From assembly GCA_026393835.1 (NCBI GenBank), contig JAPKZK010000038.1:124001-188000 (forward strand): 64,000 bases of DNA. The letters are read 5' to 3'. This stretch comes from Candidatus Aminicenantota bacterium (lineage in GTDB: Bacteria; Acidobacteriota; Aminicenantia; UBA2199). Below the pieces are notes generated by a model that worked only from the letters and a program-made list of their open reading frames with translations, was not told the DNA's origin and ran no database searches. The number at the start of each line of letters is the position of its first letter. Positions within the stretch are counted from its first letter, which is position 1. Made by a program: the position numbers and the translations under genes. Below, one piece after another: positions 1 through 64,000 of this stretch.

Positions 1-1209
1 ATTTATAAAGGTAATTTTTATTCAAAAGACCTTGGCCTAAATGGATTCGCACTCCATGCATATCAAAAAGCCACAGAACTAAGACCCGACGATGTCATCC
101 CACTCTATAGCCAGGCGTTGATTCTTGAAATTCTGCATAGAAGGGAAGAAGCGGATGCGCTCTTTTTAAAAGTTGCAATGATCATTGCAGACCGGCCCGG
201 TCGTATCAATTCATTCGAAACGCTTAATGTTCTTTTGAATTTTTTGCGTGATGCCCAAGACAACTACACTGTCAGGATTGCTGCCCATATTCTTGGGAGA
301 TTTGCAAATGCTAAAATTGCAGATGAAATCATCACAATTTTAAAGCATTCCAGGGAAGATTGGCGACGGCAGTTTTGTATAACTACCCTTGGATTTCTTA
401 ACGCCCCTAGAGTTGCTGCTCTGCTTTTAAGCTACTTAAGCGATGAAGCCGATAATGTCCGGGGAAGTGCAGCAACGGCCCTGGGAAGAATCGGCTCTGA
501 AAAAGCGGTGGGACCTTTAATTCATACGTTAAGTGATAAAGCCAACGATGTCCGGGGAAGTGCGGCAACCGCCCTGGGAAGAGTCTGCTCTGAAAAAGCG
601 GTAGAACCTTTAATAAAGGCGTTAAGTGATAAAGCCAACGAAGTTCGAGGAAGTGCGGCAACCGCCCTGGGAAGAATCGGCTCCAAAAAAGCGGTGGAAC
701 CTTTAATCGATGCGTTAAGTGATAAAGCCAACAATGTCCGGGGAAGTGCGGCAACAGCCCTGGGAAGAATCGGTTCTGAAAAAGCAGTGGATCCTTTGAT
801 CAAGGTGTTAAACGATAAGGCCAACGATGTACGCAGCAGTGCAAGGATCGCATTGGTACACATTGCGGCGGAAGGAGCGATCTCTCAACTGGATAAAGTG
901 ATCAATAAAATATTTGAACATTTAAATGATGTGGAACAGGAATATCTTCCTTCTGTAACAAGGAATATATTCAGGGCCGCCTTTCGCTCTGCGGAATTGA
1001 AAATCATCGGCGCGGCATTGGAGAGTGCAAAGAAATACCTGGACCTGGATGAACTCCTTTATCTTCCCTATGAAATCGCTTTTGAGTATATAAAGTCGAA
1101 TGCCAACCCCGCGATTCTCGATCGCCAACACCCTGAGATGCGCGACGCAGTTCAACTGCTAATAGACCTTTATCAAAACGGAAAGACAAAACTTCAACCA
1201 TCCACATGA
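1..1209 (+). CDS. HEAT-repeat protein, 5' end cut by window edge
   Basis: The reading frame is open from base 1, so the TTG at 118 is not the real start and the gene begins upstream. The first visible residues (AYQKATELRPDDVIPLYSQA) look like a TPR helix pair. From about 290 to 850 there are HEAT/PBS-lyase-type repeats of 31 residues, four of them nearly identical (core GSAATALGRIGSEKAVxPL). After the repeats come about 120 residues of helical sequence without a motif I know. HEAT and TPR repeats are protein-protein scaffolds; no catalytic residues are seen, so the partner is unknown. The gene ends 16 nt inside the convergent broken PIN gene, so the two 3' ends overlap. Confidence 0.8.
   Translation: MYKGNFYSKDLGLNGFALHAYQKATELRPDDVIPLYSQALILEILHRREEADALFLKVAMIIADRPGRINSFETLNVLLNFLRDAQDNYTVRIAAHILGRFANAKIADEIITILKHSREDWRRQFCITTLGFLNAPRVAALLLSYLSDEADNVRGSAATALGRIGSEKAVGPLIHTLSDKANDVRGSAATALGRVCSEKAVEPLIKALSDKANEVRGSAATALGRIGSKKAVEPLIDALSDKANNVRGSAATALGRIGSEKAVDPLIKVLNDKANDVRSSARIALVHIAAEGAISQLDKVINKIFEHLNDVEQEYLPSVTRNIFRAAFRSAELKIIGAALESAKKYLDLDELLYLPYEIAFEYIKSNANPAILDRQHPEMRDAVQLLIDLYQNGKTKLQPST
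433..850 (+). repeat. 93-bp tandem repeats inside the HEAT gene
   Basis: Four to five direct copies with a 93-nt period (31 codons); equivalent points lie at 453, 546, 639, 732 and, diverged, 825. Inner copies differ at only a few bases, including synonymous sites, so the array was recently expanded or homogenised. Confidence 0.9.
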
Positions 1210-1594
1210 CTCCAAACACGAGCACCTGAAACCTTTTTAAAATGGGCATCATAAGTAATTATTACAGCACCGATTTCAACCCCATGCGCCGCTATCCATA
1301 CATCGTTTATTGGTAAAGGCGTACCTGCTCTTTTTAATGCATCTTTTATCCCACCAAAAATCTCCGATGTCTCTACAGTTGCCTCAAGAACAGATACCGT
1401 CGACTTTTCAAGAAAAGATCTAAGAATTTGTATATTCTGTTTCTCCTTATTTCCTCCCTTGAAACCGGCAAAAACTCACCCAATACAAAAACGGACATGT
1501 ATACGATCTCTGCCGCTGCAATGACATCCAGAACTTTTTTGTCCCCTGATAGGTACCGGGTGTAAGCATTCGTATCCAATAAAATTTCGTTCAT
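1194..1594 (-). pseudogene. PIN-domain toxin (VapC-like), frameshifted
   Basis: The gene starts MNEILLDTNAYTRYLSGD, a typical PIN beginning with its first acidic residue. After VLGEF the frame is lost at a run of five T (reverse strand, near 1474). Adding one T restores the sequence through AGFKGGNKEKQN, PINDVWIAAH and ITYDAHF to a stop at 1194-1196, giving about 133 residues. PIN toxins are metal-dependent RNases; the D and N/D residues of the later motifs lie in the shifted half. The start overlaps the antitoxin stop by 4 nt. A one-base slip in a homopolymer could be a real lesion, phase variation or a sequencing error. As written only a 73-residue stub would be made. Confidence 0.8.
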
Positions 1595-1848
1595 CTCCAG
1601 TCACCGGGATCAACTTGCTTAAATTCACTCCCCGTTTTGTTAAATTCCCTTAGATCATCATCAGACCAAACTCCGAAAAACTCCATGAAATCCTCCTGAC
1701 GCCCCCTTTTTATCCCTTGAGTTATGCCCAATGATTTTTCAAGTAATTTTTTTATTGTTTTATTCAAGCTGAGTCTCTGACTTTTCGCTCTTTCTCTAAT
1801 CTGCTTATCCAGCATGTCGTCCAGGCCATAAATTGTAATCGATTTCAC
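1591..1848 (-). CDS. VapB/FitA-like antitoxin
   Basis: 85 residues. The start MKSITIYGLDDMLDKQIRERA followed by SLNKTIKKLLEKSLG is a ribbon-helix-helix DNA-binding fold like FitA/VapB antitoxins. The tail (EFFGVWSDDDLREFNK) would wrap the toxin. A good AAGGAGG site precedes the ATG. It overlaps the PIN gene by 4 nt, the usual coupled TA order. Such proteins neutralise the RNase and repress their own promoter. The antitoxin is intact although its toxin is broken. Confidence 0.85.
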   Translation of the reverse strand: MKSITIYGLDDMLDKQIRERAKSQRLSLNKTIKKLLEKSLGITQGIKRGRQEDFMEFFGVWSDDDLREFNKTGSEFKQVDPGDWR

Positions 1849-1917
1849 CGCGGACCTCCTTGAGAACGGTTTTTCTTATTCATTCATGTTATTATTATAT
1901 ATGTTTTTTTATTTAAT

Positions 1918-1980
1918 TCAAGTCCGTACTTGTACCAAATCCGTGATGAAATCCTTCTTATTTCGTGTAAGAATCAAGGC
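1918..1980 (-). pseudogene. C-terminal remnant of a PIN toxin
   Basis: Just after the stop of the 46-residue antitoxin, the reverse strand reads ALILTRNKKDFITDLVQVRT and a stop. This matches the last beta-strand and helix of PIN toxins (the ..TRNxxDF element). The first 100 or so residues are missing, so an internal deletion removed most of the toxin. Confidence 0.6.
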
Positions 1981-1990
1981 GATTTTTTCT

Positions 1991-2131
1991 TTACTCTTCG
2001 CTTAATCTCATCTCTCTAATGTCTTTCATTGTTAAATCCGGCGGAACCCCGGTATCTTTTAGAATGCCGCTGCATTTTCGCAGGAATGATTTTACATTTT
2101 TCACCCGCGCCGCTATATTAACTTCGGGCAT
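1991..2131 (-). CDS. Small antitoxin-like protein, orphaned
   Basis: 46 residues beginning MPEVNIAARVKNVKSFLRKC and ending DIRKEMRLSEE-like (REMRLSEE). A GGAG/AAGGA site lies 8-15 nt upstream of the ATG. The size, the xVxIxARV start and a PIN C-terminal remnant immediately downstream suggest the antitoxin of a decayed PIN module. The family assignment is inference; I know no named family with certainty. Confidence 0.5.
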   Translation of the reverse strand: MPEVNIAARVKNVKSFLRKCSGILKDTGVPPDLTMKDIREMRLSEE

Positions 2132-2211
2132 AAAAATATATCCTTACTCCACCCTCGCCAATGGCCCTTTAAAATTGCATATAATTGCATCAAATTTACT
2201 TGAGACAGCGA

Positions 2212-2297
2212 CAGCTAGAACCTATCCGAAAACTCATGGATGCTTTGAAATTTAAAATTGTAGTGTGTCGCGAACAGGCACTGCCTGTTCCCTACCG
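2212..2297 (+). repeat. Intergenic element with GAACAGGCA hairpin, copy 1
   Basis: It starts AGCTAGAACCTATCCGAAAA and ends with a 9-bp perfect stem, GAACAGGCA-C-TGCCTGTTC, then CCTACC. A related element lies at 27270-27345. It lies just beyond the 3' end of the DUF4143 ATPase gene and could act as that gene's terminator. Confidence 0.6.
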
Positions 2298-2308
2298 AAT
2301 TGCACCCT

Positions 2309-3643
2309 TTAACCACGTTTAAAGCCGGTATAATTCTTGAAATAGGTTTTGATATTCTCCTTGTCGGCAAGGTAGATAGGTATATTCATAATGGTAATTC
2401 CGTCACCCACAGAAACTTTTTCCAGTGGAGCAGCCGATACCACTACCCCAAAATTCCCTCCCGTTAATTTCAAATAATGAACTAGATTCCTATATTGCTT
2501 ACTCTTCAACGATAACGCTGCCTTACATTCGATGGGAATCATTACTCCAAATTCAGGGACATCCAATACAAAATCGACTTCAATATCCGAATTATTTCCC
2601 TTTTTCCACGTCCCTACCGCATACCGCGCCGCTTCTCCTTTCACCAGGTTCAATAAAACCGCATTTTCAAAAAGACCGCCCAGGGGAATCCGAAGCGCCG
2701 GATCAATGGTTTCAAGAATAGAAACCGACGGCACAGCTACGGAACGTTTCCGGTTAACTACCCCAATGTCATGTAAATACCGCTTCGGCAGAAAATTCGA
2801 TCTCTGGGGATCAAATGAACACTGCTCTACTTCAAGAATAATATGCCACCCTTTCAGTGCTTCAATGATTTTTTTAGCCTGGTACTTGGTGGTATCGAAA
2901 TGGGTCAGTTTGGAAGGACTCCCGATAAAATTGGCCACGGCCTGGACAACATGCCGAAAAAGCTCAGGCTGCTGCGCTTCCCTTCTGCGAAAATCTTCCT
3001 CGAGCCCGGCCATAATTTCATCGATAATATCATAATACGGCTTCCCGTTTTGATAAGCAATGACGGCTTCGGGATATCCCCCTACCAGCATATATCGATC
3101 GAATAAGTCAAGCATCATCTTATGCCTGGATGGGGCCACCTGGTCCGGCGCGGAACGGAGAAAATCCGCCAATTCCTCTCCTTTCACATATTGGATAAAT
3201 TCAGAAAAATTAAAAGTGAATACGGTTATACTACGGGTTCTGCCTACCGGGATACGGGTATCTTCGGAAAAAAAACGGTTCATGGAAGAACCGGTTAATA
3301 TCACCTGGATTTCAGGCCAATCCTCTTTAAATGATTTGACATAATTTGCCAGATTCTTACTTTCCTGGGCTTCATCGAAGAAAAGAATCGAATTCTTCGC
3401 CAATCCATATTGGTCATACATCAATGTTTTGAAATCGGAAAAATCCCCTGTTTCATCGATCTGCCGACGCAGTTTAAAGTCCTTTTCAAGATCAAAGCTA
3501 AGATAGGGTAAAGGTTGAGATTGCAGGACATGATTGACCATATACGATTTTCCCACCTGCCTGGCGCCCTCGACGATGATCACATTGTTCCGGGATTTAT
3601 CCGCCAACAAGGCATACAGTTTATTCTCAATTTGCCGTTTCAT
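2309..3643 (-). CDS. AAA ATPase of the AAA_14/DUF4143 family
   Basis: 444 residues. Walker A is GARQVGKS at residues 26-33 and Walker B is ILFFDEAQ at about 86-93; LTGSS is the sensor-like strand near 117. The C-terminal third is the DUF4143 half, with a PD-(D/E)xK-like pattern (EVDFVLDV..IECKAA). Such proteins are common in accessory regions of bacteria and archaea and their role is not settled. The gene is single, with convergent or unrelated neighbours. No Shine-Dalgarno site precedes the ATG; a TTGACA box and a -10-like hexamer end 6 nt before it, so a leaderless mRNA is likely. Confidence 0.9.
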   Translation of the reverse strand: MKRQIENKLYALLADKSRNNVIIVEGARQVGKSYMVNHVLQSQPLPYLSFDLEKDFKLRRQIDETGDFSDFKTLMYDQYGLAKNSILFFDEAQESKNLANYVKSFKEDWPEIQVILTGSSMNRFFSEDTRIPVGRTRSITVFTFNFSEFIQYVKGEELADFLRSAPDQVAPSRHKMMLDLFDRYMLVGGYPEAVIAYQNGKPYYDIIDEIMAGLEEDFRRREAQQPELFRHVVQAVANFIGSPSKLTHFDTTKYQAKKIIEALKGWHIILEVEQCSFDPQRSNFLPKRYLHDIGVVNRKRSVAVPSVSILETIDPALRIPLGGLFENAVLLNLVKGEAARYAVGTWKKGNNSDIEVDFVLDVPEFGVMIPIECKAALSLKSKQYRNLVHYLKLTGGNFGVVVSAAPLEKVSVGDGITIMNIPIYLADKENIKTYFKNYTGFKRG

Positions 3644-3678
3644 GAAATAGATTTACCATTTCCTGCCTTTTTTGTCAA
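3644..3678 (-). promoter_or_regulatory. Predicted leaderless promoter of the DUF4143 ATPase
   Basis: On the reverse strand TTGACA lies at 3678-3673, then 17 nt, then TAAATC at 3655-3650, then 6 nt to the ATG at 3643. The -10 box is weak but the geometry matches the other leaderless starts in the window. Confidence 0.5.
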
Positions 3679-3772
3679 ATCGATTTTACAAAAAAGCCAG
3701 TTTTTGGTAAATCGGGTGCCCACGAAATACAGAGAAAACACAGAAACCCGAACCTGCCCCCTAATCCCCGTT

Positions 3773-3816
3773 TATCATCCTGTTCATCCTTTCATCCCGC
3801 AAATCCCGGTTCAGAC
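3773..3816 (+). repeat. Word repeat CATCCTG.. (single arm)
   Basis: Iterates ATCCTGTTC, ATCCTTTC, ATCCCGCA, ATCCCGG and ends TTCAGAC. It is one arm of the element seen complete at 22883-22982. It stands between the ATPase and the deiminase-like gene. Confidence 0.6.
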
Positions 3817-3908
3817 ATAATCCGTCCCGCGATTTTTTTTATATTGAAATAATGCGCCATTTTTTATACAATTAAACCGTGCCTGAATGGCATTAAAGGA
3901 GAAAGATA

Positions 3909-5375
3909 ATGAAAAAATTCTTCAAGACTCGAAACGTTTTTCTAATAATGACTTTTCTAATATTTACTTTTGCCGCTCTTCCCGCTTATTCCCTGGGCAG
4001 CGACGAAAACCTGGCGTCCAATGTGGACGGCAAAATCCAGGTGATTATCCTCCATAACGGAAACGGCAGCAGCGACGGCTTCTGGTTCGACCAGACGGTG
4101 GTCTTCCGCCAACTGCTGGAAAAAATGGATAAAGACGTGGGCTTCGTGATCCTCCTGGGCGACGACAGCAGCGGCGACTCTGTCAAAGAAATTCTGAAAC
4201 CTTATGATACGCAAAAACTCCCGGACGGGTCCGCCCGCGTAAAATACCTCACCGTGGCGACCAAAACCGGCGAGTTCTATCCATGGGCGCGGGATCCCTA
4301 TGTGATCCTGACCGGGAAAGACAACCGGTTGATTTTCCTGGATAACGGTTACGGGACCCCATTCCCCATCGTCACTTTTAATGAAATCTTCGAGAACGCG
4401 GAAACCCGGGCCAGTACTCTCCACCGCGGCGGCGGAAATATACGCTCTACCGATGAGGAAATATTCATCGGCATGGATACGCTGCTGGGGATACGTCTCT
4501 TCCAGAGATACGGCGGCCACAATACTTCCGGTGAAACGATCTACTCCCTGGCCAGGGATATTAAAAAGGAAGGGGTCCCCCTATTTAAACAAAAATTCCG
4601 GGCCTATGCGGATTTCATCCACAATGTCCTGGCCCCGGGTAAAAAAATGATCATCCCCGGGCTGGAAACTTTTTTTGCCAAAATGGAAAAAGGGGAATTT
4701 AATTTCGACAAAAAAGTCGTCAGGCACACCGGCGCCCAGGCGGCGTATCATACGGATGTCTACCTGGGCATGGGCCCAATGGATGGAAACGGAAAACGCA
4801 TCCTTTTCGCCGCCGATACACGGTCCGCAGCCGAAATCGTATCCAAAATGCCCCCGCAAGAAAGACGAAAAATAGAACGAAATATCCCGGTTCTCCTGGC
4901 GGGCGAAGGTTTCGCGGCTGCCGGCGTCCCTATCACGCCCCAACAGATCGCCCAGCGCTTCCAATGGGAAAAATTTAAACTCCTGGACCTGTGCCTGGAT
5001 AAAGCGAATAAAATGGCCGACGCCATGGATGACGCCGCCCGCGAACTGGAACAAGCGGGCTACCGCGTGGTCCGGGTCCCTTATCTTCCCAATGGCCTTT
5101 TCGATGGCGATAATCGTACTGACGGGGTGCAGGGCATATCTTACAACTATTCCAATGTTTTGGTGGAAGTCTATGGGGAGGTGAAAAAAGTTTATTGCCC
5201 GGAATTCGGTTTCAAGCAATTGGATGAGGCCGCTGCCGCCGCTTATGCCTCGGTTGGTTTCAAGGTTATTTTTATAAAGGGCCTTTTAACCAATGCCCTG
5301 ACGGCGGAAGAAGCCGGGGCCGGGCTTGATTGCCTCACTTCGGAAATCCGTTTCCCGGTCCGATGGAAAAAATAA
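3909..5375 (+). CDS. Exported GME-superfamily (agmatine/peptidylarginine deiminase-like) enzyme
   Basis: 488 residues, RBS AAAGGAG 8 nt before the ATG. Residues 1-28 are a signal peptide (KKFFKTR, hydrophobic core, AYS). Landmarks of the guanidino-group-modifying fold are visible in order: WARDP at 126-130, HRGGGN at 172-177, HTDVYLG at 281-287 (catalytic His and Asp) and GLDCLTSEI at 472-480, with C475 in the position of the catalytic cysteine, preceded by NVLVE...CPEFG. In agmatine deiminase and bacterial peptidylarginine deiminase this Cys/His/Asp set hydrolyses a guanidinium to citrulline or a carbamoyl product. An insert of about 100 residues lies between GGGN and HTD. Substrate unknown; export argues for an extracellular or periplasmic peptide or arginine derivative. 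The assignment rests on motif order, not a search. Confidence 0.7.
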   Translation: MKKFFKTRNVFLIMTFLIFTFAALPAYSLGSDENLASNVDGKIQVIILHNGNGSSDGFWFDQTVVFRQLLEKMDKDVGFVILLGDDSSGDSVKEILKPYDTQKLPDGSARVKYLTVATKTGEFYPWARDPYVILTGKDNRLIFLDNGYGTPFPIVTFNEIFENAETRASTLHRGGGNIRSTDEEIFIGMDTLLGIRLFQRYGGHNTSGETIYSLARDIKKEGVPLFKQKFRAYADFIHNVLAPGKKMIIPGLETFFAKMEKGEFNFDKKVVRHTGAQAAYHTDVYLGMGPMDGNGKRILFAADTRSAAEIVSKMPPQERRKIERNIPVLLAGEGFAAAGVPITPQQIAQRFQWEKFKLLDLCLDKANKMADAMDDAARELEQAGYRVVRVPYLPNGLFDGDNRTDGVQGISYNYSNVLVEVYGEVKKVYCPEFGFKQLDEAAAAAYASVGFKVIFIKGLLTNALTAEEAGAGLDCLTSEIRFPVRWKK

Positions 5376-5393
5376 ATTTATTTTAAAACGAAT

Positions 5394-5422
5394 TTGACTT
5401 TACCTTCATAATTTACTATAAC
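5394..5422 (+). promoter_or_regulatory. Sigma-70-type promoter of the cytochrome operon
   Basis: TTGACT at 5394-5399, a 17-nt spacer, TATAAC at 5417-5422. Transcription would start near 5429, leaving a leader of about 43 nt with GAAGGAGGT before the ATG at 5472. This is an ordinary leadered promoter, in contrast to the leaderless ones elsewhere. Confidence 0.7.
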
Positions 5423-5471
5423 TAATGCGTTTTAAAAATGAGATCAACTTAGGTATAGAAGGAGGTAAATT

Positions 5472-5960
5472 ATGAAAAAGGTAATTTTGCTTGCTGTATG
5501 TATGATAGTCGCATTTTCCCTGGTTTACGCCGGGAGTTTCCAGTATGTGGGCGTCAATAAATGTAAGATGTGTCATAAGGGTGAGAAGAAAGGCATGGTT
5601 TTCGAGAAATGGGAAAAAAGCTCGCATGCCAAAGCGTTCGAAACCTTAAAATCAAAAGGCGAAGACAAAAACCCCAAATGCCTGGAATGCCATGTGACCG
5701 GTTTTAACGCCGGTGGGTACAAAGAAGGGGAAGCCAACGCCCTGGATTTTGTCAATGTGCAGTGTGAAGCCTGCCACGGTCCCGGTTCGGAATACAAGAA
5801 TATGAGCGTCATGAAAGACAAAAAACTGGCAATAGAAAAAGGCCTGGTCATGCCCACCGAAGCGGTATGCAAAAAATGCCACAACGAAAAAAGCCCCACG
5901 TTTAAAGGGTTTAATTTCAAAGAATGCTCTGCCAAAATCGATCACACCATCAAGAAGTAA
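5472..5960 (+). CDS. Tetraheme cytochrome c, c554-like
   Basis: 162 residues with a signal peptide (MKKVILLAVCMIVAFSLVYA) and four CxxCH heme-attachment motifs: CKMCH, CLECH, CEACHGPG and CKKCH. The CEACHGPG motif and spacing resemble the cytochrome c554 family of periplasmic electron carriers. RBS AAGGAGGT. First gene of an apparent operon with a lipoprotein, the heme-attachment system CcsBA and a multiheme cytochrome-b fusion. It probably shuttles electrons in the periplasm to or from that complex. Confidence 0.9.
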   Translation: MKKVILLAVCMIVAFSLVYAGSFQYVGVNKCKMCHKGEKKGMVFEKWEKSSHAKAFETLKSKGEDKNPKCLECHVTGFNAGGYKEGEANALDFVNVQCEACHGPGSEYKNMSVMKDKKLAIEKGLVMPTEAVCKKCHNEKSPTFKGFNFKECSAKIDHTIKK

Positions 5961-5967
5961 TTGGAAA

Positions 5968-6576
5968 ATGAGATCGCGACGAGCAAACACGACTCTCTCC
6001 TTTGCGTTAACATTGACCCTGCTGTTGGTGGTTTCATGCGGCAAAGGTGAGAAAGTACGAAAATACAAGGAAAAAGAGAAAGAGACGGCGCCGGCGTCGG
6101 GGGCAATGACAACCCCCGGCGCCGGGGCGGCGCACCCGCATTTCCAGTGGAAAACACCCGAAGGATGGAGCGAAGACAAAACCTCCTCCGGTTTCCGGCT
6201 GGCCGCCTTTACCATCGAATCCAAAAACAACAAAGCCAAAGCCCTCTGTACCATCGTCCCCTTGCAAGGGGAGGCCGGTGGGCTGAAAGCCAATGTCGAA
6301 CGGTGGCTGGGACAGATCAGCGGGGAAACGGCGCCGCCCGCCGGGGCAGTGGATAAACTAATGCAGGCGCAGGAAAAATTCCTCGCCGGGGAAAAATTCC
6401 CGGCGGTGCTCATCGATTTCACCGCCGTAACCCCCAAAACCATGGATAACTCCATCCTGGTGGCGGTTATATCCATCAACGGCAATTCCATCTTCATTAA
6501 AATAACCGGCGAAAAATCACTGCTTAGCGAGAACAAAGATAAATTTAAAGCCCTCTGTCAATCTTTTACTTTGTAA
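5968..6576 (+). CDS. Lipoprotein of unknown function in the cytochrome operon
   Basis: 202 residues, 7 nt after the cytochrome gene. The N-terminus is a lipoprotein signal: RSRR, a leucine-rich core and the lipobox VVSC with C24 as the lipidated residue. Then a charged, proline/alanine-rich linker (to about residue 55) and a globular domain starting FQWKTPEGWSED. That domain (PEGW...RLAAFTI... and a closing FKALCQSFTL) is a compact beta-rich type often found in exported proteins, but I do not recognise a named family. Its place suggests an accessory role in cytochrome maturation or electron transfer. Confidence 0.75.
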   Translation: MRSRRANTTLSFALTLTLLLVVSCGKGEKVRKYKEKEKETAPASGAMTTPGAGAAHPHFQWKTPEGWSEDKTSSGFRLAAFTIESKNNKAKALCTIVPLQGEAGGLKANVERWLGQISGETAPPAGAVDKLMQAQEKFLAGEKFPAVLIDFTAVTPKTMDNSILVAVISINGNSIFIKITGEKSLLSENKDKFKALCQSFTL

Positions 6577-6603
6577 GAGTGTAAAAGGATATAGGTATAT
6601 AAA

Positions 6604-9600
6604 ATGACGGCCATTACAAAGGAATTGAAACAAGCGGATAAAAATACCGTTTTAGAACTGCTTAAGGCAGTCGCATCGTTAAAACTAACCGTGGTCTGTT
6701 TGATCCTCCTGGCCGTGCTGGTGGTATGGGGCACGGTCTACCAGGCGGACCACGGGTTGTACCAGGCGCAGCAGAAATTCTTCCATTCCTGGTTTTTCCT
6801 GCTCTTCGGGTTTATACCCTTTCCCGGTACCGTGCTCATCATGTTTATTTTGTTTTTCAACCTGGTGGCCGTGTTGTTCTTCCGCATCGGCTTCAAGCTG
6901 GCTAAAATCGGGAACCTCATTACCCACCTGGGCCTTATCGTGCTGTTGGTGGGCGGCTTTTTCACCTTTTATTATTCCCAGGAATCGACGTTGACGCTGA
7001 AAGAAGGGGAAACGGGGAATATGTCTTCCTCCAACCACCTGTGGGAACTGGCGGTGTGGGAACAGAAGGCGAAAACCGGACAAAGCGATGTGGATGTTTA
7101 CGCCGTGGATACTAAAGGTCTCCGGCCCGGGGACGCCATCCACCTGGAGGAACTGGGGCTGGCGCTGCACGTCAAAGAATACTACGGCAATTGTACGGCT
7201 TTTACGGGAAGCGAAAACGCGCCGATGACGACTGAAATTAGCAATGCATCGGGCATCCGGGAGTTGAAAGGAAAGCATCCTGGAAAAGAAATTGAGAATA
7301 ATGTCGCCGGGGGTGTTTTCGACATTAGCGCCGCCCCCGGTCAAAGGCAAATGCTCCTGCTTTATGGGGACGACTCACAGCCCACTGGATTGACCGTAAA
7401 TAACCGCGCGTTTCTTTTCTCTCTCAGGAAGAAAAAATTCCCGCTGCCTCTTTCCCTGACGCTGGTGGATTTCACAGTGAAATTTTACCCTAATTCCGAA
7501 ATCGCCAAAAGTTACGAAAGCAAGGTGACCATTAAAGCCGAGGGGGGTGTGGAGCGTGATGTTGTGATATCCATGAACAAACCGCTGCGGTATGCGGACT
7601 TGACTTTCTTTCAATCTTCCTACTATACTGCGCCGGACGGTACGGAATATTCTATTTTGGCGGTGGTGAAAAATGTCGGCAGGTTGCTTCCTTATTTCTC
7701 CAGCATTATTATTTTCCTGGGGTTGGCGATTCATTTCCTGGTAATGTTGTTTAAGAAAAATAAAGAAAATAACAGCGAACTTATCAAAAGCTTTGGGAAG
7801 TCCAGAAACCTTTTCTCGAAAAGGTTTCTGGTTCTTTTATTTGTTTGTTTAAGCCTCTCTTTCGGTTCGTTACCGGGGTGGGCGCAGGTAAACTCCCTGG
7901 ATGAACTGAGCCGCGTCGTCGTGTTGGAAAACGGCCGTAAAAAGCCATTGGATACCTATGCCCAGAACCTATTAAAACAATTTTCGGGCCAGGGCAAATT
8001 CGAGGGGCAACCCGCCATTCAGTGGTTGGCGCGGGTGCTTTTCAGTCCCGGCGACTCTTATGACGATAAAATATTCCTTATCACCAACCCCGAAGTGCTG
8101 GATTCCATGGGTGTGCCGCGGGAAGGGAAAGCCAGGGACAGGTACAGTTTCTCCCAATTAAGCGGCAGTCTGCCCAGGCTCCGGCAACTGGCCGTTAACG
8201 TCTCGAAAATCGCCGATAAAGACAGGTCCTTTATTGAAAACGAAATCATAACCCTTTACAGCAAAGTATACATTTATCGGCAGTTGCTGGAGAGTTTCCA
8301 GTTCCTTTTTCCCCACAGGGATTTCACCATCGCCGATGCGAAAATCCTGGAAACCCTGGGATTGCCTATAACCCAAAAAGAATCCAGTTTCCTTGACCTG
8401 GCCGAAAAGGTAGACAAAATACAGACCCTAATCGCCGCTTTTAAAGACAGGGACGAAAAGCAGTGGTCTGCCGGTGAAAAAGAAATATTTGCGGTTTCCC
8501 AACGAATGAATGAGTGGGCCGGGGAATACCGGCAGTTACCTTTAACCATTATCCCCGGCGCGGCGCAGGAGAAAGAGGCGGACGAAAAATGGCTGAGTCC
8601 CTGGGACCTGCTGACCTCCGCTTATATTCATAGCCATGCCCCCGGTAGGCAAATCCGTATGATGCAGGATTTCGTACTGGCTTACCATGAGAATAACCAG
8701 GGGCTGTTTGACGGCAGCCTAAAGACCTTTAACCAATCAGTCAGGGAACAGGCCGGGCCGCGGCTGAGGGAACGGGCCATAGCCCTCGAAGTATTTTACA
8801 ACCGCCTGGACCCCTTTTATAAAGCCGAATTCTTTTATGGATTTTCAGTCATATTCCTCTTACTCTCCTTTATCGTATTAAAGAAATGGTTTTACCGGTT
8901 CGGGTTCACCCTGCTGGCGGGGGGCTTTTTACTTCATTTATGCGGGGTGTTGGCCCGGATGGTTATCATGAAGCGGCCCCCGGTGACCAATTTGTATGAG
9001 ACCTTTATCTTTACCGGGTTGATAACCGCGCTCCTGGGATTGATACTGGAATTTTTCAAAAAACGAAACATCGGCATATTGACCGGCGGCCTGGCCGGCG
9101 TGGTCATGCTGCTGATCGCCGGGAAGTACGCCATGGAAGGCGATACCATGGGCATGTTGGTGGCCGTACTGGATTCCAATTTCTGGTTGGCTTTCCATGT
9201 CATCACCATTATCCTGGGGTACGCCGGCATTGTGCTTTCCGGTTTTATCGGCCACGTTTACCTGCTGCAAAAAATATCCCGGCCCGACAAAGCAGACCAG
9301 TTGAAAAACACTTTCCAGGCCGTTTACGCCATCCAGGCATTCGGAATTGTCTTCACCTTCCTGGGCACGGTATTGGGCGGAATCTGGGCCGATCAAAGCT
9401 GGGGCCGGTTCTGGGGCTGGGACCCCAAGGAAAACGGCGCTTTATTAATACTCCTGTGGTCCGCCATCCTGTTCCATGCCCGGCTGGCCGGCTGGATCAA
9501 GGAAATCGGCCTGGCCTTCGGGACCATTATCGGCGTCATTGCCGTTTCGCTGGCCTGGTTCGGCGTCAATTTACTGGGCGTGGGGCTTCACTCTTACGGC

Positions 9601-9723
9601 TTTACCTCGGGTGTGGCCAGGAGCCTCTTTATCTTTATCGCCGTCGAATTGGCATTCATGTGCGTAACAGGCTTTTTACTGCAAATAAAAATGCCCGCGA
9701 AACACGCGAAACACACGAAATAA
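6604..9723 (+). CDS. ResB-CcsA fused cytochrome c biogenesis protein (CcsBA)
   Basis: 1039 residues. The first about 390 are a ResB/Ccs1 domain with membrane segments near residues 25-45, 65-85 and 100-120, a large periplasmic part and a further helix near 360-385. Then a linker, a periplasmic domain (YAQNLLKQFSG...) and a CcsA-type membrane domain from about residue 740. It carries the tryptophan-rich heme motif WADQSWGRFWGWDPKE at about 926-941. System II CcsBA exports heme and attaches it to CxxCH cysteines, which the flanking cytochromes need. The fused architecture is like that of Bacteroidota and epsilonproteobacteria. A palindromic intergenic-type repeat encodes part of the linker (7790-7833), and the last residues (AKHAKHTK) come from another repeat. 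Confidence 0.9.
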   Translation: MTAITKELKQADKNTVLELLKAVASLKLTVVCLILLAVLVVWGTVYQADHGLYQAQQKFFHSWFFLLFGFIPFPGTVLIMFILFFNLVAVLFFRIGFKLAKIGNLITHLGLIVLLVGGFFTFYYSQESTLTLKEGETGNMSSSNHLWELAVWEQKAKTGQSDVDVYAVDTKGLRPGDAIHLEELGLALHVKEYYGNCTAFTGSENAPMTTEISNASGIRELKGKHPGKEIENNVAGGVFDISAAPGQRQMLLLYGDDSQPTGLTVNNRAFLFSLRKKKFPLPLSLTLVDFTVKFYPNSEIAKSYESKVTIKAEGGVERDVVISMNKPLRYADLTFFQSSYYTAPDGTEYSILAVVKNVGRLLPYFSSIIIFLGLAIHFLVMLFKKNKENNSELIKSFGKSRNLFSKRFLVLLFVCLSLSFGSLPGWAQVNSLDELSRVVVLENGRKKPLDTYAQNLLKQFSGQGKFEGQPAIQWLARVLFSPGDSYDDKIFLITNPEVLDSMGVPREGKARDRYSFSQLSGSLPRLRQLAVNVSKIADKDRSFIENEIITLYSKVYIYRQLLESFQFLFPHRDFTIADAKILETLGLPITQKESSFLDLAEKVDKIQTLIAAFKDRDEKQWSAGEKEIFAVSQRMNEWAGEYRQLPLTIIPGAAQEKEADEKWLSPWDLLTSAYIHSHAPGRQIRMMQDFVLAYHENNQGLFDGSLKTFNQSVREQAGPRLRERAIALEVFYNRLDPFYKAEFFYGFSVIFLLLSFIVLKKWFYRFGFTLLAGGFLLHLCGVLARMVIMKRPPVTNLYETFIFTGLITALLGLILEFFKKRNIGILTGGLAGVVMLLIAGKYAMEGDTMGMLVAVLDSNFWLAFHVITIILGYAGIVLSGFIGHVYLLQKISRPDKADQLKNTFQAVYAIQAFGIVFTFLGTVLGGIWADQSWGRFWGWDPKENGALLILLWSAILFHARLAGWIKEIGLAFGTIIGVIAVSLAWFGVNLLGVGLHSYGFTSGVARSLFIFIAVELAFMCVTGFLLQIKMPAKHAKHTK
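7790..7833 (+). repeat. GAAGTCCAGAAACC palindromic element inside the ccsBA gene
   Basis: A 14-bp perfect stem (7802-7815 with 7818-7831, loop TC) preceded by GGGAAGTCCAG. It matches the intergenic elements at 35733-35806 and, reversed, 56627-56684. Here it encodes about SFGKSRNLFSKRFLV at the junction between the ResB half and the second half of the fusion. Confidence 0.75.
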
Positions 9724-9797
9724 GGAAAAAACAATGAATACGAAGCATAATAAGTTAATACCTTTGTGCCTTTGTGCCTTTGTGGCTATTTTCATGG
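9697..9797 (+). repeat. Inverted word repeat spanning the ccsBA/cytochrome gene junction
   Basis: Left arm: iterated CGCGAAACA/CACGAAA at 9697-9720. Right arm: three CCTTTGTG words ending GGCTATTTTCATGG at 9761-9797. The intergenic members of this family end the same way. Here the left arm encodes the CcsBA C-terminus with its stop codon and the right arm encodes the signal peptide of the next protein. Confidence 0.75.
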
Positions 9798-11722
9798 CCG
9801 GGTTTATTTTTTATTTACCCACCGTGACCAATGCGGCAGTAACCAAAGAAGACTGCCTGGGCTGCCACTCGGATAAATCATTAACCCCGGAAACCGAACG
9901 GGGCAAAACCTTAAACCTGTTTGTACCGGCGGATGCGCTAAAGGGCAGCGTTCATGAGGACCTCACCTGCACGGACTGCCATAAAGGCGCCAATGAAAAA
10001 GTATTCGAGGAAATTCCCCACGGGACCACACCCCCAAAAATAAATTGCGGCGAATGTCATGACGATATTTACGCCGGGTTCATCAAAATGGATATCCATG
10101 GCCAGGGGTTTTCCGAAGGCAATCCCCGGGCCCCTTACTGTCACAATTGCCACGGCGGTCACAACATACTCCCGCTTTCAACGCCGGAAAGCGCCATGTC
10201 GAAATTGAACCAGGCCGATACCTGCGGCAAATGCCACAGCCAGGAAAAACTCAACCTGGAAGAAAATATCACCAAGCGGAATTTAATCACCCGCTACAAA
10301 GCCAGCGTCCACTATGAGGCCATCAAAGAGGGAAAAAACGGGGCCGTGTGCACCGATTGTCACAGTCATCACAATATATTATCGTCGGCGGCCGTCGGTT
10401 CCACGGTGGGGCGGACCGTTATCATGAACGTATGTCAAAAGTGTCACCCCAGCCAGGTAAAGACCTTCGAGGACGGCCCCCACGGGCGGAGCTTACAGCA
10501 CGGCAACAACGATGTCCCCAACTGCACCACCTGTCACGGCGACCACGATATGGCTTCGCTTCGTTCGCGGGTTGGGGACGCCAAGCAGTGGGCCGCCACC
10601 CAGGTATGCATTTGGTGTCATAACAATGAACGAATGATGGCCCGGTACGGTCTGAACACCATACCGGTTCAAAGTTACATGAGCGATTTCCACGGCTTGA
10701 CCCAGCGGGGGACCATGGGGGCCAGCGCCACCTGTTCCGACTGCCATGACGCCCACCATTCCCTGCCGTCCACCCATCCCTCGTCCCGGATGTATATTTC
10801 CAACCGCGGCGCCGCCTGCGGCAAGTGCCACGGGACCGTCTCCGACACCTTTGCCCAGAGTTTTACCCACCGGGCCGCCATGGGCGAACCGGGGGCGCCG
10901 GGCAAAATCGAAAACGTCGTCCGCGATATCTATATTATTCTAATCGTCTTATCCGTGGGAGGAATGCTCTTATATAATTTCCTGGTATGGTTATGGGCCG
11001 TTCGGAACAAATATAAAACCCAATCGGCCCAGGGACATATCACCCGCATGAACCGTTATGAACGCATCAGCCACATGATCCTATTTATTACCTTTACCAT
11101 TTTAGTCATCACCGGTTTTGCCCTCAAGTTCCCCGAAGCCTTCTGGGCCAGGTGGCTATTTGCGTTGGGCATGAATGAAACCGTGCGCGGCTTTATCCAC
11201 CGGTTCGCCGCCCTGGCAATGACCACCGATTTCATAATATTCGGGTTTTACATGATCTTTCGGAAGCGGGGTAGGGGCATGTTTTTTGAAGTGCTCCCCA
11301 GGAAACGCGACTTTACGGATTTCTTTAAAACCGTAAAATTCTATCTCGGCCCCACCGGCAACAAACAACAGCCAAAGTTTGAAATTTTCAATTTCGGCGA
11401 AAAGTTCGAATTTTGGGCCCTAATCTGGGGTACGATTATTATGGTTATATCCGGTTTGATTCTCTGGTTCCCCAAGGCGTTGCCGGCAGGTTGGCCGTCC
11501 TGGGTAATTTCGTTGGCCCGCACCATCCATTATTATGAAGCGCTGTTGGCCACGCTGGCCATTATCGTCTGGCATGGGTTCAATACCATATTCCACCCCG
11601 ATGAATACCCCATGAGTACTTCCTGGCTCACCGGTTACATTAGCGAGGTCGAAGCCAAACACCGTTTCGAGGATAGAGCCGTAAGAAAAATGCGAATTTC
11701 CGGGAAAAAAGAAGAAAAATAA
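9734..11722 (+). CDS. Eleven-heme cytochrome c fused to a cytochrome b-like membrane domain
   Basis: 662 residues. Signal peptide MNTKHNKLIPLCLCAFVAIF... then eleven CxxCH motifs (CLGCH, CTDCH, CGECH, CHNCH, CGKCH, CTDCH, CQKCH, CTTCH, CIWCH, CSDCH, CGKCH) to about residue 370. From about 395 there is a membrane helix, then a four-helix cytochrome b561/formate-dehydrogenase-gamma-like domain (HMILFITFTILVITGFAL, HRFAALAMTTDFIIFG, WALIWGTIIMVISGLILW, HYYEALLATLAIIVWH) with histidines placed to bind b-type hemes. Such fusions link the quinone pool to periplasmic multiheme wiring; direction and partner are unknown. Start: ATG 9734 has AAGGA upstream. ATG 9794 is possible but would remove most of the signal peptide. 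Confidence 0.85.
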   Translation: MNTKHNKLIPLCLCAFVAIFMAGFIFYLPTVTNAAVTKEDCLGCHSDKSLTPETERGKTLNLFVPADALKGSVHEDLTCTDCHKGANEKVFEEIPHGTTPPKINCGECHDDIYAGFIKMDIHGQGFSEGNPRAPYCHNCHGGHNILPLSTPESAMSKLNQADTCGKCHSQEKLNLEENITKRNLITRYKASVHYEAIKEGKNGAVCTDCHSHHNILSSAAVGSTVGRTVIMNVCQKCHPSQVKTFEDGPHGRSLQHGNNDVPNCTTCHGDHDMASLRSRVGDAKQWAATQVCIWCHNNERMMARYGLNTIPVQSYMSDFHGLTQRGTMGASATCSDCHDAHHSLPSTHPSSRMYISNRGAACGKCHGTVSDTFAQSFTHRAAMGEPGAPGKIENVVRDIYIILIVLSVGGMLLYNFLVWLWAVRNKYKTQSAQGHITRMNRYERISHMILFITFTILVITGFALKFPEAFWARWLFALGMNETVRGFIHRFAALAMTTDFIIFGFYMIFRKRGRGMFFEVLPRKRDFTDFFKTVKFYLGPTGNKQQPKFEIFNFGEKFEFWALIWGTIIMVISGLILWFPKALPAGWPSWVISLARTIHYYEALLATLAIIVWHGFNTIFHPDEYPMSTSWLTGYISEVEAKHRFEDRAVRKMRISGKKEEK

Positions 11723-11737
11723 AAAGAATTTTTTTCT

Positions 11738-11790
11738 AATAAACCCCTTGGTGTACCTTGGCGCCTTGGTGGCTTGGTGGCTAATTTCAT
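11738..11790 (+). repeat. CTTGGTG word repeat
   Basis: ATAAACCCCTTGGTG followed by further CTTGG/CTTGGTG words and GGCTAATTTCAT. One arm of the family whose fullest copies are at 15062-15160 and 50846-51025. It lies between two convergent genes. Confidence 0.7.
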
Positions 11791-11817
11791 ATCAGGCAAG
11801 ATTGCCCGCCCCTAAAA

Positions 11818-12765
11818 TTACCCGGAGCGTAAGGAATTTATTTCTTCTTTTGACAGGCCGGTCAGTTTTGAAATCAATTGGATACTTAATCCTTCTTCCA
11901 ATGATTTTCTTGCCATTTCAAGGGCTTTATTTTTTTCCCCTTCAGTAATGCCTTCCGCTTTGCCTTCCGCTATACCTTCCGCTATACCTTTCGCTTTGCC
12001 TTCCTCCATACCTTCTTGTTTGGCGTATTCCAAATCAAATTTTATAGTCTGGGCAATGCTGGCTTCATAGTGCAATTGTTCAAGGTAATACTTATAAGCC
12101 CTTAATTCATCACCGCTTAAATAAATCTCTTTCAGTTTTTCCCGCGCTTCATCCAGCCCTTTGGCTTTGAATTCTTTCTTGATTTCACTGTTTTTCAAAA
12201 AGTATATCCACTCATCCAGGGGGTCGCGGGCGATATCATTAAATCCATTGACTTTGATTATATAATGATCCGGGAAAATCGCCGTTACGGTCTCCCGGGA
12301 AAACATTTTTTTCTGATTAGCCGACAATTGTAAAATATCTCTATTATGCAGCCCCAAAAAGGTTGTGGTTCCATGATAGACGTAATCGGCGCCCTGGCCC
12401 AGGTCAAAATACACGACGCTCACGGTAATCACTTTCTTTACTTCCGAATAAGTATCGCCGCTCTTGATATGTTCTACGGTTACTTTGCACGCATTGTACA
12501 GTATCTTGTAAAAGTAATCCAGTTCACGGGTATTCTGTATCTCGACGATAATCAATTGGTCTTTGATATCCCTCACCAGGATATCCACCCTGTTGAATTT
12601 GTCGTCGGAGGTTTCTTTATTCCCTTCGCTTTCCAGTATATCGATGATCTTGATGTCTTCTTTGAGTAATTCGCTCAGGAAGCCTTCCAGTATCCCGAAG
12701 TTTGCTTTGCTTCTCAGGATTTTCTTTATTGCCCAATCAAACCGAATATGTTGTAAGTTTTCCAT
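11818..12765 (-). CDS. Rpn-family PD-(D/E)XK nuclease (PF12784-like)
   Basis: 315 residues. The N-terminal domain has the family order: DWAIKKILRSK, GFLSELLKEDIKI, KFNRVDILVRD (D of the nuclease core) and LIIVEIQNTRE (the E-x-Q signature). The C-terminal part has GMEEGKAKGIAEG-type repeats and ends in a small helix-turn-helix (LISKLTGLSKEEINSL). Rpn proteins promote RecA-independent recombination or act as phage-defence nucleases in other bacteria; older annotations call them transposases. No partner gene. No Shine-Dalgarno site; the -10 box ends 9 nt before the ATG. Confidence 0.9.
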   Translation of the reverse strand: MENLQHIRFDWAIKKILRSKANFGILEGFLSELLKEDIKIIDILESEGNKETSDDKFNRVDILVRDIKDQLIIVEIQNTRELDYFYKILYNACKVTVEHIKSGDTYSEVKKVITVSVVYFDLGQGADYVYHGTTTFLGLHNRDILQLSANQKKMFSRETVTAIFPDHYIIKVNGFNDIARDPLDEWIYFLKNSEIKKEFKAKGLDEAREKLKEIYLSGDELRAYKYYLEQLHYEASIAQTIKFDLEYAKQEGMEEGKAKGIAEGIAEGKAEGITEGEKNKALEMARKSLEEGLSIQLISKLTGLSKEEINSLRSG

Positions 12766-12803
12766 GATGGTGATATTCTACAAAAAAACTCGATTTTTTG
12801 CAA
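12766..12803 (-). promoter_or_regulatory. Predicted leaderless promoter of the Rpn nuclease
   Basis: Reverse strand: TTGCAA at 12803-12798, 17-nt spacer, TAGAAT at 12780-12775, 9 nt to the ATG at 12765. No purine-rich RBS in the gap. Confidence 0.6.
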
Positions 12804-12869
12804 GCCCCTAAAAGGGGCCGGAAGGAGAGAGTCAAAAAATCCCCATCGGAAAGAGGAATAGATGAAAAT

Positions 12870-12898
12870 TTGACAAATCGCTCTTTTCTATTTACAAT
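12870..12898 (+). promoter_or_regulatory. Predicted leaderless promoter of the HEPN/MNT remnant
   Basis: TTGACA at 12870-12875, 17-nt spacer, TACAAT at 12893-12898, then 8 nt to the ATG at 12907. No RBS fits in the gap. Confidence 0.7.
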
Positions 12899-12906
12899 AT
12901 ATCCTC

Positions 12907-13017
12907 ATGGCAACAAAAGAAGAACTGATTGAGTATTGGCAGAAAAGTGCGGCGGCTGACCTGCGAATAAAGGAGTTTTATCAATGGCTGATAGTCAAGC
13001 TGCAATCAGAAGAATAA
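12907..13017 (+). pseudogene. HEPN-domain protein cut to 36 residues
   Basis: Reads MATKEELIEYWQKSAAADLR then IKEFYQWLIVKLQSEE and a stop. The first 20 residues match the start of HEPN proteins (ExxEYWxKSAxxDL), which normally run to about 130 residues; the rest is gone. The short frame overlaps the MNT gene start by 34 nt and contains that gene's AAGGAG site. It may now act only as a leader cistron for the MNT gene. In intact systems HEPN is an RNase toxin. Confidence 0.65.
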
Positions 13018-13301
13018 TAAGAACTTATCTGAAAGTGATCGCTGATAATAATATAAAGATCGAAAAGGCGTATCTTTTCGGCTCTTACGCCCGGGGAACA
13101 TATCGAGAGGACAGCGATATAGATATTGCCATCGTATCCAGGGATTTTTCCGGTGACCGCTTTGCCGATAGACGCCGTGTTGTGCCTTTAAGAAGAAAGA
13201 TAGACAGGAGACTGGAACCTATCCCTTACCTACCGGAAAATTTTAAAGAGAACGACCCGCTGGTGATAGAGATTCTTAAGAATGGTATAGAGATTAAGTA
13301 G
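12984..13301 (+). CDS. MNT-type minimal nucleotidyltransferase
   Basis: 105 residues. The motif LFGSYARGTYREDSDIDIAIV at about 32-52 is the GSx10DxD nucleotidyltransferase signature of MntA-like antitoxins. These modify (AMPylate) a HEPN toxin partner. AAGGAG lies 8 nt before the ATG. Here the HEPN partner upstream is truncated, so this is an orphan half-module. The C-terminus (PIPYLPENFKENDPLVIEILKNG) is typical. Confidence 0.85.
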   Translation: MADSQAAIRRIIRTYLKVIADNNIKIEKAYLFGSYARGTYREDSDIDIAIVSRDFSGDRFADRRRVVPLRRKIDRRLEPIPYLPENFKENDPLVIEILKNGIEIK

Positions 13302-13559
13302 GAAGGGATTTCCTCTTATACCATTATCCCGACTTTTACCGCATAAAAACACGGCCTGCGAAAAAAGAAATCAGGAGACAGGCAAGAAGTACGCATTAAA
13401 GATATCCATAGGCGAAAGACGAACGATCCATCGACTGATGCGTTATATTTTTCATAACGTTTTGAATTCCATAACGCTTTTAATTTAATAAAATTTCGAA
13501 TCTCCCTATCTCATTCCCGGCAATGTGATTCGAGCGCCCTATTTAAAATTCAAATAAGC
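13302..13559. other. Intergenic region, nothing recognised
   Basis: AT-rich spacer between the MNT gene and the repeat array. It holds two similar words, CATAACGTTTT and CATAACGCTTTT, near 13455 and 13480, but no gene, hairpin or promoter that I can support. Confidence 0.4.
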
Positions 13560-13975
13560 AAAAAAGCAAGACCTCGACCTGCAAAAGTTTGAGCTCTATC
13601 CGCAAAAACTGGAGGTTTGCCCGTAAAAGCCAGGGGGCTGCCCGCCAAAGTGGGGGTTGGCAATGAAAAAGCCGGCGCTGTCAGTGCAAAAGCCAGGGAT
13701 GACTGTGGAAAAGCCGGCGCTGTCACCGCAAAAGTTGAGACCGACTGTGGAAAAGTTTTGGGTAATAGTGGAAAAGCTGAAGGCGTCACCACAAAAGCCG
13801 GGACCGACGGTGGAAAAGCTGTGGCCAACTGTGGAAAAGCTGGGGGCGTCACCACAAAAGCTGGGACCGACGGTGGAAAAGTTTTGGGTAACAGTGGAAA
13901 AGCTGAAGGCGTCACCACAAAAGCCGTGACCAACTGTGGAAAAGCTGTGGGCGTCACCAATAAAGCCCTACTCAT
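13560..13975 (+). repeat. Degenerate 21-nt tandem array 1
   Basis: About 19 units of 21 nt. Each has a conserved core GTGGAAAAGCTG or CCACAAAAGCYG followed by a variable 9 nt. The clearest stretch is 13705-13960, where units alternate in a higher-order pattern. Because 21 is divisible by 3, three reading frames stay open by chance of the repeat; none has an RBS. The design (A-tract every 21 nt) recurs in arrays 2 and 3. Confidence 0.85.
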
Positions 13976-14039
13976 TACCGCTATTTTTTCCATTAACAGA
14001 AAGGAAGTCTTCACCAACAGCGCCGTTTTAAAACTAGAA

Positions 14040-14169
14040 TCCTTCGAGTCTTCTTCGCGTCCCTTCGCGGCTAAGATGAAGGAAACAATCAAAAAAATCC
14101 TCAAGGTTTTTTTATAATAAACCTCTTGGTGTTCCTTGGTGTCTTCGTGCCTTGGTGGCTATTTTCATT
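14040..14169 (+). repeat. CTTCGCG and CTTGGTG word repeats
   Basis: 14040-14078 iterates CTTCGAG/CTTCGCG/CTTCGCGG. 14106-14168 carries ATAATAAACCTCTTGGTG and further CTTGGTG/CTTCGTG words, ending GGCTATTTTCAT. The second part is identical over about 62 nt, apart from one T, to 15094-15157. Confidence 0.8.
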
Positions 14170-14196
14170 GCGGCAGCAGACAGAGAAATTAACCTT

Positions 14197-14613
14197 TCAG
14201 GGCGAACGTTTCTTGTCCTTGCCATCACCCTGTTCTGCAAAGGGATTAATAATGTTTACATCATCGGAAATATCACAAAAATCCTTGACATTCCTTGTGG
14301 ATAGATCGGAGCCTACGAATTTTGCGGTCGCCCATATGATGGCATCAGGCAATTTAATTTTTTTCTTTTGTTTGATAGAAATAACATCTTCAGCTATTTC
14401 AGAGTTCAAATTGATTATTTCAAAGGAGTTTAATAATTCTTTTATAAGTGACAACTCTTTCTTGTCGGCAAATTGAAAACCCAGCACCTCCATGTACGTT
14501 ATTATCGAAATGTATAATTCATCATATTTTTCAAAAATACTTCCGATATCCAATAATCCCTTTGAAAGATAGATTATTATATTACTGTCAAGGAGGACTT
14601 TATGACCACTCAT
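14197..14613 (-). CDS. PIN-domain toxin (VapC-like)
   Basis: 138 residues from MSGHKVLLDSNIIIYL. PIN acidic residues are visible: LLDSN near the start, YMEVLGF (E), LPDAIIWATA (D) and the TRNVKDF strand. The ATG at 14613 lies inside the end of the antitoxin gene (14-nt overlap, different frame); an upstream ATG at 14646 is less likely. Predicted Mg-dependent RNase held by the upstream antitoxin. It appears intact. Confidence 0.85.
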   Translation of the reverse strand: MSGHKVLLDSNIIIYLSKGLLDIGSIFEKYDELYISIITYMEVLGFQFADKKELSLIKELLNSFEIINLNSEIAEDVISIKQKKKIKLPDAIIWATAKFVGSDLSTRNVKDFCDISDDVNIINPFAEQGDGKDKKRSP

Positions 14614-14848
14614 CTCTGATTGCTCTTTGCCATTCGACAGGATCATCTATGGAATGAAAAATATTTTTTCTACGGATTTGGGTTAAAAGTTTTTTCAGAT
14701 TGGAATAGTTATTTCTACTTGCGCTTTTTGGTTTATGTTCTTCCTTCAATATTATTATCTTTAATAGCCCCTCCGCCATTTCCCTGTATTTCCCAGGGAT
14801 TAGTATCATCCCATTTTTTACGTTTGTTTCAAACTCAACTGCCAACAT
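14600..14848 (-). CDS. Antitoxin of the PIN module
   Basis: 82 residues starting MLAVEFETNVKNGMILIPGKY, a short beta-strand start common to antitoxins paired with PIN toxins (xFETxxxxGxIxIP). The tail is basic then acidic (DDPVEWQRAIRDEW). AAGGAG 8-10 nt before the ATG. A TTGACA/17 nt/TATACT promoter lies about 35 nt upstream on the reverse strand, so this one has a normal leader. Overlaps the toxin start. Confidence 0.75.
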   Translation of the reverse strand: MLAVEFETNVKNGMILIPGKYREMAEGLLKIIILKEEHKPKSASRNNYSNLKKLLTQIRRKNIFHSIDDPVEWQRAIRDEWS

Positions 14849-14954
14849 AGGTCAACTCCTTTTTATTTCTCAAAGATAAGTATAATTCCATCAAGAACTT
14901 TTGTCAACTTTTTGCCAGGGCGCCCGCTTAGCATTGCTGTATATCTTTTTGACT

Positions 14955-15160
14955 GAAACTAGAATCCTTCGCGTCTTCTTCGCGTCCCTTCGCACCTGCG
15001 TACCTTTGTGGCCATTTTCATGGCAATTCCTCATGATGCACGCCTCGCCCGGAGACTATGATAATTTTTGCCACCAAGACACCAAGTCGCCAAGTTTTTT
15101 TTATAATAAACCTCTTGGTGTTCCTTGGTGTCTTCGTGCCTTGGTGGCTATTTTCATGGT
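14955..15160 (+). repeat. CTTCGCG arm plus full CTTGGTG inverted repeat
   Basis: 14955-15025 iterates CTTCGCGTC and ends CTTTGTGGCCATTTTCATGG. 15062-15160 is a complete element: left arm GCCACCAAGACACCAAG.., centre TTATAATAAA, right arm CTTGGTG words ending GGCTATTTTCATGG. Arms pair imperfectly over about 30 bp. Confidence 0.8.
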
Positions 15161-15423
15161 AGGCTGCGGCGACGGCGCGGCAATTTCAAGACAGTTTCAA
15201 GTAAATTTCAACTTTTTCAACTTTTGAAATTTCATTTCAACAGGGACCAAATATTGAAATCCACTCATTTTTTGAGTATAATATTTACCTGTTAAGAATG
15301 CAGCGCGTATTTAATCTATCTAGAACATGGCCTTTTTTTTCGGCGTTTTCGGAGAAATTGGCATAACAGTAATGCATAAGGAGTAAGGCCCATCCAGTTA
15401 CCCGGTATTTCAGGGAATTTAAT
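15161..15423. other. Intergenic region upstream of the pyruvyl transferase
   Basis: Contains TTGAAATTTCATTTCAA near 15221-15242 (self-complementary TTGAAAT/ATTTCAA) and AT-rich sequence. No gene. I see no confident promoter for the gene at 15424. Confidence 0.4.
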
Positions 15424-16680
15424 ATGAGAAGGTCAAAAACAAGGCAGCCGGTAATAACCGCGGCAGGCGCTTACGGCGAAAATAACGCCGGTGAAGACCT
15501 CATGCTCGCCGCCTTGATAAACGGCCTGCGGACAACCATCCCTCAATGCCGTATCGTAGTTCTTACCACCGACATCTCCCATACGCAAAACCTTTTCACC
15601 CGCGAAGAAATTTCCCCGGGAGGCATCAGGCTCATTTATTCGGGCCGGCGGGGGCCGCGGGAACCGGGAAAACCCATCGTTTCATCCCTATCATGGATTT
15701 TTAAAACCATCAAGTGGCTATTTAAAAGTAACCTGCTGCTGATCGGACCCGGGAACCCGATCCGGGATAATCCCCACCGGGATAAATTATTTTTTCACCT
15801 GTCCCGGGCCGCCATTGCCCGGCTGCTGGGAACCCCCTATGCATTCATCGGCATCGGCATCGACAGGGCCGCCTGGAAACCCACCGAGTATTTTTTAAAA
15901 AAAATCGGCAACAAGGCCCTCTTCATTTCCACCAGGGACAAAAAATCGGCGGAGGTCCTGATCCCGCTGGGAATAAAACACAGTAAAGTGACGCCCCTTA
16001 CCGACATCAGCTTCTATGAAACTAAAAAAGGCACCCACCCGTGCCCCCGATGGGACAATAGGCAACCCAGCGCCCCCATTACCATCGGTTTCAATATCTG
16101 CCGGTTTTCTCCCAAATATTTCCCCGGGGAGGTCATTGAAAATTACCATGATCTCATGTTTTCCTGGTGTCAATGGATACTATCGGAAAATTCATTCAGC
16201 GACAGCCGGCTGGTATTCTTCCCTTTTTGCGAGACGCCGCACCTGGATGACACATCGGCCTTTAAGCGATTGGTTGCAAAACTGCCCCCCGATTCCCTAC
16301 ATTTTCCCATCGATGAATGCAGGTACCGTTCGTTTACCGATTTACGTTCGTTGATGAGGAACTGCGATCTATTTTTAGGGACCCGTTTTCATTCGGTGCT
16401 GTTGGCAGTCCAGCAGGTCGTACCGGTGTTGGCGATTTCGTATGGGCAAAAGACAACCCACTTTATGAAACAAGTAGGCTTATCGGAATACGAGATCCAC
16501 ATGGAAGAATTAACCCTGGATGATCTAAAGCAGAAATGGCTCAAGCTTTACAGCAATAAAGCCTCCATCCGGGAGGAGCTCCGGGAAATCACCCGCCGGC
16601 AAACGGCGTTGGCGGCTGAACATTTCCACCTGGTATCGCAAGTAATCGGGCCGCCCCCAGGCGATTTAAAAAATGGCTAA
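15424..16680 (+). CDS. Polysaccharide pyruvyl transferase family protein
   Basis: 418 residues. Starts TRQPVITAAGAYGENNAGED, the N-terminal strand-loop of the family (PF04230, CsaB-like: GxxGxxNxGDE). Other landmarks: LLLIGPGNPIRD, IGIGIDRA, STRDKKSAEVLIPLGI, and GTRFHSVLLA about 65% along, the conserved FH..A helix. Members move a pyruvyl group from phosphoenolpyruvate to a sugar in cell-wall or exopolysaccharide synthesis. Its stop overlaps the start of the hybrid kinase by 8 nt, so the two are co-translated, an odd pairing suggesting envelope-linked signalling. Shine-Dalgarno weak (AGGGA). Confidence 0.85.
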   Translation: MRRSKTRQPVITAAGAYGENNAGEDLMLAALINGLRTTIPQCRIVVLTTDISHTQNLFTREEISPGGIRLIYSGRRGPREPGKPIVSSLSWIFKTIKWLFKSNLLLIGPGNPIRDNPHRDKLFFHLSRAAIARLLGTPYAFIGIGIDRAAWKPTEYFLKKIGNKALFISTRDKKSAEVLIPLGIKHSKVTPLTDISFYETKKGTHPCPRWDNRQPSAPITIGFNICRFSPKYFPGEVIENYHDLMFSWCQWILSENSFSDSRLVFFPFCETPHLDDTSAFKRLVAKLPPDSLHFPIDECRYRSFTDLRSLMRNCDLFLGTRFHSVLLAVQQVVPVLAISYGQKTTHFMKQVGLSEYEIHMEELTLDDLKQKWLKLYSNKASIREELREITRRQTALAAEHFHLVSQVIGPPPGDLKNG

Positions 16681-19066
16681 AACAACAAAAATCCACCCCG
16701 TCAAACGGCTCCTGCAAAAGGTTCATAAGTTTGGCAATAAAACTTTTTTCGATCCCAAAGATTTTATCTCCCGGGATGAATGGAAATATCAAGCGGATGA
16801 TTTTTCCGCGGAATTAAAGGTCCTGGACAGGAAAGTGCTTTATTCGATATATAAGGGTTACCTGGAAAAAGATCATGTAGACGCGATTTTTCGCATCTCC
16901 ATGCAAGTTCATGAAAACGGTTACCTCGATCATTCGGATTACTACCAGGTTTCCGATTTTTCCCAGGCCACCGGCGGGGCATGGACGGCCCGGCTTAAAT
17001 TTATAAGATTGTTAAGAAAAACTTACTCCGCCTTTCGTCCGCCGCAGAAAATTATTATTGTCGGCAGCAGCGGCATCGTTACCACAACGCTAAAAATGTT
17101 GCAGCAAAAAATGGATACCCCCATGCTATTTGTCGCGGACCTGGACCAGGCCCTTGCCTGGATCAGGAAATGGAGTTCATCTGCTATCCCCGGGGGGCCC
17201 GCTTCACCCCCGGATGGGCCCCCAAACCGGGAAGACCCCTATAAAAAATATGCCGATGAAATAATGGATTTTATCGGCTCGTTCACCTGGGATACCCGGG
17301 GAAGTAAGATGAACGAGATCGCCGAATCTCACCCTTTTAAACCCGTATTCGACGCCGTCAATCTTATCAAGCTGGATATCGATTCGCTTCTCAAGGAACG
17401 TACATTAACCCAACTGCAGTTGATGGAAAAAGAAGAACATTACCGGGGCCTTTTCCAGTATTCCGGCGACGCCATTGTGTTAGCCGATGAGAATGGCATT
17501 ATCGATTGTAATGAAGCCGCGGTAAAAATTTTCAAAGCCCGGGAGAAAGAAGACCTTATAGGATTGCTGCCCTGGGACCTGGCCCCACCCACCCAGCCTG
17601 ACGGGACCGATTCCCAGTTGGTGGTCCGCGAAAATTGGGCTAAGGTCCTGGAAAAGGGGATATTCCGCATTGAATGGCTGCTCCGGCGTTTCGACGGCGA
17701 AATATTTCCCAGCGAAGTCGTATTGACCATGTTGGAAATGGGGGGCAAGGTTGTTATCCAGGCGGTGGCGCGGGACATTACGGAACGAAAAAAAGCCGAA
17801 GCCGAGATTCAAAAAGCCCGTGAAGAAGCGGAATTTGCCAATAATGCCAAAAGCCAATTCCTGGCCAATATGTCCCATGAAATCCGCACGCCGCTGAACG
17901 GTATCCTCGGTATGACGGACCTGCTGCTGATGAATGAACCCACCGGGGAACAACGCGACCGGTTAATGGATATCAAATATTCCGGCCAATCGCTGATGGA
18001 TATTATTAATGAAATTCTTGATTTTTCAAGGATCGAGGCCGGCAAAATTTCCCTGGAATATATCCCTTTTAAAATCAGTGAAGTCGTGCAGAGAGTAGTG
18101 CGTATGTTGACGGTTAAGGCCCATGAAAAAAACCTGGCGCTGTCAGTTTCGGTGGACCCTGATATCCCGGGTATAGTCGCCGGCGACCCGGTAAGAATCC
18201 GCCAGGTATTGATCAACCTCATCGATAATGCCGTTAAATTTACCGACAAAGGCGAGGTGCTTTTGAGTATTAAGAAAAAAAGCGAGACAGGGCGGGATGT
18301 AACCCTGGAATTTTCCACAGCGGATACAGGGGTGGGGATCGCGCCGGATAAACTCGATTCGCTTTTTAAAAAATTTTCACAGGTGGATAACTCTACCACC
18401 CGGCTGCACGGCGGCACGGGCCTGGGGTTGGCGATTGCCCAGAGCCTTGTCCGGTTGATGGGGGGAAACATCCAGGTGGAAAGTACTGCCGGCAAGGGAA
18501 GCCGTTTCTTTTTTGAAATTACCCTGGGAAAAGAGATCGAACAACAGGCCGGCGCTGAGGCTGAAGTAACGTCCGCGGATAATGCGGCCAGGGAAGAAAC
18601 CGCCCCAATGGCGGGGAATAAAGGAAAGTTAACGGTCTTGCTGGCCGAGGATCATCCGATCAATCGCAAATTGGTGGAACGTTTTTTAACTATAAAAGGG
18701 TGGCAGGTGATTCACGCGGAAAACGGGAGGGAAGCCATCCTGAAGTTCCGTGAGAACCGGGGGAATGTGGATATTATTTTAATGGATATCCAGATGCCGG
18801 AGGTGGATGGTTACGAAGCTGCCGTCAGTATCCGCCGGTTGGAAAAGGAAGCGGAAGGGGATGCGGGTACAGGTACAGGTGCAGGTGCAGGCGCGGGAAA
18901 GGCGAAACGGGTCCCGATTATTGCGCTCACTGCCCATGCCCTGGTAACCTACCGGGACAAATCTTATTCTTCCGGTATGGATGCATATTTGACCAAGCCT
19001 ATCAATCCCGAAAAACTCTATCAATTGGTCTACTCGCTTACTTCCGGTACATACGCCCCACAATAG
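16673..19066 (+). CDS. Cytoplasmic hybrid histidine kinase (PAS-HisKA-HATPase-REC)
   Basis: 797 residues, no membrane segment. Residues 1-250 are a domain I do not recognise, containing KIIIVGSSGIVTTTLKMLQQK (a receiver- or Rossmann-like strand). PAS at about 256-370 (YRGLFQYSGDAIVLAD). Dimerisation/phosphotransfer box [15 protein letters not shown] with H402. HATPase with N, G1 (DTGVGI) and G2 ([10 protein letters not shown]) boxes. Receiver from about 650, phospho-acceptor D705 in LMDIQMPEVDG. A glycine/alanine low-complexity insert (about 732-742) sits in the receiver. Overlaps the pyruvyl transferase gene; no separate response regulator nearby. Confidence 0.9.
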   Translation: MAKTTKIHPVKRLLQKVHKFGNKTFFDPKDFISRDEWKYQADDFSAELKVLDRKVLYSIYKGYLEKDHVDAIFRISMQVHENGYLDHSDYYQVSDFSQATGGAWTARLKFIRLLRKTYSAFRPPQKIIIVGSSGIVTTTLKMLQQKMDTPMLFVADLDQALAWIRKWSSSAIPGGPASPPDGPPNREDPYKKYADEIMDFIGSFTWDTRGSKMNEIAESHPFKPVFDAVNLIKLDIDSLLKERTLTQLQLMEKEEHYRGLFQYSGDAIVLADENGIIDCNEAAVKIFKAREKEDLIGLLPWDLAPPTQPDGTDSQLVVRENWAKVLEKGIFRIEWLLRRFDGEIFPSEVVLTMLEMGGKVVIQAVARDITERKKAEAEIQKAREEAEFANNAKSQFLANMSHEIRTPLNGILGMTDLLLMNEPTGEQRDRLMDIKYSGQSLMDIINEILDFSRIEAGKISLEYIPFKISEVVQRVVRMLTVKAHEKNLALSVSVDPDIPGIVAGDPVRIRQVLINLIDNAVKFTDKGEVLLSIKKKSETGRDVTLEFSTADTGVGIAPDKLDSLFKKFSQVDNSTTRLHGGTGLGLAIAQSLVRLMGGNIQVESTAGKGSRFFFEITLGKEIEQQAGAEAEVTSADNAAREETAPMAGNKGKLTVLLAEDHPINRKLVERFLTIKGWQVIHAENGREAILKFRENRGNVDIILMDIQMPEVDGYEAAVSIRRLEKEAEGDAGTGTGAGAGAGKAKRVPIIALTAHALVTYRDKSYSSGMDAYLTKPINPEKLYQLVYSLTSGTYAPQ
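18862..18900 (+). repeat. GGTACA/GGTGCA hexamer run inside the receiver domain
   Basis: Tandem GGTACAGGTACAGGTGCAGG-type hexamers encode GTGTGAGAGAG between two elements of the receiver fold. In-frame (6-nt units), so length can vary without a frameshift. Confidence 0.75.
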
Positions 19067-19139
19067 AATTAAAATTTCAATTTTCTTGCCGGTGGCCGGT
19101 ATAAAAACAGCCACAACGGACAAAAACGGACTGGGAAAG

Positions 19140-19192
19140 GGAAAATTCGAATTTCGAATTTCGTGTTTCGTGCTTTACTTTTATTCGTGGCT
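19140..19192 (+). repeat. TTCGAATTTCGTG word repeat
   Basis: Iterates ATTTCGAATTTCGTG and TTTCGTGC, ending TATTCGTGGCTTC. A variant of the TTCGTG word family seen at 41312, 43670 and 50597. The remaining 19067-19285 spacer holds no gene. Confidence 0.5.
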
Positions 19193-19285
19193 TCTACTTT
19201 TTCTCCATCCTGTCGCTAAAATCGTACATGGTCACGGTTCCGTTGAGGTTGGGAGGGAAAAAGGACAGTCAAAAATTAGTCCCAT

Positions 19286-20110
19286 TCATTTTTCAGGTTG
19301 CGACGGAGAGGGTGAAATGGCATTGATAATATCATTCAAATTCACTTCAGGGTGGTGATAGCGTTCATACCCGGGCGTTTTTTTACCGTACTGTATCGCT
19401 TGCTGCGGGCACCACTGGATGCACGACAGGCATTGTTCGCAGCGGTGTTGCCATACGGGTATCTCCGCTTGCAGCACGATATTCCGGACCGGGCACACTT
19501 TGAGGCAGACGCCGCAGGCGTTGCATTTTTCATCCACCCAGAAATCCTGGTCCATTTTCGCGATCACGCCAAAGGTCATCTTATAAAGGGGTGTAAATAT
19601 TATCCGCTGCCAGAGCGGACCTTTCTCCACCGGGTACTTTTCCTTCATCTTGATCATCGCGGCCACTTGTTTGATCTTTTCACCCGTGATCTTAATGAGT
19701 GCTTGCTGCCGTTCGACGGGCCCCGGTCCTCCCCAGGGAATGTAATTGCTGGGCAGGACAATGTCAAAAGCGGAGGAAAGTGTAAGCCCATATGAAGCGA
19801 GGACCTTCTTGAGCTGCACCAGCGTCCGGGATACTTCCCCGGCATTGACGCCGGCGGCAAAATAATAGCAAGAAGGATGCTTCTCCATTTTCTTTAAAAA
19901 TTCCAGTACCAGGTGTGGTATTCCCCACATATGGACGGGAAAAACAATGCCGACAATATCCGGAACGGCGGCGACGACGTTTGTTTCATTGGCCGGTTGA
20001 TCCGGCTGCACCATGGAGCGAAGCTCGGTATCGCCGATCTCCGCGGCAAATTGCCGCGCTGTCCATAATGAATTTCCAGTGCCGGTATAGTAATAGATAA
20101 TCGTTTTCAT
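19286..20110 (-). CDS. EFR1-family ferredoxin-flavodoxin
   Basis: 274 residues. The N-terminal flavodoxin-like domain starts TIIYYYTGTGNSLWTA (FMN phosphate loop TGTGNS). The C-terminal part holds two 4Fe-4S motifs, CNACGVCLKVCP and CEQCLSCIQWCP. This domain order is the EFR1 family seen in anaerobes; the partner reaction is not known. Single gene, with GGAGAAAAC before the ATG. Its presence supports an anaerobic or microaerobic lifestyle. Confidence 0.9.
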   Translation of the reverse strand: MKTIIYYYTGTGNSLWTARQFAAEIGDTELRSMVQPDQPANETNVVAAVPDIVGIVFPVHMWGIPHLVLEFLKKMEKHPSCYYFAAGVNAGEVSRTLVQLKKVLASYGLTLSSAFDIVLPSNYIPWGGPGPVERQQALIKITGEKIKQVAAMIKMKEKYPVEKGPLWQRIIFTPLYKMTFGVIAKMDQDFWVDEKCNACGVCLKVCPVRNIVLQAEIPVWQHRCEQCLSCIQWCPQQAIQYGKKTPGYERYHHPEVNLNDIINAISPSPSQPEK

Positions 20111-20254
20111 GGTTTTCTCCGTAAATCGATATGAAAATCGTATTTATTCAGAGAGAAATTATAGGCAGTTTCAACAGCGAAGTCAAGGCCGCGGCGCCCC
20201 ACGTCGCCCCGCGGCGCGGGGTTCCTATTTGCAGGACTGTACCGGAAGATTTAT

Positions 20255-20398
20255 GCCCTGAACCCCTTATTAGATATGAAAGATGAATTGAAAAAAATTT
20301 TCGGTCGTGAAGTTGATATCGTTGAGAAAGAGGGAATTCGGAATCCCTTTCGACGTCGTGAAATCCTTCGTACCCGGAAGGTGATATATGCCACCTGA
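20255..20398 (+). pseudogene. C-terminal remnant of an MNT nucleotidyltransferase
   Basis: The frame reads MKDELKKIFGREVDIVEKEG then IRNPFRRREILRTRKVIYAT and a stop at 20396-20398. This is the typical last third of MntA-type proteins (VDLVEKExIRNPFRRxEIxxTREVIYAA). The GSx10DxD half is missing. Confidence 0.7.
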
Positions 20399-20650
20399 AG
20401 ATAGGCAAAAGATAGAGATGCGGGATATCTTTGGGATATGCTTGACGCTTCGCAGAACATTGTCCAATTTACTACCGGTATTTCCGTTGGCGAGTAGCTA
20501 AAAGACCGCAAACTTCAACTGGCAGTTGAACGTTCACTGGAAATTATCGGGGAGGCCGCAAAAAAAGTATCATTCGATTTCCAGCAAGACAATCCAGATA
20601 TGCCCTGGAATAAAATTATCGCTCAAGAAATAAAACGGGACAGGCGGAAT
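20388..20650 (+). pseudogene. HepT/DUF86 HEPN toxin, frameshifted and interrupted
   Basis: ATG at 20388 overlaps the MNT remnant stop, the usual coupled order. It reads MPPEDRQKIEM, then the family sequence continues in another frame: WDMLDASQNIVQFTTGISVGE, a TAG, then LKDRKLQLAVERSLEIIGEAA and PDMPWNKIIAQ. The catalytic RNxxxH segment expected after IIAQ is lost. One frameshift, one nonsense codon and a 3' truncation: clearly dead. Confidence 0.75.
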
Positions 20651-20696
20651 TTTTCCCCCTCGGTTTCTCTGACGAACCAGGGAACTTTTTATCTCC

Positions 20697-20858
20697 CTAA
20701 ATAATCTCAATGGATTCTATAATATTGAGGAAGAAGTCACGTCTCCACAGATCCAATTCTTGCTTATCTTGCAAAAAAGGTTGAACATCTTTTGTGATCT
20801 GTTCAATATCGACGGCTTTTAATTTTTCTTGCAAAAGCTTCAATTTTTCATCATCCAT
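20697..20858 (-). pseudogene. Short AbiEii-like remnant downstream of AbiEi
   Basis: 53 residues, MDDEKLKLLQEKLKAVDIEQ... to LDLWRRDFFLNIIESIEII. The ATG overlaps the AbiEi stop (ATGATG region), as AbiEii does in intact pairs. The sequence resembles only a C-terminal tail (VxPFLxDxxELDLW). The nucleotidyltransferase core is absent, so the toxin was probably deleted internally. Confidence 0.45.
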
Positions 20859-21487
20859 TTATAAAAGGCGGTGACGGATTTCTTTTTATAAACCCGTTCA
20901 ATTTCCCGGATCAAACCGGTATCAAGTCCGGGCAGTTCATCCATATCCAATCGTAATTCGTCTTGCAAGCATACAGCCATTTCTTTGCTGTTGACATCAT
21001 TTATCATTGCCAACCTGTCACAAATGGCTTTTTCTTTCGAGGCAATTAAAAAGGGACCGGTTTCATCGGGAATACGTTCGATGCCGACGGAATATTTCGA
21101 ATTCTCCAGGTATTTATAGGAAAAGGTCCCCAACGGTGTTTTGAAAATCTTATTACGTTAATTTGTCATACTGGTGATTTCTTCGACTTTTTCGGGGATC
21201 AAGCCCCAGTAAGAGAGGGCATATTCCAGGGATATATAAGAGGGGCCGTAAATCAAGTTGGCCAGGGAGCGAAGATTGATTCGCGATCCAAAATCCGGCG
21301 ATAATACATAAAGACCCTTTTTAACCTGGATGATTTCCTTTTTCTTTATCATTCGGCTGATCTTGTCCCTGGGGGAACTGTAGCTTTTTAAAAGGTCCAT
21401 AAGGTACTGATAATCAAAGGGAAATTTGGGTAATTGCCACAGCAAATATTGCGAATTCTGACCAGGATGTCTATTCACATTCGACAT
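20840..21487 (-). pseudogene. AbiEi-like antitoxin split by an in-frame TAA
   Basis: From MSNVNRHPGQNSQYLLWQLP the sequence follows the AbiEi transcriptional-regulator antitoxin: winged-helix part (SYSSPRDKISRMIKKKEIIQVKKGLYVL), SLEYALSYWGLIPE, then a TAA at 21160-21158, then RNKIFKTPLGTFSYKYL..LIASKEKAICDRLA in the same frame. One base change would restore 215 residues. The ATG at 21487 is chosen because a leaderless-type promoter ends 7 nt upstream; the longer frame from TTG 21523 has no support. AbiE modules block phage growth; this one is dead unless the stop is read through. Confidence 0.75.
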
Positions 21488-21523
21488 ACCGGTTATTTTA
21501 CCGGAATTTATTAAAAAATTCAA
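21488..21523 (-). promoter_or_regulatory. Predicted leaderless promoter of the AbiEi gene
   Basis: Reverse strand: TTGAAT at 21523-21518, 17 nt, TAAAAT at 21500-21495, 7 nt to the ATG at 21487. It overlaps the end of the preceding remnant gene. Confidence 0.6.
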
Positions 21524-21650
21524 GTGTCATCCACTTGTTTTATTTTCAACACATCCTGGAGAAATTTTTCGAATTCCGGATTCTGTTCACACAGTTTGTT
21601 TATGGTCTCCCAATCCAGGGAATCACACAGCTTCGCCGGATAATGATTTT
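21520..21650 (-). pseudogene. C-terminal gene remnant, possibly AbiEii-like
   Basis: The reverse strand reads NHYPAKLCDSLDWETINKLC then EQNPEFEKFLQDVLKIKQVDD and T-stop. Codon-like and amphipathic, but no start and no upstream homologous part. It resembles tails of nucleotidyltransferase-type toxins only loosely. Confidence 0.35.
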
Positions 21651-21830
21651 TTTTTGCCCGTCCCTGGCACTTTCGCCGACGCTTTTATGAACTCCGCTGA
21701 TGATTGGCTACCCGGTGGGTAGCTAATCCGGGTAATGTGACCTTGAAAAGTTAGAGGGGGGCAATCGCGTAACTGCAGCTCCTCTTTTTTCGTGTTTTTC
21801 GTATGTTCCGTGGGCTATTTTACCGCAGGC

Positions 21831-21859
21831 TTGAAAAATACTTCTCATTCATATACAAT
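21831..21859 (+). promoter_or_regulatory. Predicted leaderless promoter of the MNT-HEPN pair
   Basis: TTGAAA at 21831-21836, 17-nt spacer, TACAAT at 21854-21859, 9 nt to the ATG at 21869. No RBS. Confidence 0.65.
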
Positions 21860-21868
21860 AGTAACGCA

Positions 21869-22225
21869 ATGAAAAATATATCGGTTTTAAAGAATGCTGC
21901 CGTGCTTAATATTCTGGAAGATATCAGGGCCGAGATAACCGCTTCCCTTGGGGCTGTGGTGAAAGAGATCATTTTATACGGTTCTTATGCCCGCAATGAG
22001 CAGACCGAATTCTCCGATATTGATATTGCGGTACTTATCGATGGTGAGAGAGGCAATATTAATGCAATTAGAGATAAATTAGCGGATATCAAAGTCGATC
22101 TCTCATTGAAATACGATGTGGTCATCTCGATAATAGTCAAAAAGTACCGGCAATATGTAACAAGAAAAGAGTTTGTTCCTTTCTATGCAGTTATTGAGCG
22201 AGAAGGTATTTCATTACATGCATAA
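21869..22225 (+). CDS. MNT nucleotidyltransferase antitoxin (MntA-like)
   Basis: 118 residues from MKNISVLKNAAVLNILEDIR. Signature LYGSYARNEQTEFSDIDIAVL. A longer frame exists from an upstream ATG (21803) but the promoter lies inside it, so 21869 is preferred. MntA-type proteins AMPylate and silence the HEPN RNase. The stop overlaps the HEPN start by 8 nt. This is the only complete MNT-HEPN pair in the window. Confidence 0.85.
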   Translation: MKNISVLKNAAVLNILEDIRAEITASLGAVVKEIILYGSYARNEQTEFSDIDIAVLIDGERGNINAIRDKLADIKVDLSLKYDVVISIIVKKYRQYVTRKEFVPFYAVIEREGISLHA

Positions 22226-22634
22226 CCATAACATCGATCTTTCAAAGCATAGGTTAAGGAAATCCCGTGAAGAACTGGCCTCTTCAAGGCTCCTTTTTGA
22301 AAATAACAGGCTGTCTCAATCCATTAATCGATCTTACTATTCGATCTTCCATGCAACGAGAGCACTCCTTGCATTGGATAGTTTCGATTCAAAGACTCAT
22401 ACCGGAGTAATTGCGTATTTCAATAAAAATTTTATCAAACCCGGGAGAATTGAAAAGGAGTATTCCAAGATATTGATGAATGCCAAAGATGCCAGAAATG
22501 AAAGCGATTACGATGATTTCTATATTATCTCAAAGGAAGAGACTGAAACGCAATTGAATAACGCGGAGAAATTCATCAATCGTATTGAAGCGTATATTAA
22601 TGAAAAAATCAGGATAATGCAGACGGGAGCGTAA
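22218..22634 (+). CDS. HEPN-domain toxin partner
   Basis: 138 residues from MHNHNIDLSKHRLRKSREEL. HEPN (PF05168-type) landmarks: SREELASSRLLFENNRLSQSINRSYYSIFHATRALLAL and a late helix with NESDYDDFY. The helix RSYYSIFHAxxAL is characteristic of this HEPN branch. Intact and coupled to the MNT gene; HEPN proteins of such pairs act as RNases, and whether this one cleaves is inferred. ATG 22218 fits the family start; upstream ATGs lie inside the MNT gene. Confidence 0.85.
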   Translation: MHNHNIDLSKHRLRKSREELASSRLLFENNRLSQSINRSYYSIFHATRALLALDSFDSKTHTGVIAYFNKNFIKPGRIEKEYSKILMNAKDARNESDYDDFYIISKEETETQLNNAEKFINRIEAYINEKIRIMQTGA

Positions 22635-22705
22635 TGATCCGCGGCTCTTCCGCTCTTCCTTGTTTTTCCCAACCTGGGGGGAGGAAGCATTCAAAAATTC
22701 AGCAT

Positions 22706-22860
22706 TAACAGGTAACAATTAACAATTATCCCTCTTCCGGTTCATTAACCGGGAATCGGGCAGGCACGGGGGGCGCCGGTTCGCCTCTACGTGGGGGGAA
22801 TTGTTATTCGTTCCTTTTATACAACCCTACCTGTTCGATTCGGTTTCTATTTGAAAATGG
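22706..22860 (+). repeat. About 140-bp direct duplication, copy 1
   Basis: Starts AACAATTAACAATTATCCCT, then CTTCCGGTTCATTAACCGGG, and ends near GTTCGATTCGGTTTCTATTT. The second copy is at 23085-23240. The core of 51 nt differs at two positions; the distal part has diverged more. CCGGTTCATTAACCGG is a perfect 6-bp-arm palindrome. Confidence 0.75.
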
Positions 22861-22882
22861 GAAGGTCGGAAAGGATAACTGT

Positions 22883-22982
22883 CTGAACCGGGATGAGTGG
22901 GATGATTTGGATGACCGTGATGCCGGATGCCGTTAAGCCATTATCCTGTGCATCCTTTCATCCTGTGTATCCTGGTTCGGAC
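22883..22982 (+). repeat. GGATGA/CATCCT inverted word repeat
   Basis: Left arm GTCTGAACCGGGAT plus GGGATGATTT, GGATGACC words; right arm ATCCTGTGC, ATCCTTTC, ATCCTGTGT, ATCCTGGTTCGGAC. Terminal 14 nt pair at 12 positions. This is the full form of the single arm at 3773-3816. Confidence 0.75.
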
Positions 22983-23084
22983 TTTCTCTGCCTATTTTTT
23001 TTCCCCAGTTTTCACTCACCACTCACAACTCACCACTCTACCAATCATCCTATATCTCCAGTCATTGGTCATTAACAATTAACC

Positions 23085-23240
23085 ATTAACAATTGACAAT
23101 TAACAATTATCCCTTTTCCGGTTCATTAACCGGGAATCGGGCAGACACGGGGGCCTGCCCCTACATGGAGGGATTCGTGATTGGTTCACTGCCTCATGCC
23201 CTTCAATTATTCCTGGCTGTTCGATTCGGCTTCTATTTGA
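23085..23240 (+). repeat. About 140-bp direct duplication, copy 2
   Basis: Preceded by iterated ATTAACAATTAACC words (23069-23105). Same order of landmarks as copy 1 about 380 nt upstream. No gene lies between the copies, only the GGATGA element. Confidence 0.75.
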
Positions 23241-23507
23241 AAAGCGCAGAAAAAATTGGTCTGGCACTTAAATACGTTTCGTGTTTATTCAATATAATTA
23301 TTGGCCGCGAATCGCAATAACAAAGGCGGGCGCACACGGAGGCGCGCCCCTACCTAATCCCTTATTGGTAGGGAACGATTACAAAGAAAAGCACAAAGCT
23401 TAACCGATTTAATTCATGAAACCTCATTTAACAGCCACTTCAAACCATGAAAATTTTTAAAACGAAATTCCCTTTTGCATGTTATATGGTGCGCTTTGGT
23501 TCCTGGC
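23241..23507. other. Intergenic region with a GGGCGCACAC..GCGCCCCTAC element
   Basis: A short inverted repeat GCGGGCGCACACGGAGGCGC/CCCCTACC lies at about 23327-23355; relatives at 25242-25268 and 45058-45090. Otherwise AT-rich with no supported gene. Confidence 0.45.
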
Positions 23508-25118
23508 TCACTTTTTCATCTTATATTTTGCTGCCCCTAAATTGAGCGCCTTGTGTAGCCCATAGTGGATGCGATATCTTTTATCAAGATTTACCTTTGG
23601 AGCTATGTTCGATGGTCCTCTTTCCCGATAGCACCATCGAAACAGTGGCTCATTTTCTGTGTCATCTATGTGGCAGATGATATTGGTTTCGTATAGGAAC
23701 TGAATAAACTTGTCAGGGCTTTCTACGAATTCTGGTATATCAGTACAATAGTCCAATATGTACTCGGTGAATTTCTCATATGCAGCAACATATTGGTTGT
23801 AGTCAAAATCTACCCTGCCATTTAGGAACACAAAGAAACGCAGGAATATCTCATAGTCTTTATCGTTATAGTAAAAAGCAAGTTGGTCCTTTATCTCACC
23901 CATCAGGTATTCAGAGTACTTAGTCTTGAAATCATTGGATTCGAGGTCTAACGCTTTGAATACTTCCGACTGTGGACACCGTTTTTCCCTAAACTCTTCC
24001 TGAAGTATTTGAACAAGAGTCACAATATCGCGTGGCCTCGAATAGGTTAGCCTGAGTGCTCCTATAAACGATGGATCTTTTTCGCGTTTCGGGTTCGTAG
24101 AATATGACTGCCAAGGAAAGTAATAATCCCACGCGTGGCCAAGTTCGAGCCTCGTTTCTCTTGTTTCTTGCTGAGCGGCAAGAAGCCGATCACTAAGTTC
24201 GAAGAGTCGTGAAGTACGATAGCTGGGATAGGTGGTTCGCCAGTCTAGATACACGGAGTTGTCTCGCACTTTGTTCGTTGTGTTTTGCAAACCAAGCGAA
24301 CTAAATATGTCCGGTCGCACCAGTAGGATAACACGCAACCGGCCTTTGGAGTCCTTAATTTTGGGGAAATAATCGTTGTTTAAACTCCAGACTGCATTTG
24401 CTAGCCCCTTTATGCAGTCCAAATAATCGCGGTATTCTATGGTGCCTGGTCTAATATCTATACCATCAATAAAAAGAATTTGGCTTGATCTTAACTTTAT
24501 ACCTGCAAGCGCATCCTCAAACTGTTTTTGGAGGTATAATAAATTAACCTGGAATCTTGATTCGTGAGACTTCACATTAATGGAATCCTCTCCTCCGATC
24601 TTAAGAAGGTTCTTGGCAACTAATTCCGCAGTTACCTTAGAGTTTTCAATCCAGTCAAGAGCGCAAATAATTTCTGGAGAGAAAGCGTTATTATAATAGT
24701 CGTCGACAGCTTTCAGTATAGCCTTTATTCTATGATTCTTGCTAAATGGATTGTGGGCTAAATCATCTGCATTGATGCTTTTTGCCAACAATAATAGGAG
24801 TATTACTCTCCATATCGATGTATAATCAGACAGCAGCAGATGTTGCTGCTTCTTCAATGTTACGAATTTCTGATAGTCTGTCTCTCTTATGTATTTAAGA
24901 TTCGACATTGTGTTATTGTACAAATTATTGGAGAGGTAAACCGCGTAGGCCGTCTTGCCCGTGCCCTTCTCACCTATCAAGAAAAATGAATTAGGCTGAA
25001 GCAGTTCCTCAAGAAAGGCATTTTGGACAAAAATAGCGTTGAATAGGTCTTTATTCTCTCTTCTTTGATAATTCTCTGCATCGCTAAAGCCCAGTTTAAG
25101 GGATGGAATTGGTAACAT
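23508..25118 (-). CDS. P-loop ATPase, Sll1717-like family
   Basis: 536 residues. Walker A GEKGTGKT at 49-56; LFIDGIDIRP near 215-224 is the Walker B strand (ILFIDGID). The family (Sll1717-like, with a FIGEKGTGKTAxA start) is scattered among bacteria and usually a single gene; a defence role is suspected but not established. RBS AAAGGAGGTGAT is excellent. Codon use is more AT-rich and less CCGG-laden than the housekeeping genes, which with the accessory surroundings suggests transfer. Confidence 0.8.
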   Translation of the reverse strand: MLPIPSLKLGFSDAENYQRRENKDLFNAIFVQNAFLEELLQPNSFFLIGEKGTGKTAYAVYLSNNLYNNTMSNLKYIRETDYQKFVTLKKQQHLLLSDYTSIWRVILLLLLAKSINADDLAHNPFSKNHRIKAILKAVDDYYNNAFSPEIICALDWIENSKVTAELVAKNLLKIGGEDSINVKSHESRFQVNLLYLQKQFEDALAGIKLRSSQILFIDGIDIRPGTIEYRDYLDCIKGLANAVWSLNNDYFPKIKDSKGRLRVILLVRPDIFSSLGLQNTTNKVRDNSVYLDWRTTYPSYRTSRLFELSDRLLAAQQETRETRLELGHAWDYYFPWQSYSTNPKREKDPSFIGALRLTYSRPRDIVTLVQILQEEFREKRCPQSEVFKALDLESNDFKTKYSEYLMGEIKDQLAFYYNDKDYEIFLRFFVFLNGRVDFDYNQYVAAYEKFTEYILDYCTDIPEFVESPDKFIQFLYETNIICHIDDTENEPLFRWCYRERGPSNIAPKVNLDKRYRIHYGLHKALNLGAAKYKMKK

Positions 25119-25271
25119 ATCATCACCTCCTTTCCGATTTCATAAAATTATTATTATATGAAACCACATTTTTTATTTCTCATTACTTTAACATAAAACA
25201 ACAAAAAAAGCAAGGATTGTGTCAACTCTAAATTCATCGCCTATGTAGGGGCAAGCCCCTGCGTCTGCCCT

Positions 25272-25577
25272 TTAATTATTGGCTAACGCGCCTGATGAGG
25301 GCGAACACTCAATCACGATGTTCTCCGCCTCAAGAAACAATTCCTTTAATACCCCTATACCCTCCGCTTTATAAGCGTGAATAGCCAGACAATCGTGGAT
25401 TTTAAATTGCACTGCCGGGTAACGGTAAATCACTCTATCAAAGCCGGCTTCATGATTGTGGAACAAATCGAATTGCGCAAACTGCCGGGAAAAATACCCC
25501 CGCACTTTATGCAATTAAGAAGGAGGAATATGAATCCCAGGGAATTTCATTACCCCGGTTTTAATAAGTTGCAGCAT
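25272..25577 (-). pseudogene. Cas6-like (Cas6b N-terminal type) RAMP remnant with internal TAA
   Basis: The reverse-strand ATG at 25577 follows AAGGAG. It reads MLQLIKTGVMKFPGIHIPPS, a TAA at 25517-25515, then LHKVRGYFSRQFAQFDLFHN, HEAGFDRVIYRYPAVQFKIH and GIGVLKELFLEAENIVIE. The pattern RGYF..F..FDLFHNH..GF.YRYP.VQFK..DCLAI resembles the N-terminal domain of Cas6b-type CRISPR RNA endonucleases (RGYxxxxF..xxLxHNH..xxxYRYPxxQYK). A CAA to TAA change explains the stop. The gene also ends about 120 residues early. No CRISPR array or other cas gene is in the window. A longer antisense frame overlaps it and has no features. Confidence 0.6.
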
Positions 25578-25811
25578 TCGCGTTTTTCTCCTTAACAGGC
25601 TGGACTTCCGTCCTTAGGGATTCAATCATTATTTCCCTCCCCACCTTGCCGGGCCAACCTGTTTTTTCCCATCTATTCATCTGTTTATGTCCGGATACCC
25701 GGATAATTACAACACAGAAGATACAATTATCACATCGAAAAAATAAAAACAAGATATTTTCAAAGAATTTTATATAATTGACTCCAAATCTTATAGTTTC
25801 TCTTCGTCGCG

Positions 25812-26460
25812 GCGATTTTTGTCTCCGCACCACAAACTTTTGACAACACACCGCGTATTTTCATCCCGCGCCAGGAATTTTGTTTTCGCTCCGCATATTT
25901 TTGTCTCCGCACCCCGCGCATTCCTCTAAAATCTCGTGCATTTGTCAAAAATCCCGTGCAATTGACGCCGCACCTCGTGCTTTCCTCTAAAACCTTGTGC
26001 TTTTGTCTAAAACCCCGTGCTTTTGACTCTGCACCGCGTGCTTTTCTCTAAAATCCCGTGCTTTTGTCTAAAACCCCGTGCTTTTCGTTCCGTACCAGGT
26101 TTTATTGATATTTCCGGGGAAAAACGAACTGTAAAAAAATTCTTATTGAAAAATCGACCGCCATCAAAAAAAATTGTTTTTATACTTGCATACCCCCCTT
26201 TTTTTTCTTAAAAATCCCGCGCTTTCCTCGAAATCCCAGCGCTTTTGTCTATAACCGGGCGCGTCGGAAAAAATCCTGGCGCGCCGGCCAAAAATCTAGC
26301 GCGTTTGTCTAAAACCAACCGCGGCGGACTCCGCACCGACCGCGTCGTAGAAAAACCGACCGCTGCGCAGAAAATCCGACCGCGTTGAGAAAAAAACGAC
26401 CGCTGCGTAGAAAAACCGACCGCATCGGACTCCGTACCAGGTTTTATTGATATTTCCGGG
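25812..26460 (+). repeat. Degenerate 20-21-nt tandem array 2
   Basis: Two blocks. 25812-26090: units like CTAAAACCCCGTGCTTTTGT (20 nt), many GTGCTTTTG copies. 26210-26430: units like GAAAAACCGACCGCTGCGCA and CTAAAACCAACCGCGGCGGA. The blocks are separated by 120 nt of T/A-rich sequence, and each ends with the same 36-nt sequence (26089-26124 and 26431-26466). On the reverse strand the core reads ACAAAAGCACGGGG, close to the CAAAAGC core of array 1. No unit spacing or palindrome like a CRISPR. Confidence 0.85.
26089..26124 (+). repeat. 36-nt direct repeat closing array-2 blocks, copy 1
   Basis: Begins TCCGTACCAGGTTTTATTGA and ends TTTCCGGGGAAAAA. Exact second copy at 26431-26466. Both follow the last unit of a block. 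Confidence 0.85.
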
Positions 26461-26466
26461 GAAAAA
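26431..26466 (+). repeat. 36-nt direct repeat closing array-2 blocks, copy 2
   Basis: Same 36 nt as 26089-26124. It ends about 50 nt before the 3' end of the PIN gene. Confidence 0.85.
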
Positions 26467-26513
26467 GGTATTGGGATAAACTGGATACCGCTATAATTGT
26501 AGCCAAAGGGGAA

Positions 26514-26945
26514 TTATTTTAATCTCCCCTGACCGGTCCTTATTTTGGATTTGACCCACATGATTTTTACCTGGTTTTCAACTGCCTCAAACTCAGGATC
26601 GCCGGTGATCAATTCCCCCTTATACCAAATGGCTAAGGCAGCAGCAAAGCAATCAGCATAAGACATCTTATTAGAGGCTTTCAATTTCGCTGCTTCACGG
26701 GTTAATTGCCAGTCAACTTCAATAATTTCTATGGGAAGGTTTTGAACAATCTCCTCAATTTCAAGGGCTTTGTCTTCACCGCATTCACGCAGTATGATAT
26801 AAAACACTTCCCCTAAATTAACAGCCGTTATTAATAAATAATCGCCATTTTCCACAGCGGAGGTAAAAAGGGCCGCAATTTTCTCATATCCGGGCTCTTT
26901 TTCAAAAAATACCATTAATGCATGAGCATCCAAGATTCGCTTCAT
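26514..26945 (-). CDS. PIN-domain toxin (VapC-like)
   Basis: 143 residues from MKRILDAHALMVFFEKEPGY. Acidic PIN residues: RILDAHA (D5), NLGEVFY (E), MSYADCFAAALA (D) and LITGDPEFE. The LxTGDPEF ending is the usual PIN C-terminal strand. A TTG three codons upstream overlaps the antitoxin stop (TTGA) and could be the coupled start instead. Predicted RNase toxin, intact. Confidence 0.85.
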   Translation of the reverse strand: MKRILDAHALMVFFEKEPGYEKIAALFTSAVENGDYLLITAVNLGEVFYIILRECGEDKALEIEEIVQNLPIEIIEVDWQLTREAAKLKASNKMSYADCFAAALAIWYKGELITGDPEFEAVENQVKIMWVKSKIRTGQGRLK

Positions 26946-26950
26946 CGGGC

Positions 26951-27187
26951 TCAAGCCTCTTTTTCTTTTTCCTTTTTACGTTCATCGAGGAGCATTCTGG
27001 ATAACTTACCTTTGGTTGGCAGTATCCCGGGAATCCCTGCAAAATATTCTGATTTAACCGATTTTAAGATGATTTCGTCATTTTTTGTTTCCACGTACAA
27101 CCTTGCCCCTTTTTTAATATTAAGCTTTTGGCGAATCATTACAGGAATCGCTACCTGGCCCCTGGATGTCATAATTGTGGTATTCAT
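26951..27187 (-). CDS. AbrB/MazE-type antitoxin
   Basis: 78 residues from MNTTIMTSRGQVAIPVMIRQ. This is the swapped-hairpin SpoVT-AbrB DNA-binding start (TxxTxxGQxxIPxxIRxKL). The toxin-binding tail is lysine/glutamate rich (LLDERKKEKEKEA). GGAGG lies upstream of ATG 27187. Binds its own promoter and the PIN toxin. Confidence 0.9.
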   Translation of the reverse strand: MNTTIMTSRGQVAIPVMIRQKLNIKKGARLYVETKNDEIILKSVKSEYFAGIPGILPTKGKLSRMLLDERKKEKEKEA

Positions 27188-27269
27188 TTTAATTTTCCTC
27201 CGGTCCATATAATCTATAACATACTTTTCCCCTTATGTCAAATTCATCTCATCCTAAATTCACCGCCAG

Positions 27270-27345
27270 CTAGAGCCTCTCCGAAAAAGTATCGCGCGGG
27301 GCGCACATTGGTAGATTGGTAGGGAACAGGCACCGCCTGTTCCTC
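27270..27345 (+). repeat. Intergenic element with GGAACAGGC hairpin, copy 2
   Basis: AGCTAGAGCCTCTCCGAAAA, then GGTAGATTGGTAGGGAACAG and the stem GGAACAGGC-ACC-GCCTGTTCC. Same layout as 2212-2297. Confidence 0.65.
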
Positions 27346-27382
27346 AAATGTCCCGTTGGAACAGGCTGTTTTTTTCTATTAT

Positions 27383-27420
27383 CCTCTTCGCGTCCCTTCG
27401 CGCTCTTCGCGGCTCATAAA
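27383..27420 (+). repeat. CTTCGCG word repeat
   Basis: CTCTTCGCGTCCCTTCGCGC then TCTTCGCGGCTCAT. Single arm of the CTTGGTG/CTTCGCG family, in the leader region of the lipid-kinase gene. Confidence 0.65.
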
Positions 27421-27472
27421 ATTTGGCGGCGAATTTTGGTTTTTTGACCGGGTGGGAATAACCTTTTATATC

Positions 27473-27481
27473 TGGTATAAT
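27473..27481 (+). promoter_or_regulatory. Extended -10 element, predicted leaderless start
   Basis: TGGTATAAT at 27473-27481 ends 6 nt before the ATG at 27488. No good -35 at 17 nt (TTGACC at 27444 is 26 nt away), but an extended TGn -10 can act alone. Confidence 0.45.
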
Positions 27482-27487
27482 CCAACG

Positions 27488-28531
27488 ATGAGAAAAATTT
27501 TGGTTTTGTTTAATCCCTCCTCCGGCAAAGGCCGCGCCTTAAAACTAAAGGAATCTATCGCACACTGCCTGGAAAACAACGGTCTGGACCTGGATTTTAT
27601 CGTTACCGAAAGCGAAACCCACCTGCGACGCCTGGCTGCATCGGCAGCGCAAACCGCGGGTAAATACGACGCCATCGTGGGCGTGGGCGGCGATACGACT
27701 TTTAATATTATCGCCGCTGAAATTCTAAAACTCAGGGAAACACCTCCTTCTGCGCCTGCTCCTATTGTGGGCATGATCGGTACGGGTTCCGCCAACGATA
27801 TCACCCGGGGCCTGGGTATGGAATCTGTCGAAACTGCCTGCCGGGCCATTATAAACGGCAATATTAAAAAAATGGATGTGGGCTGCCTGAAAATATTCAA
27901 AAATCCCCCACCGCTTCAACCGCTTCTACCTCTTAAACCGCTTCAACCGCAACCGGGACCGGAAACTTTTTTCTTCCTGGGCACGGTAAGCCTGGGCCTG
28001 GGCGTCTTTGTCAACCGATTCGTGGAAAATTTTCAGCAGCGACATAAAACCCTCTCGAAATTGAAACCTTTCGATCAATTACTGCCTTCTCTGTATGCTA
28101 TTTATGATTCCTTCTCAAGAAAAAAAATACCCCTTTCAATGGAAATGGCATTCCATGATCCGGAAAGCAATGAAAATATCATTCAACCGGTGGAATTCTC
28201 TCTGCTGGTTTTTTTAAATACGCCATTTTATGCCAACGGTTTGAAACTGGGCCAGGATAACGGCATGTTTGACGGGTTATTGGACTGCTTTATCCTTCGT
28301 ACAAAATCATTTTATAAAACCCTCCGGGAAGGGATACGCCTCAGCCGTAACAATAGCCGCCAAGGCACAAAGGCGCCAGGAAACACCAGGAGGGTTATTC
28401 TTAAAAATTCCTGGTATAAAATATCCGCAAACAAGGCCGTGGATATCCAGGTAGACGGCGAAATTATCCGGGGGATAAGAGAAATGGAAATCTCACTGAT
28501 CCCCGGCGGCCTGGATGTGTTTTCCGTCTGA
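27488..28531 (+). CDS. Diacylglycerol/sphingosine kinase-family lipid kinase
   Basis: 347 residues from MRKILVLFNPSSGKGRALKL. The nucleotide-binding motifs are NPSSGKG and VGVGGDTTFNIIAAEI (GGDG-type, here GGDTT), plus GSANDITRGLG. The C-terminal part has the DGLLDCFI strand-loop (DGLLD) and the end VDIQVDGEIIRG found in YegS/DgkB kinases. They phosphorylate diacylglycerol or similar lipids in the membrane. A longer frame from 27356 runs through a repeat and the promoter and is not used. A proline/leucine-rich insert (PPLQPLLPLKPLQPQPGP) near residue 140 is unusual. Confidence 0.85.
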   Translation: MRKILVLFNPSSGKGRALKLKESIAHCLENNGLDLDFIVTESETHLRRLAASAAQTAGKYDAIVGVGGDTTFNIIAAEILKLRETPPSAPAPIVGMIGTGSANDITRGLGMESVETACRAIINGNIKKMDVGCLKIFKNPPPLQPLLPLKPLQPQPGPETFFFLGTVSLGLGVFVNRFVENFQQRHKTLSKLKPFDQLLPSLYAIYDSFSRKKIPLSMEMAFHDPESNENIIQPVEFSLLVFLNTPFYANGLKLGQDNGMFDGLLDCFILRTKSFYKTLREGIRLSRNNSRQGTKAPGNTRRVILKNSWYKISANKAVDIQVDGEIIRGIREMEISLIPGGLDVFSV

Positions 28532-28552
28532 AATGAATTTAGCCGCTTCTCT

Positions 28553-28608
28553 CTTCCCCCCCCTTGGTGTTTCTTTGTGCCTTCGTGCCTTTGTGGCTAT
28601 TTTCATGA
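28553..28608 (+). repeat. CTTGGTG/CTTTGTG word repeat
   Basis: CCCTTGGTGTTTCTTTGTGC, CTTCGTGCCTTTGTGGC and TATTTTCATG. Single arm between the lipid kinase and the lytic transglycosylase. Confidence 0.7.
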
Positions 28609-28614
28609 CAGCTA

Positions 28615-28644
28615 TTGATTTATTCATTTTAATTGTTATATAAT
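28615..28644 (+). promoter_or_regulatory. Promoter of the lytic transglycosylase, short leader
   Basis: TTGATT at 28615-28620, 18-nt spacer, TATAAT at 28639-28644, 10 nt to the ATG at 28655. Leader of at most 4 nt and no Shine-Dalgarno site. Confidence 0.55.
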
Positions 28645-28654
28645 TGTTTTCGTT

Positions 28655-29317
28655 ATGAAGAAAAACAAAAAAAGTAACGTGAAAAAAATTGCCTTTTTAC
28701 TCGTTACCCTTCTATTAATCGGACTAACAGGGCTATTCATCGGGCTGGTGGATTTTAATCGTGAGTACGAAAAAAAGAAGGAAAATCTTAATATATTGGC
28801 CGGCGAAGTGTTCCGTTTGGAGCAAACCATCGATCGCAATGACCAGAAAATCAAGGCCTACGATTTATTGGAATTCAAAGTGAATGCGTTTTCCACCCGT
28901 TATTCTCTTTTTTCCCGGATACTGGACAGCGTCTACCACAAGAGCCGCAAATACGGGTTCCACCCTGACCTGGTATTGGGAATCGTCAAAGTGGAGAGTG
29001 ATTTCGATCCCAATGCGGTATCCTTTAAAGGGGCCTACGGGCTGATGCAAGTGAACCTCCCGGTATGGCGGGAAGAGCTGGCAATCGATGAAAACCGCAT
29101 CTTTGATGTGGACTATAATATCGACCTGGGGCTGCGCATTTTAAAACTGTACTTCGATGAAACCAAAGGGAATCTTAAATTGGCCCTGCATCTCTATAAT
29201 AACGGGTATCTATACAACAATACGTCTTACGCGGATAAAGTGGGCTCCGCGGTTCTTGCTTTCAGACCCTCCGCCCAATTCGACCTCACCCTGGGCAATC
29301 CGGGGTATGGAAAATAA
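28655..29317 (+). CDS. Lytic transglycosylase (SLT domain), membrane-anchored
   Basis: 220 residues. A short basic cytoplasmic start, one membrane helix at about 12-34, a coiled linker (REYEKKKENLNILAGEVFRLEQTI) and an SLT domain: GIVKVESDFDPNAVSFKGAYGLMQV with E as the catalytic glutamate, then HLYNNG. It cuts the glycan backbone of peptidoglycan to anhydromuropeptides. Single gene. The start is supported by a promoter ending 10 nt upstream. Confidence 0.9.
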   Translation: MKKNKKSNVKKIAFLLVTLLLIGLTGLFIGLVDFNREYEKKKENLNILAGEVFRLEQTIDRNDQKIKAYDLLEFKVNAFSTRYSLFSRILDSVYHKSRKYGFHPDLVLGIVKVESDFDPNAVSFKGAYGLMQVNLPVWREELAIDENRIFDVDYNIDLGLRILKLYFDETKGNLKLALHLYNNGYLYNNTSYADKVGSAVLAFRPSAQFDLTLGNPGYGK

Positions 29318-29347
29318 CCTGAAAGTTTTGGGCGGTATTCATTCTTT

Positions 29348-29827
29348 TCAGAGAATTAAGAAACCGGCAATGTACCCGGACAAACCGGCGAGAGAATTGA
29401 TCCAGACATCAAGGTAAAAAAACCGCGTTCCCCCCACGAAATTGGTGATTGCCTCTATCAAACAGGCGGCCCCAATCAACAGTAATAATGAAACCGGGGA
29501 CTGGGATTTTCGATTCTCAACGGCCAACACCACCCCTAAAATGAAAAACTCCAGCAGGGCTAACTTAAACAAAAACAAGGGCGTTGAAACGAGAAAAAAG
29601 AAAAGCATCCCCATGGCCAGGAACCCCATGGCAATTTCCAGGTTCTTCCGCGCCAACAAGTATTTTACCAAAATCACCACGGCAAAAGCGGCGAATATGC
29701 CATAGATGGAATAAAGGACAAATTTCCCGGCGGAGGCTTTTATAATAAGCGCTTCCAGGCGCAAATGGAAACTACTGACCGCCGCCAGGAAAACGATGTA
29801 AATCAACGATACGATATATTTTTTCAA
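29348..29827 (-). CDS. VanZ-like membrane protein
   Basis: 159 residues with five hydrophobic segments. The last stretch, FFYLDVWINSLAGLSGYIAG, matches the D-x-x-x-N-x-x-G signature of VanZ-like proteins; the middle ENRKSQSPVSLLLLIGAACLIEAITNF fits too. Function in this family is poorly defined (teicoplanin resistance in one case). The start is a TTG 24 nt after the recA stop; it is the last gene of the recA group and may be co-transcribed. Confidence 0.7.
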   Translation of the reverse strand: MKKYIVSLIYIVFLAAVSSFHLRLEALIIKASAGKFVLYSIYGIFAAFAVVILVKYLLARKNLEIAMGFLAMGMLFFFLVSTPLFLFKLALLEFFILGVVLAVENRKSQSPVSLLLLIGAACLIEAITNFVGGTRFFYLDVWINSLAGLSGYIAGFLIL

Positions 29828-29851
29828 GGTTTTTCAAACGCCGTCGCTATT

Positions 29852-30922
29852 TTATTCTTCGTCTTCGGCTTTGAAGTCCGGGGATTCGGTTCCCGGTTTT
29901 GACGGGACCTCTTTTCCTTGAATTTTGACCCCGATCCCGACCTTTTCCAGGATCTTTTTTTTCATTTCTTCGTAGAGCGCCGGGTTTTCTTCCAGCAATT
30001 TGGTCACCGCTGCTTTTCCCTGGCCCAATTTTTCATCGCCGTAAGCGTACCAGGAACCGGTTTTAGCAACAATACCATAGGCGGCGCCCAGGTCCACGAT
30101 ATCCCCTTCCCTGGAAAAACCTTTACCGAAAATCAGGTCCACTTCAGTTTCTTTAAAAGGGGGCGATACTTTATTTTTAACGATCTTAATGCGGGTACGT
30201 CCACCCACGATATCGGTGCCGCTTTTCAGGGTTAAAATTTTACGTACTTCCACCCTGAGGGAACTGTAAAATTTCAAGGCTTTTCCACCGGTGGTGGTTT
30301 CGGGGTTGCCGACAAACATGCCGATTTTTTCCCTCATCTGGTTGAGGAAAACAAAAACGGTTTTGGAGCGGGAAACAATCGCGGTTAGTTTCCGCAGGGC
30401 CTGGCTCATTAAGCGGGCCTGGAGGCCCATATGGCTGTCGCCCATATCGCCGTCCAGTTCGGCTTTGGGGACCAGTGCGGCCACGCTGTCGATAACGATT
30501 ATGTCAACGCCGCCGGAACGCACCAATATTTCGGCAATTTCAAGGGCCTGCTCGCCGTAATCCGGCTGGGAAATGTATAGTTCATCGATGTTAACCCCCA
30601 GGCCTTTGGCGTAGGTGGGGTCCAGGGCGTGTTCGGCGTCGATAAAAGCGGCATAACCGCCGGCTTTCTGGGCTTCGGCGATGACAGAGAGCGCCAGGGT
30701 GGTTTTACCGGACGCTTCGGGCCCGTATATCTCCACGACCCGACCCCGCGGAAACCCGCCGACCCCGGTTATGATATCCAGGGAAAGACAGCCGGTGGAT
30801 ATTACCGGCACATCGATAGATTCCCGGCTGCCCAATTTCATGATGGCGCCTTTGCCGAATTGTTTTTCAATCTGCGATACAGCATTCTTCATGGCTGAAT
30901 CTTTCTGGTTTGTTTCACTCAT
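29852..30922 (-). CDS. recA: Recombinase RecA
   Basis: 356 residues, normal length. [20 protein letters not shown], Walker A GPEASGKT at 67-74, [12 protein letters not shown] (Walker B), [27 protein letters not shown] (L2 DNA-binding loop). It forms the ATP-dependent filament on single-stranded DNA for homologous recombination and SOS induction. Preceded by GTGGAGGAAAAG. It follows divIVA, yggT and yggS on the same strand. Confidence 0.98.
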
Positions 30923-30973
30923 TCTTTTCCTCCACGGAAATCTTATCTTACCATATATTTAAACCCGTGTCAC

Positions 30974-31468
30974 TTAACTTACGTGTTTCTCTAAGTATTC
31001 TACCTTGTCAAATTCAACGTCGTCCTTGCGGTAGGATTCGATCAATTCTTTTAATGAATTGAGCATGTTTAAAAGATCGCTTTCGATTTCCTGGCGCTTG
31101 AATTTCAAATTCCTGACTTCCTCTCGCAGCTCGCGCTGCCGGTTCATGGCGCTGCCGATGATATCTTCCGCTTTGATCTCCGCCTCTTTAATTACCAGTT
31201 CCGCTTCCCTCCGGGCGTTGGTTTTTATTTCCTCGGAGAACTTCTGGGCCGCGATCAGGGTATCTCTTAAGATATCTTCCCTTTTTTCGAATTTGGCGAG
31301 GAACTTTTTCAACCTGTCAACTTCCTTTTTCAACTCGTCTTTTTCCAGGGAATCATGCTCCAGCATTTCCGCCACCTGGCCGAGGAAAGCAGCGACTTCG
31401 TCTTTATCGTAGCCCTTCCCTTTCAGGTTAAATTTTTGCGTCAAAATTTCTTGCGGCGTTAGTTTCAT
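30974..31468 (-). CDS. DivIVA-domain protein
   Basis: 164 residues. The N-terminal membrane-curvature motif is clear: MKLTPQEILTQKFNLKGKGYDKDEVAAFLGQVAEML, followed by a long coiled coil (residues 40-150). DivIVA-type proteins mark curved membrane at poles and division sites. Its position after yggS and yggT is the standard arrangement in many phyla. Confidence 0.92.
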   Translation of the reverse strand: MKLTPQEILTQKFNLKGKGYDKDEVAAFLGQVAEMLEHDSLEKDELKKEVDRLKKFLAKFEKREDILRDTLIAAQKFSEEIKTNARREAELVIKEAEIKAEDIIGSAMNRQRELREEVRNLKFKRQEIESDLLNMLNSLKELIESYRKDDVEFDKVEYLEKHVS

Positions 31469-31488
31469 GGTGTTCTCGCGTTCCCCCC

Positions 31489-31788
31489 TTAAGGTAATGT
31501 CCCGGCAAAATCCAGTATCAATCCGGTTACCAGGTTATCTAACAAATACAGGGCAAAGACAATGATCATGGGCGTAATATCGATGCCCCCGACAATAAGA
31601 AAAGGCATCCGCCGGTGAATGAACCGGAACAGGGGGTCTGTCAATCGAAATATAATCATTACCAGCGGGTTAGGGGGGATATTTCCCAGCCATGAGATAA
31701 CGGCGCGCGCAATAATGACCAGGGTATACAGTCGAATGAGCGTATGGAAAACCTGGGCCAGGGCGCGTAAGATATTGGCGGGGATCAC
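31489..31788 (-). CDS. YggT-family membrane protein
   Basis: 99 residues, two membrane segments (about 16-32 and 72-95). The family pattern ISWLGNIPPNPLVMIIFRLTDPLFRFIHRRMP is clear. Role unclear, associated with division and osmotic tolerance. It overlaps yggS by 4 nt and lies 20 nt before divIVA. Confidence 0.92.
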   Translation of the reverse strand: MIPANILRALAQVFHTLIRLYTLVIIARAVISWLGNIPPNPLVMIIFRLTDPLFRFIHRRMPFLIVGGIDITPMIIVFALYLLDNLVTGLILDFAGTLP

Positions 31789-32468
31789 TTAGTCCTTCTC
31801 CCGAACAGGGCGGTTCCCAGCCTGACCAGTGTGGCGCCTTCTTCCACCGCCACTTCATAATCGCTGCTCATGCCCATTGAAAGGTGTTTAATCATAAAGT
31901 TCGGGAGTTTTTTCTCGGCGAGTTCCTCTTTCAGTTCCCGGACTTTTTTAAAATAGGGCCGCACATCTTCGGGGTCGTCGGAAAAGGGCGGAACCGCCAT
32001 CAACCCGGTAATCTTAACCCTGTCCAGCAGTGCGATATATTTCAACGCCTTCATTAAGCCGTCGATGGTAAAACCGGACTTATTTTTTTCTTCGCCGATA
32101 TTGATTTCGATAAAGACTTCGATTTCTTTGGCGACCCTTTTGTGGATGTGTTCCAGGGACTTTACGCCATCGACCGATTCGATGAAGTCAAAATTCTTTA
32201 AGATACGGTTTATTTTATTCTTCTGGAGTTTCCCGATGAAGTGCCAGGAGATATTCAGGGAAGACAGTTCTGCCTGGTGTGCTTCCGCTTCCAGCGTTTT
32301 GTTTTCGCCGATAAGCCTTATCCCGCATTTATAGGCTTCTCGTATCCGGTCTGCCGGCTGCTCTTTGGCAACCCCCAGGATCTGGACTTCCGACGGTTCA
32401 CGATCGACCCTCTGGCAAGCCCTTTCAATCGTTTCCATGATTTTGTTATAATTTTCTTTAATTTTCAT
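31785..32468 (-). CDS. Pyridoxal phosphate homeostasis protein YggS
   Basis: 227 residues. ILGVAKEQPADRIREAYKCGI (the usual VSKTxP is AKEQP, but the Lys that binds PLP is kept), GENKTLEA, WHFIGKLQKNKINRI, and SMGMSSDYEVAVEEGATLVRLGTALFG. It binds PLP without being an enzyme and buffers the cofactor. First gene of the yggS-yggT-divIVA-recA cluster. Confidence 0.95.
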   Translation of the reverse strand: MKIKENYNKIMETIERACQRVDREPSEVQILGVAKEQPADRIREAYKCGIRLIGENKTLEAEAHQAELSSLNISWHFIGKLQKNKINRILKNFDFIESVDGVKSLEHIHKRVAKEIEVFIEINIGEEKNKSGFTIDGLMKALKYIALLDRVKITGLMAVPPFSDDPEDVRPYFKKVRELKEELAEKKLPNFMIKHLSMGMSSDYEVAVEEGATLVRLGTALFGRRTK

Positions 32469-32682
32469 TGCCGCATTCCTCGTTTATAGATAGATTTAAG
32501 CAATTTTTGAGAGGCGTCAACCTGGAAGTGATACCGAATAAACCGACTCTTTGTTTGTTTTTTGCCAAAAATCGCATACTATATTATATACTATTTTTAA
32601 GAAAATATCTATTTTCCTTTGAGTATTTCTAATTTTGTCGGCTATTTTCCCCGGCTTCACAGCCGATCCTGCGCCCCGCCGG

Positions 32683-32714
32683 TCATTCGGTGACCCGGTG
32701 ACCCGGTCACCCTG
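32683..32714 (+). repeat. GGTGACC palindromic repeat at the XRE gene end
   Basis: CATTCGGTGACCCGGTGACC then CGGTCACCCTGTC. GGTGACC-C-GGTCACC is a perfect 7-bp stem and GGTGACC is also directly repeated. It includes the last codons and stop of the XRE gene, so it could serve as its terminator. The remaining 32469-32682 spacer is AT-rich without a gene. Confidence 0.6.
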
Positions 32715-33102
32715 TCCCAGTTTTTTCTTTTTCTTCGAAAAAGGTTTTGATATTATCTTTTAATACTACTTTTGCCTCGACCAATTTGGCATTGAGCACT
32801 TGTTCGATAAAGGGTATCCGCAGGAGGTTTAAGAGTTCGGTGTATTTTTCGGGGGGGTCATTCCGTTCGATAAACATGTCGGCCTGTCCGGTCAATAACC
32901 AGTTGATATCGAGCCGGTATTTGTGGTAATAATGGTGCAAATAGGTAAGATTGGGAAAGGCTTTGCCGCCTTCGATATTGGCGATGGCGGATTGGGAGAT
33001 ATGCACTTCGTCCGCCATTTCATGTTGGGCTTTATGGAGGGCCGCCCGGAATTGCCGGAATCGCGCCCCGATTTCTTTTTTTGATCCTGTTATTTTTTTC
33101 AT
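32707..33102 (-). CDS. XRE-family transcriptional regulator
   Basis: 131 residues. The helix-turn-helix is ARFRQFRAALHKAQHEMADEVHISQSAIANIEGGKAFPNLTYLHHYYHKYRLDINWLLTG, a HTH_3/XRE domain with the WLLTG end typical of repressor-like proteins. The C-terminal tail is helical (about 50 residues). It has the same layout as the XRE protein at 47966. No target or partner is visible. Upstream, TTGAAA and a GATAAA-like hexamer end about 6 nt before the ATG. Confidence 0.85.
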   Translation of the reverse strand: MKKITGSKKEIGARFRQFRAALHKAQHEMADEVHISQSAIANIEGGKAFPNLTYLHHYYHKYRLDINWLLTGQADMFIERNDPPEKYTELLNLLRIPFIEQVLNAKLVEAKVVLKDNIKTFFEEKEKTGTG

Positions 33103-33242
33103 TTGTCTTTTATCTCAATAAATAATTTTTTTTCAACACCCTTCAATTATATGAAAATATTAGATATTGTCAACTATATTATTCAGAATAATGTTTTATG
33201 AAAAATGTTCCTGCCGCTGTTGACTGCCGGGGGGGGCAGTAT

Positions 33243-35363
33243 TCAAGAAACCGGCAAGCGAATAACGGCGACTGTTCCGGCGCCGCCCGATCGCTCATTG
33301 GGCTCCAGGGCAATGGTTCCGTCGATCTCTTCCAACACCCGTTTGGCAATTGCCAGGCCCAGGCCCGTACCTTTGCTGCGGGTGGTAAAATAGGGTTCAA
33401 AGAGGTGCGCCCGCACATCATCGGGAATGCCGACCCCGGTATCCCGTATCTCAAGGATGGCCATATTATCCTGTTTATATATCGAGACCGTCAATGTCCC
33501 GCCCCCGGGCATGGCCTGGAATGCATTGGCGACAATATTGGTTAATACGCGGTGTAATTTCATGCAATCGGCGTAGACGTTTATTTTATTATCCCCCGGC
33601 TTCCCCGGCGTACTCTCGGCCGCGTTGACCGTTTCCACCTGTATTCGGATACCCAGTTCCTTTGCCCAGGCGCTGTCCAGGTCCAGTACTTCCGACATAA
33701 CCGCTTCAAGATCGCACTTCTCCAGTATAGACCGGCGACCTCCGGTGAATTCGTGGAAATCCACGGCGATTTTTTGCAGGTTTGTGATTTGGCCGTCGAT
33801 CAACTGCAGGGTTTGCCGCAATATTTGCTGGTAATTGGGGGAGCGGTCATCGCATGATTGTTTCAAAAGGTCTACGGACAATTTTATGGGGGTCAGGGCA
33901 TTTTTAATGTCATGGGATATCTGGCGGGCCATTTCTCGCCATGCGGCGTTTTTTTCAACTTTGATGAGTTGTTCGCGTTTCTCTTTCAGTTCCAGGATCA
34001 TGCGGTTAAAGTCATCCGCCAGGTCGCTGATTTCATCGCCTGTACCCACGTGGGTATGGGGTTCCAGGTTGCCGTTGGAGACTTTGCGAATATGTTTTTG
34101 GAGGGCCAGGATAGGTTTGGCGGTACGGCGCGCCACCATCATGATCCACAAGATAACCAGGAGGGAGACCAGGGCGGTGGAAGTATAGAGGAGGCGTTTT
34201 AGTTCCCCGGCCATGGCATAAATATCGTCGTTATCGATGCCCACGCCCACTACCCAGCCGAACCCGCTGTCCAGGGGGCCCCGGTTCGGTCCGTTACAAT
34301 GCTGATAGGCCGCGTTTTTTCGTTGGCCGCGAAATTCGTATTCCCGGTAAAGTCCGGAGCGGCTTGAGCGTGCATCGGCCACCATTTGGGGCAGGTTTAC
34401 CCTCGGTCCGCCGATTTTTTCGCCATAAAGCGAGCGGTCCTGGTGCGCCAGGATGGTTTCCGCATCGGCGCCCCATATCCAGGCGTAGGGCGACGGCTCT
34501 TTGTCTTTTACCAGGCCGCTGAAGTAAGCTTTTATCCTGGGCACATCCATTAGTTGTTGGATGTGTTTCCAATTGACCAGGACATATATGACGCCGATGT
34601 GGTCCCTGTTAAAGGTATAGCATTTCACCGGGCCGGCGAAACCGATATAGTAGTTGCCTGCCGGGTCCTCGCCGCCGTGGGAATTTTTAGGCAGCAGGTC
34701 TGTCATATGGTGGTCGACGCGGGCCATTTTCCCGGCCATGGATTCCCGGAACCAGGGTTCGTTGGAATAATTGCGGGAAAATAGTTTTGCCAGGGTGTCG
34801 CGGTCCAGGGAAGAGCCGTCGGGTTTTATGCTGCTGCAGGCCACCGGTTGTCCTTCGGGCCCCACCAGCAGCAATAAGTCATACGCTTCACGGAAGCGGA
34901 CGTATTGGTTAAAGATATCCGTCTGGGTGCGGCGCCAGAAGGTTTTCCAGGACCATCTTTCATCCGATTCGGGGTCCTGGGCCCACGCCAGGATGGCATC
35001 GGGTCCCCAGGCAGGTTGGAATTTTTCTTTCGGTTCCTGGGTCTTAAATTCTTCCATTTCCCTTATATATTCGAGGACCGAGCGATCGCCCAGGATATCC
35101 GTGGTCATCAGCAGTAGGTCGGAGTTTCGTTTGCGCATCATGGCATTTACTTCGTTTGCCAGGTCGGTGGCCAGGCTCAGTAGTGAGCGTCGTACGATGT
35201 TTTCTTTGAGGCGGGTATCGATCTGGGAATCGATGAAATAGACCAGTCCGAAAAATGGAAGAAGGACCGCCACCAATACGGCAATAACCAATTTGGAAGA
35301 GATGCGTTGGAGTGGGTGTCGGGATTCTTTTTGTCCGCCTTTATTTTTTTCTATATCGGTCAT
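33243..35363 (-). CDS. NtrY-like sensor histidine kinase with extracytoplasmic Cache domain
   Basis: 706 residues. TM1 at 24-44, a large periplasmic dCache-like region (about 45-385) with RREYEFRGQRKNAAYQ and GWVVGVGIDNDDIYAM, TM2 at about 390-410, HAMP, then AAWREMARQISHDIKNALTPIKLS (phospho-accepting H in SHDIKN, the NtrY-like box). HATPase boxes: [31 protein letters not shown]. It senses an external ligand and phosphorylates a response regulator, which is not encoded next to it. The stop of the small ABM gene overlaps its ATG (TAATG). Confidence 0.9.
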   Translation of the reverse strand: MTDIEKNKGGQKESRHPLQRISSKLVIAVLVAVLLPFFGLVYFIDSQIDTRLKENIVRRSLLSLATDLANEVNAMMRKRNSDLLLMTTDILGDRSVLEYIREMEEFKTQEPKEKFQPAWGPDAILAWAQDPESDERWSWKTFWRRTQTDIFNQYVRFREAYDLLLLVGPEGQPVACSSIKPDGSSLDRDTLAKLFSRNYSNEPWFRESMAGKMARVDHHMTDLLPKNSHGGEDPAGNYYIGFAGPVKCYTFNRDHIGVIYVLVNWKHIQQLMDVPRIKAYFSGLVKDKEPSPYAWIWGADAETILAHQDRSLYGEKIGGPRVNLPQMVADARSSRSGLYREYEFRGQRKNAAYQHCNGPNRGPLDSGFGWVVGVGIDNDDIYAMAGELKRLLYTSTALVSLLVILWIMMVARRTAKPILALQKHIRKVSNGNLEPHTHVGTGDEISDLADDFNRMILELKEKREQLIKVEKNAAWREMARQISHDIKNALTPIKLSVDLLKQSCDDRSPNYQQILRQTLQLIDGQITNLQKIAVDFHEFTGGRRSILEKCDLEAVMSEVLDLDSAWAKELGIRIQVETVNAAESTPGKPGDNKINVYADCMKLHRVLTNIVANAFQAMPGGGTLTVSIYKQDNMAILEIRDTGVGIPDDVRAHLFEPYFTTRSKGTGLGLAIAKRVLEEIDGTIALEPNERSGGAGTVAVIRLPVS

Positions 35364-35647
35364 TACAGTTTTTTCATCGACCAGGCCGCGGGTTTATCTA
35401 CGAACCATTCCCTGGCTTTTGGCCAGGTGGTTTTAAAAAAATCGGATTTGCGGTAATTATCCAGGTCTTCTTCGGAGTTCCATATGCTGTAGCTGAAGAA
35501 TATGTTCTGATGGTGGATATCCTGGAGGAAATCGAGGTGTTCGCATCCTTTGAAATTTCGGATAGTATCTTTAATGGATTTTACGTATTCTTTAAAATCC
35601 TCGACCTTTGCATCCAGGAAAGTCATTTTAACGATTCTAATAATCAT
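35363..35647 (-). CDS. ABM-domain (antibiotic biosynthesis monooxygenase-like) protein
   Basis: 94 residues in a ferredoxin-like fold: MIIRIVKMTFLDAKVEDFKE, then FKGCEHLDFLQDIHHQNIFFSYSIWNSEEDLDNYRKSDFFK. This is the ABM/YgiN-like pattern (W-x-s-x-e-a-l-x-x-h). Such proteins are small oxygenases or quinol oxidases or act as heme or flavin-free sensors. Overlap with the kinase start (1 nt) suggests co-translation and that the pair responds to one signal. Confidence 0.75.
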   Translation of the reverse strand: MIIRIVKMTFLDAKVEDFKEYVKSIKDTIRNFKGCEHLDFLQDIHHQNIFFSYSIWNSEEDLDNYRKSDFFKTTWPKAREWFVDKPAAWSMKKL

Positions 35648-35732
35648 TGGTTAATCGCATTGGGTTTTAATAAGTCTAAAGTATACCCGATAAAAGCCCT
35701 GTTTGCAAGAGATGTATGAAAAAAGGAATAAT

Positions 35733-35806
35733 CAAAAGTTTTAGGAAGTCCAGAAACCTCGCCCTCCGTGAGGGTCTTTTTCAAAAGGGTTTCTGGTGGC
35801 CGCGGG
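35733..35806 (+). repeat. GAAGTCCAGAAACC palindromic element, intergenic copy
   Basis: AAAAGTTTTAGGAAGTCCAG, stem CCAGAAACC (35750-35758) with GGTTTCTGG (35788-35796), inner stem GCCCTC..GAGGGT, then TGGCCGCGGGCAT. It touches the stop of the exporter gene at 35809 and likely works as its terminator. Confidence 0.75.
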
Positions 35807-35808
35807 CA

Positions 35809-37146
35809 TTATTCGGCATTCATTTTTCGTACGGCGCGGAAATGGGAAGGTAAAAGATAGATATTGGAACACAGCAAGGACAGCACATACGCGCAAGCGG
35901 CCGCCACTACCCCTATGAAATCAAGCCGATGAATGGTCACATACAGGACGCCGATAACGGTTCCCACTTCAACGACGGTGGCCCAGGAAATAGGGATAGT
36001 ATTATTAACCGCCACCAGGACGGCCCGCTGGAAATTAATCGATACTGTCAACGCGGGCAGGAATACAAGAAGCTGGACAGGTAGGTAAGTAAACCCGGTC
36101 AGTTCAAGACTCAAACCGGAAACCTGGTGAAACCATATTTGCGCCAATGGGGTAAAGGCCACCAGGGCAAGTCCGCTGCTGACCGCCGCCGCCATATATA
36201 AAGCAAAATTCCGCAGCGGGGTATAATGTTCTTTTTTCTCTCCCATCAGAGCGATAACCACCTCTGTGTAGGATAAGCCAAAACTCCTGAAAATAAAGAA
36301 CAGGGAATTAACAACGGGCAGAACAGCCAGGGATTCGATGGAAAAGCGGCTCTTGCCCATGAAGAAGGTCACCATGGGGTGAACTCCCATGGCCAGGATG
36401 TTCATCAATGCCAGGGGATAGTAAAACCTGGAGATAAACCCGTAGCTAATGGGTTTCATTATGGTATTATCAGTGGCTGGGGGCCGTAATAGTTCTTTCA
36501 ATGCGCCCCGGACCATTAGCCGGCTGGCGATGGATTCGCAGAGAACGCCGGTGGACAGCGCGGCTGCGCCGACATATGCGCCGGGTACTTTTAAAAGATA
36601 AAACGCCGCCGCGCCGGCTGTCATGGACGTAAGGCGGACCACCGTTCCATAAGCCACGCGCCGGGTTAAGCCATGGCGAATTAATACGCCCTGGTAAAAG
36701 CGGCGGAACCCAATGGCGGCGGGCCACGGTAAAAGCAGCAGCAGCGCGGTATGGGTCAGTTTCGCAATATTGTGGGGCAGTTGGATTAAATGTTCGGCCA
36801 GGTAATGGAAAACCGGGGGCAGGAGAACGATAAGCATTATTAGGGTAATAGCGGTATTTAAAATAATGGTAAACCGCCGTAATTTATAATAGGCGTCGCT
36901 GTCTTTGCATAATGCGGTAGAGGCGCTCAACAGCATAATGATGGGGGATTCGACGATCAAGGCAAAAGAAAAAGCTACCCCATAAGCAGCGAGGTTGAAT
37001 TTGGGCTCCGGCAGCCGGGCGATAATCGCCGCTAAAAAAGGGCCTTCCACCGACATCATCAACCAGGATGCCGCTAGCGGATACCAGAAAGTTAATATTT
37101 TTTTGGGCGTCAATACTGCATTTTTCATTGGCTGATAGAATATCAT
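35809..37146 (-). CDS. MOP/MATE-superfamily membrane exporter
   Basis: 445 residues, about 12 hydrophobic segments. Start region FWYPLAASWLMMSVEGPFLAAIIARLPEP resembles the first helix and loop of MATE-like and ANK/PST-like MOP transporters (the E-G-P-F-L-A-A-I-x-A motif). LPWPAAIGFRRFYQGVLIRHGLT after helix 4 is typical of the fold. Substrate unknown. The ATG at 37146 or the internal one at 37128 could be used; neither has a good RBS. Confidence 0.65.
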   Translation of the reverse strand: MIFYQPMKNAVLTPKKILTFWYPLAASWLMMSVEGPFLAAIIARLPEPKFNLAAYGVAFSFALIVESPIIMLLSASTALCKDSDAYYKLRRFTIILNTAITLIMLIVLLPPVFHYLAEHLIQLPHNIAKLTHTALLLLLPWPAAIGFRRFYQGVLIRHGLTRRVAYGTVVRLTSMTAGAAAFYLLKVPGAYVGAAALSTGVLCESIASRLMVRGALKELLRPPATDNTIMKPISYGFISRFYYPLALMNILAMGVHPMVTFFMGKSRFSIESLAVLPVVNSLFFIFRSFGLSYTEVVIALMGEKKEHYTPLRNFALYMAAAVSSGLALVAFTPLAQIWFHQVSGLSLELTGFTYLPVQLLVFLPALTVSINFQRAVLVAVNNTIPISWATVVEVGTVIGVLYVTIHRLDFIGVVAAACAYVLSLLCSNIYLLPSHFRAVRKMNAE

Positions 37147-37239
37147 GGATTTGTGTCTTATTCAAGGTTTATCAAATCTTATGACGGGGGGATATTTTTT
37201 GCCCAACATCTTTTCTCCTTTCCTATTTCAAAAATTTAA

Positions 37240-37315
37240 TCCAATGTAGGGGTTTGATTTATCAAACCCTAATCCTGGTAAATTTTTGATTAAAAGGGGT
37301 TTGATGAATCAAACC
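37240..37315 (+). repeat. Inverted repeat GTAGGGGTTTGAT..ATCAAACCCCTAC
   Basis: Left arm GTAGGGGTTTGATTTATCAA, right arm GGGGTTTGATGAATCAAACC-CCTAC, each arm itself palindromic (TTTGAT..ATCAAA). Lies in the spacer between divergent genes. Confidence 0.7.
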
Positions 37316-37320
37316 CCTAC

Positions 37321-37349
37321 TTGACTTTTTTATCCCTTTCTATTATTGT
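37321..37349 (+). promoter_or_regulatory. Predicted leaderless promoter of the sirtuin gene
   Basis: TTGACT at 37321-37326, 17 nt, TATTGT at 37344-37349, 6 nt to the ATG at 37356. The gap TTGACC has no RBS. Confidence 0.6.
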
Positions 37350-37355
37350 TTGACC

Positions 37356-38192
37356 ATGAAAAATTCCAATCAAGTAATCGAGAAAGCCGCCCTGCGTATC
37401 CGCGAGGCAGATGCAATATTAATTTGCGCCGGGGCAGGCATCGGCGTCGATTCCGGTCTCCCGGATTTCCGCGGCGACCAGGGATTCTGGAAAGCGTATC
37501 CCCCCTTTGCCAAACTGGGATACAGTTTCACCGAAATGGCGAACCCCCAATGGTTTGAACGCGATCCACACCTGGCCTGGGGTTTCTACGGCCACCGTTT
37601 GAATCTATACAGGAAAACCATTCCGCATAAAGGGTTCGAAATCCTCCTCCGCTGGGGCAAAGAAAAACCCGGGGGCTATTTCGTTTTCACTTCCAACGTG
37701 GACGGCCAATTCCAAAAAGCCGGGTTTAACGAAAACCAGATCAACGAGTGCCACGGTTCCATTCACTATATGCAATGTTCCTCTCCCTGCTGTGAAACCA
37801 CCTGGTCTGCGGAGAACATTCATATTGAAGTGGACGAAGAGACCATGAAAGCCAGCGACCCGCTGCCCAAATGCCCGGCTTGCGGCCGCGTGGCCAGGCC
37901 CAATATATTAATGTTCGGCGATTGGAATTGGATTCCCACGCGCACCCAGGATCAGCAGTTCCGGTTTCACTATTGGTTGGAACAGAACCGGGGCGACGCC
38001 ATTGTTATTGTCGAATGTGGGGCCGGGACCGGGGTTCCCACTGTACGGATTACCTCCGAAAGCATCGTATCAAAATACAAAGCCGCATTGATCCGCATCA
38101 ATGCCCGGGAGTCCTTTGTCCCCCCGGGCCAAATCGGTTTACCTATGGGCGCGCTGGAAGCCTTACTGAGCCTTCTGCCGCATTCTCTTTAA
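37356..38192 (+). CDS. Sir2-family NAD-dependent protein deacylase
   Basis: 278 residues from MKNSNQVIEKAALRIREADA. GAGIGVDSGLPDFRG at 26-40 is the NAD loop, TSNVDGQF at 112-119, catalytic H133 in NECHGS, and zinc-site cysteines C141, C145/C146 and CPAC at 173-176. The final part (IIVECGAGTGVPTVR, RINARE) is standard. Removes acyl groups from lysines using NAD, or ADP-ribosylates. Its 3' end overlaps, in antisense, a copy of the C-terminal codons of the MFS transporter. Confidence 0.9.
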   Translation: MKNSNQVIEKAALRIREADAILICAGAGIGVDSGLPDFRGDQGFWKAYPPFAKLGYSFTEMANPQWFERDPHLAWGFYGHRLNLYRKTIPHKGFEILLRWGKEKPGGYFVFTSNVDGQFQKAGFNENQINECHGSIHYMQCSSPCCETTWSAENIHIEVDEETMKASDPLPKCPACGRVARPNILMFGDWNWIPTRTQDQQFRFHYWLEQNRGDAIVIVECGAGTGVPTVRITSESIVSKYKAALIRINARESFVPPGQIGLPMGALEALLSLLPHSL

Positions 38193-38213
38193 CATCCATT
38201 TCCTGGCCAGTAT
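38100..38213 (+). repeat. Direct duplication of sirtuin 3' end, copy 1
   Basis: 114 nt with two differences from 38769-38882. It covers the last 31 codons and stop of the sirtuin gene and 21 nt beyond. On the reverse strand it encodes ILARKWMLKRMRQKAQ-stop, the tail of the MFS protein. Confidence 0.9.
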
Positions 38214-38247
38214 AATATAAGGGCGTTTTTTTTTGACTACCATGAAA

Positions 38248-38335
38248 ATAGCCGCGAAGAACGCGAAGGACCGCTAAGAAAAAGAGAAAAAATCCTTGGT
38301 GTCTTGGTGCCTTGGTGGCAAAGTGTTCATGATCT
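38248..38335 (+). repeat. CGCGAAG/CTTGGTG mixed inverted word repeat
   Basis: Left arm CATGAAAATAGCCGCGAAGA then CGCGAAGGACCGC; right arm CCTTGGTGTCTTGGTGCCTT then GGTGGCAAAGTGTTCATG. Ends match CATGAAAATRGCC and its complement. It lies inside the segment flanked by the sirtuin duplication. Confidence 0.75.
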
Positions 38336-38379
38336 CCGGGCGACGGCCAGCCGTCATGATTGGCTGCCCCTTTTTCTTC

Positions 38380-38670
38380 TTAAATTGATTGGATATCAAG
38401 TCTTTTTGCATGATTCATCACCTCCCGGCAAAATGCGTTATCCTCCCTGTATACCAAAACATCCAGTTTTTGCTCGCACCTGGAAAAAAAACGTTTTTGA
38501 ATTTCAATGGATAATTTCAGGGGATTTATCGCTTCGTCGGGAATGAGCAACAGGTCTATATCGCCCCCTCTCCTGGTATCGTCCATTCGCGATCCATACA
38601 AATAGATTTTCCCTTTAAACCTTTGGAAGGCATACGTTAACGCTTCTTTTTCATGTATATCAAATCGCAT
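38380..38670 (-). CDS. MNT-type nucleotidyltransferase, orphan
   Basis: 96 residues. LYGSRMDDTRRGGDIDLLLIP is the GSx-DxD signature. The rest (EQKLDVLVYREDNAFCREVMNHAKRLDI) is as in small stand-alone MNT proteins. No HEPN partner. It sits between the two copies of the sirtuin 3' end, so it arrived with or triggered that duplication. RBS is a weak GAAAAG. Confidence 0.8.
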   Translation of the reverse strand: MRFDIHEKEALTYAFQRFKGKIYLYGSRMDDTRRGGDIDLLLIPDEAINPLKLSIEIQKRFFSRCEQKLDVLVYREDNAFCREVMNHAKRLDIQSI

Positions 38671-38740
38671 CTTTTCTTCGACTCCGGGGTTAAGTATATC
38701 ACGAAACCGGTGGATTTTTCAACAGAAATTTTAGTAGGTG

Positions 38741-38882
38741 GCGGCCAGGTGGCCAGGTCCAATATATTAATGCCCGGGAGTCCTTTGTCCCCCCGGGCCA
38801 AATCGGTTTACCTATGGGCGCGCTGGAAGCCTTACTGGGCCTTCTGCCGCATTCCCTTTAACATCCATTTCCTGGCCAGTAT
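38741..38882 (+). pseudogene. Internally deleted second copy of the sirtuin gene end
   Basis: 38741-38772 resembles the sirtuin codons at 37882-37913 (with a few changes), joined through AATG directly to a copy of 38100-38213. About 186 nt of the sirtuin are missing at the joint. The last 51 nt (38832-38882) still serve, in antisense, as the C-terminus of the MFS gene. Confidence 0.85.
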
Positions 38883-40439
38883 CAGGGCGATCGGTGAAAC
38901 CAGTGCAACCAGTCCGTAAAGGAACCACATATACTCGGGGTTCTGTTTAAGACCCAGGCTGGGATCCGGGACATACTTGCCCAGGAAATACCCGGAGTAT
39001 AACGAGGTGACCATCTTGGTCAAAAACCAGGGGAATTGACCGATGCCCATATATATCCCGGTTTTCCCTTCCGGCGCAATCTCGGCTACCCACTGCAAAA
39101 ACCTCGGCTGCCACATGGCTTCACCGGTGGTCATAATAATAACATAAAAAAGGTAAAACCAGGCATTGGTGCCCAGGGCCAAAAGAAACGTGGGAATGGC
39201 CATTACCAGCGTACCCAGTATCACCATGCGGTAAATATCCGTGCGGGCCGTCAACCCGGCAATCAACGGCGCCAGGATGAAAATCAACAGCGGGTTCAGG
39301 TTCCCGAAAATCTCAAAGTATTCGCTTACCATGGTTCCGCCATAACCGCGTTTAAGATAAAGCGGAATGGTTAGCCACTGGTGGGCAAACAAAGTCTGCA
39401 CCGGGATCAGCATAAAAATGAAAAAAACAAAGCGCAGGTCCCGGAAAGGGTGGTCCGGTCTTTTCCGGAGATATTCCCATGTGGAAACGATCAATCCCAG
39501 GGCCAGCAGCGCCGCGGAAATATAAATGGAAAACTCGATTTTTTTAGCAATAACCGCGATCAGCAACGTTGCGGACGCAGCCGTCAGCAGGGCATAAAGC
39601 ATAAAAGGAAGGTGGTTGATTTTTTGCGCTGATTTTTTCTCTTCCTTTACAGCCGCCGTTTCCACATCAGCCCCTTTTTTTTCTTTGCCCGCGGCTTTTT
39701 CCATTTCTTCCGTTTCTTTTTTCACCCGATCAATGGCCCTTGCTTCAACTTTCCGGTTAATAATAATAAACGTCAGGGCCGAAGAAACTACCGTAAGGAT
39801 CGTCAATATCCAGATGACGCCGGCGATACCGTTGGGTGGGAAAATATTCGTAAGATGTCTACGTGAAAAAGAGGAGATAGGACCGAAAATAAAGCCGCCG
39901 AGATTCATCAAGGCATAAATAACCGCATATGCCATTGCGGCGGTTTGCGGGTTGGTGTACTTTTTGACGCCGGCATAAGCCGCAGGTTGATATATCCCGT
40001 ATCCAAGCACCATTATAAAGAGACCCAGCACCATTACAAAAAACATGGGAGAGCCCATCCCCGTACCAAGGGGAATAGTGCCGGAGAGGGCAACGATTAC
40101 CCTGGCCGCGGCCATCAATGCGAGAGAGAGGCCCAGGGCAAGGCGTACGCCGATGCGGTCCACCACGCCGCCCAGGAAAAGCATGGCCAGTGTAATGCCC
40201 CAGGTAACGCCGCCCACCACCCAGCCGCTGTGAATATCGCTCAGTTTCACATTTTCAAAGCAATAGGTGGTCAAAATATAGATCAGTCCAAAATAACAGA
40301 GCCCTTCGATAATATAGGGCAGGTTGATGCCCCACAGGGCGCGTGGGGCTTTGATAAAAGCAACCAGGGTTTCGCCCAGTTCCTTAAACGCAAGTCTTAA
40401 TACTTCGCCAAAGGATTTTTGTACTTTTTCGTCATTCAT
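38832..40439 (-). CDS. MFS transporter
   Basis: 535 residues with about 12-14 membrane segments. Helix 2-3 loop GGVVDRIGVRLAL is the MFS signature (GxxaDRxGxR). A long charged cytoplasmic loop (KKETEEMEKAAGKEKKGADVETAAVKEEKK) splits the halves, as in POT-like transporters. The substrate is not evident. RBS AAGGACGG. Its last 17 codons are the antisense of a duplicated sirtuin end, which shows that the two genes once converged with overlapping 3' ends. Confidence 0.85.
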   Translation of the reverse strand: MNDEKVQKSFGEVLRLAFKELGETLVAFIKAPRALWGINLPYIIEGLCYFGLIYILTTYCFENVKLSDIHSGWVVGGVTWGITLAMLFLGGVVDRIGVRLALGLSLALMAAARVIVALSGTIPLGTGMGSPMFFVMVLGLFIMVLGYGIYQPAAYAGVKKYTNPQTAAMAYAVIYALMNLGGFIFGPISSFSRRHLTNIFPPNGIAGVIWILTILTVVSSALTFIIINRKVEARAIDRVKKETEEMEKAAGKEKKGADVETAAVKEEKKSAQKINHLPFMLYALLTAASATLLIAVIAKKIEFSIYISAALLALGLIVSTWEYLRKRPDHPFRDLRFVFFIFMLIPVQTLFAHQWLTIPLYLKRGYGGTMVSEYFEIFGNLNPLLIFILAPLIAGLTARTDIYRMVILGTLVMAIPTFLLALGTNAWFYLFYVIIMTTGEAMWQPRFLQWVAEIAPEGKTGIYMGIGQFPWFLTKMVTSLYSGYFLGKYVPDPSLGLKQNPEYMWFLYGLVALVSPIALILARKWMLKGMRQKAQ

Positions 40440-40519
40440 AGTTTACCGTCCTTTTTAAGAGAGTCAAAATCGTATTTTATATGAAAACCAAAAATATTTC
40501 AATTGCCGTCGTTGCCTGA

Positions 40520-40795
40520 TTTTTACCTCCGATCTCTAAATTTAGACTCCGATGCTTAAATTTAGCCAGCGATCCTTAAATTTAAGCTTCGATGCTTAAA
40601 TTTTGCCAGCGAAGGCTGATTTTTTCGAAATTTTGCTTAAATTTAGCCATCGTTGCCTAATTTTAGCCATCGACGGCTGATTTTTTGAAAATTTTGTCTA
40701 AATTTAGCCTTCGACGGCTAATTTTTTAAATCGATGCTTAAATTTAGCCATCGATGGTTAATTTTAAGCTGCGAAGCTTCCATTTTTTGTCCGTG
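40520..40795 (+). repeat. Degenerate 20-nt tandem array 3
   Basis: About 13 units. Typical unit: GCCAGCGATCCTTAAATTTA; variants GCCATCGTTGCCTAATTTTA and GACTCCGATGCTTAAATTTA. Every second or third unit is expanded with GGCTGATTTTTTCGAAATTT. Fixed AAATTTA half, variable GCnnCGnnG half. Same period and style as arrays 1 and 2, different sequence. No open frame. Confidence 0.85.
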
Positions 40796-40860
40796 TCTGT
40801 CCCTGTTAGTCCGTGCTCCCCTTTCTTTTCGTGTTCTCCGCGGGCTCAGCAATTCTCATT
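40796..40860 (+). repeat. GTCCGTG/TTCGTG word repeat
   Basis: GTCCGTGTCTGTCCCTGTTA, GTCCGTGC, then TTCGTGTTCTCCGCGGGCTC and CATTTTGAC. Member of the TTCGTG family adjoining array 3. The rest up to 40999 is AT-rich without a gene. Confidence 0.5.
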
Positions 40861-40999
40861 TTGACCTTAAAAAAAGGGAAGAGCGGAAGAAAGGAAGCGA
40901 GGAAATGCGGGAAAAGATTGAAGTTTGGGCTTTTTCGCTAAATGTATGGAAAATTTTTTATTTCTGTGGTATAAATCAGATTGTGAAAAGGATGATATT

Positions 41000-41209
41000 A
41001 TGCCAAATACAAAAATGAAAAGAGTGATCTCAGTAAAAATGTTTTCATCTTTTGAGGAAGAAAATCGGGCTGAGCATCGTCGATTAGCTTCGTTGACACC
41101 TTACCGGAGACTCAAAGAGTTTGCAGTATTACAAGAGCGTGTTTGGGGAACAAAATGGACTGAGGATGGAATTAAAAAAATCGCACGTGTTGAAAAACTG
41201 GCATGGTAA
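41000..41209 (+). CDS. Small antitoxin-like protein
   Basis: 69 residues from MPNTKMKRVISVKMFSSFEE. The pattern xVIxVxxxxSFEEExxAE.xxxxxLTPxRRLxxF.xLxER resembles small proteins that precede nucleotidyltransferase-type toxin genes. AAAGGA stands 7-12 nt upstream. No toxin follows, so it would be an orphan. Family name not known to me. Confidence 0.5.
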   Translation: MPNTKMKRVISVKMFSSFEEENRAEHRRLASLTPYRRLKEFAVLQERVWGTKWTEDGIKKIARVEKLAW

Positions 41210-41311
41210 CGGTCCAATAGAGAAAAAAATGTTTTTTTTACAATCCACGGGATTAACTTTCGTACCGGTTCCGGGTATAGTTTTGTCTTCATTAATGACG
41301 ATTAAAGGTTT

Positions 41312-41360
41312 TTTTCGTGTTAATTCGTGTAATTCGTGGGCTCTATTGTTTTATTTCATG
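41312..41360 (+). repeat. TTCGTG word repeat
   Basis: TTTTCGTGTTAATTCGTGTA then ATTCGTGGGCTC and TTTCATGG. Single arm. Same words at 43670-43705 and, reversed, at 50597-50625. Confidence 0.7.
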
Positions 41361-41637
41361 GAGATTAAATGCCGATGAAAAAGATTTTCATTAGTTACAG
41401 TCTTTAAGGATGTGGAGTATAAGGGGTATTTTTCTGTCGCGGTAGGAATGCCGGTTTCCCGGCGCTGTGTCCTGTGTCGCGCCCGCGGCGTTCTCCAGGG
41501 CGTTCCTCTTGGTCGCGTCCTTCGTCCACGAACTCCACAGGCTCCGCCGGGTTTTCCCATAACTCGCTATAAGGCGCTTTCTGAATGTCCCCGATTCACT
41601 CCCGAATCGCTATTTCCCCCTTTTTTCCCCCTCCCCG
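41361..41637. other. Intergenic region, no gene recognised
   Basis: GC-richer stretch between the TTCGTG element and the lipoate ligase gene. It has open frames on both strands, but none with an RBS or recognisable protein. Possibly gene debris. Confidence 0.4.
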
Positions 41638-42279
41638 TTAGAATAGGACGGAAAGGGCCCGCCGGATTTCTGCAATAGATAGTATATATCCTTCCCCGGC
41701 TAATGAAGTCACAAACTCCCCATGCGCCCTTCCCCTGCGATATCCCGGCTCCCGCCGCGGATGCTTTAAATACCGGTCCATCAGACTGCTGCTTTCAGAA
41801 ATATTCAAAACGGCATGATAAAAAACCAGGTCCTTGTTCCGGTAAATGGATGACCCTAAAATCTTTTTGTCACGGATACAAATATCGGAGGTTCCCTCTG
41901 CCCTGAGTTCCCTCGCCCCCAACCCGTGCAGCGCTTTTATAATTTTCTCATTGTACGTTTCAAAATAAATCCGCGGCGTCCTGGAGGTATCCTTTCTTTC
42001 CAAAATGGAAACCACTAGCATACGCTGCGAAAGCACCACCGCTTCTCCCCCTGATGGTCTCTTATATACCGGGATATGATCATTTAAAATGTTTTCAACA
42101 TGAAGCGCTTCCTCTGCCTCATTACTCTGCCCCAATACGACGCATACAAAGGCGGGAATCCATGACAGGAGACAGAACTCGACCCGATTCTCCCGCAGCA
42201 GCTTACCATCCGGTAAGTCGTATTCGTTTATTATTATTTCCAAAGGTTTATTTGTGGATGGGTTGATCGAAGGCATCAT
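41638..42279 (-). CDS. lplA: Lipoate-protein ligase A-family protein
   Basis: 213 residues from MMPSINPSTNKPLEIIINEY. Landmarks of the biotin/lipoate ligase fold: VVLGQSNEAEEAL, VYKRPSGGEAVVLSQ (the RRxSGGxxV lipoate loop, here KRPSGG), GTSDICIRDKKILGSSIYR (lysine of the adenylate site) and DRYLKHPRREPGYRRGR. It attaches lipoate to the E2 lipoyl domain encoded two genes upstream. The start overlaps the lpdA end by about 30 nt, so they are co-translated. A longer frame (42384) lies wholly inside lpdA. Confidence 0.85.
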   Translation of the reverse strand: MMPSINPSTNKPLEIIINEYDLPDGKLLRENRVEFCLLSWIPAFVCVVLGQSNEAEEALHVENILNDHIPVYKRPSGGEAVVLSQRMLVVSILERKDTSRTPRIYFETYNEKIIKALHGLGARELRAEGTSDICIRDKKILGSSIYRNKDLVFYHAVLNISESSSLMDRYLKHPRREPGYRRGRAHGEFVTSLAGEGYILSIAEIRRALSVLF

Positions 42280-43612
42280 ATCCCGCTTCCATGAAAATTT
42301 CCGATATGGTGGGGTGCGCATGAATGGTGCGCGCCACATCATATACTGTACCCTCCAACTGCAAAAGTATCGCGGCTTCCGCAATCATGTCCGTGGCATG
42401 GGGCGCAATCACCTGCACCCCCAATACCTCGCCGTATTTTTTATCGGACAACATGCGGATCAGTCCCTCGGTTTCTCCCTGGATCAATGCTTTGCTATTC
42501 GCCGTCAAGGGAAACTCGCTCACTTTGTATTCGAGGTTCGCTTCCTTAATCTGCGATTCAGTCAAGCCCACTTGCGCCATCTCCGGCCGTGTGTAGATAT
42601 TAATGGGAAACCGTTCAATCTTAAAAGGCTGCTCACTGCGAATGCCGCTGATGACATTCACGGCATGAAGCCCCTGCGCGGAAGCGGCATGGGCAAACAT
42701 ACACATTCCATTGACATCACCTACGGCATATATGTTTTCCACCGACGTTTGTAAATCTTCATTCACTTTTATGAATCCATTCTCCATGGCCAATTCCACG
42801 GCGGAAGCAGGCAGCACCGCCGCACGGTTAGATGCATTTATTATTTTATCGTAAGCGATCTGTTTCATTTTTTCAGCGCCCGACTCCACCAGGATTTCAC
42901 CTTTCTCAAAACCTTTGATTTTCGCGGATAATACCACCTCAATCTTCGATTTTTTAAGCATCTTCAGTGCATAACCGGACAGGAACGGGTCTGCCTGGGG
43001 AATCAACGCATCTTCCTCAGCCAACAGCGTCACTGTTTTCCCTGCCATTTTAAAGAACTGCGCCAGTTCCACGGCATGGGCGCCGCCGCCCCACACGACT
43101 ATCCATTCCGGCAGCGTTTCCAGTTTCAACAACTCCTCCAACTCTACTTTCATGTCCGCGGGAACCGCCGGCGGTAAAGCCGCGGGCCTTGAACCGGCGG
43201 CGATAATGATATTTTTGGCCGTCAGCAGCCGGTTCTCTACGCTGACGCTCCTGTCCGCATTAATGGACGCCGCGCCCATAATCACTTCCACGCCGTTTTT
43301 CTTTAATAAGAATTCTATTCCCCTGGTCAGGCGTTTCACAATGCCTTCGGAACGCTTCACTGCCGCCGGCCAATCGAAGCCTAATTTCTCTTCATCGATG
43401 CCGGTGACGCCGAAAGTCGCCGCGTTCTTAACCAGTTCCAGGCGTCCGGCGCTTTCCAACCACGCTTTTGTGGGGATGCAGCCCCAGTTAAGACACATAC
43501 CGCCAACAGCGGATTTATCGATAAGGGCGGTTTTCAATCCCACCTGCCCCGCCCGTATGGCCGCGACGTAACCCCCCGGCCCTGCCCCGATAATTATTAA
43601 ATCATAATCCAT
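42248..43612 (-). CDS. lpdA: Dihydrolipoyl dehydrogenase (E3)
   Basis: 454 residues from MDYDLIIIGAGPGGYVAAIR. FAD loop GAGPGGY, redox disulfide GGMCLNWGCIPTK, NAD domain VVWGGGAHAVELAQ (the usual GGGxxGxE has A-H-A-V-E), second FAD contact VYAVGDVNG, and the active-site HAHPTISE with catalytic His. It reoxidises dihydrolipoamide and makes NADH. GGAGGTAG precedes this ATG; the 29-residue upstream extension is built from word repeats (TTCGTG and ATGATGA) and is unlikely to be translated. Confidence 0.93.
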   Translation of the reverse strand: MDYDLIIIGAGPGGYVAAIRAGQVGLKTALIDKSAVGGMCLNWGCIPTKAWLESAGRLELVKNAATFGVTGIDEEKLGFDWPAAVKRSEGIVKRLTRGIEFLLKKNGVEVIMGAASINADRSVSVENRLLTAKNIIIAAGSRPAALPPAVPADMKVELEELLKLETLPEWIVVWGGGAHAVELAQFFKMAGKTVTLLAEEDALIPQADPFLSGYALKMLKKSKIEVVLSAKIKGFEKGEILVESGAEKMKQIAYDKIINASNRAAVLPASAVELAMENGFIKVNEDLQTSVENIYAVGDVNGMCMFAHAASAQGLHAVNVISGIRSEQPFKIERFPINIYTRPEMAQVGLTESQIKEANLEYKVSEFPLTANSKALIQGETEGLIRMLSDKKYGEVLGVQVIAPHATDMIAEAAILLQLEGTVYDVARTIHAHPTISEIFMEAGYDAFDQPIHK

Positions 43613-43639
43613 AACTACCTCCGTTAAAAAAAAATAGAA

Positions 43640-43705
43640 TGATGAATGATGAATGATGAAAAAAACATTCGTGTTCATTCGTGTAATTCGTGGGTTCATC
43701 TTTTT
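43640..43705 (-). repeat. TTCGTG and ATGATGA word repeats between E2 and E3
   Basis: 43637-43660 iterates GAATGATGAATGATG; 43668-43700 is ATTCGTGTTCATTCGTGTAA then TTCGTGGGTTCAT. They lie inside the dehydrogenase operon, in the E2-E3 gap. Confidence 0.7.
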
Positions 43706-45019
43706 TTAAATTAGCAACAGCGACGCGGGGTCTTTTAAGAAACCGGTTACCTTTACCATAAACCGCGCCGCCTGGGCGCCGTCCACGATGCGGTGGTCCA
43801 CCGACATGGATAGCGGCAACACATACCCTACCACTACCTGGTCATCTTTCACCACCGGCGTCTTCATGATGCGGCCCACCCCCAGGATCGCGGCCTGGGG
43901 ATAATTGATCACCGGTACGCCGTAGGTTCCGCCAATTGACCCGTAATTGGTCACGGAAAACGTTCCGTCTTTGAAATCCTCCAGGGTGAGCTTTCGCTCC
44001 CGCGCCCGCTCGGCTGTTTCGACGATCTTTTGCGACAACTGGAAAATGGAAAGTTTATCTACATCCCGAATCACCGGCACCACCAATCCTTCTTTGGTAT
44101 CCACCGCCACGCCGATATGATAATAGTTTTTCAAGATCATGCGGTCATTCTCAAGGTCCATCTCGGCATTGAGCAGCGGAAACTCTTTTAAGCCCGCGAC
44201 CACCGCCTTGAAAATAAATGGTAAATAGGATAGTTTCACGCCCCGGTCCGCGTAGGCTTGTTTATGGGTTTCCCGCAGTTTCACCAGTTCCGAGACTTCC
44301 ACTTCTTCGATGGCGGTCATATGGGCGGCGGATTGTTTGGAGCGGAGCATGTTGCGGGCAATGGCTTTCCTCATCTGGCTCAGGGGTTCATAGACCACCC
44401 GCGGTTCCGCCGGTTCGGGAGCGGGCGCCGTCAGCGGTTTGATTTCCCCAGCCTGTTTCTTTTCATAGAAACGTTGAATATCGGCTTTCATTACGCGGCC
44501 GGCCGGGCCCGTACCCGGGACCTGGTTGATATCCACGCCCAGTTCTTTGGCCATGGCGCGCGCCACGGGCGTGGCCAGGGCCTTTTTCAGGGGCTTTTCT
44601 TCTCCCGGCGCTTCCGCCGCTTCCGGCGGCGGCAGTCCTTCCGTGCCGGCCGGGAGGAAGGCGGAATCGCCGGCCACTTCCAGGGTGCCCACGACGCCGA
44701 AGCCTTTCTCATCGATGGGTTTCGCTTCCAGCGGTTTCGGTCTCTCCGCGGCAATGGCCTGGGCTTCCGCGCCGGAAATTCCTTCGATCTCTAATTCCAC
44801 CAATGGGTCATCTACTTTAATGACTTCCCCTTCTTTGCCGAAAATATTGGTAATTGTACCGGCCCGGGGCGAAGGAATATCCGTCACCACTTTGTCGGTT
44901 TCCATTTTAACCAGGGATTCGCCCGATTTAATGGCCTGTCCCTTTTTTACATACCATTGAAGTATCTTCCCTTCGCTGATGCCTTCCCCTATATCCGGGA
45001 ACTTAAATATGTATCTCAT
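43706..45019 (-). CDS. 2-oxoacid dehydrogenase E2 (dihydrolipoamide acyltransferase)
   Basis: 437 residues. Lipoyl domain 1-80 with METDKVVTD (lysine that carries lipoate), alanine/proline/glutamate linker, peripheral-subunit binding domain KKALATPVARAMAKELGVDINQVPGTGPAGRVMKADI (about 145-185), and catalytic domain from 215 with the active-site DHRIVDGAQAARF near the end. Order and linker match branched-chain or pyruvate-type complexes. It transfers the acyl group to CoA. RBS GGAGAG. Confidence 0.92.
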   Translation of the reverse strand: MRYIFKFPDIGEGISEGKILQWYVKKGQAIKSGESLVKMETDKVVTDIPSPRAGTITNIFGKEGEVIKVDDPLVELEIEGISGAEAQAIAAERPKPLEAKPIDEKGFGVVGTLEVAGDSAFLPAGTEGLPPPEAAEAPGEEKPLKKALATPVARAMAKELGVDINQVPGTGPAGRVMKADIQRFYEKKQAGEIKPLTAPAPEPAEPRVVYEPLSQMRKAIARNMLRSKQSAAHMTAIEEVEVSELVKLRETHKQAYADRGVKLSYLPFIFKAVVAGLKEFPLLNAEMDLENDRMILKNYYHIGVAVDTKEGLVVPVIRDVDKLSIFQLSQKIVETAERARERKLTLEDFKDGTFSVTNYGSIGGTYGVPVINYPQAAILGVGRIMKTPVVKDDQVVVGYVLPLSMSVDHRIVDGAQAARFMVKVTGFLKDPASLLLI

Positions 45020-45057
45020 TGTTCTCTCCTGCTAAACAAAAGTTTTGTCCACTGATC

Positions 45058-45145
45058 GGGCGAACACGGAAACAAGCGGCTCGCCCCTACGGTAATTCTA
45101 CCCTTTTTTTTAATCTGTGTTAATCTGTGTAATCTGTGGACAACG
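45058..45145 (+). repeat. GGGCGAACACGG..CGCCCCTAC and AATCTGTG word repeats
   Basis: 45058-45090 is GGGCGAACACGGAAACAAGC then GGCTCGCCCCTACGG. 45110-45143 iterates TTAATCTGTG three times and ends TAATCTGTGGACAACG. Both sit in the 134-nt gap between the E1-beta and E2 genes of one operon. Confidence 0.7.
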
Positions 45146-45153
45146 TTTTTCAT

Positions 45154-46137
45154 TCAGTACTCCACTACCTTTTTGATTTCATGGAAGATGCGTTCCGGGG
45201 TGTGGAAGTAGTGATGTTCGCCTTTGGGTAGGGGCGGGACCGTATCGAACCCGGCCAACCGGGTGGGCGGGGCTTCCAGGCTTAGAAACGCTTCTTCAAC
45301 GGCGATGGAAATTAACTCGGCGCCGGCGCCGAAACTCATGGGGCCTTCCGTTACCGACAACACCCGGCCCGTCTTTTTGATAGATGCCGCGATGGTTTCC
45401 CTGTCGATGGGGTAAATGGTGCGCAGGTCGATCAGTTCCACGGAGATGCCTTTTTCTTTGGCCATAATCATGGCCCGCTGGACTTCGCGGATTTCCGCGC
45501 CGTAAGAGATCACGGTAATATCCGTACCTACCGCCGCCACTTTGGCCTTGCCGATGGGGATGGCGAATTTCGTTTCCGGCACTTCTTGTTTAATGGCGCG
45601 GTAGACTTTTTTCGGTTCCATGAAAATCACCGGGTCGTCGGTTTCGATGGCGGAGATGAGCAGGCCTTTGGCGTCGTAGGGGGTCGAGGGGATGACGACT
45701 TTGAGGCCGGGGATATGTCCGAAGAGCGCTTCCATGCTTTCCGAGTGGTGTTCCAGGGCTTTGATGCCGCCGCCGTAGGGCATGCGAACGACCATTTGTG
45801 CGCCGTACCTGCCGCGGGAGCGGTTGCGCATGCGGGCCACGTGGGCGAGAATCTGGTTGAAGGCCGGGAAAGCAAAACCGGAAAATTGGATTTCCACCAC
45901 GGGTCTTAACCCGGCGGCGCACATGCCGACGGCCGCGCCCACGATGGCGGATTCGGCCAGCGGGGAATCGAATACCCGTTCCACGCCGTATTTTTTTTGC
46001 AGGCCCGAGGTAACGCGGAACACGCCGCCTTCCACGCCCACGTCTTCGCCGTAGATAACGACATCCGGGTCTTCGGCCAGTTTGATATCCAGGGCGTCGG
46101 TGAGCGCCTGGACCATGGTCATGACTTGTGAACTCAT
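45154..46137 (-). CDS. 2-oxoacid dehydrogenase E1 beta subunit
   Basis: 327 residues. MVQALTDALDIKLAEDPDVVIYGEDVGVEGGVFRVTSGL, FDSPLAESAIVGAAVGMCAAGLRPVVEIQFSGFAFPAFNQI and HHSESMEALFGHIPGLKVV are typical of branched-chain/pyruvate E1 beta (transketolase fold, pyrimidine side). It pairs with E1 alpha, whose stop overlaps this ATG by 4 nt. The H-H-S-E-S pattern favours the branched-chain type, but substrate is not certain. Confidence 0.92.
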   Translation of the reverse strand: MSSQVMTMVQALTDALDIKLAEDPDVVIYGEDVGVEGGVFRVTSGLQKKYGVERVFDSPLAESAIVGAAVGMCAAGLRPVVEIQFSGFAFPAFNQILAHVARMRNRSRGRYGAQMVVRMPYGGGIKALEHHSESMEALFGHIPGLKVVIPSTPYDAKGLLISAIETDDPVIFMEPKKVYRAIKQEVPETKFAIPIGKAKVAAVGTDITVISYGAEIREVQRAMIMAKEKGISVELIDLRTIYPIDRETIAASIKKTGRVLSVTEGPMSFGAGAELISIAVEEAFLSLEAPPTRLAGFDTVPPLPKGEHHYFHTPERIFHEIKKVVEY

Positions 46138-47225
46138 TTTTGGGTCTCCTTCCGGTTTAAATATTTCTCATAGGCAATTTGCTGTTGTTTCAAGTCTTCC
46201 GGCATTTCTTTATAATGATATTGAAACACGTCTTCGACTTTGTAGGGGGGATAGTTTTCATAGACCGCGAATTCCTTTTCCACTTCCTTTTTATATTCTT
46301 CCAGCAGGGGTTCGTCGTCTTCGGGTTTCCACAGGCCATTGGCAACCAGGTAGCCGCGAAGGCGTTTGATGGGGTCTTTTTCCGCCCAGGCTTTTTCTTC
46401 TTCCTGGGAGCGGTAGAGGGAAGGGTCGTCGGAGGTGGTATGGGCGCCCTGGCGGAAGGTCAGGGCTTCGATAAGCACCGGGCCTTTGCCGGCGCGGGTA
46501 TGTTGGAAGGCTTCGCTGCCGGCCCTGTATACGGCGAAGAAATCATTGCCGTCCACTTTAATGCCCGGGATGCCGTAGGCCAATGATTTGATTGCCAGGT
46601 TGAGGGAAGCGGTTTGTTTTTTGACTGGCACGGAGATGGCGTACTGGTTGTTCTGGACGGTGAAGATCACGGGGGCTTTCCAGACCGCGGCGAAGTTCAG
46701 GGCCTCGTGGAAATCGCCTTCCGAGGTGCTGCCGTCGCCGGAGAAAGCGAAAACAACGCTGTCTTGTTTTTTATATTTAACCGCGTACCCGATGCCGGCG
46801 GCGTGTATGAGTTGGGAGGCGATGGGCACGGCCGACGGCAGGAAATTCGGGGCGCCGGAGAATTTGGAACCGTCTTCATGACCGCCGAAGTAAAGGAAAA
46901 TATCGCGCAGCCGGGCGCCTTTAAGGAGCCAGGCCGACATTTCGCGGAACGCCGGGACAAGCCAGTCTTGCGGCCGCATGAGTTTGCCCATGGCCGTACC
47001 GATGGCTTCCTGGCCCAGGTTGGGGGGATAGGTGTACATGCGGCCCTGTCTTTGAAACGAAACAGCCATAAGGTCGGCGGTGCGGGCGAAGTTCATGAAT
47101 TTATAAGCTTCTAATACCAGGTCGTCGGGTATATCGGGTTTCCATTGGGGGTTGATGATTTGGCCGTCGTTATCTATAATTTGGAGCATTTTATCTTCCC
47201 GTGGCTCATATTCTTCAAACAACAT
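46134..47225 (-). CDS. 2-oxoacid dehydrogenase E1 alpha subunit
   Basis: 363 residues. Thiamine diphosphate motif GDGSTSEGDFHEALNFAAVWKAPVIFTVQNNQYAIS (about 165-200), the FRQGAHTTSDDPSLYR phosphorylation-loop equivalent near 270-285, and GQEAIGTAMG near 72. Decarboxylates the 2-oxoacid. Start with an excellent AAGGAGGAAAC. First gene of the operon E1a-E1b-E2-E3-lplA. Confidence 0.93.
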   Translation of the reverse strand: MLFEEYEPREDKMLQIIDNDGQIINPQWKPDIPDDLVLEAYKFMNFARTADLMAVSFQRQGRMYTYPPNLGQEAIGTAMGKLMRPQDWLVPAFREMSAWLLKGARLRDIFLYFGGHEDGSKFSGAPNFLPSAVPIASQLIHAAGIGYAVKYKKQDSVVFAFSGDGSTSEGDFHEALNFAAVWKAPVIFTVQNNQYAISVPVKKQTASLNLAIKSLAYGIPGIKVDGNDFFAVYRAGSEAFQHTRAGKGPVLIEALTFRQGAHTTSDDPSLYRSQEEEKAWAEKDPIKRLRGYLVANGLWKPEDDEPLLEEYKKEVEKEFAVYENYPPYKVEDVFQYHYKEMPEDLKQQQIAYEKYLNRKETQK

Positions 47226-47334
47226 GTTTCCTCCTTATAACTCGGTTATTAGATGTCTTTCTTTTATGTGGGATATTATGCCAAAAAAAAATAAAAATTA
47301 AAAGAGGAAAGAGGAAAATTAAAAATAATACTGT

Positions 47335-47349
47335 CCCCCATGCTGGGGG
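47335..47349 (+). repeat. CCCCCATGCTGGGGG mini-palindrome
   Basis: Six-base arms CCCCCA/TGGGGG around TGC. Also at 53274-53291 and 54899-54916, followed by GAGGAAAAA- or T-rich flanks. Confidence 0.65.
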
Positions 47350-47409
47350 AATTATCTTCATTCGTGTCATTCATTGGGCATGGGGCAGGAATTTTTTGGG
47401 GGAAGCCGC

Positions 47410-47438
47410 TTGAAATTTTCTTACATTTGTGTTATTTT
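47410..47438 (+). promoter_or_regulatory. Promoter of the small antitoxin at 47475
   Basis: TTGAAA at 47410-47415, 17 nt, TATTTT at 47433-47438; a leader of about 30 nt carries GGAGGT. A normal leadered promoter. Confidence 0.5.
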
Positions 47439-47474
47439 AAATTTGTAGTCGATATTGGAGGTTTTGAATTCATG

Positions 47475-47702
47475 ATGTCAACGCTTGAGAATATAACATT
47501 ATCTGAGTTTAAAGATTTGCTAACTCACGTTAAAATGCCGGAAAAGATGCGGTTAACCGTAACTTTCGAAGACAACCAAACCGCTTCGGAAATACTGAAA
47601 AAAAAACGGGCCTTCGAGGCTATTCACAAACTCAGGGGCTCAGGAAACGGAAATCTTGTTAAAACCCTTCTGAAAGAACGATCCAAAGATAAACTTCGAT
47701 GA
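47475..47702 (+). CDS. Antitoxin-like protein of a decayed PIN module
   Basis: 75 residues from MSTLENITLSEFKDLLTHVK (the preceding ATG at 47472 is also possible). MPEKMRLTVTFEDNQTASEILKKKRAFEAIHKLRGSGNGNLVKTLLKERSKDKLR resembles antitoxins found before PIN toxins (xFExxxxAxxILxKxxxxxAxxxLRGSGNGNLVxxLLKER). GGAGGT before the ATG. The toxin downstream is reduced to 31 codons. Confidence 0.6.
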   Translation: MSTLENITLSEFKDLLTHVKMPEKMRLTVTFEDNQTASEILKKKRAFEAIHKLRGSGNGNLVKTLLKERSKDKLR

Positions 47703-47708
47703 GCAATT

Positions 47709-47804
47709 AAATTCAAAAATGCGATCTTAGTTCACAAGGATCCTGAATTTGAACAAATTGAAGACGATTTAAAACAGTATAAATTGAAGTACAAAAGACA
47801 TTAG
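47709..47804 (+). pseudogene. C-terminal remnant of a PIN toxin
   Basis: KFKNAILVHKDPEFEQIEDD then LKQYKLKYKRH and a stop. LVHKDPEFE is the last strand and helix of PIN toxins. No start; the N-terminal catalytic residues are gone. Confidence 0.65.
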
Positions 47805-47930
47805 GAATGAACGCCCCCTGGGCAGTGCGAGTTCCTAACCATGCAGCCCAAGGAACACACGAAAAGAGAGAGTCCACAGATGGCCAGCTTTCTTCATCAT
47901 TCATCATTCATCGTTTTATCTTTTTACCGT

Positions 47931-47959
47931 TTGAAATCGGCGGGTTTTTCGTTTACAAT
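47931..47959 (+). promoter_or_regulatory. Predicted leaderless promoter of the XRE gene
   Basis: TTGAAA at 47931-47936, 17 nt, TACAAT at 47954-47959, 6 nt (ACGGGC) to the ATG at 47966. Confidence 0.7.
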
Positions 47960-47965
47960 ACGGGC

Positions 47966-48253
47966 ATGCGAGTAAAAACAGAACTTAAGAAAAAATTGCG
48001 TAGGGACTTTGGTGTGCGCATGCGGCAATTGCGTGAAACCCAGGGCCTGACCGGGACTAAAATGGCAGGGATGCTTCAAATCGACCGGGGCACCTTAAAG
48101 AGGCATGAAGACGGCCAGTGGATGCCGGAGTATCCGATTTTGCTAAAGATATCCAACGCCTTTGATGTTTCGATGGATTGGCTCCTGTTCAATAAAGGGC
48201 CGATATTTTATAAGCAAAAGGATCTCGAGGCAAAAGCAGCCGCCGCAAGGTGA
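47966..48253 (+). CDS. XRE-family transcriptional regulator
   Basis: 95 residues from MRVKTELKKKLRRDFGVRMR. HTH: QLRETQGLTGTKMAGMLQIDRGTLKRHEDGQWMPEYPILLKISNAFDVSMDWLLFNKGP. Same layout as the XRE protein at 32707. Stop TGA overlaps the start ATG of the TIR fragment (TGATG), so the regulator and the broken effector are coupled. A frame extension upstream to 47807 would contain the promoter and is rejected. Confidence 0.8.
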   Translation: MRVKTELKKKLRRDFGVRMRQLRETQGLTGTKMAGMLQIDRGTLKRHEDGQWMPEYPILLKISNAFDVSMDWLLFNKGPIFYKQKDLEAKAAAAR

Positions 48254-49616
48254 TGGCTGTAGAAAATGCCCTTAAAAAATACGCCAAACCGTTTTGGAAA
48301 CCTTCAATTAAGCTTTTCAGGGATGAAAAAGAAATGCCCACCGGCAGTAACCTGGGGGCTTCCATTAATCACGCCCTGGAAAACTCCGGGTACATGATTT
48401 ATTTTGCTTCCAAAGAGGCAGCTCAATCGGAATGAGTTCAAAAAGAGCTTCGTAAATGGTGTGGAGAGTTAAACCGGGCGGACAAATTAATTATTATCCT
48501 CATCGCGGATGAGATCAAGACCGATCCTCAAAAAGAAAAAATAATCTGGAAAGAGACCGATGCGCTCCCCTCCTTCCTGGAAGAGTATATCACAGACATT
48601 CCCATCTATGAAGACTTACGATGGTCAAAACAAGATGAATTGCTGACCCTGGGAAATATCCCCTTTAGAGAGAGTATTAATCGTATTACGGCCCGGCTTC
48701 AAGAGAAAACACCCGCGGAGATGAATGATGAGAATGTGAAAATTGACCGCCGCAATAAACGGATAATAAGGGCAATTATTGGAATTGTGGCAGTTCTTTC
48801 TATTGCGGTGGGTATTTTTGCATGGTATGCAGAGGTCCAAAAAAATCTGGCGAAAAAGCAATATAAAATGGCAGTAAGCAATCGGCTCGCTTCAGAAGCG
48901 GAATTTGTAATGCCGAAAGATAATGCTAAAGCAATTCGTATAGCGGAATAGCATTTGAAATCGGTCTACCTTCACCGCCTGCCGCTGTGGTGCGGGCTTT
49001 ATGTTCATGCGCATATTCAACAAAGGGACATCCGTTCTACAGTGTCTCATTGAGCCATAATAGTGCAGTTTCAACCGCAGTCTTTTCACCGGACGGTTCC
49101 CGCATTCTCACCGTTTCCGATTATGAAACCACGAAAGTGTGGGATGTGCAGGGAAATCTTCTAGTGGAGTTGAAGGAGCATAATGATTCTGTTCGAAGCG
49201 TCGTGTTTTCCCCGGACGGTTCCCGCATTCTTACCGCTTCCTATGATAGAACCGCGAAATTGTGGGATATAAATGGGAACCTCCTGGCCGATTTGAGAGG
49301 GCATACCGATATTGTCAACAGCGCTGTTTTTTCACCCGAAGGTTCCCGCATTCTCACCGCCTCGTGGGATAAAACCGCGAAATTGTGGGATTTGAAGGGA
49401 AACCTCCTGGCCGATTTGAGAGGACATACTGATAAGGTCAACAGGGCGGCGTTTTCCCCGAATGGAAAATACATTGTCACCGCTTCATCAGATGGAACAG
49501 CCATCATCTGGCCGACCCCGGAAACCATCATGGAATATCTGAAAACCGCCCCCATCCCGAAACTCACCCCGGAAGAAAAAAAGGAACTGGGCATCGAAGG
49601 ATTTGAGATCGAATAA
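48253..49616 (+). pseudogene. TIR-transmembrane-WD40 protein, broken
   Basis: The frame starts MAVENALKKYAKPFWKPSIK, inside the TIR_2-type domain (FRDEKEMPTGSNLGASINHALENSGYMIYFASKEAAQSE); the first TIR strand is missing. At 48433 a TGA replaces the conserved W of QS.W.QKE. The frame continues (LRKWCGELNRADKLIIILIADEI) to a membrane helix (IIRAIIGIVAVLSIAVGIF, about 48766-48825), a TAG at 48949, then a frameshift into the WD40 part (48987-49616) with four blades of FSPDGSRILTASxDxTAKLWD type and tail LTPEEKKELGIEGFEIE. TIR domains often degrade NAD or make signal nucleotides, and WD40 sensors are common partners in defence. At least three lesions: a relic. Confidence 0.8.
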
Positions 49617-49769
49617 GAAAAATAAATCCGAAATTCGAAATTCGAAACCCGAAACAAATTCAAAAATCAAAAATTCAAAATTCAAAACAAAAAACAAAAA
49701 CAATTTGCCGCCGAATGCGTCTACAGCGCAAAAACGATGGGACTAAAACCATTTTTCTTTTTAACTTGC

Positions 49770-49798
49770 TTGAATGTTTGAGGGATTTGTATTAGAAT
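49770..49798 (+). promoter_or_regulatory. Promoter of the PIN gene at 49817
   Basis: TTGAAT at 49770-49775, 17 nt, TAGAAT at 49793-49798. The leader of about 12 nt carries TGGAGG, so this is a short-leader SD start. Confidence 0.6.
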
Positions 49799-49816
49799 AG
49801 AGATGGAGGTCGATAG

Positions 49817-50290
49817 ATGAAACCCAAAATATATATCGAAACCACCATTATTAGTTATCTAACCGGTAAACCGAGCCGAGATATTATCATCGCAGCCCAT
49901 CAGCAAATCACCGAGGAGTGGTGGCGAACCAGGCGACATTTTTTCGATTTATATGCTTCGCAACTTGTTATTCGCGAAGCGGGCGCAGGAGATGAAGAAT
50001 ATTCCCAAAAAAGGCTCAATGCTCTGAGTGAAGCCGAATTGTTAGAAATCACAGAAAGAGCATTATCCCTGGCAAAAATACTCATTGAAAAAGGCGCCGT
50101 ACCCCAAAAAGCAGAAGAAGATGCTCTTCATATAGCGATTGCAGTCGTGAATGGCATCGATTACTTTATATCCTGGAATTGTAAGCATATTGCCAACGCT
50201 AAAATGCGCAGCAAGATAGAACAAGTTTGCCTATCTTGTGGCTATGAACCCATTATTATTTGTACCCCTGAAGAGTTATTGGAGGATTAA
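49817..50290 (+). CDS. PIN-domain protein
   Basis: 157 residues: MKPKIYIETTIISYLTGKPS is the PIN start with E in place of D (YIETTxISYL, a known subgroup). Also LVIREAGAGDEEYSQKR, EEDALHIAIAVVNGIDYFISWNCKHIANA and a helix end TPEELLED. Predicted RNase toxin or toxin-like protein. GGAGG before ATG. It is coupled to a small downstream gene and lies between two copies of the WD40 3' end. Confidence 0.8.
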   Translation: MKPKIYIETTIISYLTGKPSRDIIIAAHQQITEEWWRTRRHFFDLYASQLVIREAGAGDEEYSQKRLNALSEAELLEITERALSLAKILIEKGAVPQKAEEDALHIAIAVVNGIDYFISWNCKHIANAKMRSKIEQVCLSCGYEPIIICTPEELLED

Positions 50291-50292
50291 TA

Positions 50293-50460
50293 ATGATAAA
50301 AGATATCATTGTAGAGGAAGTAAGGAGAGAAAGGGATAACCATGCATCCAAATTCAATTATGACATGCATGCGATCTACGAGGACTTAAAAAAGCAAGAA
50401 AAAAAGAGTAAACACAAATTTGTCACCTTACCTCCTAAATATATCAAAAAGTCAGCTTAA
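50293..50460 (+). CDS. Small antitoxin-like partner of the PIN gene
   Basis: 55 residues: MIKDIIVEEVRRERDNHASK then FNYDMHAIYEDLKKQEKKSK and HKFVTLPPKYIKKSA. GGAGGA at the end of the PIN gene serves as its RBS, 2-nt gap. The reverse order (toxin first) with a short charged partner DxxAIYEDLKxQExKS is typical of this PIN subgroup. Confidence 0.65.
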   Translation: MIKDIIVEEVRRERDNHASKFNYDMHAIYEDLKKQEKKSKHKFVTLPPKYIKKSA

Positions 50461-50488
50461 AAAAAACCACTGAACACAGGAAAGAGTT

Positions 50489-50587
50489 GAGGAAACCATC
50501 ATGGACTACCTGAAAACCGCCCGCATCCCGAAACTTACCCCCGCAGAAAAAAAAGAACCGGGCATCGAAGGGTTTAAGATCGAATAA
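50489..50587 (+). pseudogene. Second copy of the WD40-gene 3' end
   Basis: GAAACCATCATGGACTACCT... encodes ETIMDYLKTARIPKLTPAEK then KEPGIEGFKIE-stop. About 93 nt match 49525-49617 with about ten differences. It is either a relic of a tandem paralogue or a duplicate made when the PIN pair arrived. Confidence 0.75.
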
Positions 50588-50596
50588 GGAAAGACT

Positions 50597-50800
50597 CTGG
50601 CCCACGAATTACACGAATTTGCACGAAAAAAACAAGGTCCACAGATTACACTGATTTTCACAGATATTTTTTCCGCTCTTCCGCTCTTCTTCGCTTCCTC
50701 GCTTCCTGTTTTACCTTCATCATTCATCATTCATCATTCATCATTCTATATAAAGACTTGTCCACGTATGGGCGATTACACGGATTAACACTGATGAAAA
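50597..50800 (+). repeat. Cluster of word repeats (CACGAA, CACAGAT, ATTCATC)
   Basis: 50597-50625: CCACGAATTACACGAATTTG then CACGAAA. 50634-50667: CCACAGATTACACTGATTTT then CACAGAT. 50716-50748: iterated CATTCATCATT. 50757-50795: CCACGTATGGGCGATTACAC then GGATTAACACTGATGAAA. All belong to families seen elsewhere. Confidence 0.7.
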
Positions 50801-50845
50801 AGAAAAGGGGGCAGGGATCGGGAGTCGGGGGTCGCCCTCGCCCGT

Positions 50846-51025
50846 AAACCATGAAAACTTTTGCCACCAAGGCACGAAGGCACAAAGGTACACCAAGGGT
50901 TTTATTATTAAAAAATCCTTGACGACCTGCTGCCTGTTTTTCTTCTCTTCTTCTCTTCTTCGCTTCTTCTCTTCTATTTTTTCCCTCTTGGCGTCCTGGC
51001 GCCTTGGTGGCAAAATTTTCATTAC
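50846..51025 (+). repeat. Large CTTGGTG inverted word repeat
   Basis: Left arm CATGAAAACTTTTGCCACCA then AGGCACGAAGGCACAAAGGT; right arm CTTGGCGTCCTGGCGCCTTG then GTGGCAAAATTTTCAT. The centre holds a run of CTTCTCTTCTT words. The longest member of the family in this window. Two open frames inside it are by-products. Confidence 0.75.
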
Positions 51026-51044
51026 TCTTTTTGTTGTTTTTCTC

Positions 51045-51072
51045 TTGAAATCGAATCTTTTTCATATATAAT
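51045..51072 (+). promoter_or_regulatory. Predicted leaderless promoter at 51080
   Basis: TTGAAA at 51045-51050, 16 nt, TATAAT at 51067-51072, 7 nt to the ATG at 51080. No RBS. Confidence 0.65.
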
Positions 51073-51079
51073 TATAGGC

Positions 51080-51376
51080 ATGAAAACATTAGCAGAAAAG
51101 ATAGCCGGTTTATCATATTACCGTGACACTCACCCGGAAGTGGAAAACGTCCAGGTAAATCTATTAAGAAAAGCAGGACCAGGTAAAAGATTTTCCATAA
51201 CGCTTTCTTTATCGCAAGAGATGATCGCTTTATCCAAACAGGCTTTGAAAAAAGCTAATCCCGGTTTAAGCGATAATGAGCTAAAAATTCTTTTCATAAA
51301 GAATTGTTACGGCGCCGGCGCAGCGGAAAAAGTAAAAAAACGTATGATAGAAAAGGGCATGTATGCGGATCAATGA
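51080..51376 (+). CDS. Small protein paired with a nucleotidyltransferase
   Basis: 98 residues: MKTLAEKIAGLSYYRDTHPE, SITLSLSQEMIALSKQALKKANPGLSDNELKILFIKNCYGAGAAEKVKKRM. It precedes and overlaps by 14 nt the nucleotidyltransferase gene, in the order antitoxin-toxin. The central helix-rich part (LSDNELKILFIKNCYG) is typical of small partners of DUF6036-like proteins. Role inferred. Confidence 0.6.
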   Translation: MKTLAEKIAGLSYYRDTHPEVENVQVNLLRKAGPGKRFSITLSLSQEMIALSKQALKKANPGLSDNELKILFIKNCYGAGAAEKVKKRMIEKGMYADQ

Positions 51377-51944
51377 ATTGTTCCCGGCACTAGCCCCGGT
51401 TGTTTCCGCTTTCGATAAGATTGGAATCCTTTACTATATCGGCGGTTCTATTTCAAGTTCTATTCATGGGATCCCCAGGACTACCATGGATATCGATATA
51501 ATTGCCGATATAAAACAGGAACATGTCGAAGCTTTATATTTGTTCCTGGAACCGGGATATTACATCGATAAAGACATGATCCGGGAGGCAATAAGACATC
51601 AGGCATCATTTAATATAATCCATTTTGATTCGATGATGAAAATAGATATCTTCGTTTTGAAAAAACGAGAATTTGACAGGGAGGCTTTTAAAAGGAAAAA
51701 ATTGGATGTCCAGGATATAGAGGGAAGTAGGTTCGAGTATTTTATTTCCTCACCGGAAGATATCATATTGAGCAAACTGGAGTGGTATAAAATGGGAGGT
51801 GAAGTATCTGAAAGGCAATGGAGAGATATTATCGGCGTTTTGAAAGTACAGGAGAATAACCTGGATATGGAATACTTAGAAAAATGGATTGATCGTTTAC
51901 AGCTTTCGGATTTATGGAAAAAGTTGCTCGATGAAAAAAAATGA
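51363..51944 (+). CDS. Nucleotidyltransferase-fold protein (toxin-like)
   Basis: 193 residues. YYIGGSISSSIHGIPRTTMDIDIIAD is the GGS...DxD core of nucleotidyltransferases of the AbiEii/DUF6036 type. The middle part MKIDIFVLKKREFDREAFKRKK has the third acidic residue, and SSPEDIILSKLEWYKMGGEVSERQWRDI is the conserved C-terminal helix pair. Probably modifies tRNA or protein as a toxin, neutralised by the upstream partner. Looks intact. Confidence 0.75.
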   Translation: MRINELFPALAPVVSAFDKIGILYYIGGSISSSIHGIPRTTMDIDIIADIKQEHVEALYLFLEPGYYIDKDMIREAIRHQASFNIIHFDSMMKIDIFVLKKREFDREAFKRKKLDVQDIEGSRFEYFISSPEDIILSKLEWYKMGGEVSERQWRDIIGVLKVQENNLDMEYLEKWIDRLQLSDLWKKLLDEKK

Positions 51945-51959
51945 GGCCCCCTCATGACC

Positions 51960-52065
51960 GAGGGGAAAAACGGGACAGGCGGAATTTTCCCCCAAGGGTA
52001 TATTATAAAAAACTTTTTATCTTGGTGTTCCTTGGTGTCTTCGTGCCCTGGTGGCTATTTAATTT
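51960..52065 (+). repeat. AAAACGGGACAGGCGG motif and CTTGGTG arm
   Basis: 51965-51990 (AAAAACGGGACAGGCGGAAT..) matches 20633-20662 closely and is echoed at 53294-53305. 52017-52063 iterates CTTGGTGTTC, CTTGGTGTC, TTCGTGCC and CTGGTGGCTATT. Confidence 0.6.
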
Positions 52066-52091
52066 TTTGTTTTCCATGGGACGCACGACCT

Positions 52092-53204
52092 TTAAAAATT
52101 TTTATAGATCAGCCATGATCTGAAAAAAGGGTTGATAAATTTGTATTCCTTTTTATATTCATAAATGATCTTTAATTGTTCCAGGCGCTGAAGCGCCTTC
52201 TTCACGGATGAAGGCTGGGTGATACCGGAAACTTTCAGGAACTCCGCCGAAAGAAGGTTTTTGCCGCCAACCCGGGCCAGGCCGGCAAGGCAGCGCAGTT
52301 GCTGACCGGTAAGCTGGGCAAAAGCAGCTTCATAGCCTTTTAATTCCCGGCTGTAAATTACTTCCAACGCCGCCGGGATAATATCCCCGGTTATATTATC
52401 CCCATAAGAAGTCCCCTCCCATACGGCCCCACATAACTGCTGCACATCCCCCGATACATCCTGGGCAATTTCAAATATTTTATCCAGCAATTGCGGCGTA
52501 ACGGTTCTTTTTCCCTGGCGAAATTTCTCTTGTAGAAATTCCCCGAATACGGCCCTGTCCAGTTCCCCTAAATTAAAAGTAATGGCTGATTTAAAAAAAG
52601 GACTGTCCGGGTGATTGAAAATTTCATCCATTTTGTTACGTACGCTGCCGGCAAAGATATACGGGATGTCCGTATGAAATTGTATCTTGCTTCTCAGTGT
52701 TGCCAGGATGACGGAAGCGTCTTCCAGGTTCAGTATATCCTGGAACTCGTCGAAAACCACTACCCATTTTTTCCGTTTCCTTTCAGAGTTAATGAAATCC
52801 AGCAGCCCTTCGATGGAATCGGGTTTTAATTTCACCGAAGCATCAAGCGACAGTGAAGGGGTCCCGGTGAGGGGGTCGATGGTAAGCGTCGGTTTTAAGT
52901 GGGCCATGGCTTTGAATATTTTTTCCACCACCCCGGCTTTTTGTTCCATGGAGATGATGGCTTTGATAATGCGCCGGCAGAAATCATCCACGGTTTTGAT
53001 TTCCATGATATCAATATAGAGGAGGTGGAGATTCTTCGATTGGCGAATTATTTCGTAGATCAAAGAGGTTTTTCCTATCCTTCTTTCGCCTTCCAGCAGG
53101 ATATTTTGACCCGAAGCAACCAGGTCTTTTAATTTTTCTTCTAGTCCCGGCCTGTGGCAAAAATCTTTATCGAAAACCACCTGGCCATACTTAAACGGGT
53201 TCAT
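52092..53204 (-). CDS. AAA ATPase of the archaeal-type (ATPase_2/AAA_35-like) family
   Basis: 370 residues. Walker A GERRIGKT at 39-46, Walker B WVVVFDEFQD at 147-156, FAGSVRNKMDEIF sensor strand near 198-210, and a C-terminal winged helix (LKVSGITQPSSVKKALQRLEQLKIIYEY, FRSWLIYKNF). Such single ATPases are common in accessory regions; partner and role are unknown. RBS GGAGGTAAAAC. Looks intact. Confidence 0.85.
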   Translation of the reverse strand: MNPFKYGQVVFDKDFCHRPGLEEKLKDLVASGQNILLEGERRIGKTSLIYEIIRQSKNLHLLYIDIMEIKTVDDFCRRIIKAIISMEQKAGVVEKIFKAMAHLKPTLTIDPLTGTPSLSLDASVKLKPDSIEGLLDFINSERKRKKWVVVFDEFQDILNLEDASVILATLRSKIQFHTDIPYIFAGSVRNKMDEIFNHPDSPFFKSAITFNLGELDRAVFGEFLQEKFRQGKRTVTPQLLDKIFEIAQDVSGDVQQLCGAVWEGTSYGDNITGDIIPAALEVIYSRELKGYEAAFAQLTGQQLRCLAGLARVGGKNLLSAEFLKVSGITQPSSVKKALQRLEQLKIIYEYKKEYKFINPFFRSWLIYKNF

Positions 53205-53273
53205 GTTTTACCTCCGTATTGCACTATATGGTATTACGCTAACTAGTGTAATACAAAAAAGCGCAATTTTCAA

Positions 53274-53291
53274 CCCCCCCCCATGCTGGGG
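53274..53291 (+). repeat. CCCCCATGCTGGGGG mini-palindrome, copy 2
   Basis: CAACCCCCCCCCATGCTGGG then GAGGAAAAACGGGACAG. Same palindrome as 47335 and 54899. Confidence 0.6.
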
Positions 53292-53334
53292 AGGAAAAAC
53301 GGGACAGACAAAAAAATTCCCTCCGCGGGTGCTA

Positions 53335-53363
53335 TTGACTATCGATTCAAAATTGTATATGAT
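53335..53363 (+). promoter_or_regulatory. Predicted leaderless promoter of the DUF3592 gene
   Basis: TTGACT at 53335-53340, 17 nt, TATGAT at 53358-53363, 6 nt to the ATG at 53370. It settles the start against an upstream ATG at 53283. Confidence 0.65.
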
Positions 53364-53369
53364 ATGTTT

Positions 53370-54290
53370 ATGACAGATCAAACTTTATCAACTACTCCCC
53401 AAGCGGGAATGTTTTCGCAGCGGATCAGCCGCCTGGTTGCACCGCCGCGATGGGTGCCGCTGCCAACGGCCTGCGCTGCCCTGACAGGTCTTATCGGCTT
53501 CGTCGGCGCCATCTTTTTCTCTTTCGGTATGCTTTTTATGTGGGTATTCGGGGCCGCGCTTCACCCGCTGGACGAGTGGCGCCTGTCCCGGTCTTATGCC
53601 GAAGCGCCGGCAATAATCGAATCGGTAAAGCCTACCAATGCCAATGTAAATAGAACACCGGTTTACGAATACCGCTTTCATTTTCAACCCGGGGACGGCG
53701 AACCGGTCAATGGAACATGTTATACCACCGGGCAAACCTGGCAAGACGGCGACCGCGTGGCAGCGCATTACCTGCCGGAAAATCCCGAAGTGGCCCGCCT
53801 GGAAGGCTCGCGGAGATCGATGTTCTCACCCTGGATAATTCTTTTTTTATTGATCTTTCCCACCGTGGGGCTTGCTTTTTTCGTCCCCCCCATCGTTTCC
53901 GGGGTGAAGAAAATAAAGCTCCTGCGTTCCGGGGAAATTACCGGGGCAACCAGCATCTCCTCAAGTCCTACCAATACCAGTATCAACAATGTACCGGTTA
54001 TGAAATATTCCTATGAATTCCGCGATCGCCTGGGGGCCATATACACGGGGGCATCCAAAGCCCTGCCTACGGAAAAAATCGGCGACGAAGCTGCTGAACC
54101 GATCCTCTATCTTCCCTCCAATCCGCAACAATCGATGCTGGTGGACGCATTACCGCTGAAATTACCGCTGGAAGTGGACGAAGAAGGGCATTGGCGCCAC
54201 CGCGGGTCCATCAAACCGGTGTTGCTTTTTCTCCTGGCCTGGAGCCTGGTGTTGGTCCACGTGGCTGTTGCTATCATCGTGCTTTTTTGA
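53370..54290 (+). CDS. DUF3592 membrane protein
   Basis: 306 residues from MTDQTLSTTPQAGMFSQRIS. Membrane segments near 35-65, 155-180 and 280-305. Two copies of the DUF3592 unit: APAIIESVKPTNANVNRTPVYEYRFHFQ..GDRVAAHYLPENPEVARL and ITGATSISSSPTNTSINNVPVMKYSYEFRD..PILYLPSNPQQSML. The ends face the outside as a beta-rich domain. Function unknown. Single gene. Confidence 0.8.
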   Translation: MTDQTLSTTPQAGMFSQRISRLVAPPRWVPLPTACAALTGLIGFVGAIFFSFGMLFMWVFGAALHPLDEWRLSRSYAEAPAIIESVKPTNANVNRTPVYEYRFHFQPGDGEPVNGTCYTTGQTWQDGDRVAAHYLPENPEVARLEGSRRSMFSPWIILFLLIFPTVGLAFFVPPIVSGVKKIKLLRSGEITGATSISSSPTNTSINNVPVMKYSYEFRDRLGAIYTGASKALPTEKIGDEAAEPILYLPSNPQQSMLVDALPLKLPLEVDEEGHWRHRGSIKPVLLFLLAWSLVLVHVAVAIIVLF

Positions 54291-54371
54291 AATTAAGATT
54301 CTCTGCCGGTGAAAGAATTCCTTTCCACAACCAAATCAATAGGGTACAGGAATTACCTGTTCCACTCTTGC

Positions 54372-54561
54372 TTAACTAATTCCTAACTGGAAACAAATAG
54401 CGCTATTTATGTCTGCTTTTATTTCGTCATCTTCGATTTCACCAAGCTTCCGGATAAGCCTCTTCTTATCTATTGTACGTATCTGATGACATAAAACAAG
54501 CGAATCTTTTTGAAGTCCTGACATCGCCGAAGAAATAAAAACTTCATTGGGGTAGATATTT
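54372..54561 (-). pseudogene. MazF/PemK toxin, 5' part deleted
   Basis: GRNIYPNEVFISSAMSGLQK, then DSLVLCHQIRTIDKKRLIRK and DDEIKADINSAICFQLGI. This is the C-terminal half of MazF (YPTEVFIS..GLxKDSxVLxxQIRTIDKxRL). The first about 40 residues, including the start, are missing right after the antitoxin stop, so a deletion joined antitoxin and toxin tail. An 80-codon frame starting inside the antitoxin exists but would not fold as MazF. Confidence 0.8.
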
Positions 54562-54810
54562 CTACCCTTTTTCTCCCCACTCTTCCAGGTCCAAATTTTC
54601 AAAATCGCGCTCAATTCCTTTAATATCCTCTAAATACATTGGGTCTGCCGCAGCCCGCCTTATCAGATTTATCTTGTTTGCAAAATCCTGCCTCCGCTTC
54701 TTCACCAGGAGAATGATTTCTACCAGGTCATCCTCTTCCAGGTAGTCGGGGACTTTTATCTTTACCTCATGATCTCCAGGGATACGCACAACTTGTCTTA
54801 TCGCTTCCAT
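54562..54810 (-). CDS. Antitoxin of the broken MazF module
   Basis: 82 residues: MEAIRQVVRIPGDHEVKIKV, PDYLEEDDLVEIILLVKKRRQDF, then IKGIERDFENLDLEEWGEKG. The acidic tail ending xDLxxWG is the toxin-binding end typical of MazE-like antitoxins. AAGGTG upstream. Intact although the toxin is truncated. Confidence 0.7.
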   Translation of the reverse strand: MEAIRQVVRIPGDHEVKIKVPDYLEEDDLVEIILLVKKRRQDFANKINLIRRAAADPMYLEDIKGIERDFENLDLEEWGEKG

Positions 54811-54898
54811 AAATACACCTTAAAATCGAAACAAGATATTAATTTATTTTTAATTAATAACAGAAGTATTGCAAGAAGTCAAGAAGATATTCTTTTTT

Positions 54899-54916
54899 CC
54901 CCCCCATGCTGGGGGT
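54899..54916 (+). repeat. CCCCCATGCTGGGGG mini-palindrome, copy 3
   Basis: CCCCCCCATGCTGGGGGTCC. Third copy; the flank up to 55015 also holds GGTAGGGAACAGG, a piece of the element at 2212/27270. Confidence 0.6.
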
Positions 54917-55015
54917 CCCATTTGTAGAACCGTTACGGCAGGAACGATTCGGGAACAACATCAGGCTCCGTTCCTCCACCAATCGGTAGGGAACAGGAAA
55001 AAGCAGGAAATTCTC

Positions 55016-56587
55016 CTATCCGCCTTTCGAAATAATATCCAACGCCGCTTTGACGCCGTCGGCGGCGGAACTGACTATCCCCCCCGCATAACCGCTGCCT
55101 TCACCGGATATATAAAGATTTTGCACCGCGTCCGAACGACCGCCCTTGTCCCGAACCGCCTGGACTAACGAAGAAGTCTTACTCTCAAGACCCAACATCA
55201 CCCCCTCCTCAAACCCCCGCAACTTCCGGCAAAAATCTTTCATTCCCTCTTTTAAAGATTCGATCACCTTCACAGGCAGGAGTTCGTTAAAATCCGCCGG
55301 CGCCAGGGCAAAGGGATAACTGGATTTACTAAAAACAGCCGAAACTTTCCCGGAAAGAAAATCGCCGATCTTACAGGCCGGCGCCGCATAACTATTGGAA
55401 ACCTGGAAAAATCTTTCCTCCAACCGCTGCAGCCATTCCAGCGCTTCCAGCGGTTCCGACTCTTTGTTTAACAGTTCATTAATATGAACCCCCGCCACAA
55501 CGGCCGCATTGCCAAAAACGGAATTTCTTGAATAATTACTCATGCCGTTGACAATATTGGCGCCTTTATAAGCAGCGGCGGGAACCACTTTCCCACCCGG
55601 ACACATGCAAAAGGAATATACCGGCAATAGGTTCGGTTTCTGAAAGGTGAGCCGGTATTCCGCAGCCTTAAGACCCGGAAGCGAAGCTTGACCCCACTGG
55701 GCAAGGTTGATCAACTCCTGCGCATGCTCCACGCGGCAGCCGATGGCAAACGGCTTCACCCGGAAAGGCACACCTTTGCGCATCAACATCCGGTACGTGT
55801 CATACGAAGAGTGACCCACGGCAAAAATAAAATATTGGGCCGCGATTTTCCCGGCGGCGGTTTCAACGGCCCGCATTTTCCCATTGACCAGGTCGATATT
55901 TTCCACTTTGGCGTCGAATAAAAACTGCCCGCCCTTTTCCATGAAATCCTGGCGCAAACGTTTAACGATTTTTCGCAAGTTATCGCTGCCCAGGTGGGGA
56001 TGCGCCAGGTAGGCGATTTCCTCAGGGGCGCCCCCTTTGATATAGATATCGAAAATGAACTCGCGTTCCCTGGAAATGGATTTGGTGCGGGAAGTGAGTT
56101 TGCCGTCGGAAAAAGTCCCGGCCCCACCCTCGCCAAATGCATAATTGCTGTTTTCTACCAGTTCCCCGGTTCTCTCGAAAGATGCGATATCTTTTACCCG
56201 CGTATCCACATCCGGCCCCTGCTCCAACAAGGTAACTTCAAAGCCCGCCAGCAGTAGGGTATAAGCGGCAAAGAACCCGGCAGGTCCACTGCCCACCACT
56301 ACTACTTTTTGATCCCGTTTCTTATAGGGGATGGAAAATGTTTCGTGGGGCAGCGCTCCCGGGCCGGGAAGGGCAGCGGAGGAGACCCCTACACGGATAT
56401 TCCAATATATATTTCCTTTTTCCCGGGCGTCCAGGCTTTGTTTCTCTATGGTATAGGAAAACTCTTTTATCCCCAGCTTCTTAGCGATTTTTCTCTTCAA
56501 CTCTTCCGCGGTAAAATCCGTAGGCAGCTTTATATCAAGCACGCGGCGCGCGCGCCCTATTGTAGAACTCTTATGGGAGGTTAACAT
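55016..56587 (-). CDS. COG2509-type FAD-dependent dehydrogenase
   Basis: 523 residues. An N-terminal RNA-binding-like domain (about 1-90), then VVVVGSGPAGFFAAYTLLLAGFEVTLLEQG (FAD loop), NSNYAFGEGGAGTFSDGKLTSRTK, FAVGHSSYDTYRMLMRKGVPF, CMCPGGKVVPAAA and the final GEGSGYAGGIVSSAADG. This is the uncharacterised flavoprotein family COG2509. Substrate unknown. Its ATG lies at the edge of the GAAGTCCAG element. Confidence 0.88.
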   Translation of the reverse strand: MLTSHKSSTIGRARRVLDIKLPTDFTAEELKRKIAKKLGIKEFSYTIEKQSLDAREKGNIYWNIRVGVSSAALPGPGALPHETFSIPYKKRDQKVVVVGSGPAGFFAAYTLLLAGFEVTLLEQGPDVDTRVKDIASFERTGELVENSNYAFGEGGAGTFSDGKLTSRTKSISREREFIFDIYIKGGAPEEIAYLAHPHLGSDNLRKIVKRLRQDFMEKGGQFLFDAKVENIDLVNGKMRAVETAAGKIAAQYFIFAVGHSSYDTYRMLMRKGVPFRVKPFAIGCRVEHAQELINLAQWGQASLPGLKAAEYRLTFQKPNLLPVYSFCMCPGGKVVPAAAYKGANIVNGMSNYSRNSVFGNAAVVAGVHINELLNKESEPLEALEWLQRLEERFFQVSNSYAAPACKIGDFLSGKVSAVFSKSSYPFALAPADFNELLPVKVIESLKEGMKDFCRKLRGFEEGVMLGLESKTSSLVQAVRDKGGRSDAVQNLYISGEGSGYAGGIVSSAADGVKAALDIISKGG

Positions 56588-56626
56588 TTGTCACTTCATC
56601 CGGCTCGGCGCCTTCAAGGCATGCTG

Positions 56627-56684
56627 CCTCCGGCGGCCAAAAACCCTTTTGAAAAAGGGTTTCTGGACTTCCTAAAACTTTTAT
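56627..56684 (-). repeat. GAAGTCCAGAAACC palindromic element, third copy
   Basis: On the reverse strand: AAAAGTTTTAGGAAGTCCAG, AAACCCTTTTTCAAAAGGGT, TTTTGGCCGCCGGAGGCAGC. Stem AAACCCTTTT/AAAAGGGTTT. It follows the lepB stop (56690) directly, a likely terminator. Confidence 0.8.
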
Positions 56685-56689
56685 TTATT

Positions 56690-57478
56690 TCAATATTTCT
56701 TAAATGTCCGGTTCCAACGGGTCTTGGTGAAGAAATTGGCAATGGTTTTAAAGAAATCTTTGACCTTATATATGAAACCGGTGGTCATGTACTCGTAAGA
56801 GGTGGATTCGTACGACCAATACACCCGCCAGGGTTTCCCGATGATATATTGCGCGGGAACCGGCCCCCAGGACCGGGAATCGAAACTGTGATTGCGGTTA
56901 TCCCCCATGCAAAAATAATGCCCCGGCGGCACCACGAATGCTTTACCGTTGGGAGTACCCATTAAAGAATCCCTGAACTGACGGGGAAACTCGGAATGCC
57001 AACGGAAAGGATTATCCGGCGGGAAGACATCCATGGGCGGCCTATCTTTAAACACCCGGTAAGGCTCTTGTATCAACTTACCATTTATATACACCAGGTC
57101 CCTATCGACCCGGATAGTGTCTCCCGGCAACGCAATTACCCGCTTTACCAGGTTTTTAGGTTCCATACCTTTATTGATTTCACTGGGACCGCTAAAGGTC
57201 ACGATCATGCCTCTTTCAATCACATGCTGGGGCAAAACCAACCGGTCCAGCGCCCCAAGGGATTGGGAATACGACACCTTGTCCACGAACAAATGGTCGC
57301 CCACCAGCATGGTGTCTTCCATGGAGGAAGAAGGGATGACATAGGTTTGCAGTAAAAAAGCATTGATGAAAAAAACAAAGATAACCACTTCGGCAATCAA
57401 TTCGATATATTCCCTGAATACCGTGACGCCCTGTTTTTTCTTTTCTTCGTGCTGATTTGTTTCTTTTTCTTCGTTCAT
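56690..57478 (-). CDS. lepB: Signal peptidase I
   Basis: 262 residues. One membrane helix (about 24-45), YVIPSSSMEDTMLVGDHLFVDK with catalytic S52, NLVKRVIALPGD with general-base K112, and VPPGHYFCMGDNRNHSFDSRSWGPV. Removes signal peptides outside the membrane. RBS not strong (GGGAAAGAATA). Length and motifs are normal. Confidence 0.95.
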   Translation of the reverse strand: MNEEKETNQHEEKKKQGVTVFREYIELIAEVVIFVFFINAFLLQTYVIPSSSMEDTMLVGDHLFVDKVSYSQSLGALDRLVLPQHVIERGMIVTFSGPSEINKGMEPKNLVKRVIALPGDTIRVDRDLVYINGKLIQEPYRVFKDRPPMDVFPPDNPFRWHSEFPRQFRDSLMGTPNGKAFVVPPGHYFCMGDNRNHSFDSRSWGPVPAQYIIGKPWRVYWSYESTSYEYMTTGFIYKVKDFFKTIANFFTKTRWNRTFKKY

Positions 57479-57559
57479 TTTTCTTTATTCTTTCCCGAAT
57501 ATTTTTTAAATCATGTTCTATTTTACCGCATATTCGACCCGGAATCAATGGCCGGCGCG

Positions 57560-59446
<1,887 letters not shown>

Positions 59447-59452
59447 CGAAGG

Positions 59453-59845
59453 TTACATTTCTAAAGTCGGTTCCGCTTCGCTGACTTTTTTCACCAGGAT
59501 TTCAAAGTCATCGATATTGAAGGGTTTTTCTATAAAAGCATCGGCCCTGCAATCCAGCGCCAGTTTATAGTTGGATTCCTTGTAAACGGCGCTTATGGCG
59601 ATGATTTTTACATTTTCCAGCGTGGGGTCATTTTTAATCGTAGTACACAATTCGATGCCGTGGATGCCGGGCAGCAGCAGGTCGCAGATGAGAAGTTCGG
59701 GTTTCTCTTTTCTCACCAATTCCAGGGCTTTTTTCCCCTCTTCCGCGCTGTAAACCTGGTATCCCAACCGGGCTAAAGTTTCTCCCACAACGATAATGAT
59801 TTTCTTGTCATCGTCGACTACGACGGCCTTTTTAATATTATTCAT
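59453..59845 (-). CDS. Single-domain response regulator
   Basis: 130 residues from MNNIKKAVVVDDDKKIIIVV. DD at 11-12, acceptor D55 in LLICDLLLPGIHG, T/S at IAISAVYKE, and K in IEKPFNIDD. No output domain, so it acts by binding a target or as phosphate donor for the hybrid kinase 6 nt downstream. GGAGGCGAGA before ATG 59845; the frame upstream to 59914 has no support. Confidence 0.9.
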   Translation of the reverse strand: MNNIKKAVVVDDDKKIIIVVGETLARLGYQVYSAEEGKKALELVRKEKPELLICDLLLPGIHGIELCTTIKNDPTLENVKIIAISAVYKESNYKLALDCRADAFIEKPFNIDDFEILVKKVSEAEPTLEM

Positions 59846-59944
59846 TCTCGCCTCCTGCCTCCAGGGCAATTTTATTCGTATATCAGGGCTTATATTATAT
59901 ACCATTTTCTTCAAAAAAAAAAATCAGCAATAATCATTGAAATA

Positions 59945-59990
59945 TATTCTTTTCGCCTTCGCGTCTTTTCGCCTATTTTCTCAGGGCGAT
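59945..59990 (+). repeat. CTTCGCG word repeat
   Basis: TTCTTTTCGCCTTCGCGTCT, TTTCGCCTATTTTCTCAGGG. A worn single arm upstream of the YIP1 gene. Confidence 0.5.
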
Positions 59991-59991
59991 G

Positions 59992-60020
59992 TTGAAATCC
60001 TCTTTTGATTCTGATACAAT
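59992..60020 (+). promoter_or_regulatory. Promoter of the YIP1-DUF2752 pair
   Basis: TTGAAA at 59992-59997, 17 nt, TACAAT at 60015-60020. An ATG follows 6 nt later (60027), the start of a predicted leaderless upstream ORF. Confidence 0.65.
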
Positions 60021-60026
60021 CCGACT

Positions 60027-60083
60027 ATGCATAAAAATCAGAAGAAGAACCCGTGTAAAGGAGGAAATAATGAACCAGGATGA
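60027..60083 (+). CDS. Leaderless upstream ORF overlapping the YIP1 start
   Basis: 18 codons, MHKNQKKNPCKGGNNEPG and a stop. It begins 6 nt after the -10 box, contains the AAAGGAGG site of the YIP1 gene and ends 14 nt inside it, in another frame. It may couple or limit YIP1 translation. Not confirmed as translated. Confidence 0.4.
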   Translation: MHKNQKKNPCKGGNNEPG

Positions 60084-60804
60084 TCATACCGAGCAGTTAC
60101 CGTCGCCCCCGGAGGAGACCGGCAGTATTCCCGAACCCCCAAAATTAATTGTTCCTTTTGAGGACCCTACCAAAGAGTTTTTCACCGGTCTTTTTGAGAC
60201 AATGAAGTTGGTTTTATTTGAACCTACCCGTTTTTTCAGGGATTACAAACTGGACGGTTCCATAGCAAGGCCCCTCCTGTTTGCGGTTATGATCGGGTGG
60301 ACCGCGGCAACTATCAGCGCCATGTGGGGAACCGTTGTCAACAAATCGATATTTAGCTACTTACAAGAGCGTATGCCCGACCTGGAGGGGGTCGATTGGG
60401 AGCGACTTGCATCCGGTGGGAGTTCGATGGATTTTGCATTTACACTGATCCTTGCGCCCATTTTTATCGTGTTCGGGTTATTTATTATTGCCGGCGTTTA
60501 TCACTTGTTTTTGATGATAGCAAAAGGCGCCAACAAGAATTTCGAAACGACATTTAACGTGGCGGCCTACGGCATGGTAACCCGTCTTGCGGAATTCATT
60601 CCCTTTTGCGGCAGTTTGATCGCATGGATTTATGGTCTGGTTTTAGCCATTATCGGCTTAGCCGGGGCCCACAAAACAGACAGTGGGAAAGCGGCCTTTG
60701 CCGTTCTCGCCCCTGTTGTGTTGTGCTGTTTTTGTATTTTAATGATTTTCATGATGATCGGGGCGACCGGGTTTATGGCAGTGCTTAATAAATCCCTCCG
60801 GTGA
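60070..60804 (+). CDS. YIP1-family membrane protein
   Basis: 244 residues from MNQDDHTEQLPSPPEETGSI. An acidic, proline-rich start then FEDPTKEFFTGLFETMKLVLFEPTRFFRDY, the typical YIP1 entry, and five membrane helices (LLFAVMIGWTAATISAM, LILAPIFIVFGLFII, MVTRLAEFIPFCGSLIAWIYG and others). Function unknown in bacteria. AAAGGAGG site. Stop overlaps the next start (GTGA). Confidence 0.9.
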   Translation: MNQDDHTEQLPSPPEETGSIPEPPKLIVPFEDPTKEFFTGLFETMKLVLFEPTRFFRDYKLDGSIARPLLFAVMIGWTAATISAMWGTVVNKSIFSYLQERMPDLEGVDWERLASGGSSMDFAFTLILAPIFIVFGLFIIAGVYHLFLMIAKGANKNFETTFNVAAYGMVTRLAEFIPFCGSLIAWIYGLVLAIIGLAGAHKTDSGKAAFAVLAPVVLCCFCILMIFMMIGATGFMAVLNKSLR

Positions 60805-61214
60805 AATTAAAAAGTACCGTTCGAACAAAGGGGGAGTTGAATCTCCCCCTGGTTTATTTCATGGTGACGGGGACCTGTACCCTGATGGTCTATGTCCTTT
60901 ACCTTGCGATACAAATTCCCCGTATCCCCTGTATTTTTAAAGCACTTACGGGATATCCCTGCCCAACCTGCGGCGCCACAAGGGTTATAAGGTCTCTATT
61001 CCAGTTCGATATCCTATCCGCTTTTCTCCGGAACCCGCTGCTTTTCCTGGCGGGTGTTGTATTTATCGCCTGGGTGTTTTATGGATTCTACATGTTATTT
61101 TCCGGGAAAAAGGTACAGGTTGTTTTAAGCGAAAAAGAAAGCCGCTTATTGAGATGGGGCGTAATGATCCTCTTCTTTATAAACTGGATTTACCTGGCAG
61201 CGGCAAGAGTTTAG
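60801..61214 (+). CDS. DUF2752 membrane protein
   Basis: 137 residues from a GTG that overlaps the YIP1 stop. Three membrane helices. The signature PCPTCGATRVIRSLFQFDILSAFLRNP is that of DUF2752. The YIP1-DUF2752 order is a recurrent pair in bacteria. Role unknown. Confidence 0.9.
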   Translation: MKLKSTVRTKGELNLPLVYFMVTGTCTLMVYVLYLAIQIPRIPCIFKALTGYPCPTCGATRVIRSLFQFDILSAFLRNPLLFLAGVVFIAWVFYGFYMLFSGKKVQVVLSEKESRLLRWGVMILFFINWIYLAAARV

Positions 61215-61269
61215 GGAAATTATTTGAATGCCCCCTTATCTTCCTTCATTTATTCCTTGTGTTCTCATA

Positions 61270-61395
61270 AGTTCTCATAAATTCAAATTAATTCAAATTA
61301 ATTCAAAAACCATAAAAACCATTCATATCAATATTATACAATCAGACAAATTCAAATTAAATTAAATAATTCAAATTAATTCAAATTAATTTCGA
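61270..61395 (+). repeat. TTCAAATTAA decamer repeats
   Basis: At least seven copies of a 10-nt word TTCAAATTAA, two blocks at 61283-61308 and 61350-61393. The spacing of 10 nt keeps A-tracts in phase with the helix, so curved DNA is likely. Lies just beyond the 3' end of the Schlafen-like gene. Confidence 0.75.
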
Positions 61396-61400
61396 GGTCC

Positions 61401-63077
61401 TTAAACAAGAGCATACCTCGACTTGTATACCGTGCCTATGTTCTGGATTTTTCCTCTTTTGCGAAGCGAAGCCAGGAGGTTTGAAAGTTTGATTTGTTTT
61501 TGCTGTTCATTCAGTATCTCCGGGAGTTTTGCAATGAGTAGAGTTTCTAAGTCTTTGCGGGTAGCTTCTTTATATTTTCTAAGGTATTCCAGGATCATGT
61601 TCTTATAATATTCATCATCAAATCCACGATGTTTGATGTACTGGGCTTTAAGTCTATCATCTCCTGTTTTACCCAGGACGATATCCGAAAGGAAATAGTT
61701 CGGTTTCCGCCCGGAGATCATGCCTTTCTTTTTCAGGGTAATAATTTCCTTATCTTGAACCGGTTTCCTTTTCTGTACTTTATCGAGGCAGATAATTTCG
61801 TTGAGAGTCAAGTCGGGGTTCCTGGCGAGGATACGCGCAAAATCGAGGTCCAGTACTTTGCCGGTAATCGTCACTTTGACATTGTTGTCGGATAAATCAT
61901 ATTCGGGCATAGGGAAATATCGTTGACTCTGAAAAATGAACATTTTTTTGATTCCCCCGCCGATGGTGTCTACCATTCTAAGGTTAAACATGGCTATAGC
62001 AAGAAAAGGATTCCGGTAATGCTGTTGGGGGGCATCTTCTTTGATGACTTTTTCTACCGAGCCGGGGATGAAGTCGCCGTAATTGGAGAAAACAAGGCGT
62101 CCATTTTCGAATTCGACGGCATTGATGCGGCCGCATTTGGTGTAATCTTGATGGGCAATGCAGTTGTTGAGCGCTTCCCGGATAATAAAGGGCTCGTAGG
62201 TGAGTACTTCGTCCGGGAAAAGGGTTCCCTCTTTTAAGTAGCGATATGTCAGGTTCCTGATTTTTGAAAAGACTTTGTCCACGGCGAGTAAAAAGGGAAT
62301 GTTTACGATCTCATAATCTTTTTCTATGTTATTTTGGTCTTTGAGAATCCAGCGGATTTTGGCGTCCGAGGGGGTAACAAAATGTTCCGATTCTTCGCGC
62401 CCCAGGAGAAGAATAGCGGTTCGGGTGATTTTCCCTTTAATTGTAAGTTTGGCTTTATTGAGGAAGGTGAGGTCATCCCATGTATCTGTTTCAAGGGCCA
62501 GTTCCGGGAATTTCCCTTTGAAGTTTTCCCTGGCCTTTAGGATTGCTTTTGGGTCAAGGTCTTCAAGTTCCGCATCCGGTATTATCATGGCGCTCCAGTC
62601 TTCCCTGGTTGCCTGGGACCGGATTCTTTCAATTTCTTCCAGGTTTAGCGGCGATAGTTCTTGGCCGTCGCGTCCGTAGTAATGGCCGTCGAAAGCAATG
62701 GGGATGCCTTGCGGCGCGGCAGGGACCTGGAACATAACAACGCGACCTTCGGCCAGATTGAGTTCGTAGATTTCCATAAAGGTAATGCGGTTTGTGATTT
62801 TATTGGCAATTTCGCTTTTGAGGCTGTCCAGGTCGGCCCGACTGGTTCGGAAGGAGCTGCCAATGATGGTTCGTCCGTTATCTTTTACGCCGAAAACAAG
62901 CCATGCGAAGGGTTGCCCTTTGAGGTTTGCTTCGTTGGACAGCGCGGAAAAATAGCGGCCGATTTTTGTGAAATCATATCCTCGATTTGCCTCCTTAAAC
63001 TCAAATACTTCGTTTTCCGCTGGTTGATCACGAAGATCATTTAAGATAGGCAATAATTGTTCTTTTGATAGATTCAT
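61401..63077 (-). CDS. Schlafen-like AlbA_2 / HATPase_c_4 ATPase
   Basis: 558 residues. The N-terminal AlbA_2 domain: ENEVFEFKEANRGYDFTKIGRYFSALSNEANLKGQPFAWLVFGVKDNGRTIIGS. The middle part has EALNNCIAHQDYTKCGRINAVEFENGRLVFSNYG, the degenerate GHKL-ATPase (HATPase_c_4) motif. The C-terminus is winged-helix-like (RKGMISGRKPNYF). Often found inside type I restriction loci. The ATG overlaps the upstream chimeric ORF by 4 nt. Confidence 0.88.
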   Translation of the reverse strand: MNLSKEQLLPILNDLRDQPAENEVFEFKEANRGYDFTKIGRYFSALSNEANLKGQPFAWLVFGVKDNGRTIIGSSFRTSRADLDSLKSEIANKITNRITFMEIYELNLAEGRVVMFQVPAAPQGIPIAFDGHYYGRDGQELSPLNLEEIERIRSQATREDWSAMIIPDAELEDLDPKAILKARENFKGKFPELALETDTWDDLTFLNKAKLTIKGKITRTAILLLGREESEHFVTPSDAKIRWILKDQNNIEKDYEIVNIPFLLAVDKVFSKIRNLTYRYLKEGTLFPDEVLTYEPFIIREALNNCIAHQDYTKCGRINAVEFENGRLVFSNYGDFIPGSVEKVIKEDAPQQHYRNPFLAIAMFNLRMVDTIGGGIKKMFIFQSQRYFPMPEYDLSDNNVKVTITGKVLDLDFARILARNPDLTLNEIICLDKVQKRKPVQDKEIITLKKKGMISGRKPNYFLSDIVLGKTGDDRLKAQYIKHRGFDDEYYKNMILEYLRKYKEATRKDLETLLIAKLPEILNEQQKQIKLSNLLASLRKRGKIQNIGTVYKSRYALV

Positions 63078-63238
63078 ATTGTTTTCCTCACATCGATTTT
63101 TCCCGCCATTTCCACAAGGAGTTCCACGGTCTCCGCTTCCAATTCCGCAATGTAAGCCTTGATTTTCTCCAGGCCGCGGAGCAGGTTGCAGATGCTCCGG
63201 ATAAAGTTTGCCATCTGGCTGTGAGATTGAACGGACAT
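63074..63238 (-). pseudogene. HsdM-HsdS-like chimeric remnant, 54 residues
   Basis: MSVQSHSQMANFIRSICNLLRG resembles the start of type I methylase HsdM (xxFIWSIxNLLRGPYK). It then jumps to LEKIKAYIAELEAETVELLV and EMAGKIDVRKTI, the coiled end of a specificity subunit (GKIDVR). A deletion between two neighbouring genes would produce this. AAGGAG precedes the ATG and the stop overlaps the Schlafen-like start (ATGA), so the frame is likely still translated and may only serve coupling. Confidence 0.6.
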
Positions 63239-63415
63239 TGGGTAGTTCTCCTTATCCAGCGTTTAAAAACATCCAATGCGGTATTATAAACCATGTCCCC
63301 GCGATTTGCAAATAAACAAGTGTTTTAGCCACCAGGCAAATTTTTTTACCCCTCCAAATGTTCCGGCACATCACCCAACCATTCTACGCCGCTGGATTTA
63401 TAGTGCGGATAGGGG

Positions 63416-64000
63416 TTATATTTCATCGGTGGCCTCCGTTTCCGCATTTCGTGCATCTAACATCGTCGCCCATTCATGCATTTTTTGTTTTAATAAGGCC
63501 CTGGAAATTAGTTTATGCTCATATTCGGCCACAAGGGCGGGCGAAAGTGTACGGCTTAAGGCGTATTCAACCACTTCATCATCTTTGTTGCGACATAACA
63601 AAACCCCGATACTAGGGTTCTCGTGCGGCCGTTTGCGGTCCCTATCAAGCGCTTCAAGATAAAAAGAAAGCTGCCCTATATGAGCCGGCTCAAATTTGCC
63701 TGTTTTTAACTCAAAAGCCACCAGGCATTGTAAGTCGCGGTGATAAAAAAGTAAGTCCAATTCAAAGTCCGTATTCCCCACCTGCAAACGAACCTTTTCA
63801 CCCACAAACGTAAAACCGTCTCCTAACTCAAGAAGGAACCGGCAGAGATTTTTAACCAGCGCCTCCCGTAAATCTTTTTCATGGTATGGAGAGGGTAAAT
63901 CGATGAAATCCAGCATATAACTATCTTTGAAAATACCGCCGACGTCCTGTGGTAATTCTCTCACCACTGGTGAGAGTTTTTGTTCGGCAAGCATGGTGCG
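63416..64000 (-). CDS. DUF1016/YhcG-like PD-(D/E)XK nuclease, 5' end beyond window
   Basis: At least 194 residues to the right edge, where the frame stays open. Core FTFVGEKVRLQVGNTDFELDLLFYHRDLQCLVAFELKTGKF is the nuclease signature (D, ExK in FELKTGKF). The start FKDSYMLDFIDLPSPYHEKDLREALVKNLCRFLLELG is typical of the C-terminal half of this family. Members sit in restriction islands. Stop at 63416. Confidence 0.88.
   Translation of the reverse strand, partial: RTMLAEQKLSPVVRELPQDVGGIFKDSYMLDFIDLPSPYHEKDLREALVKNLCRFLLELGDGFTFVGEKVRLQVGNTDFELDLLFYHRDLQCLVAFELKTGKFEPAHIGQLSFYLEALDRDRKRPHENPSIGVLLCRNKDDEVVEYALSRTLSPALVAEYEHKLISRALLKQKMHEWATMLDARNAETEATDEI

Follow-up and report, generated by a model that had tools for sequence, protein, structure and literature searches.

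Leaderless expression from ordinary sigma-70 promoters very probably operates alongside Shine-Dalgarno (SD) initiation in the Aminicenantia genome studied here. The start codons in question sit where a standard sigma-70 promoter would be likely to begin transcription, and the genes behind them are predicted to be leaderless. For a canonical sigma-70 promoter, a gap of 6 nt between the -10 box and the ATG sets +1 on the A of the start codon; in the commonest form here, a -10-like box stands exactly 6 nt ahead of the ATG, whose A would be the first base of the mRNA. A ribosome, most likely an intact 70S particle by analogy with known leaderless mRNAs, would then start at the 5'-terminal AUG without an SD site, while SD sites would serve about half of the free-standing genes and somewhat over half of the operon-internal ones. 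We infer both the start of the transcript at the ATG and the path taken by the ribosome. Leaderless starts make up some 7-14% of free-standing genes (those at least 60 nt from the upstream gene) above decoys.

The window is the 64,000-nucleotide stretch at positions 124001-188000 of contig C172 in the source genome (G000), whose assembly holds 8.19 Mb in 212 contigs with a completeness of 91.7% and a contamination of 6.58%. Its ribosomal protein L1 finds its best match in an Acidobacteriota metagenome genome (91%), followed by Candidatus Aminicenantes genomes (73-78%). A search for a 16S gene found none, and the anti-SD sequence could thus not be read. Gene-based tests use our own signal-blind gene caller, which covered first 784 kb and then 1.47 Mb of the source genome, 391 kb of G014 (a genome of the same family) and 397 kb of G044 (a genome of the same class).

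Start codons in the window

The original prediction named ten starts with a -35 element, a -10 element close to the ATG and no ribosome-binding site, together with two similar ones. Each of these twelve coordinates is indeed an ATG on the implied strand with a -10-like box 6-10 nt upstream (gaps are read by eye and count the bases between the -10 hexamer and the ATG), and inspection of the sequence finds no SD site at any of them. AGGAGG-type sites are present in all four of the genes that had been offered for comparison (5472, 25118, 47225 and 60070). The twelve loci are:

2309..3678, minus strand: AAA_14/DUF4143 gene, start 3643; TTGACA 3673-3678, TAAATC 3650-3655, gap 6
11818..12803, minus strand: PD-(D/E)XK family gene, start 12765; TTGCAA 12798-12803, TAGAAT 12775-12780, gap 9
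12870..13017, plus strand: ATG 12907 with a frame of only 36 codons; TTGACA 12870-12875, TACAAT 12893-12898, gap 8
21158..21523, minus strand: AbiEi-like gene, 109 aa, start 21487; TTGAAT 21518-21523, TAAAAT 21495-21500, gap 7
21831..22225, plus strand: nucleotidyltransferase-domain gene, start 21869; TTGAAA 21831-21836, TACAAT 21854-21859, gap 9
27476..28531, plus strand: diacylglycerol kinase-domain gene, start 27488; extended -10, TATAAT 27476-27481, gap 6, without a good -35
28615..29317, plus strand: transglycosylase SLT gene, start 28655; TATAAT 28639-28644, gap 10
37321..38192, plus strand: SIR2 family gene, start 37356; TTGACT 37321-37326, TATTGT 37344-37349, gap 6
47931..48253, plus strand: focal helix-turn-helix (HTH) gene, 95 aa, ATG 47966; TTGAAA 47931-47936, 17-nt spacer, TACAAT 47954-47959, gap 6
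51045..51376, plus strand: 98-aa ORF without a Pfam family, start 51080; TTGAAA 51045-51050, TATAAT 51067-51072, gap 7
53335..54290, plus strand: DUF3592 gene, start 53370; TTGACT 53335-53340, TATGAT 53358-53363, gap 6
59992..60804, plus strand: mini-ORF at 60027 and SD-led Yip1-domain gene at 60070; TTGAAA 59992-59997, TACAAT 60015-60020, gap 6

Some of these entries need qualification. Of the ten main starts, two open no full gene: 12907 (36 codons) and 60027 (18 codons). The -10 box of 3643 (TAAATC) is weak and is not of the TAnnnT type, the SIR2 start admits an alternative -10 reading (TATTAT) that gives a gap of 9, and the AbiEi-like label of 21487 comes from a Pfam match below the curated cut-off. 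The frame at 12907 has no Pfam match. It is followed, in a different frame, by a nucleotidyltransferase-domain ORF at 12984, and the whole of 12870-13301 looks like a damaged two-gene module.

Homologous upstream sequence is found for 7 of the 12 starts, and the geometry is kept in the homologues. The protein starting at 47966 matches HTH_19, HTH_31 and HTH_3 in Pfam, and both promoter and gap are kept in a paralogue on contig C180 and in the copy in genome G003. G003 also keeps the gap of 9 at 12765, the gap of 7 at 21487 (as does a further copy in the source genome) and the -10 box and gap of the SIR2 gene, while the homologue of 12907 in G002 has the promoter with a gap of 9 instead of 8. 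At 53370 the G003 copy retains TTGACT, the -10 box and the gap of 6 despite base changes between them; the geometry occurs in two G003 copies (88% and 63% protein identity), and in the second of these it is equal on a different sequence. By eye, G003 keeps the promoter, -10 box, gap of 6, ATG and SD site of the 60027 locus as well. Among the loci compared, a search for homologous upstream sequence came up empty for 3643, 21869, 51080, 27488 and 28655, and in SIR2 orthologues from 17 other genomes of the family the geometry is mostly absent (by eye). The last 32 codons of the SIR2 gene also occur as a second copy, 94% identical, at 38763-38858, some 570 bp downstream.

Spacing between the -10 box and the ATG

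We scanned the sequence without gene calls for a -35 element starting with TTG (at least 5 of 6 matches), a spacer of 16-18 nt and a TAnnnT -10 element (at least 4 of 6 matches to TATAAT). In 1,467,940 bases of the source genome this gives 499 promoter-like sites, 48 of which have an ATG at gap 6, compared with a mean of 11.66 (sd 3.41) over gaps 12-40; the counts at gaps 7, 8 and 9 are 19, 14 and 7. Frames of at least 60 codons follow 34 of the 48 gap-6 ATGs and between 0 and 9 ATGs at each of the other 40 gaps. A strict pattern applied to the whole genome (TTGAC-N17-19-TANNNT-N6-ATG) occurs 166 times at gap 6 and 19 times at gap 13, a ratio of about 9, and the gap-6 version read backwards occurs 8 times. 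The original prediction would have been refuted by the lack of a genome-wide excess close to starts, and this test did not refute it. Its range of 6-9 nt needs correcting: genome-wide, the preferred gap is 6, and 7-9 are minor. A scan of the same type on the G014 sample (53 sites) gives a weak peak of 5 ATGs at gap 6, and one on the 397-kb G044 sample (65 sites) gives no gap-6 peak, with 1 ATG, both samples being too thin.

In the 34 genomes of the family, the source genome included, gap 6 outnumbers gap 13 by 1672 to 312, with all 34 genomes in excess and 33 of them at p<1e-3. The 26 genomes from other families of the class give 378 to 162 (21 in excess, 7 significant), and the 73 genomes from other classes of the phylum give 584 to 246 (50 in excess, 4 significant). 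The strong form of the gap-6 signal is a trait of the family to which the source genome belongs, and it is patchy elsewhere. Among the other classes, G063, G078, G116 and G118 have a strong excess (57/5, 69/9, 55/8 and 42/18 for gap 6 against gap 13), and most of the 73 genomes are without one.

Upstream of called free-standing genes in the source genome, -35/-10 pairs number 23 at gap 6 and 0-11 at other gaps. An unconstrained two-motif expectation-maximisation (EM) fit over 40 nt did not find the box in the source genome, where it drifted to a T-rich motif, and recovered TATAAT at gap 6 in G014 and G044; we replaced it by fits in which the -10 matrix was fixed and the stretch searched was 20 or 30 nt. 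Over 20 nt, the free-standing genes with a -10 box at gaps 6-9 (TA-led genes) are estimated at 59.9 of 632 in the source genome, 46.0 of 170 in G014 and 23.9 of 78 in G044, against shuffled means of 18.5, 8.9 and 5.5. For operon-internal genes the corresponding estimates are 6.3 of 247, 2.5 of 124 and 17.5 of 209, against 5.8, 0.2 and 7.0 after shuffling. A joint choice of start and signal (posterior >0.5) assigns leaderless starts to 71 of 650, 32 of 171 and 13 of 78 free-standing genes, whereas decoy models shifted by 4-14 nt claim 16-28 of 648-649, 9-16 and 1-2; subtracting the decoy means leaves a leaderless share of roughly 7% in the source genome, 11% in G014 and 14% in G044. Among operon-internal genes the joint fit finds 3 of 251, 1 of 127 and 8 of 213, and in the source genome it places SD sites at 53% of free-standing and 57% of internal genes. 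The signal lies on free-standing genes and hardly on operon-internal ones, as it should if leaderless genes come first or alone on their transcripts. G044 departs from this in part, because its operon-internal EM estimate (17.5 of 209) exceeds the shuffled one (7.0).

We call a gene confidently leaderless at a posterior above 0.9 (51 of the 71 genes in the source genome), using a model to which the -1 base does not contribute. A pyrimidine occupies -1 in 38 of these 51 genes and in 172 of 357 SD-led genes (p=4.9e-4). Simpler sets, drawn from the 632 free-standing genes of the source genome, consist of 39 leaderless genes, 219 SD-led genes and 309 with neither signal, 65 genes with a 4-base SD match being excluded; here the -1 pyrimidine is found in 28 of 39 and 106 of 219 (p=0.0087). 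Within this leaderless set the spacer is 17 nt in 35 of the 39 genes and the start codon is ATG in 38; absence of an SD site is part of the definition of the set, and hence no independent test genome-wide. The bias recurs in G014 (16 of 19 against 29 of 51 SD-led, p=0.049) and falls short of significance in G044 (5 of 6 against 17 of 30, p=0.37).

Could the boxes be a product of chance? AT-rich intergenic DNA would yield -10-like hexamers anywhere, and the first reading of the window selected its cases by geometry, picking those near ATGs; -10-like matches are in fact present at every gap, and even the decoy models pick up 16-28 of about 649 genes. Yet the peak is one nucleotide wide, gap 6 is in excess in 34 of 34 genomes of the family, and its strict count is 9 times that at gap 13. 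The gap profile refutes chance as a general account, which we rate as extremely unlikely, while single cases could still be chance. Another account accepts the boxes as real promoters and holds that other promoters upstream give leadered mRNAs, on which ribosomes would reach these starts by non-SD initiation behind a leader (S1-assisted, for example). Further -10-like sites do lie upstream in the AT-rich DNA, and the 309 of 632 free-standing genes with neither signal at the cut-offs used mean that such initiation may exist. However, a single-nucleotide spacing to the ATG and a pyrimidine at -1 would not be expected unless transcription began at the ATG, and the alignments of 47966 with its paralogue and its G003 copy begin at the -35 box; we regard this account as very unlikely. 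Taken together, the gap-6 peak, the -1 pyrimidine, the near-restriction to free-standing genes and the conservation in the homologues found support leaderless transcription in silico, in a genome that also uses SD sites; to that extent the original prediction is supported.

These starts have a practical side. Of the 48 gap-6 ATGs, the signal-blind caller took only 14 as starts; 11 more fell in a gene for which it chose a different start, and 23, some of them expected chance matches, lay in no called gene. Gene finders that ignore the gap-6 signal would misplace or drop such starts.

Gene content, repeats and mini-ORFs

Do leaderless starts mark toxin-antitoxin (TA) and other accessory genes as a special translation class? 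The window does hold several such genes (AbiEi-like, nucleotidyltransferase, HTH, PD-(D/E)XK and AAA_14), and leaderless genes have paralogues in their own genome somewhat more often (18 of 39, against 78 of 219 SD-led genes). Against this, the two sets do not differ in having a homologue in the sampled parts of two relatives (8 of 39 for leaderless genes, 47 of 219 for SD-led genes; 1.47 Mb), and neither median length (367 and 329 aa, p=0.20) nor codon typicality (0.357 and 0.353, p=0.89) differs. Housekeeping genes also occur in the set: seryl-tRNA synthetase, NeuB, Kinase-PPPase, a SpoU methylase and an FAD-linked oxidase all turn up with leaderless starts, in a scan of proteins picked by eye that speaks to inclusion and not to frequency. 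The mode of initiation also switches inside gene families, as in one HTH family where leaderless and SD-led copies are both present, and other members of the HTH and AAA_14 families have SD-type sites or short leaders instead (by eye). We consider a special class very unlikely, and the step from many TA-like genes to a distinct class is not supported. The accessory flavour of the window's leaderless genes seems to be a local matter. Where the promoter lies appears to decide whether a gene is leaderless, a status that switches within gene families and marks no functional class. Families with leaderless and SD-led copies in one genome are ready-made pairs for weighing the cost of a leader against its benefit.

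Several dispersed repeats lie in the window: 50595-50805, 15020-15165, 38225-38375, 28550-28620, 56620-56692 and 23065-23165 occur at 110, 41, 38, 33, 32 and 20 places in 1.47 Mb of the source genome, several of them are also in G002 and G003, and the 16-mer TCATCATTCATCATTC alone has 200 occurrences. A link between the dispersed repeat TCATCATTCATC and leaderless starts is a lead, with counts of 7 of 71 for leaderless and 10 of 357 for SD-led genes (p=0.0125, uncorrected, for one of four repeats tested).

The ATG at 60027 raises a different question. It opens a mini-ORF of 18 codons whose end lies 14 nt within the SD-led Yip1-domain gene that begins at 60070. For this locus we give even chances to a reading in which the promoter makes an ordinary mRNA for 60070 with a leader of 43 nt, the ATG at +1 being accidental. 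The strong SD site, the Yip1-domain gene behind it and the mere 18 codons of the mini-ORF all fit this reading; on the other side, G003 retains the -10 box, the gap of 6, the ATG and a mini-ORF that stays open to the same stop across a deletion of 21 nt (seven codons), as judged by eye in one pair. In 1.70 Mb, short frames that end 1-30 nt past the start of a called gene number 14 at gaps 6 and 7 together, compared with 1.93 per gap elsewhere (p=5.2e-5), yet gaps 20 and 26 reach 6 and 7; gap 6 alone has 8 (p=8.7e-4). When promoters are defined loosely, a codon control reaches significance (14 of 171 against 149 of 5315, p=5e-4); when they are defined strictly, it does not (8 of 86 against 73 of 1167, p=0.26). 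With this failure of the strict control, and with one conserved pair (on C203 and in G003) in which the mini-ORF frame is not kept, we reject the mini-ORFs as a proven class. Leaderless mini-ORFs that overlap SD-led starts, as at 60027 and 60070, are an unproven lead.

A 43-bp promoter pattern ending in ATGGATGC is found four times in the source genome and once in G003 (at most 3 mismatches). It precedes a cation P-type ATPase and ORFs that look unrelated (by eye). The near-identical promoters lie in five different or orthologous contexts (L135:3036-3078, L214:4979-5021, L314, L315 and L316), and at L314 a long ORF begins at the ATG of the promoter itself. A broader and doubtful idea, which we put forward tentatively, is that in Aminicenantia an AUG at +1 might load ribosomes even on SD-bearing mRNAs: leaderless mini-ORFs such as 60027 would carry ribosomes to the SD-led start that they overlap, and a portable promoter, some 43 bp long with ATGGATGC at its end, would put such a 5' AUG before unrelated genes. 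If true, this would parallel, independently, the coupled leaderless small ORFs known from mycobacteria.

Relation to known leaderless systems

We found no paper on leaderless genes in Aminicenantes in the literature searched, a body of work that most subscription journals lie outside. Within it, leaderless expression is apparently new for this lineage, and not a new kind of expression; likely leaderless expression with single-nucleotide spacing is now extended to a family of Aminicenantia. The closest precedent is the survey of Zheng et al., 2011 (PMC3160421), which, in the parts considered here, predicts TA-led genes in 3 of 3 Acidobacteria, at 13.3% on average, and does not name Aminicenantes. 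There, as here, TANNNT stands some 10-12 bp ahead of the start, and the genomes use SD sites too; our analysis differs in resolving the gap to one nucleotide and in testing it against shifted decoys and in relatives. Leaderless expression is also driven by a -10 box close in front of the ORF, at a distance of a few bases, in Deinococcus-Thermus (Zhong et al., 2025; PMC12340547). That work, as far as the sections considered here describe it, is experimental, covers about 30% of ORFs and includes cases without a -35, whereas ours is in silico, gives a lower share and uses scans that require a -35.

The mini-ORF lead has its own counterparts, each again taken from parts of the source. Mycobacteria have coupled small ORFs that are leaderless and whose stop overlaps the next start (Shell et al., 2015; PMC4633059), much as at 60027/60070 and in the short-frame cases, but the mycobacterial examples are founded on RNA-seq and ribosome profiling and ours on a weak statistical lead. 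The E. coli 5'-uAUG mRNAs (Beck et al., 2016; PMC4965119) carry a 5'-terminal AUG and an SD-led start on one mRNA, which is the arrangement predicted for 60027/60070; ribosome binding and expression were measured in E. coli, and our pair is a prediction from sequence.
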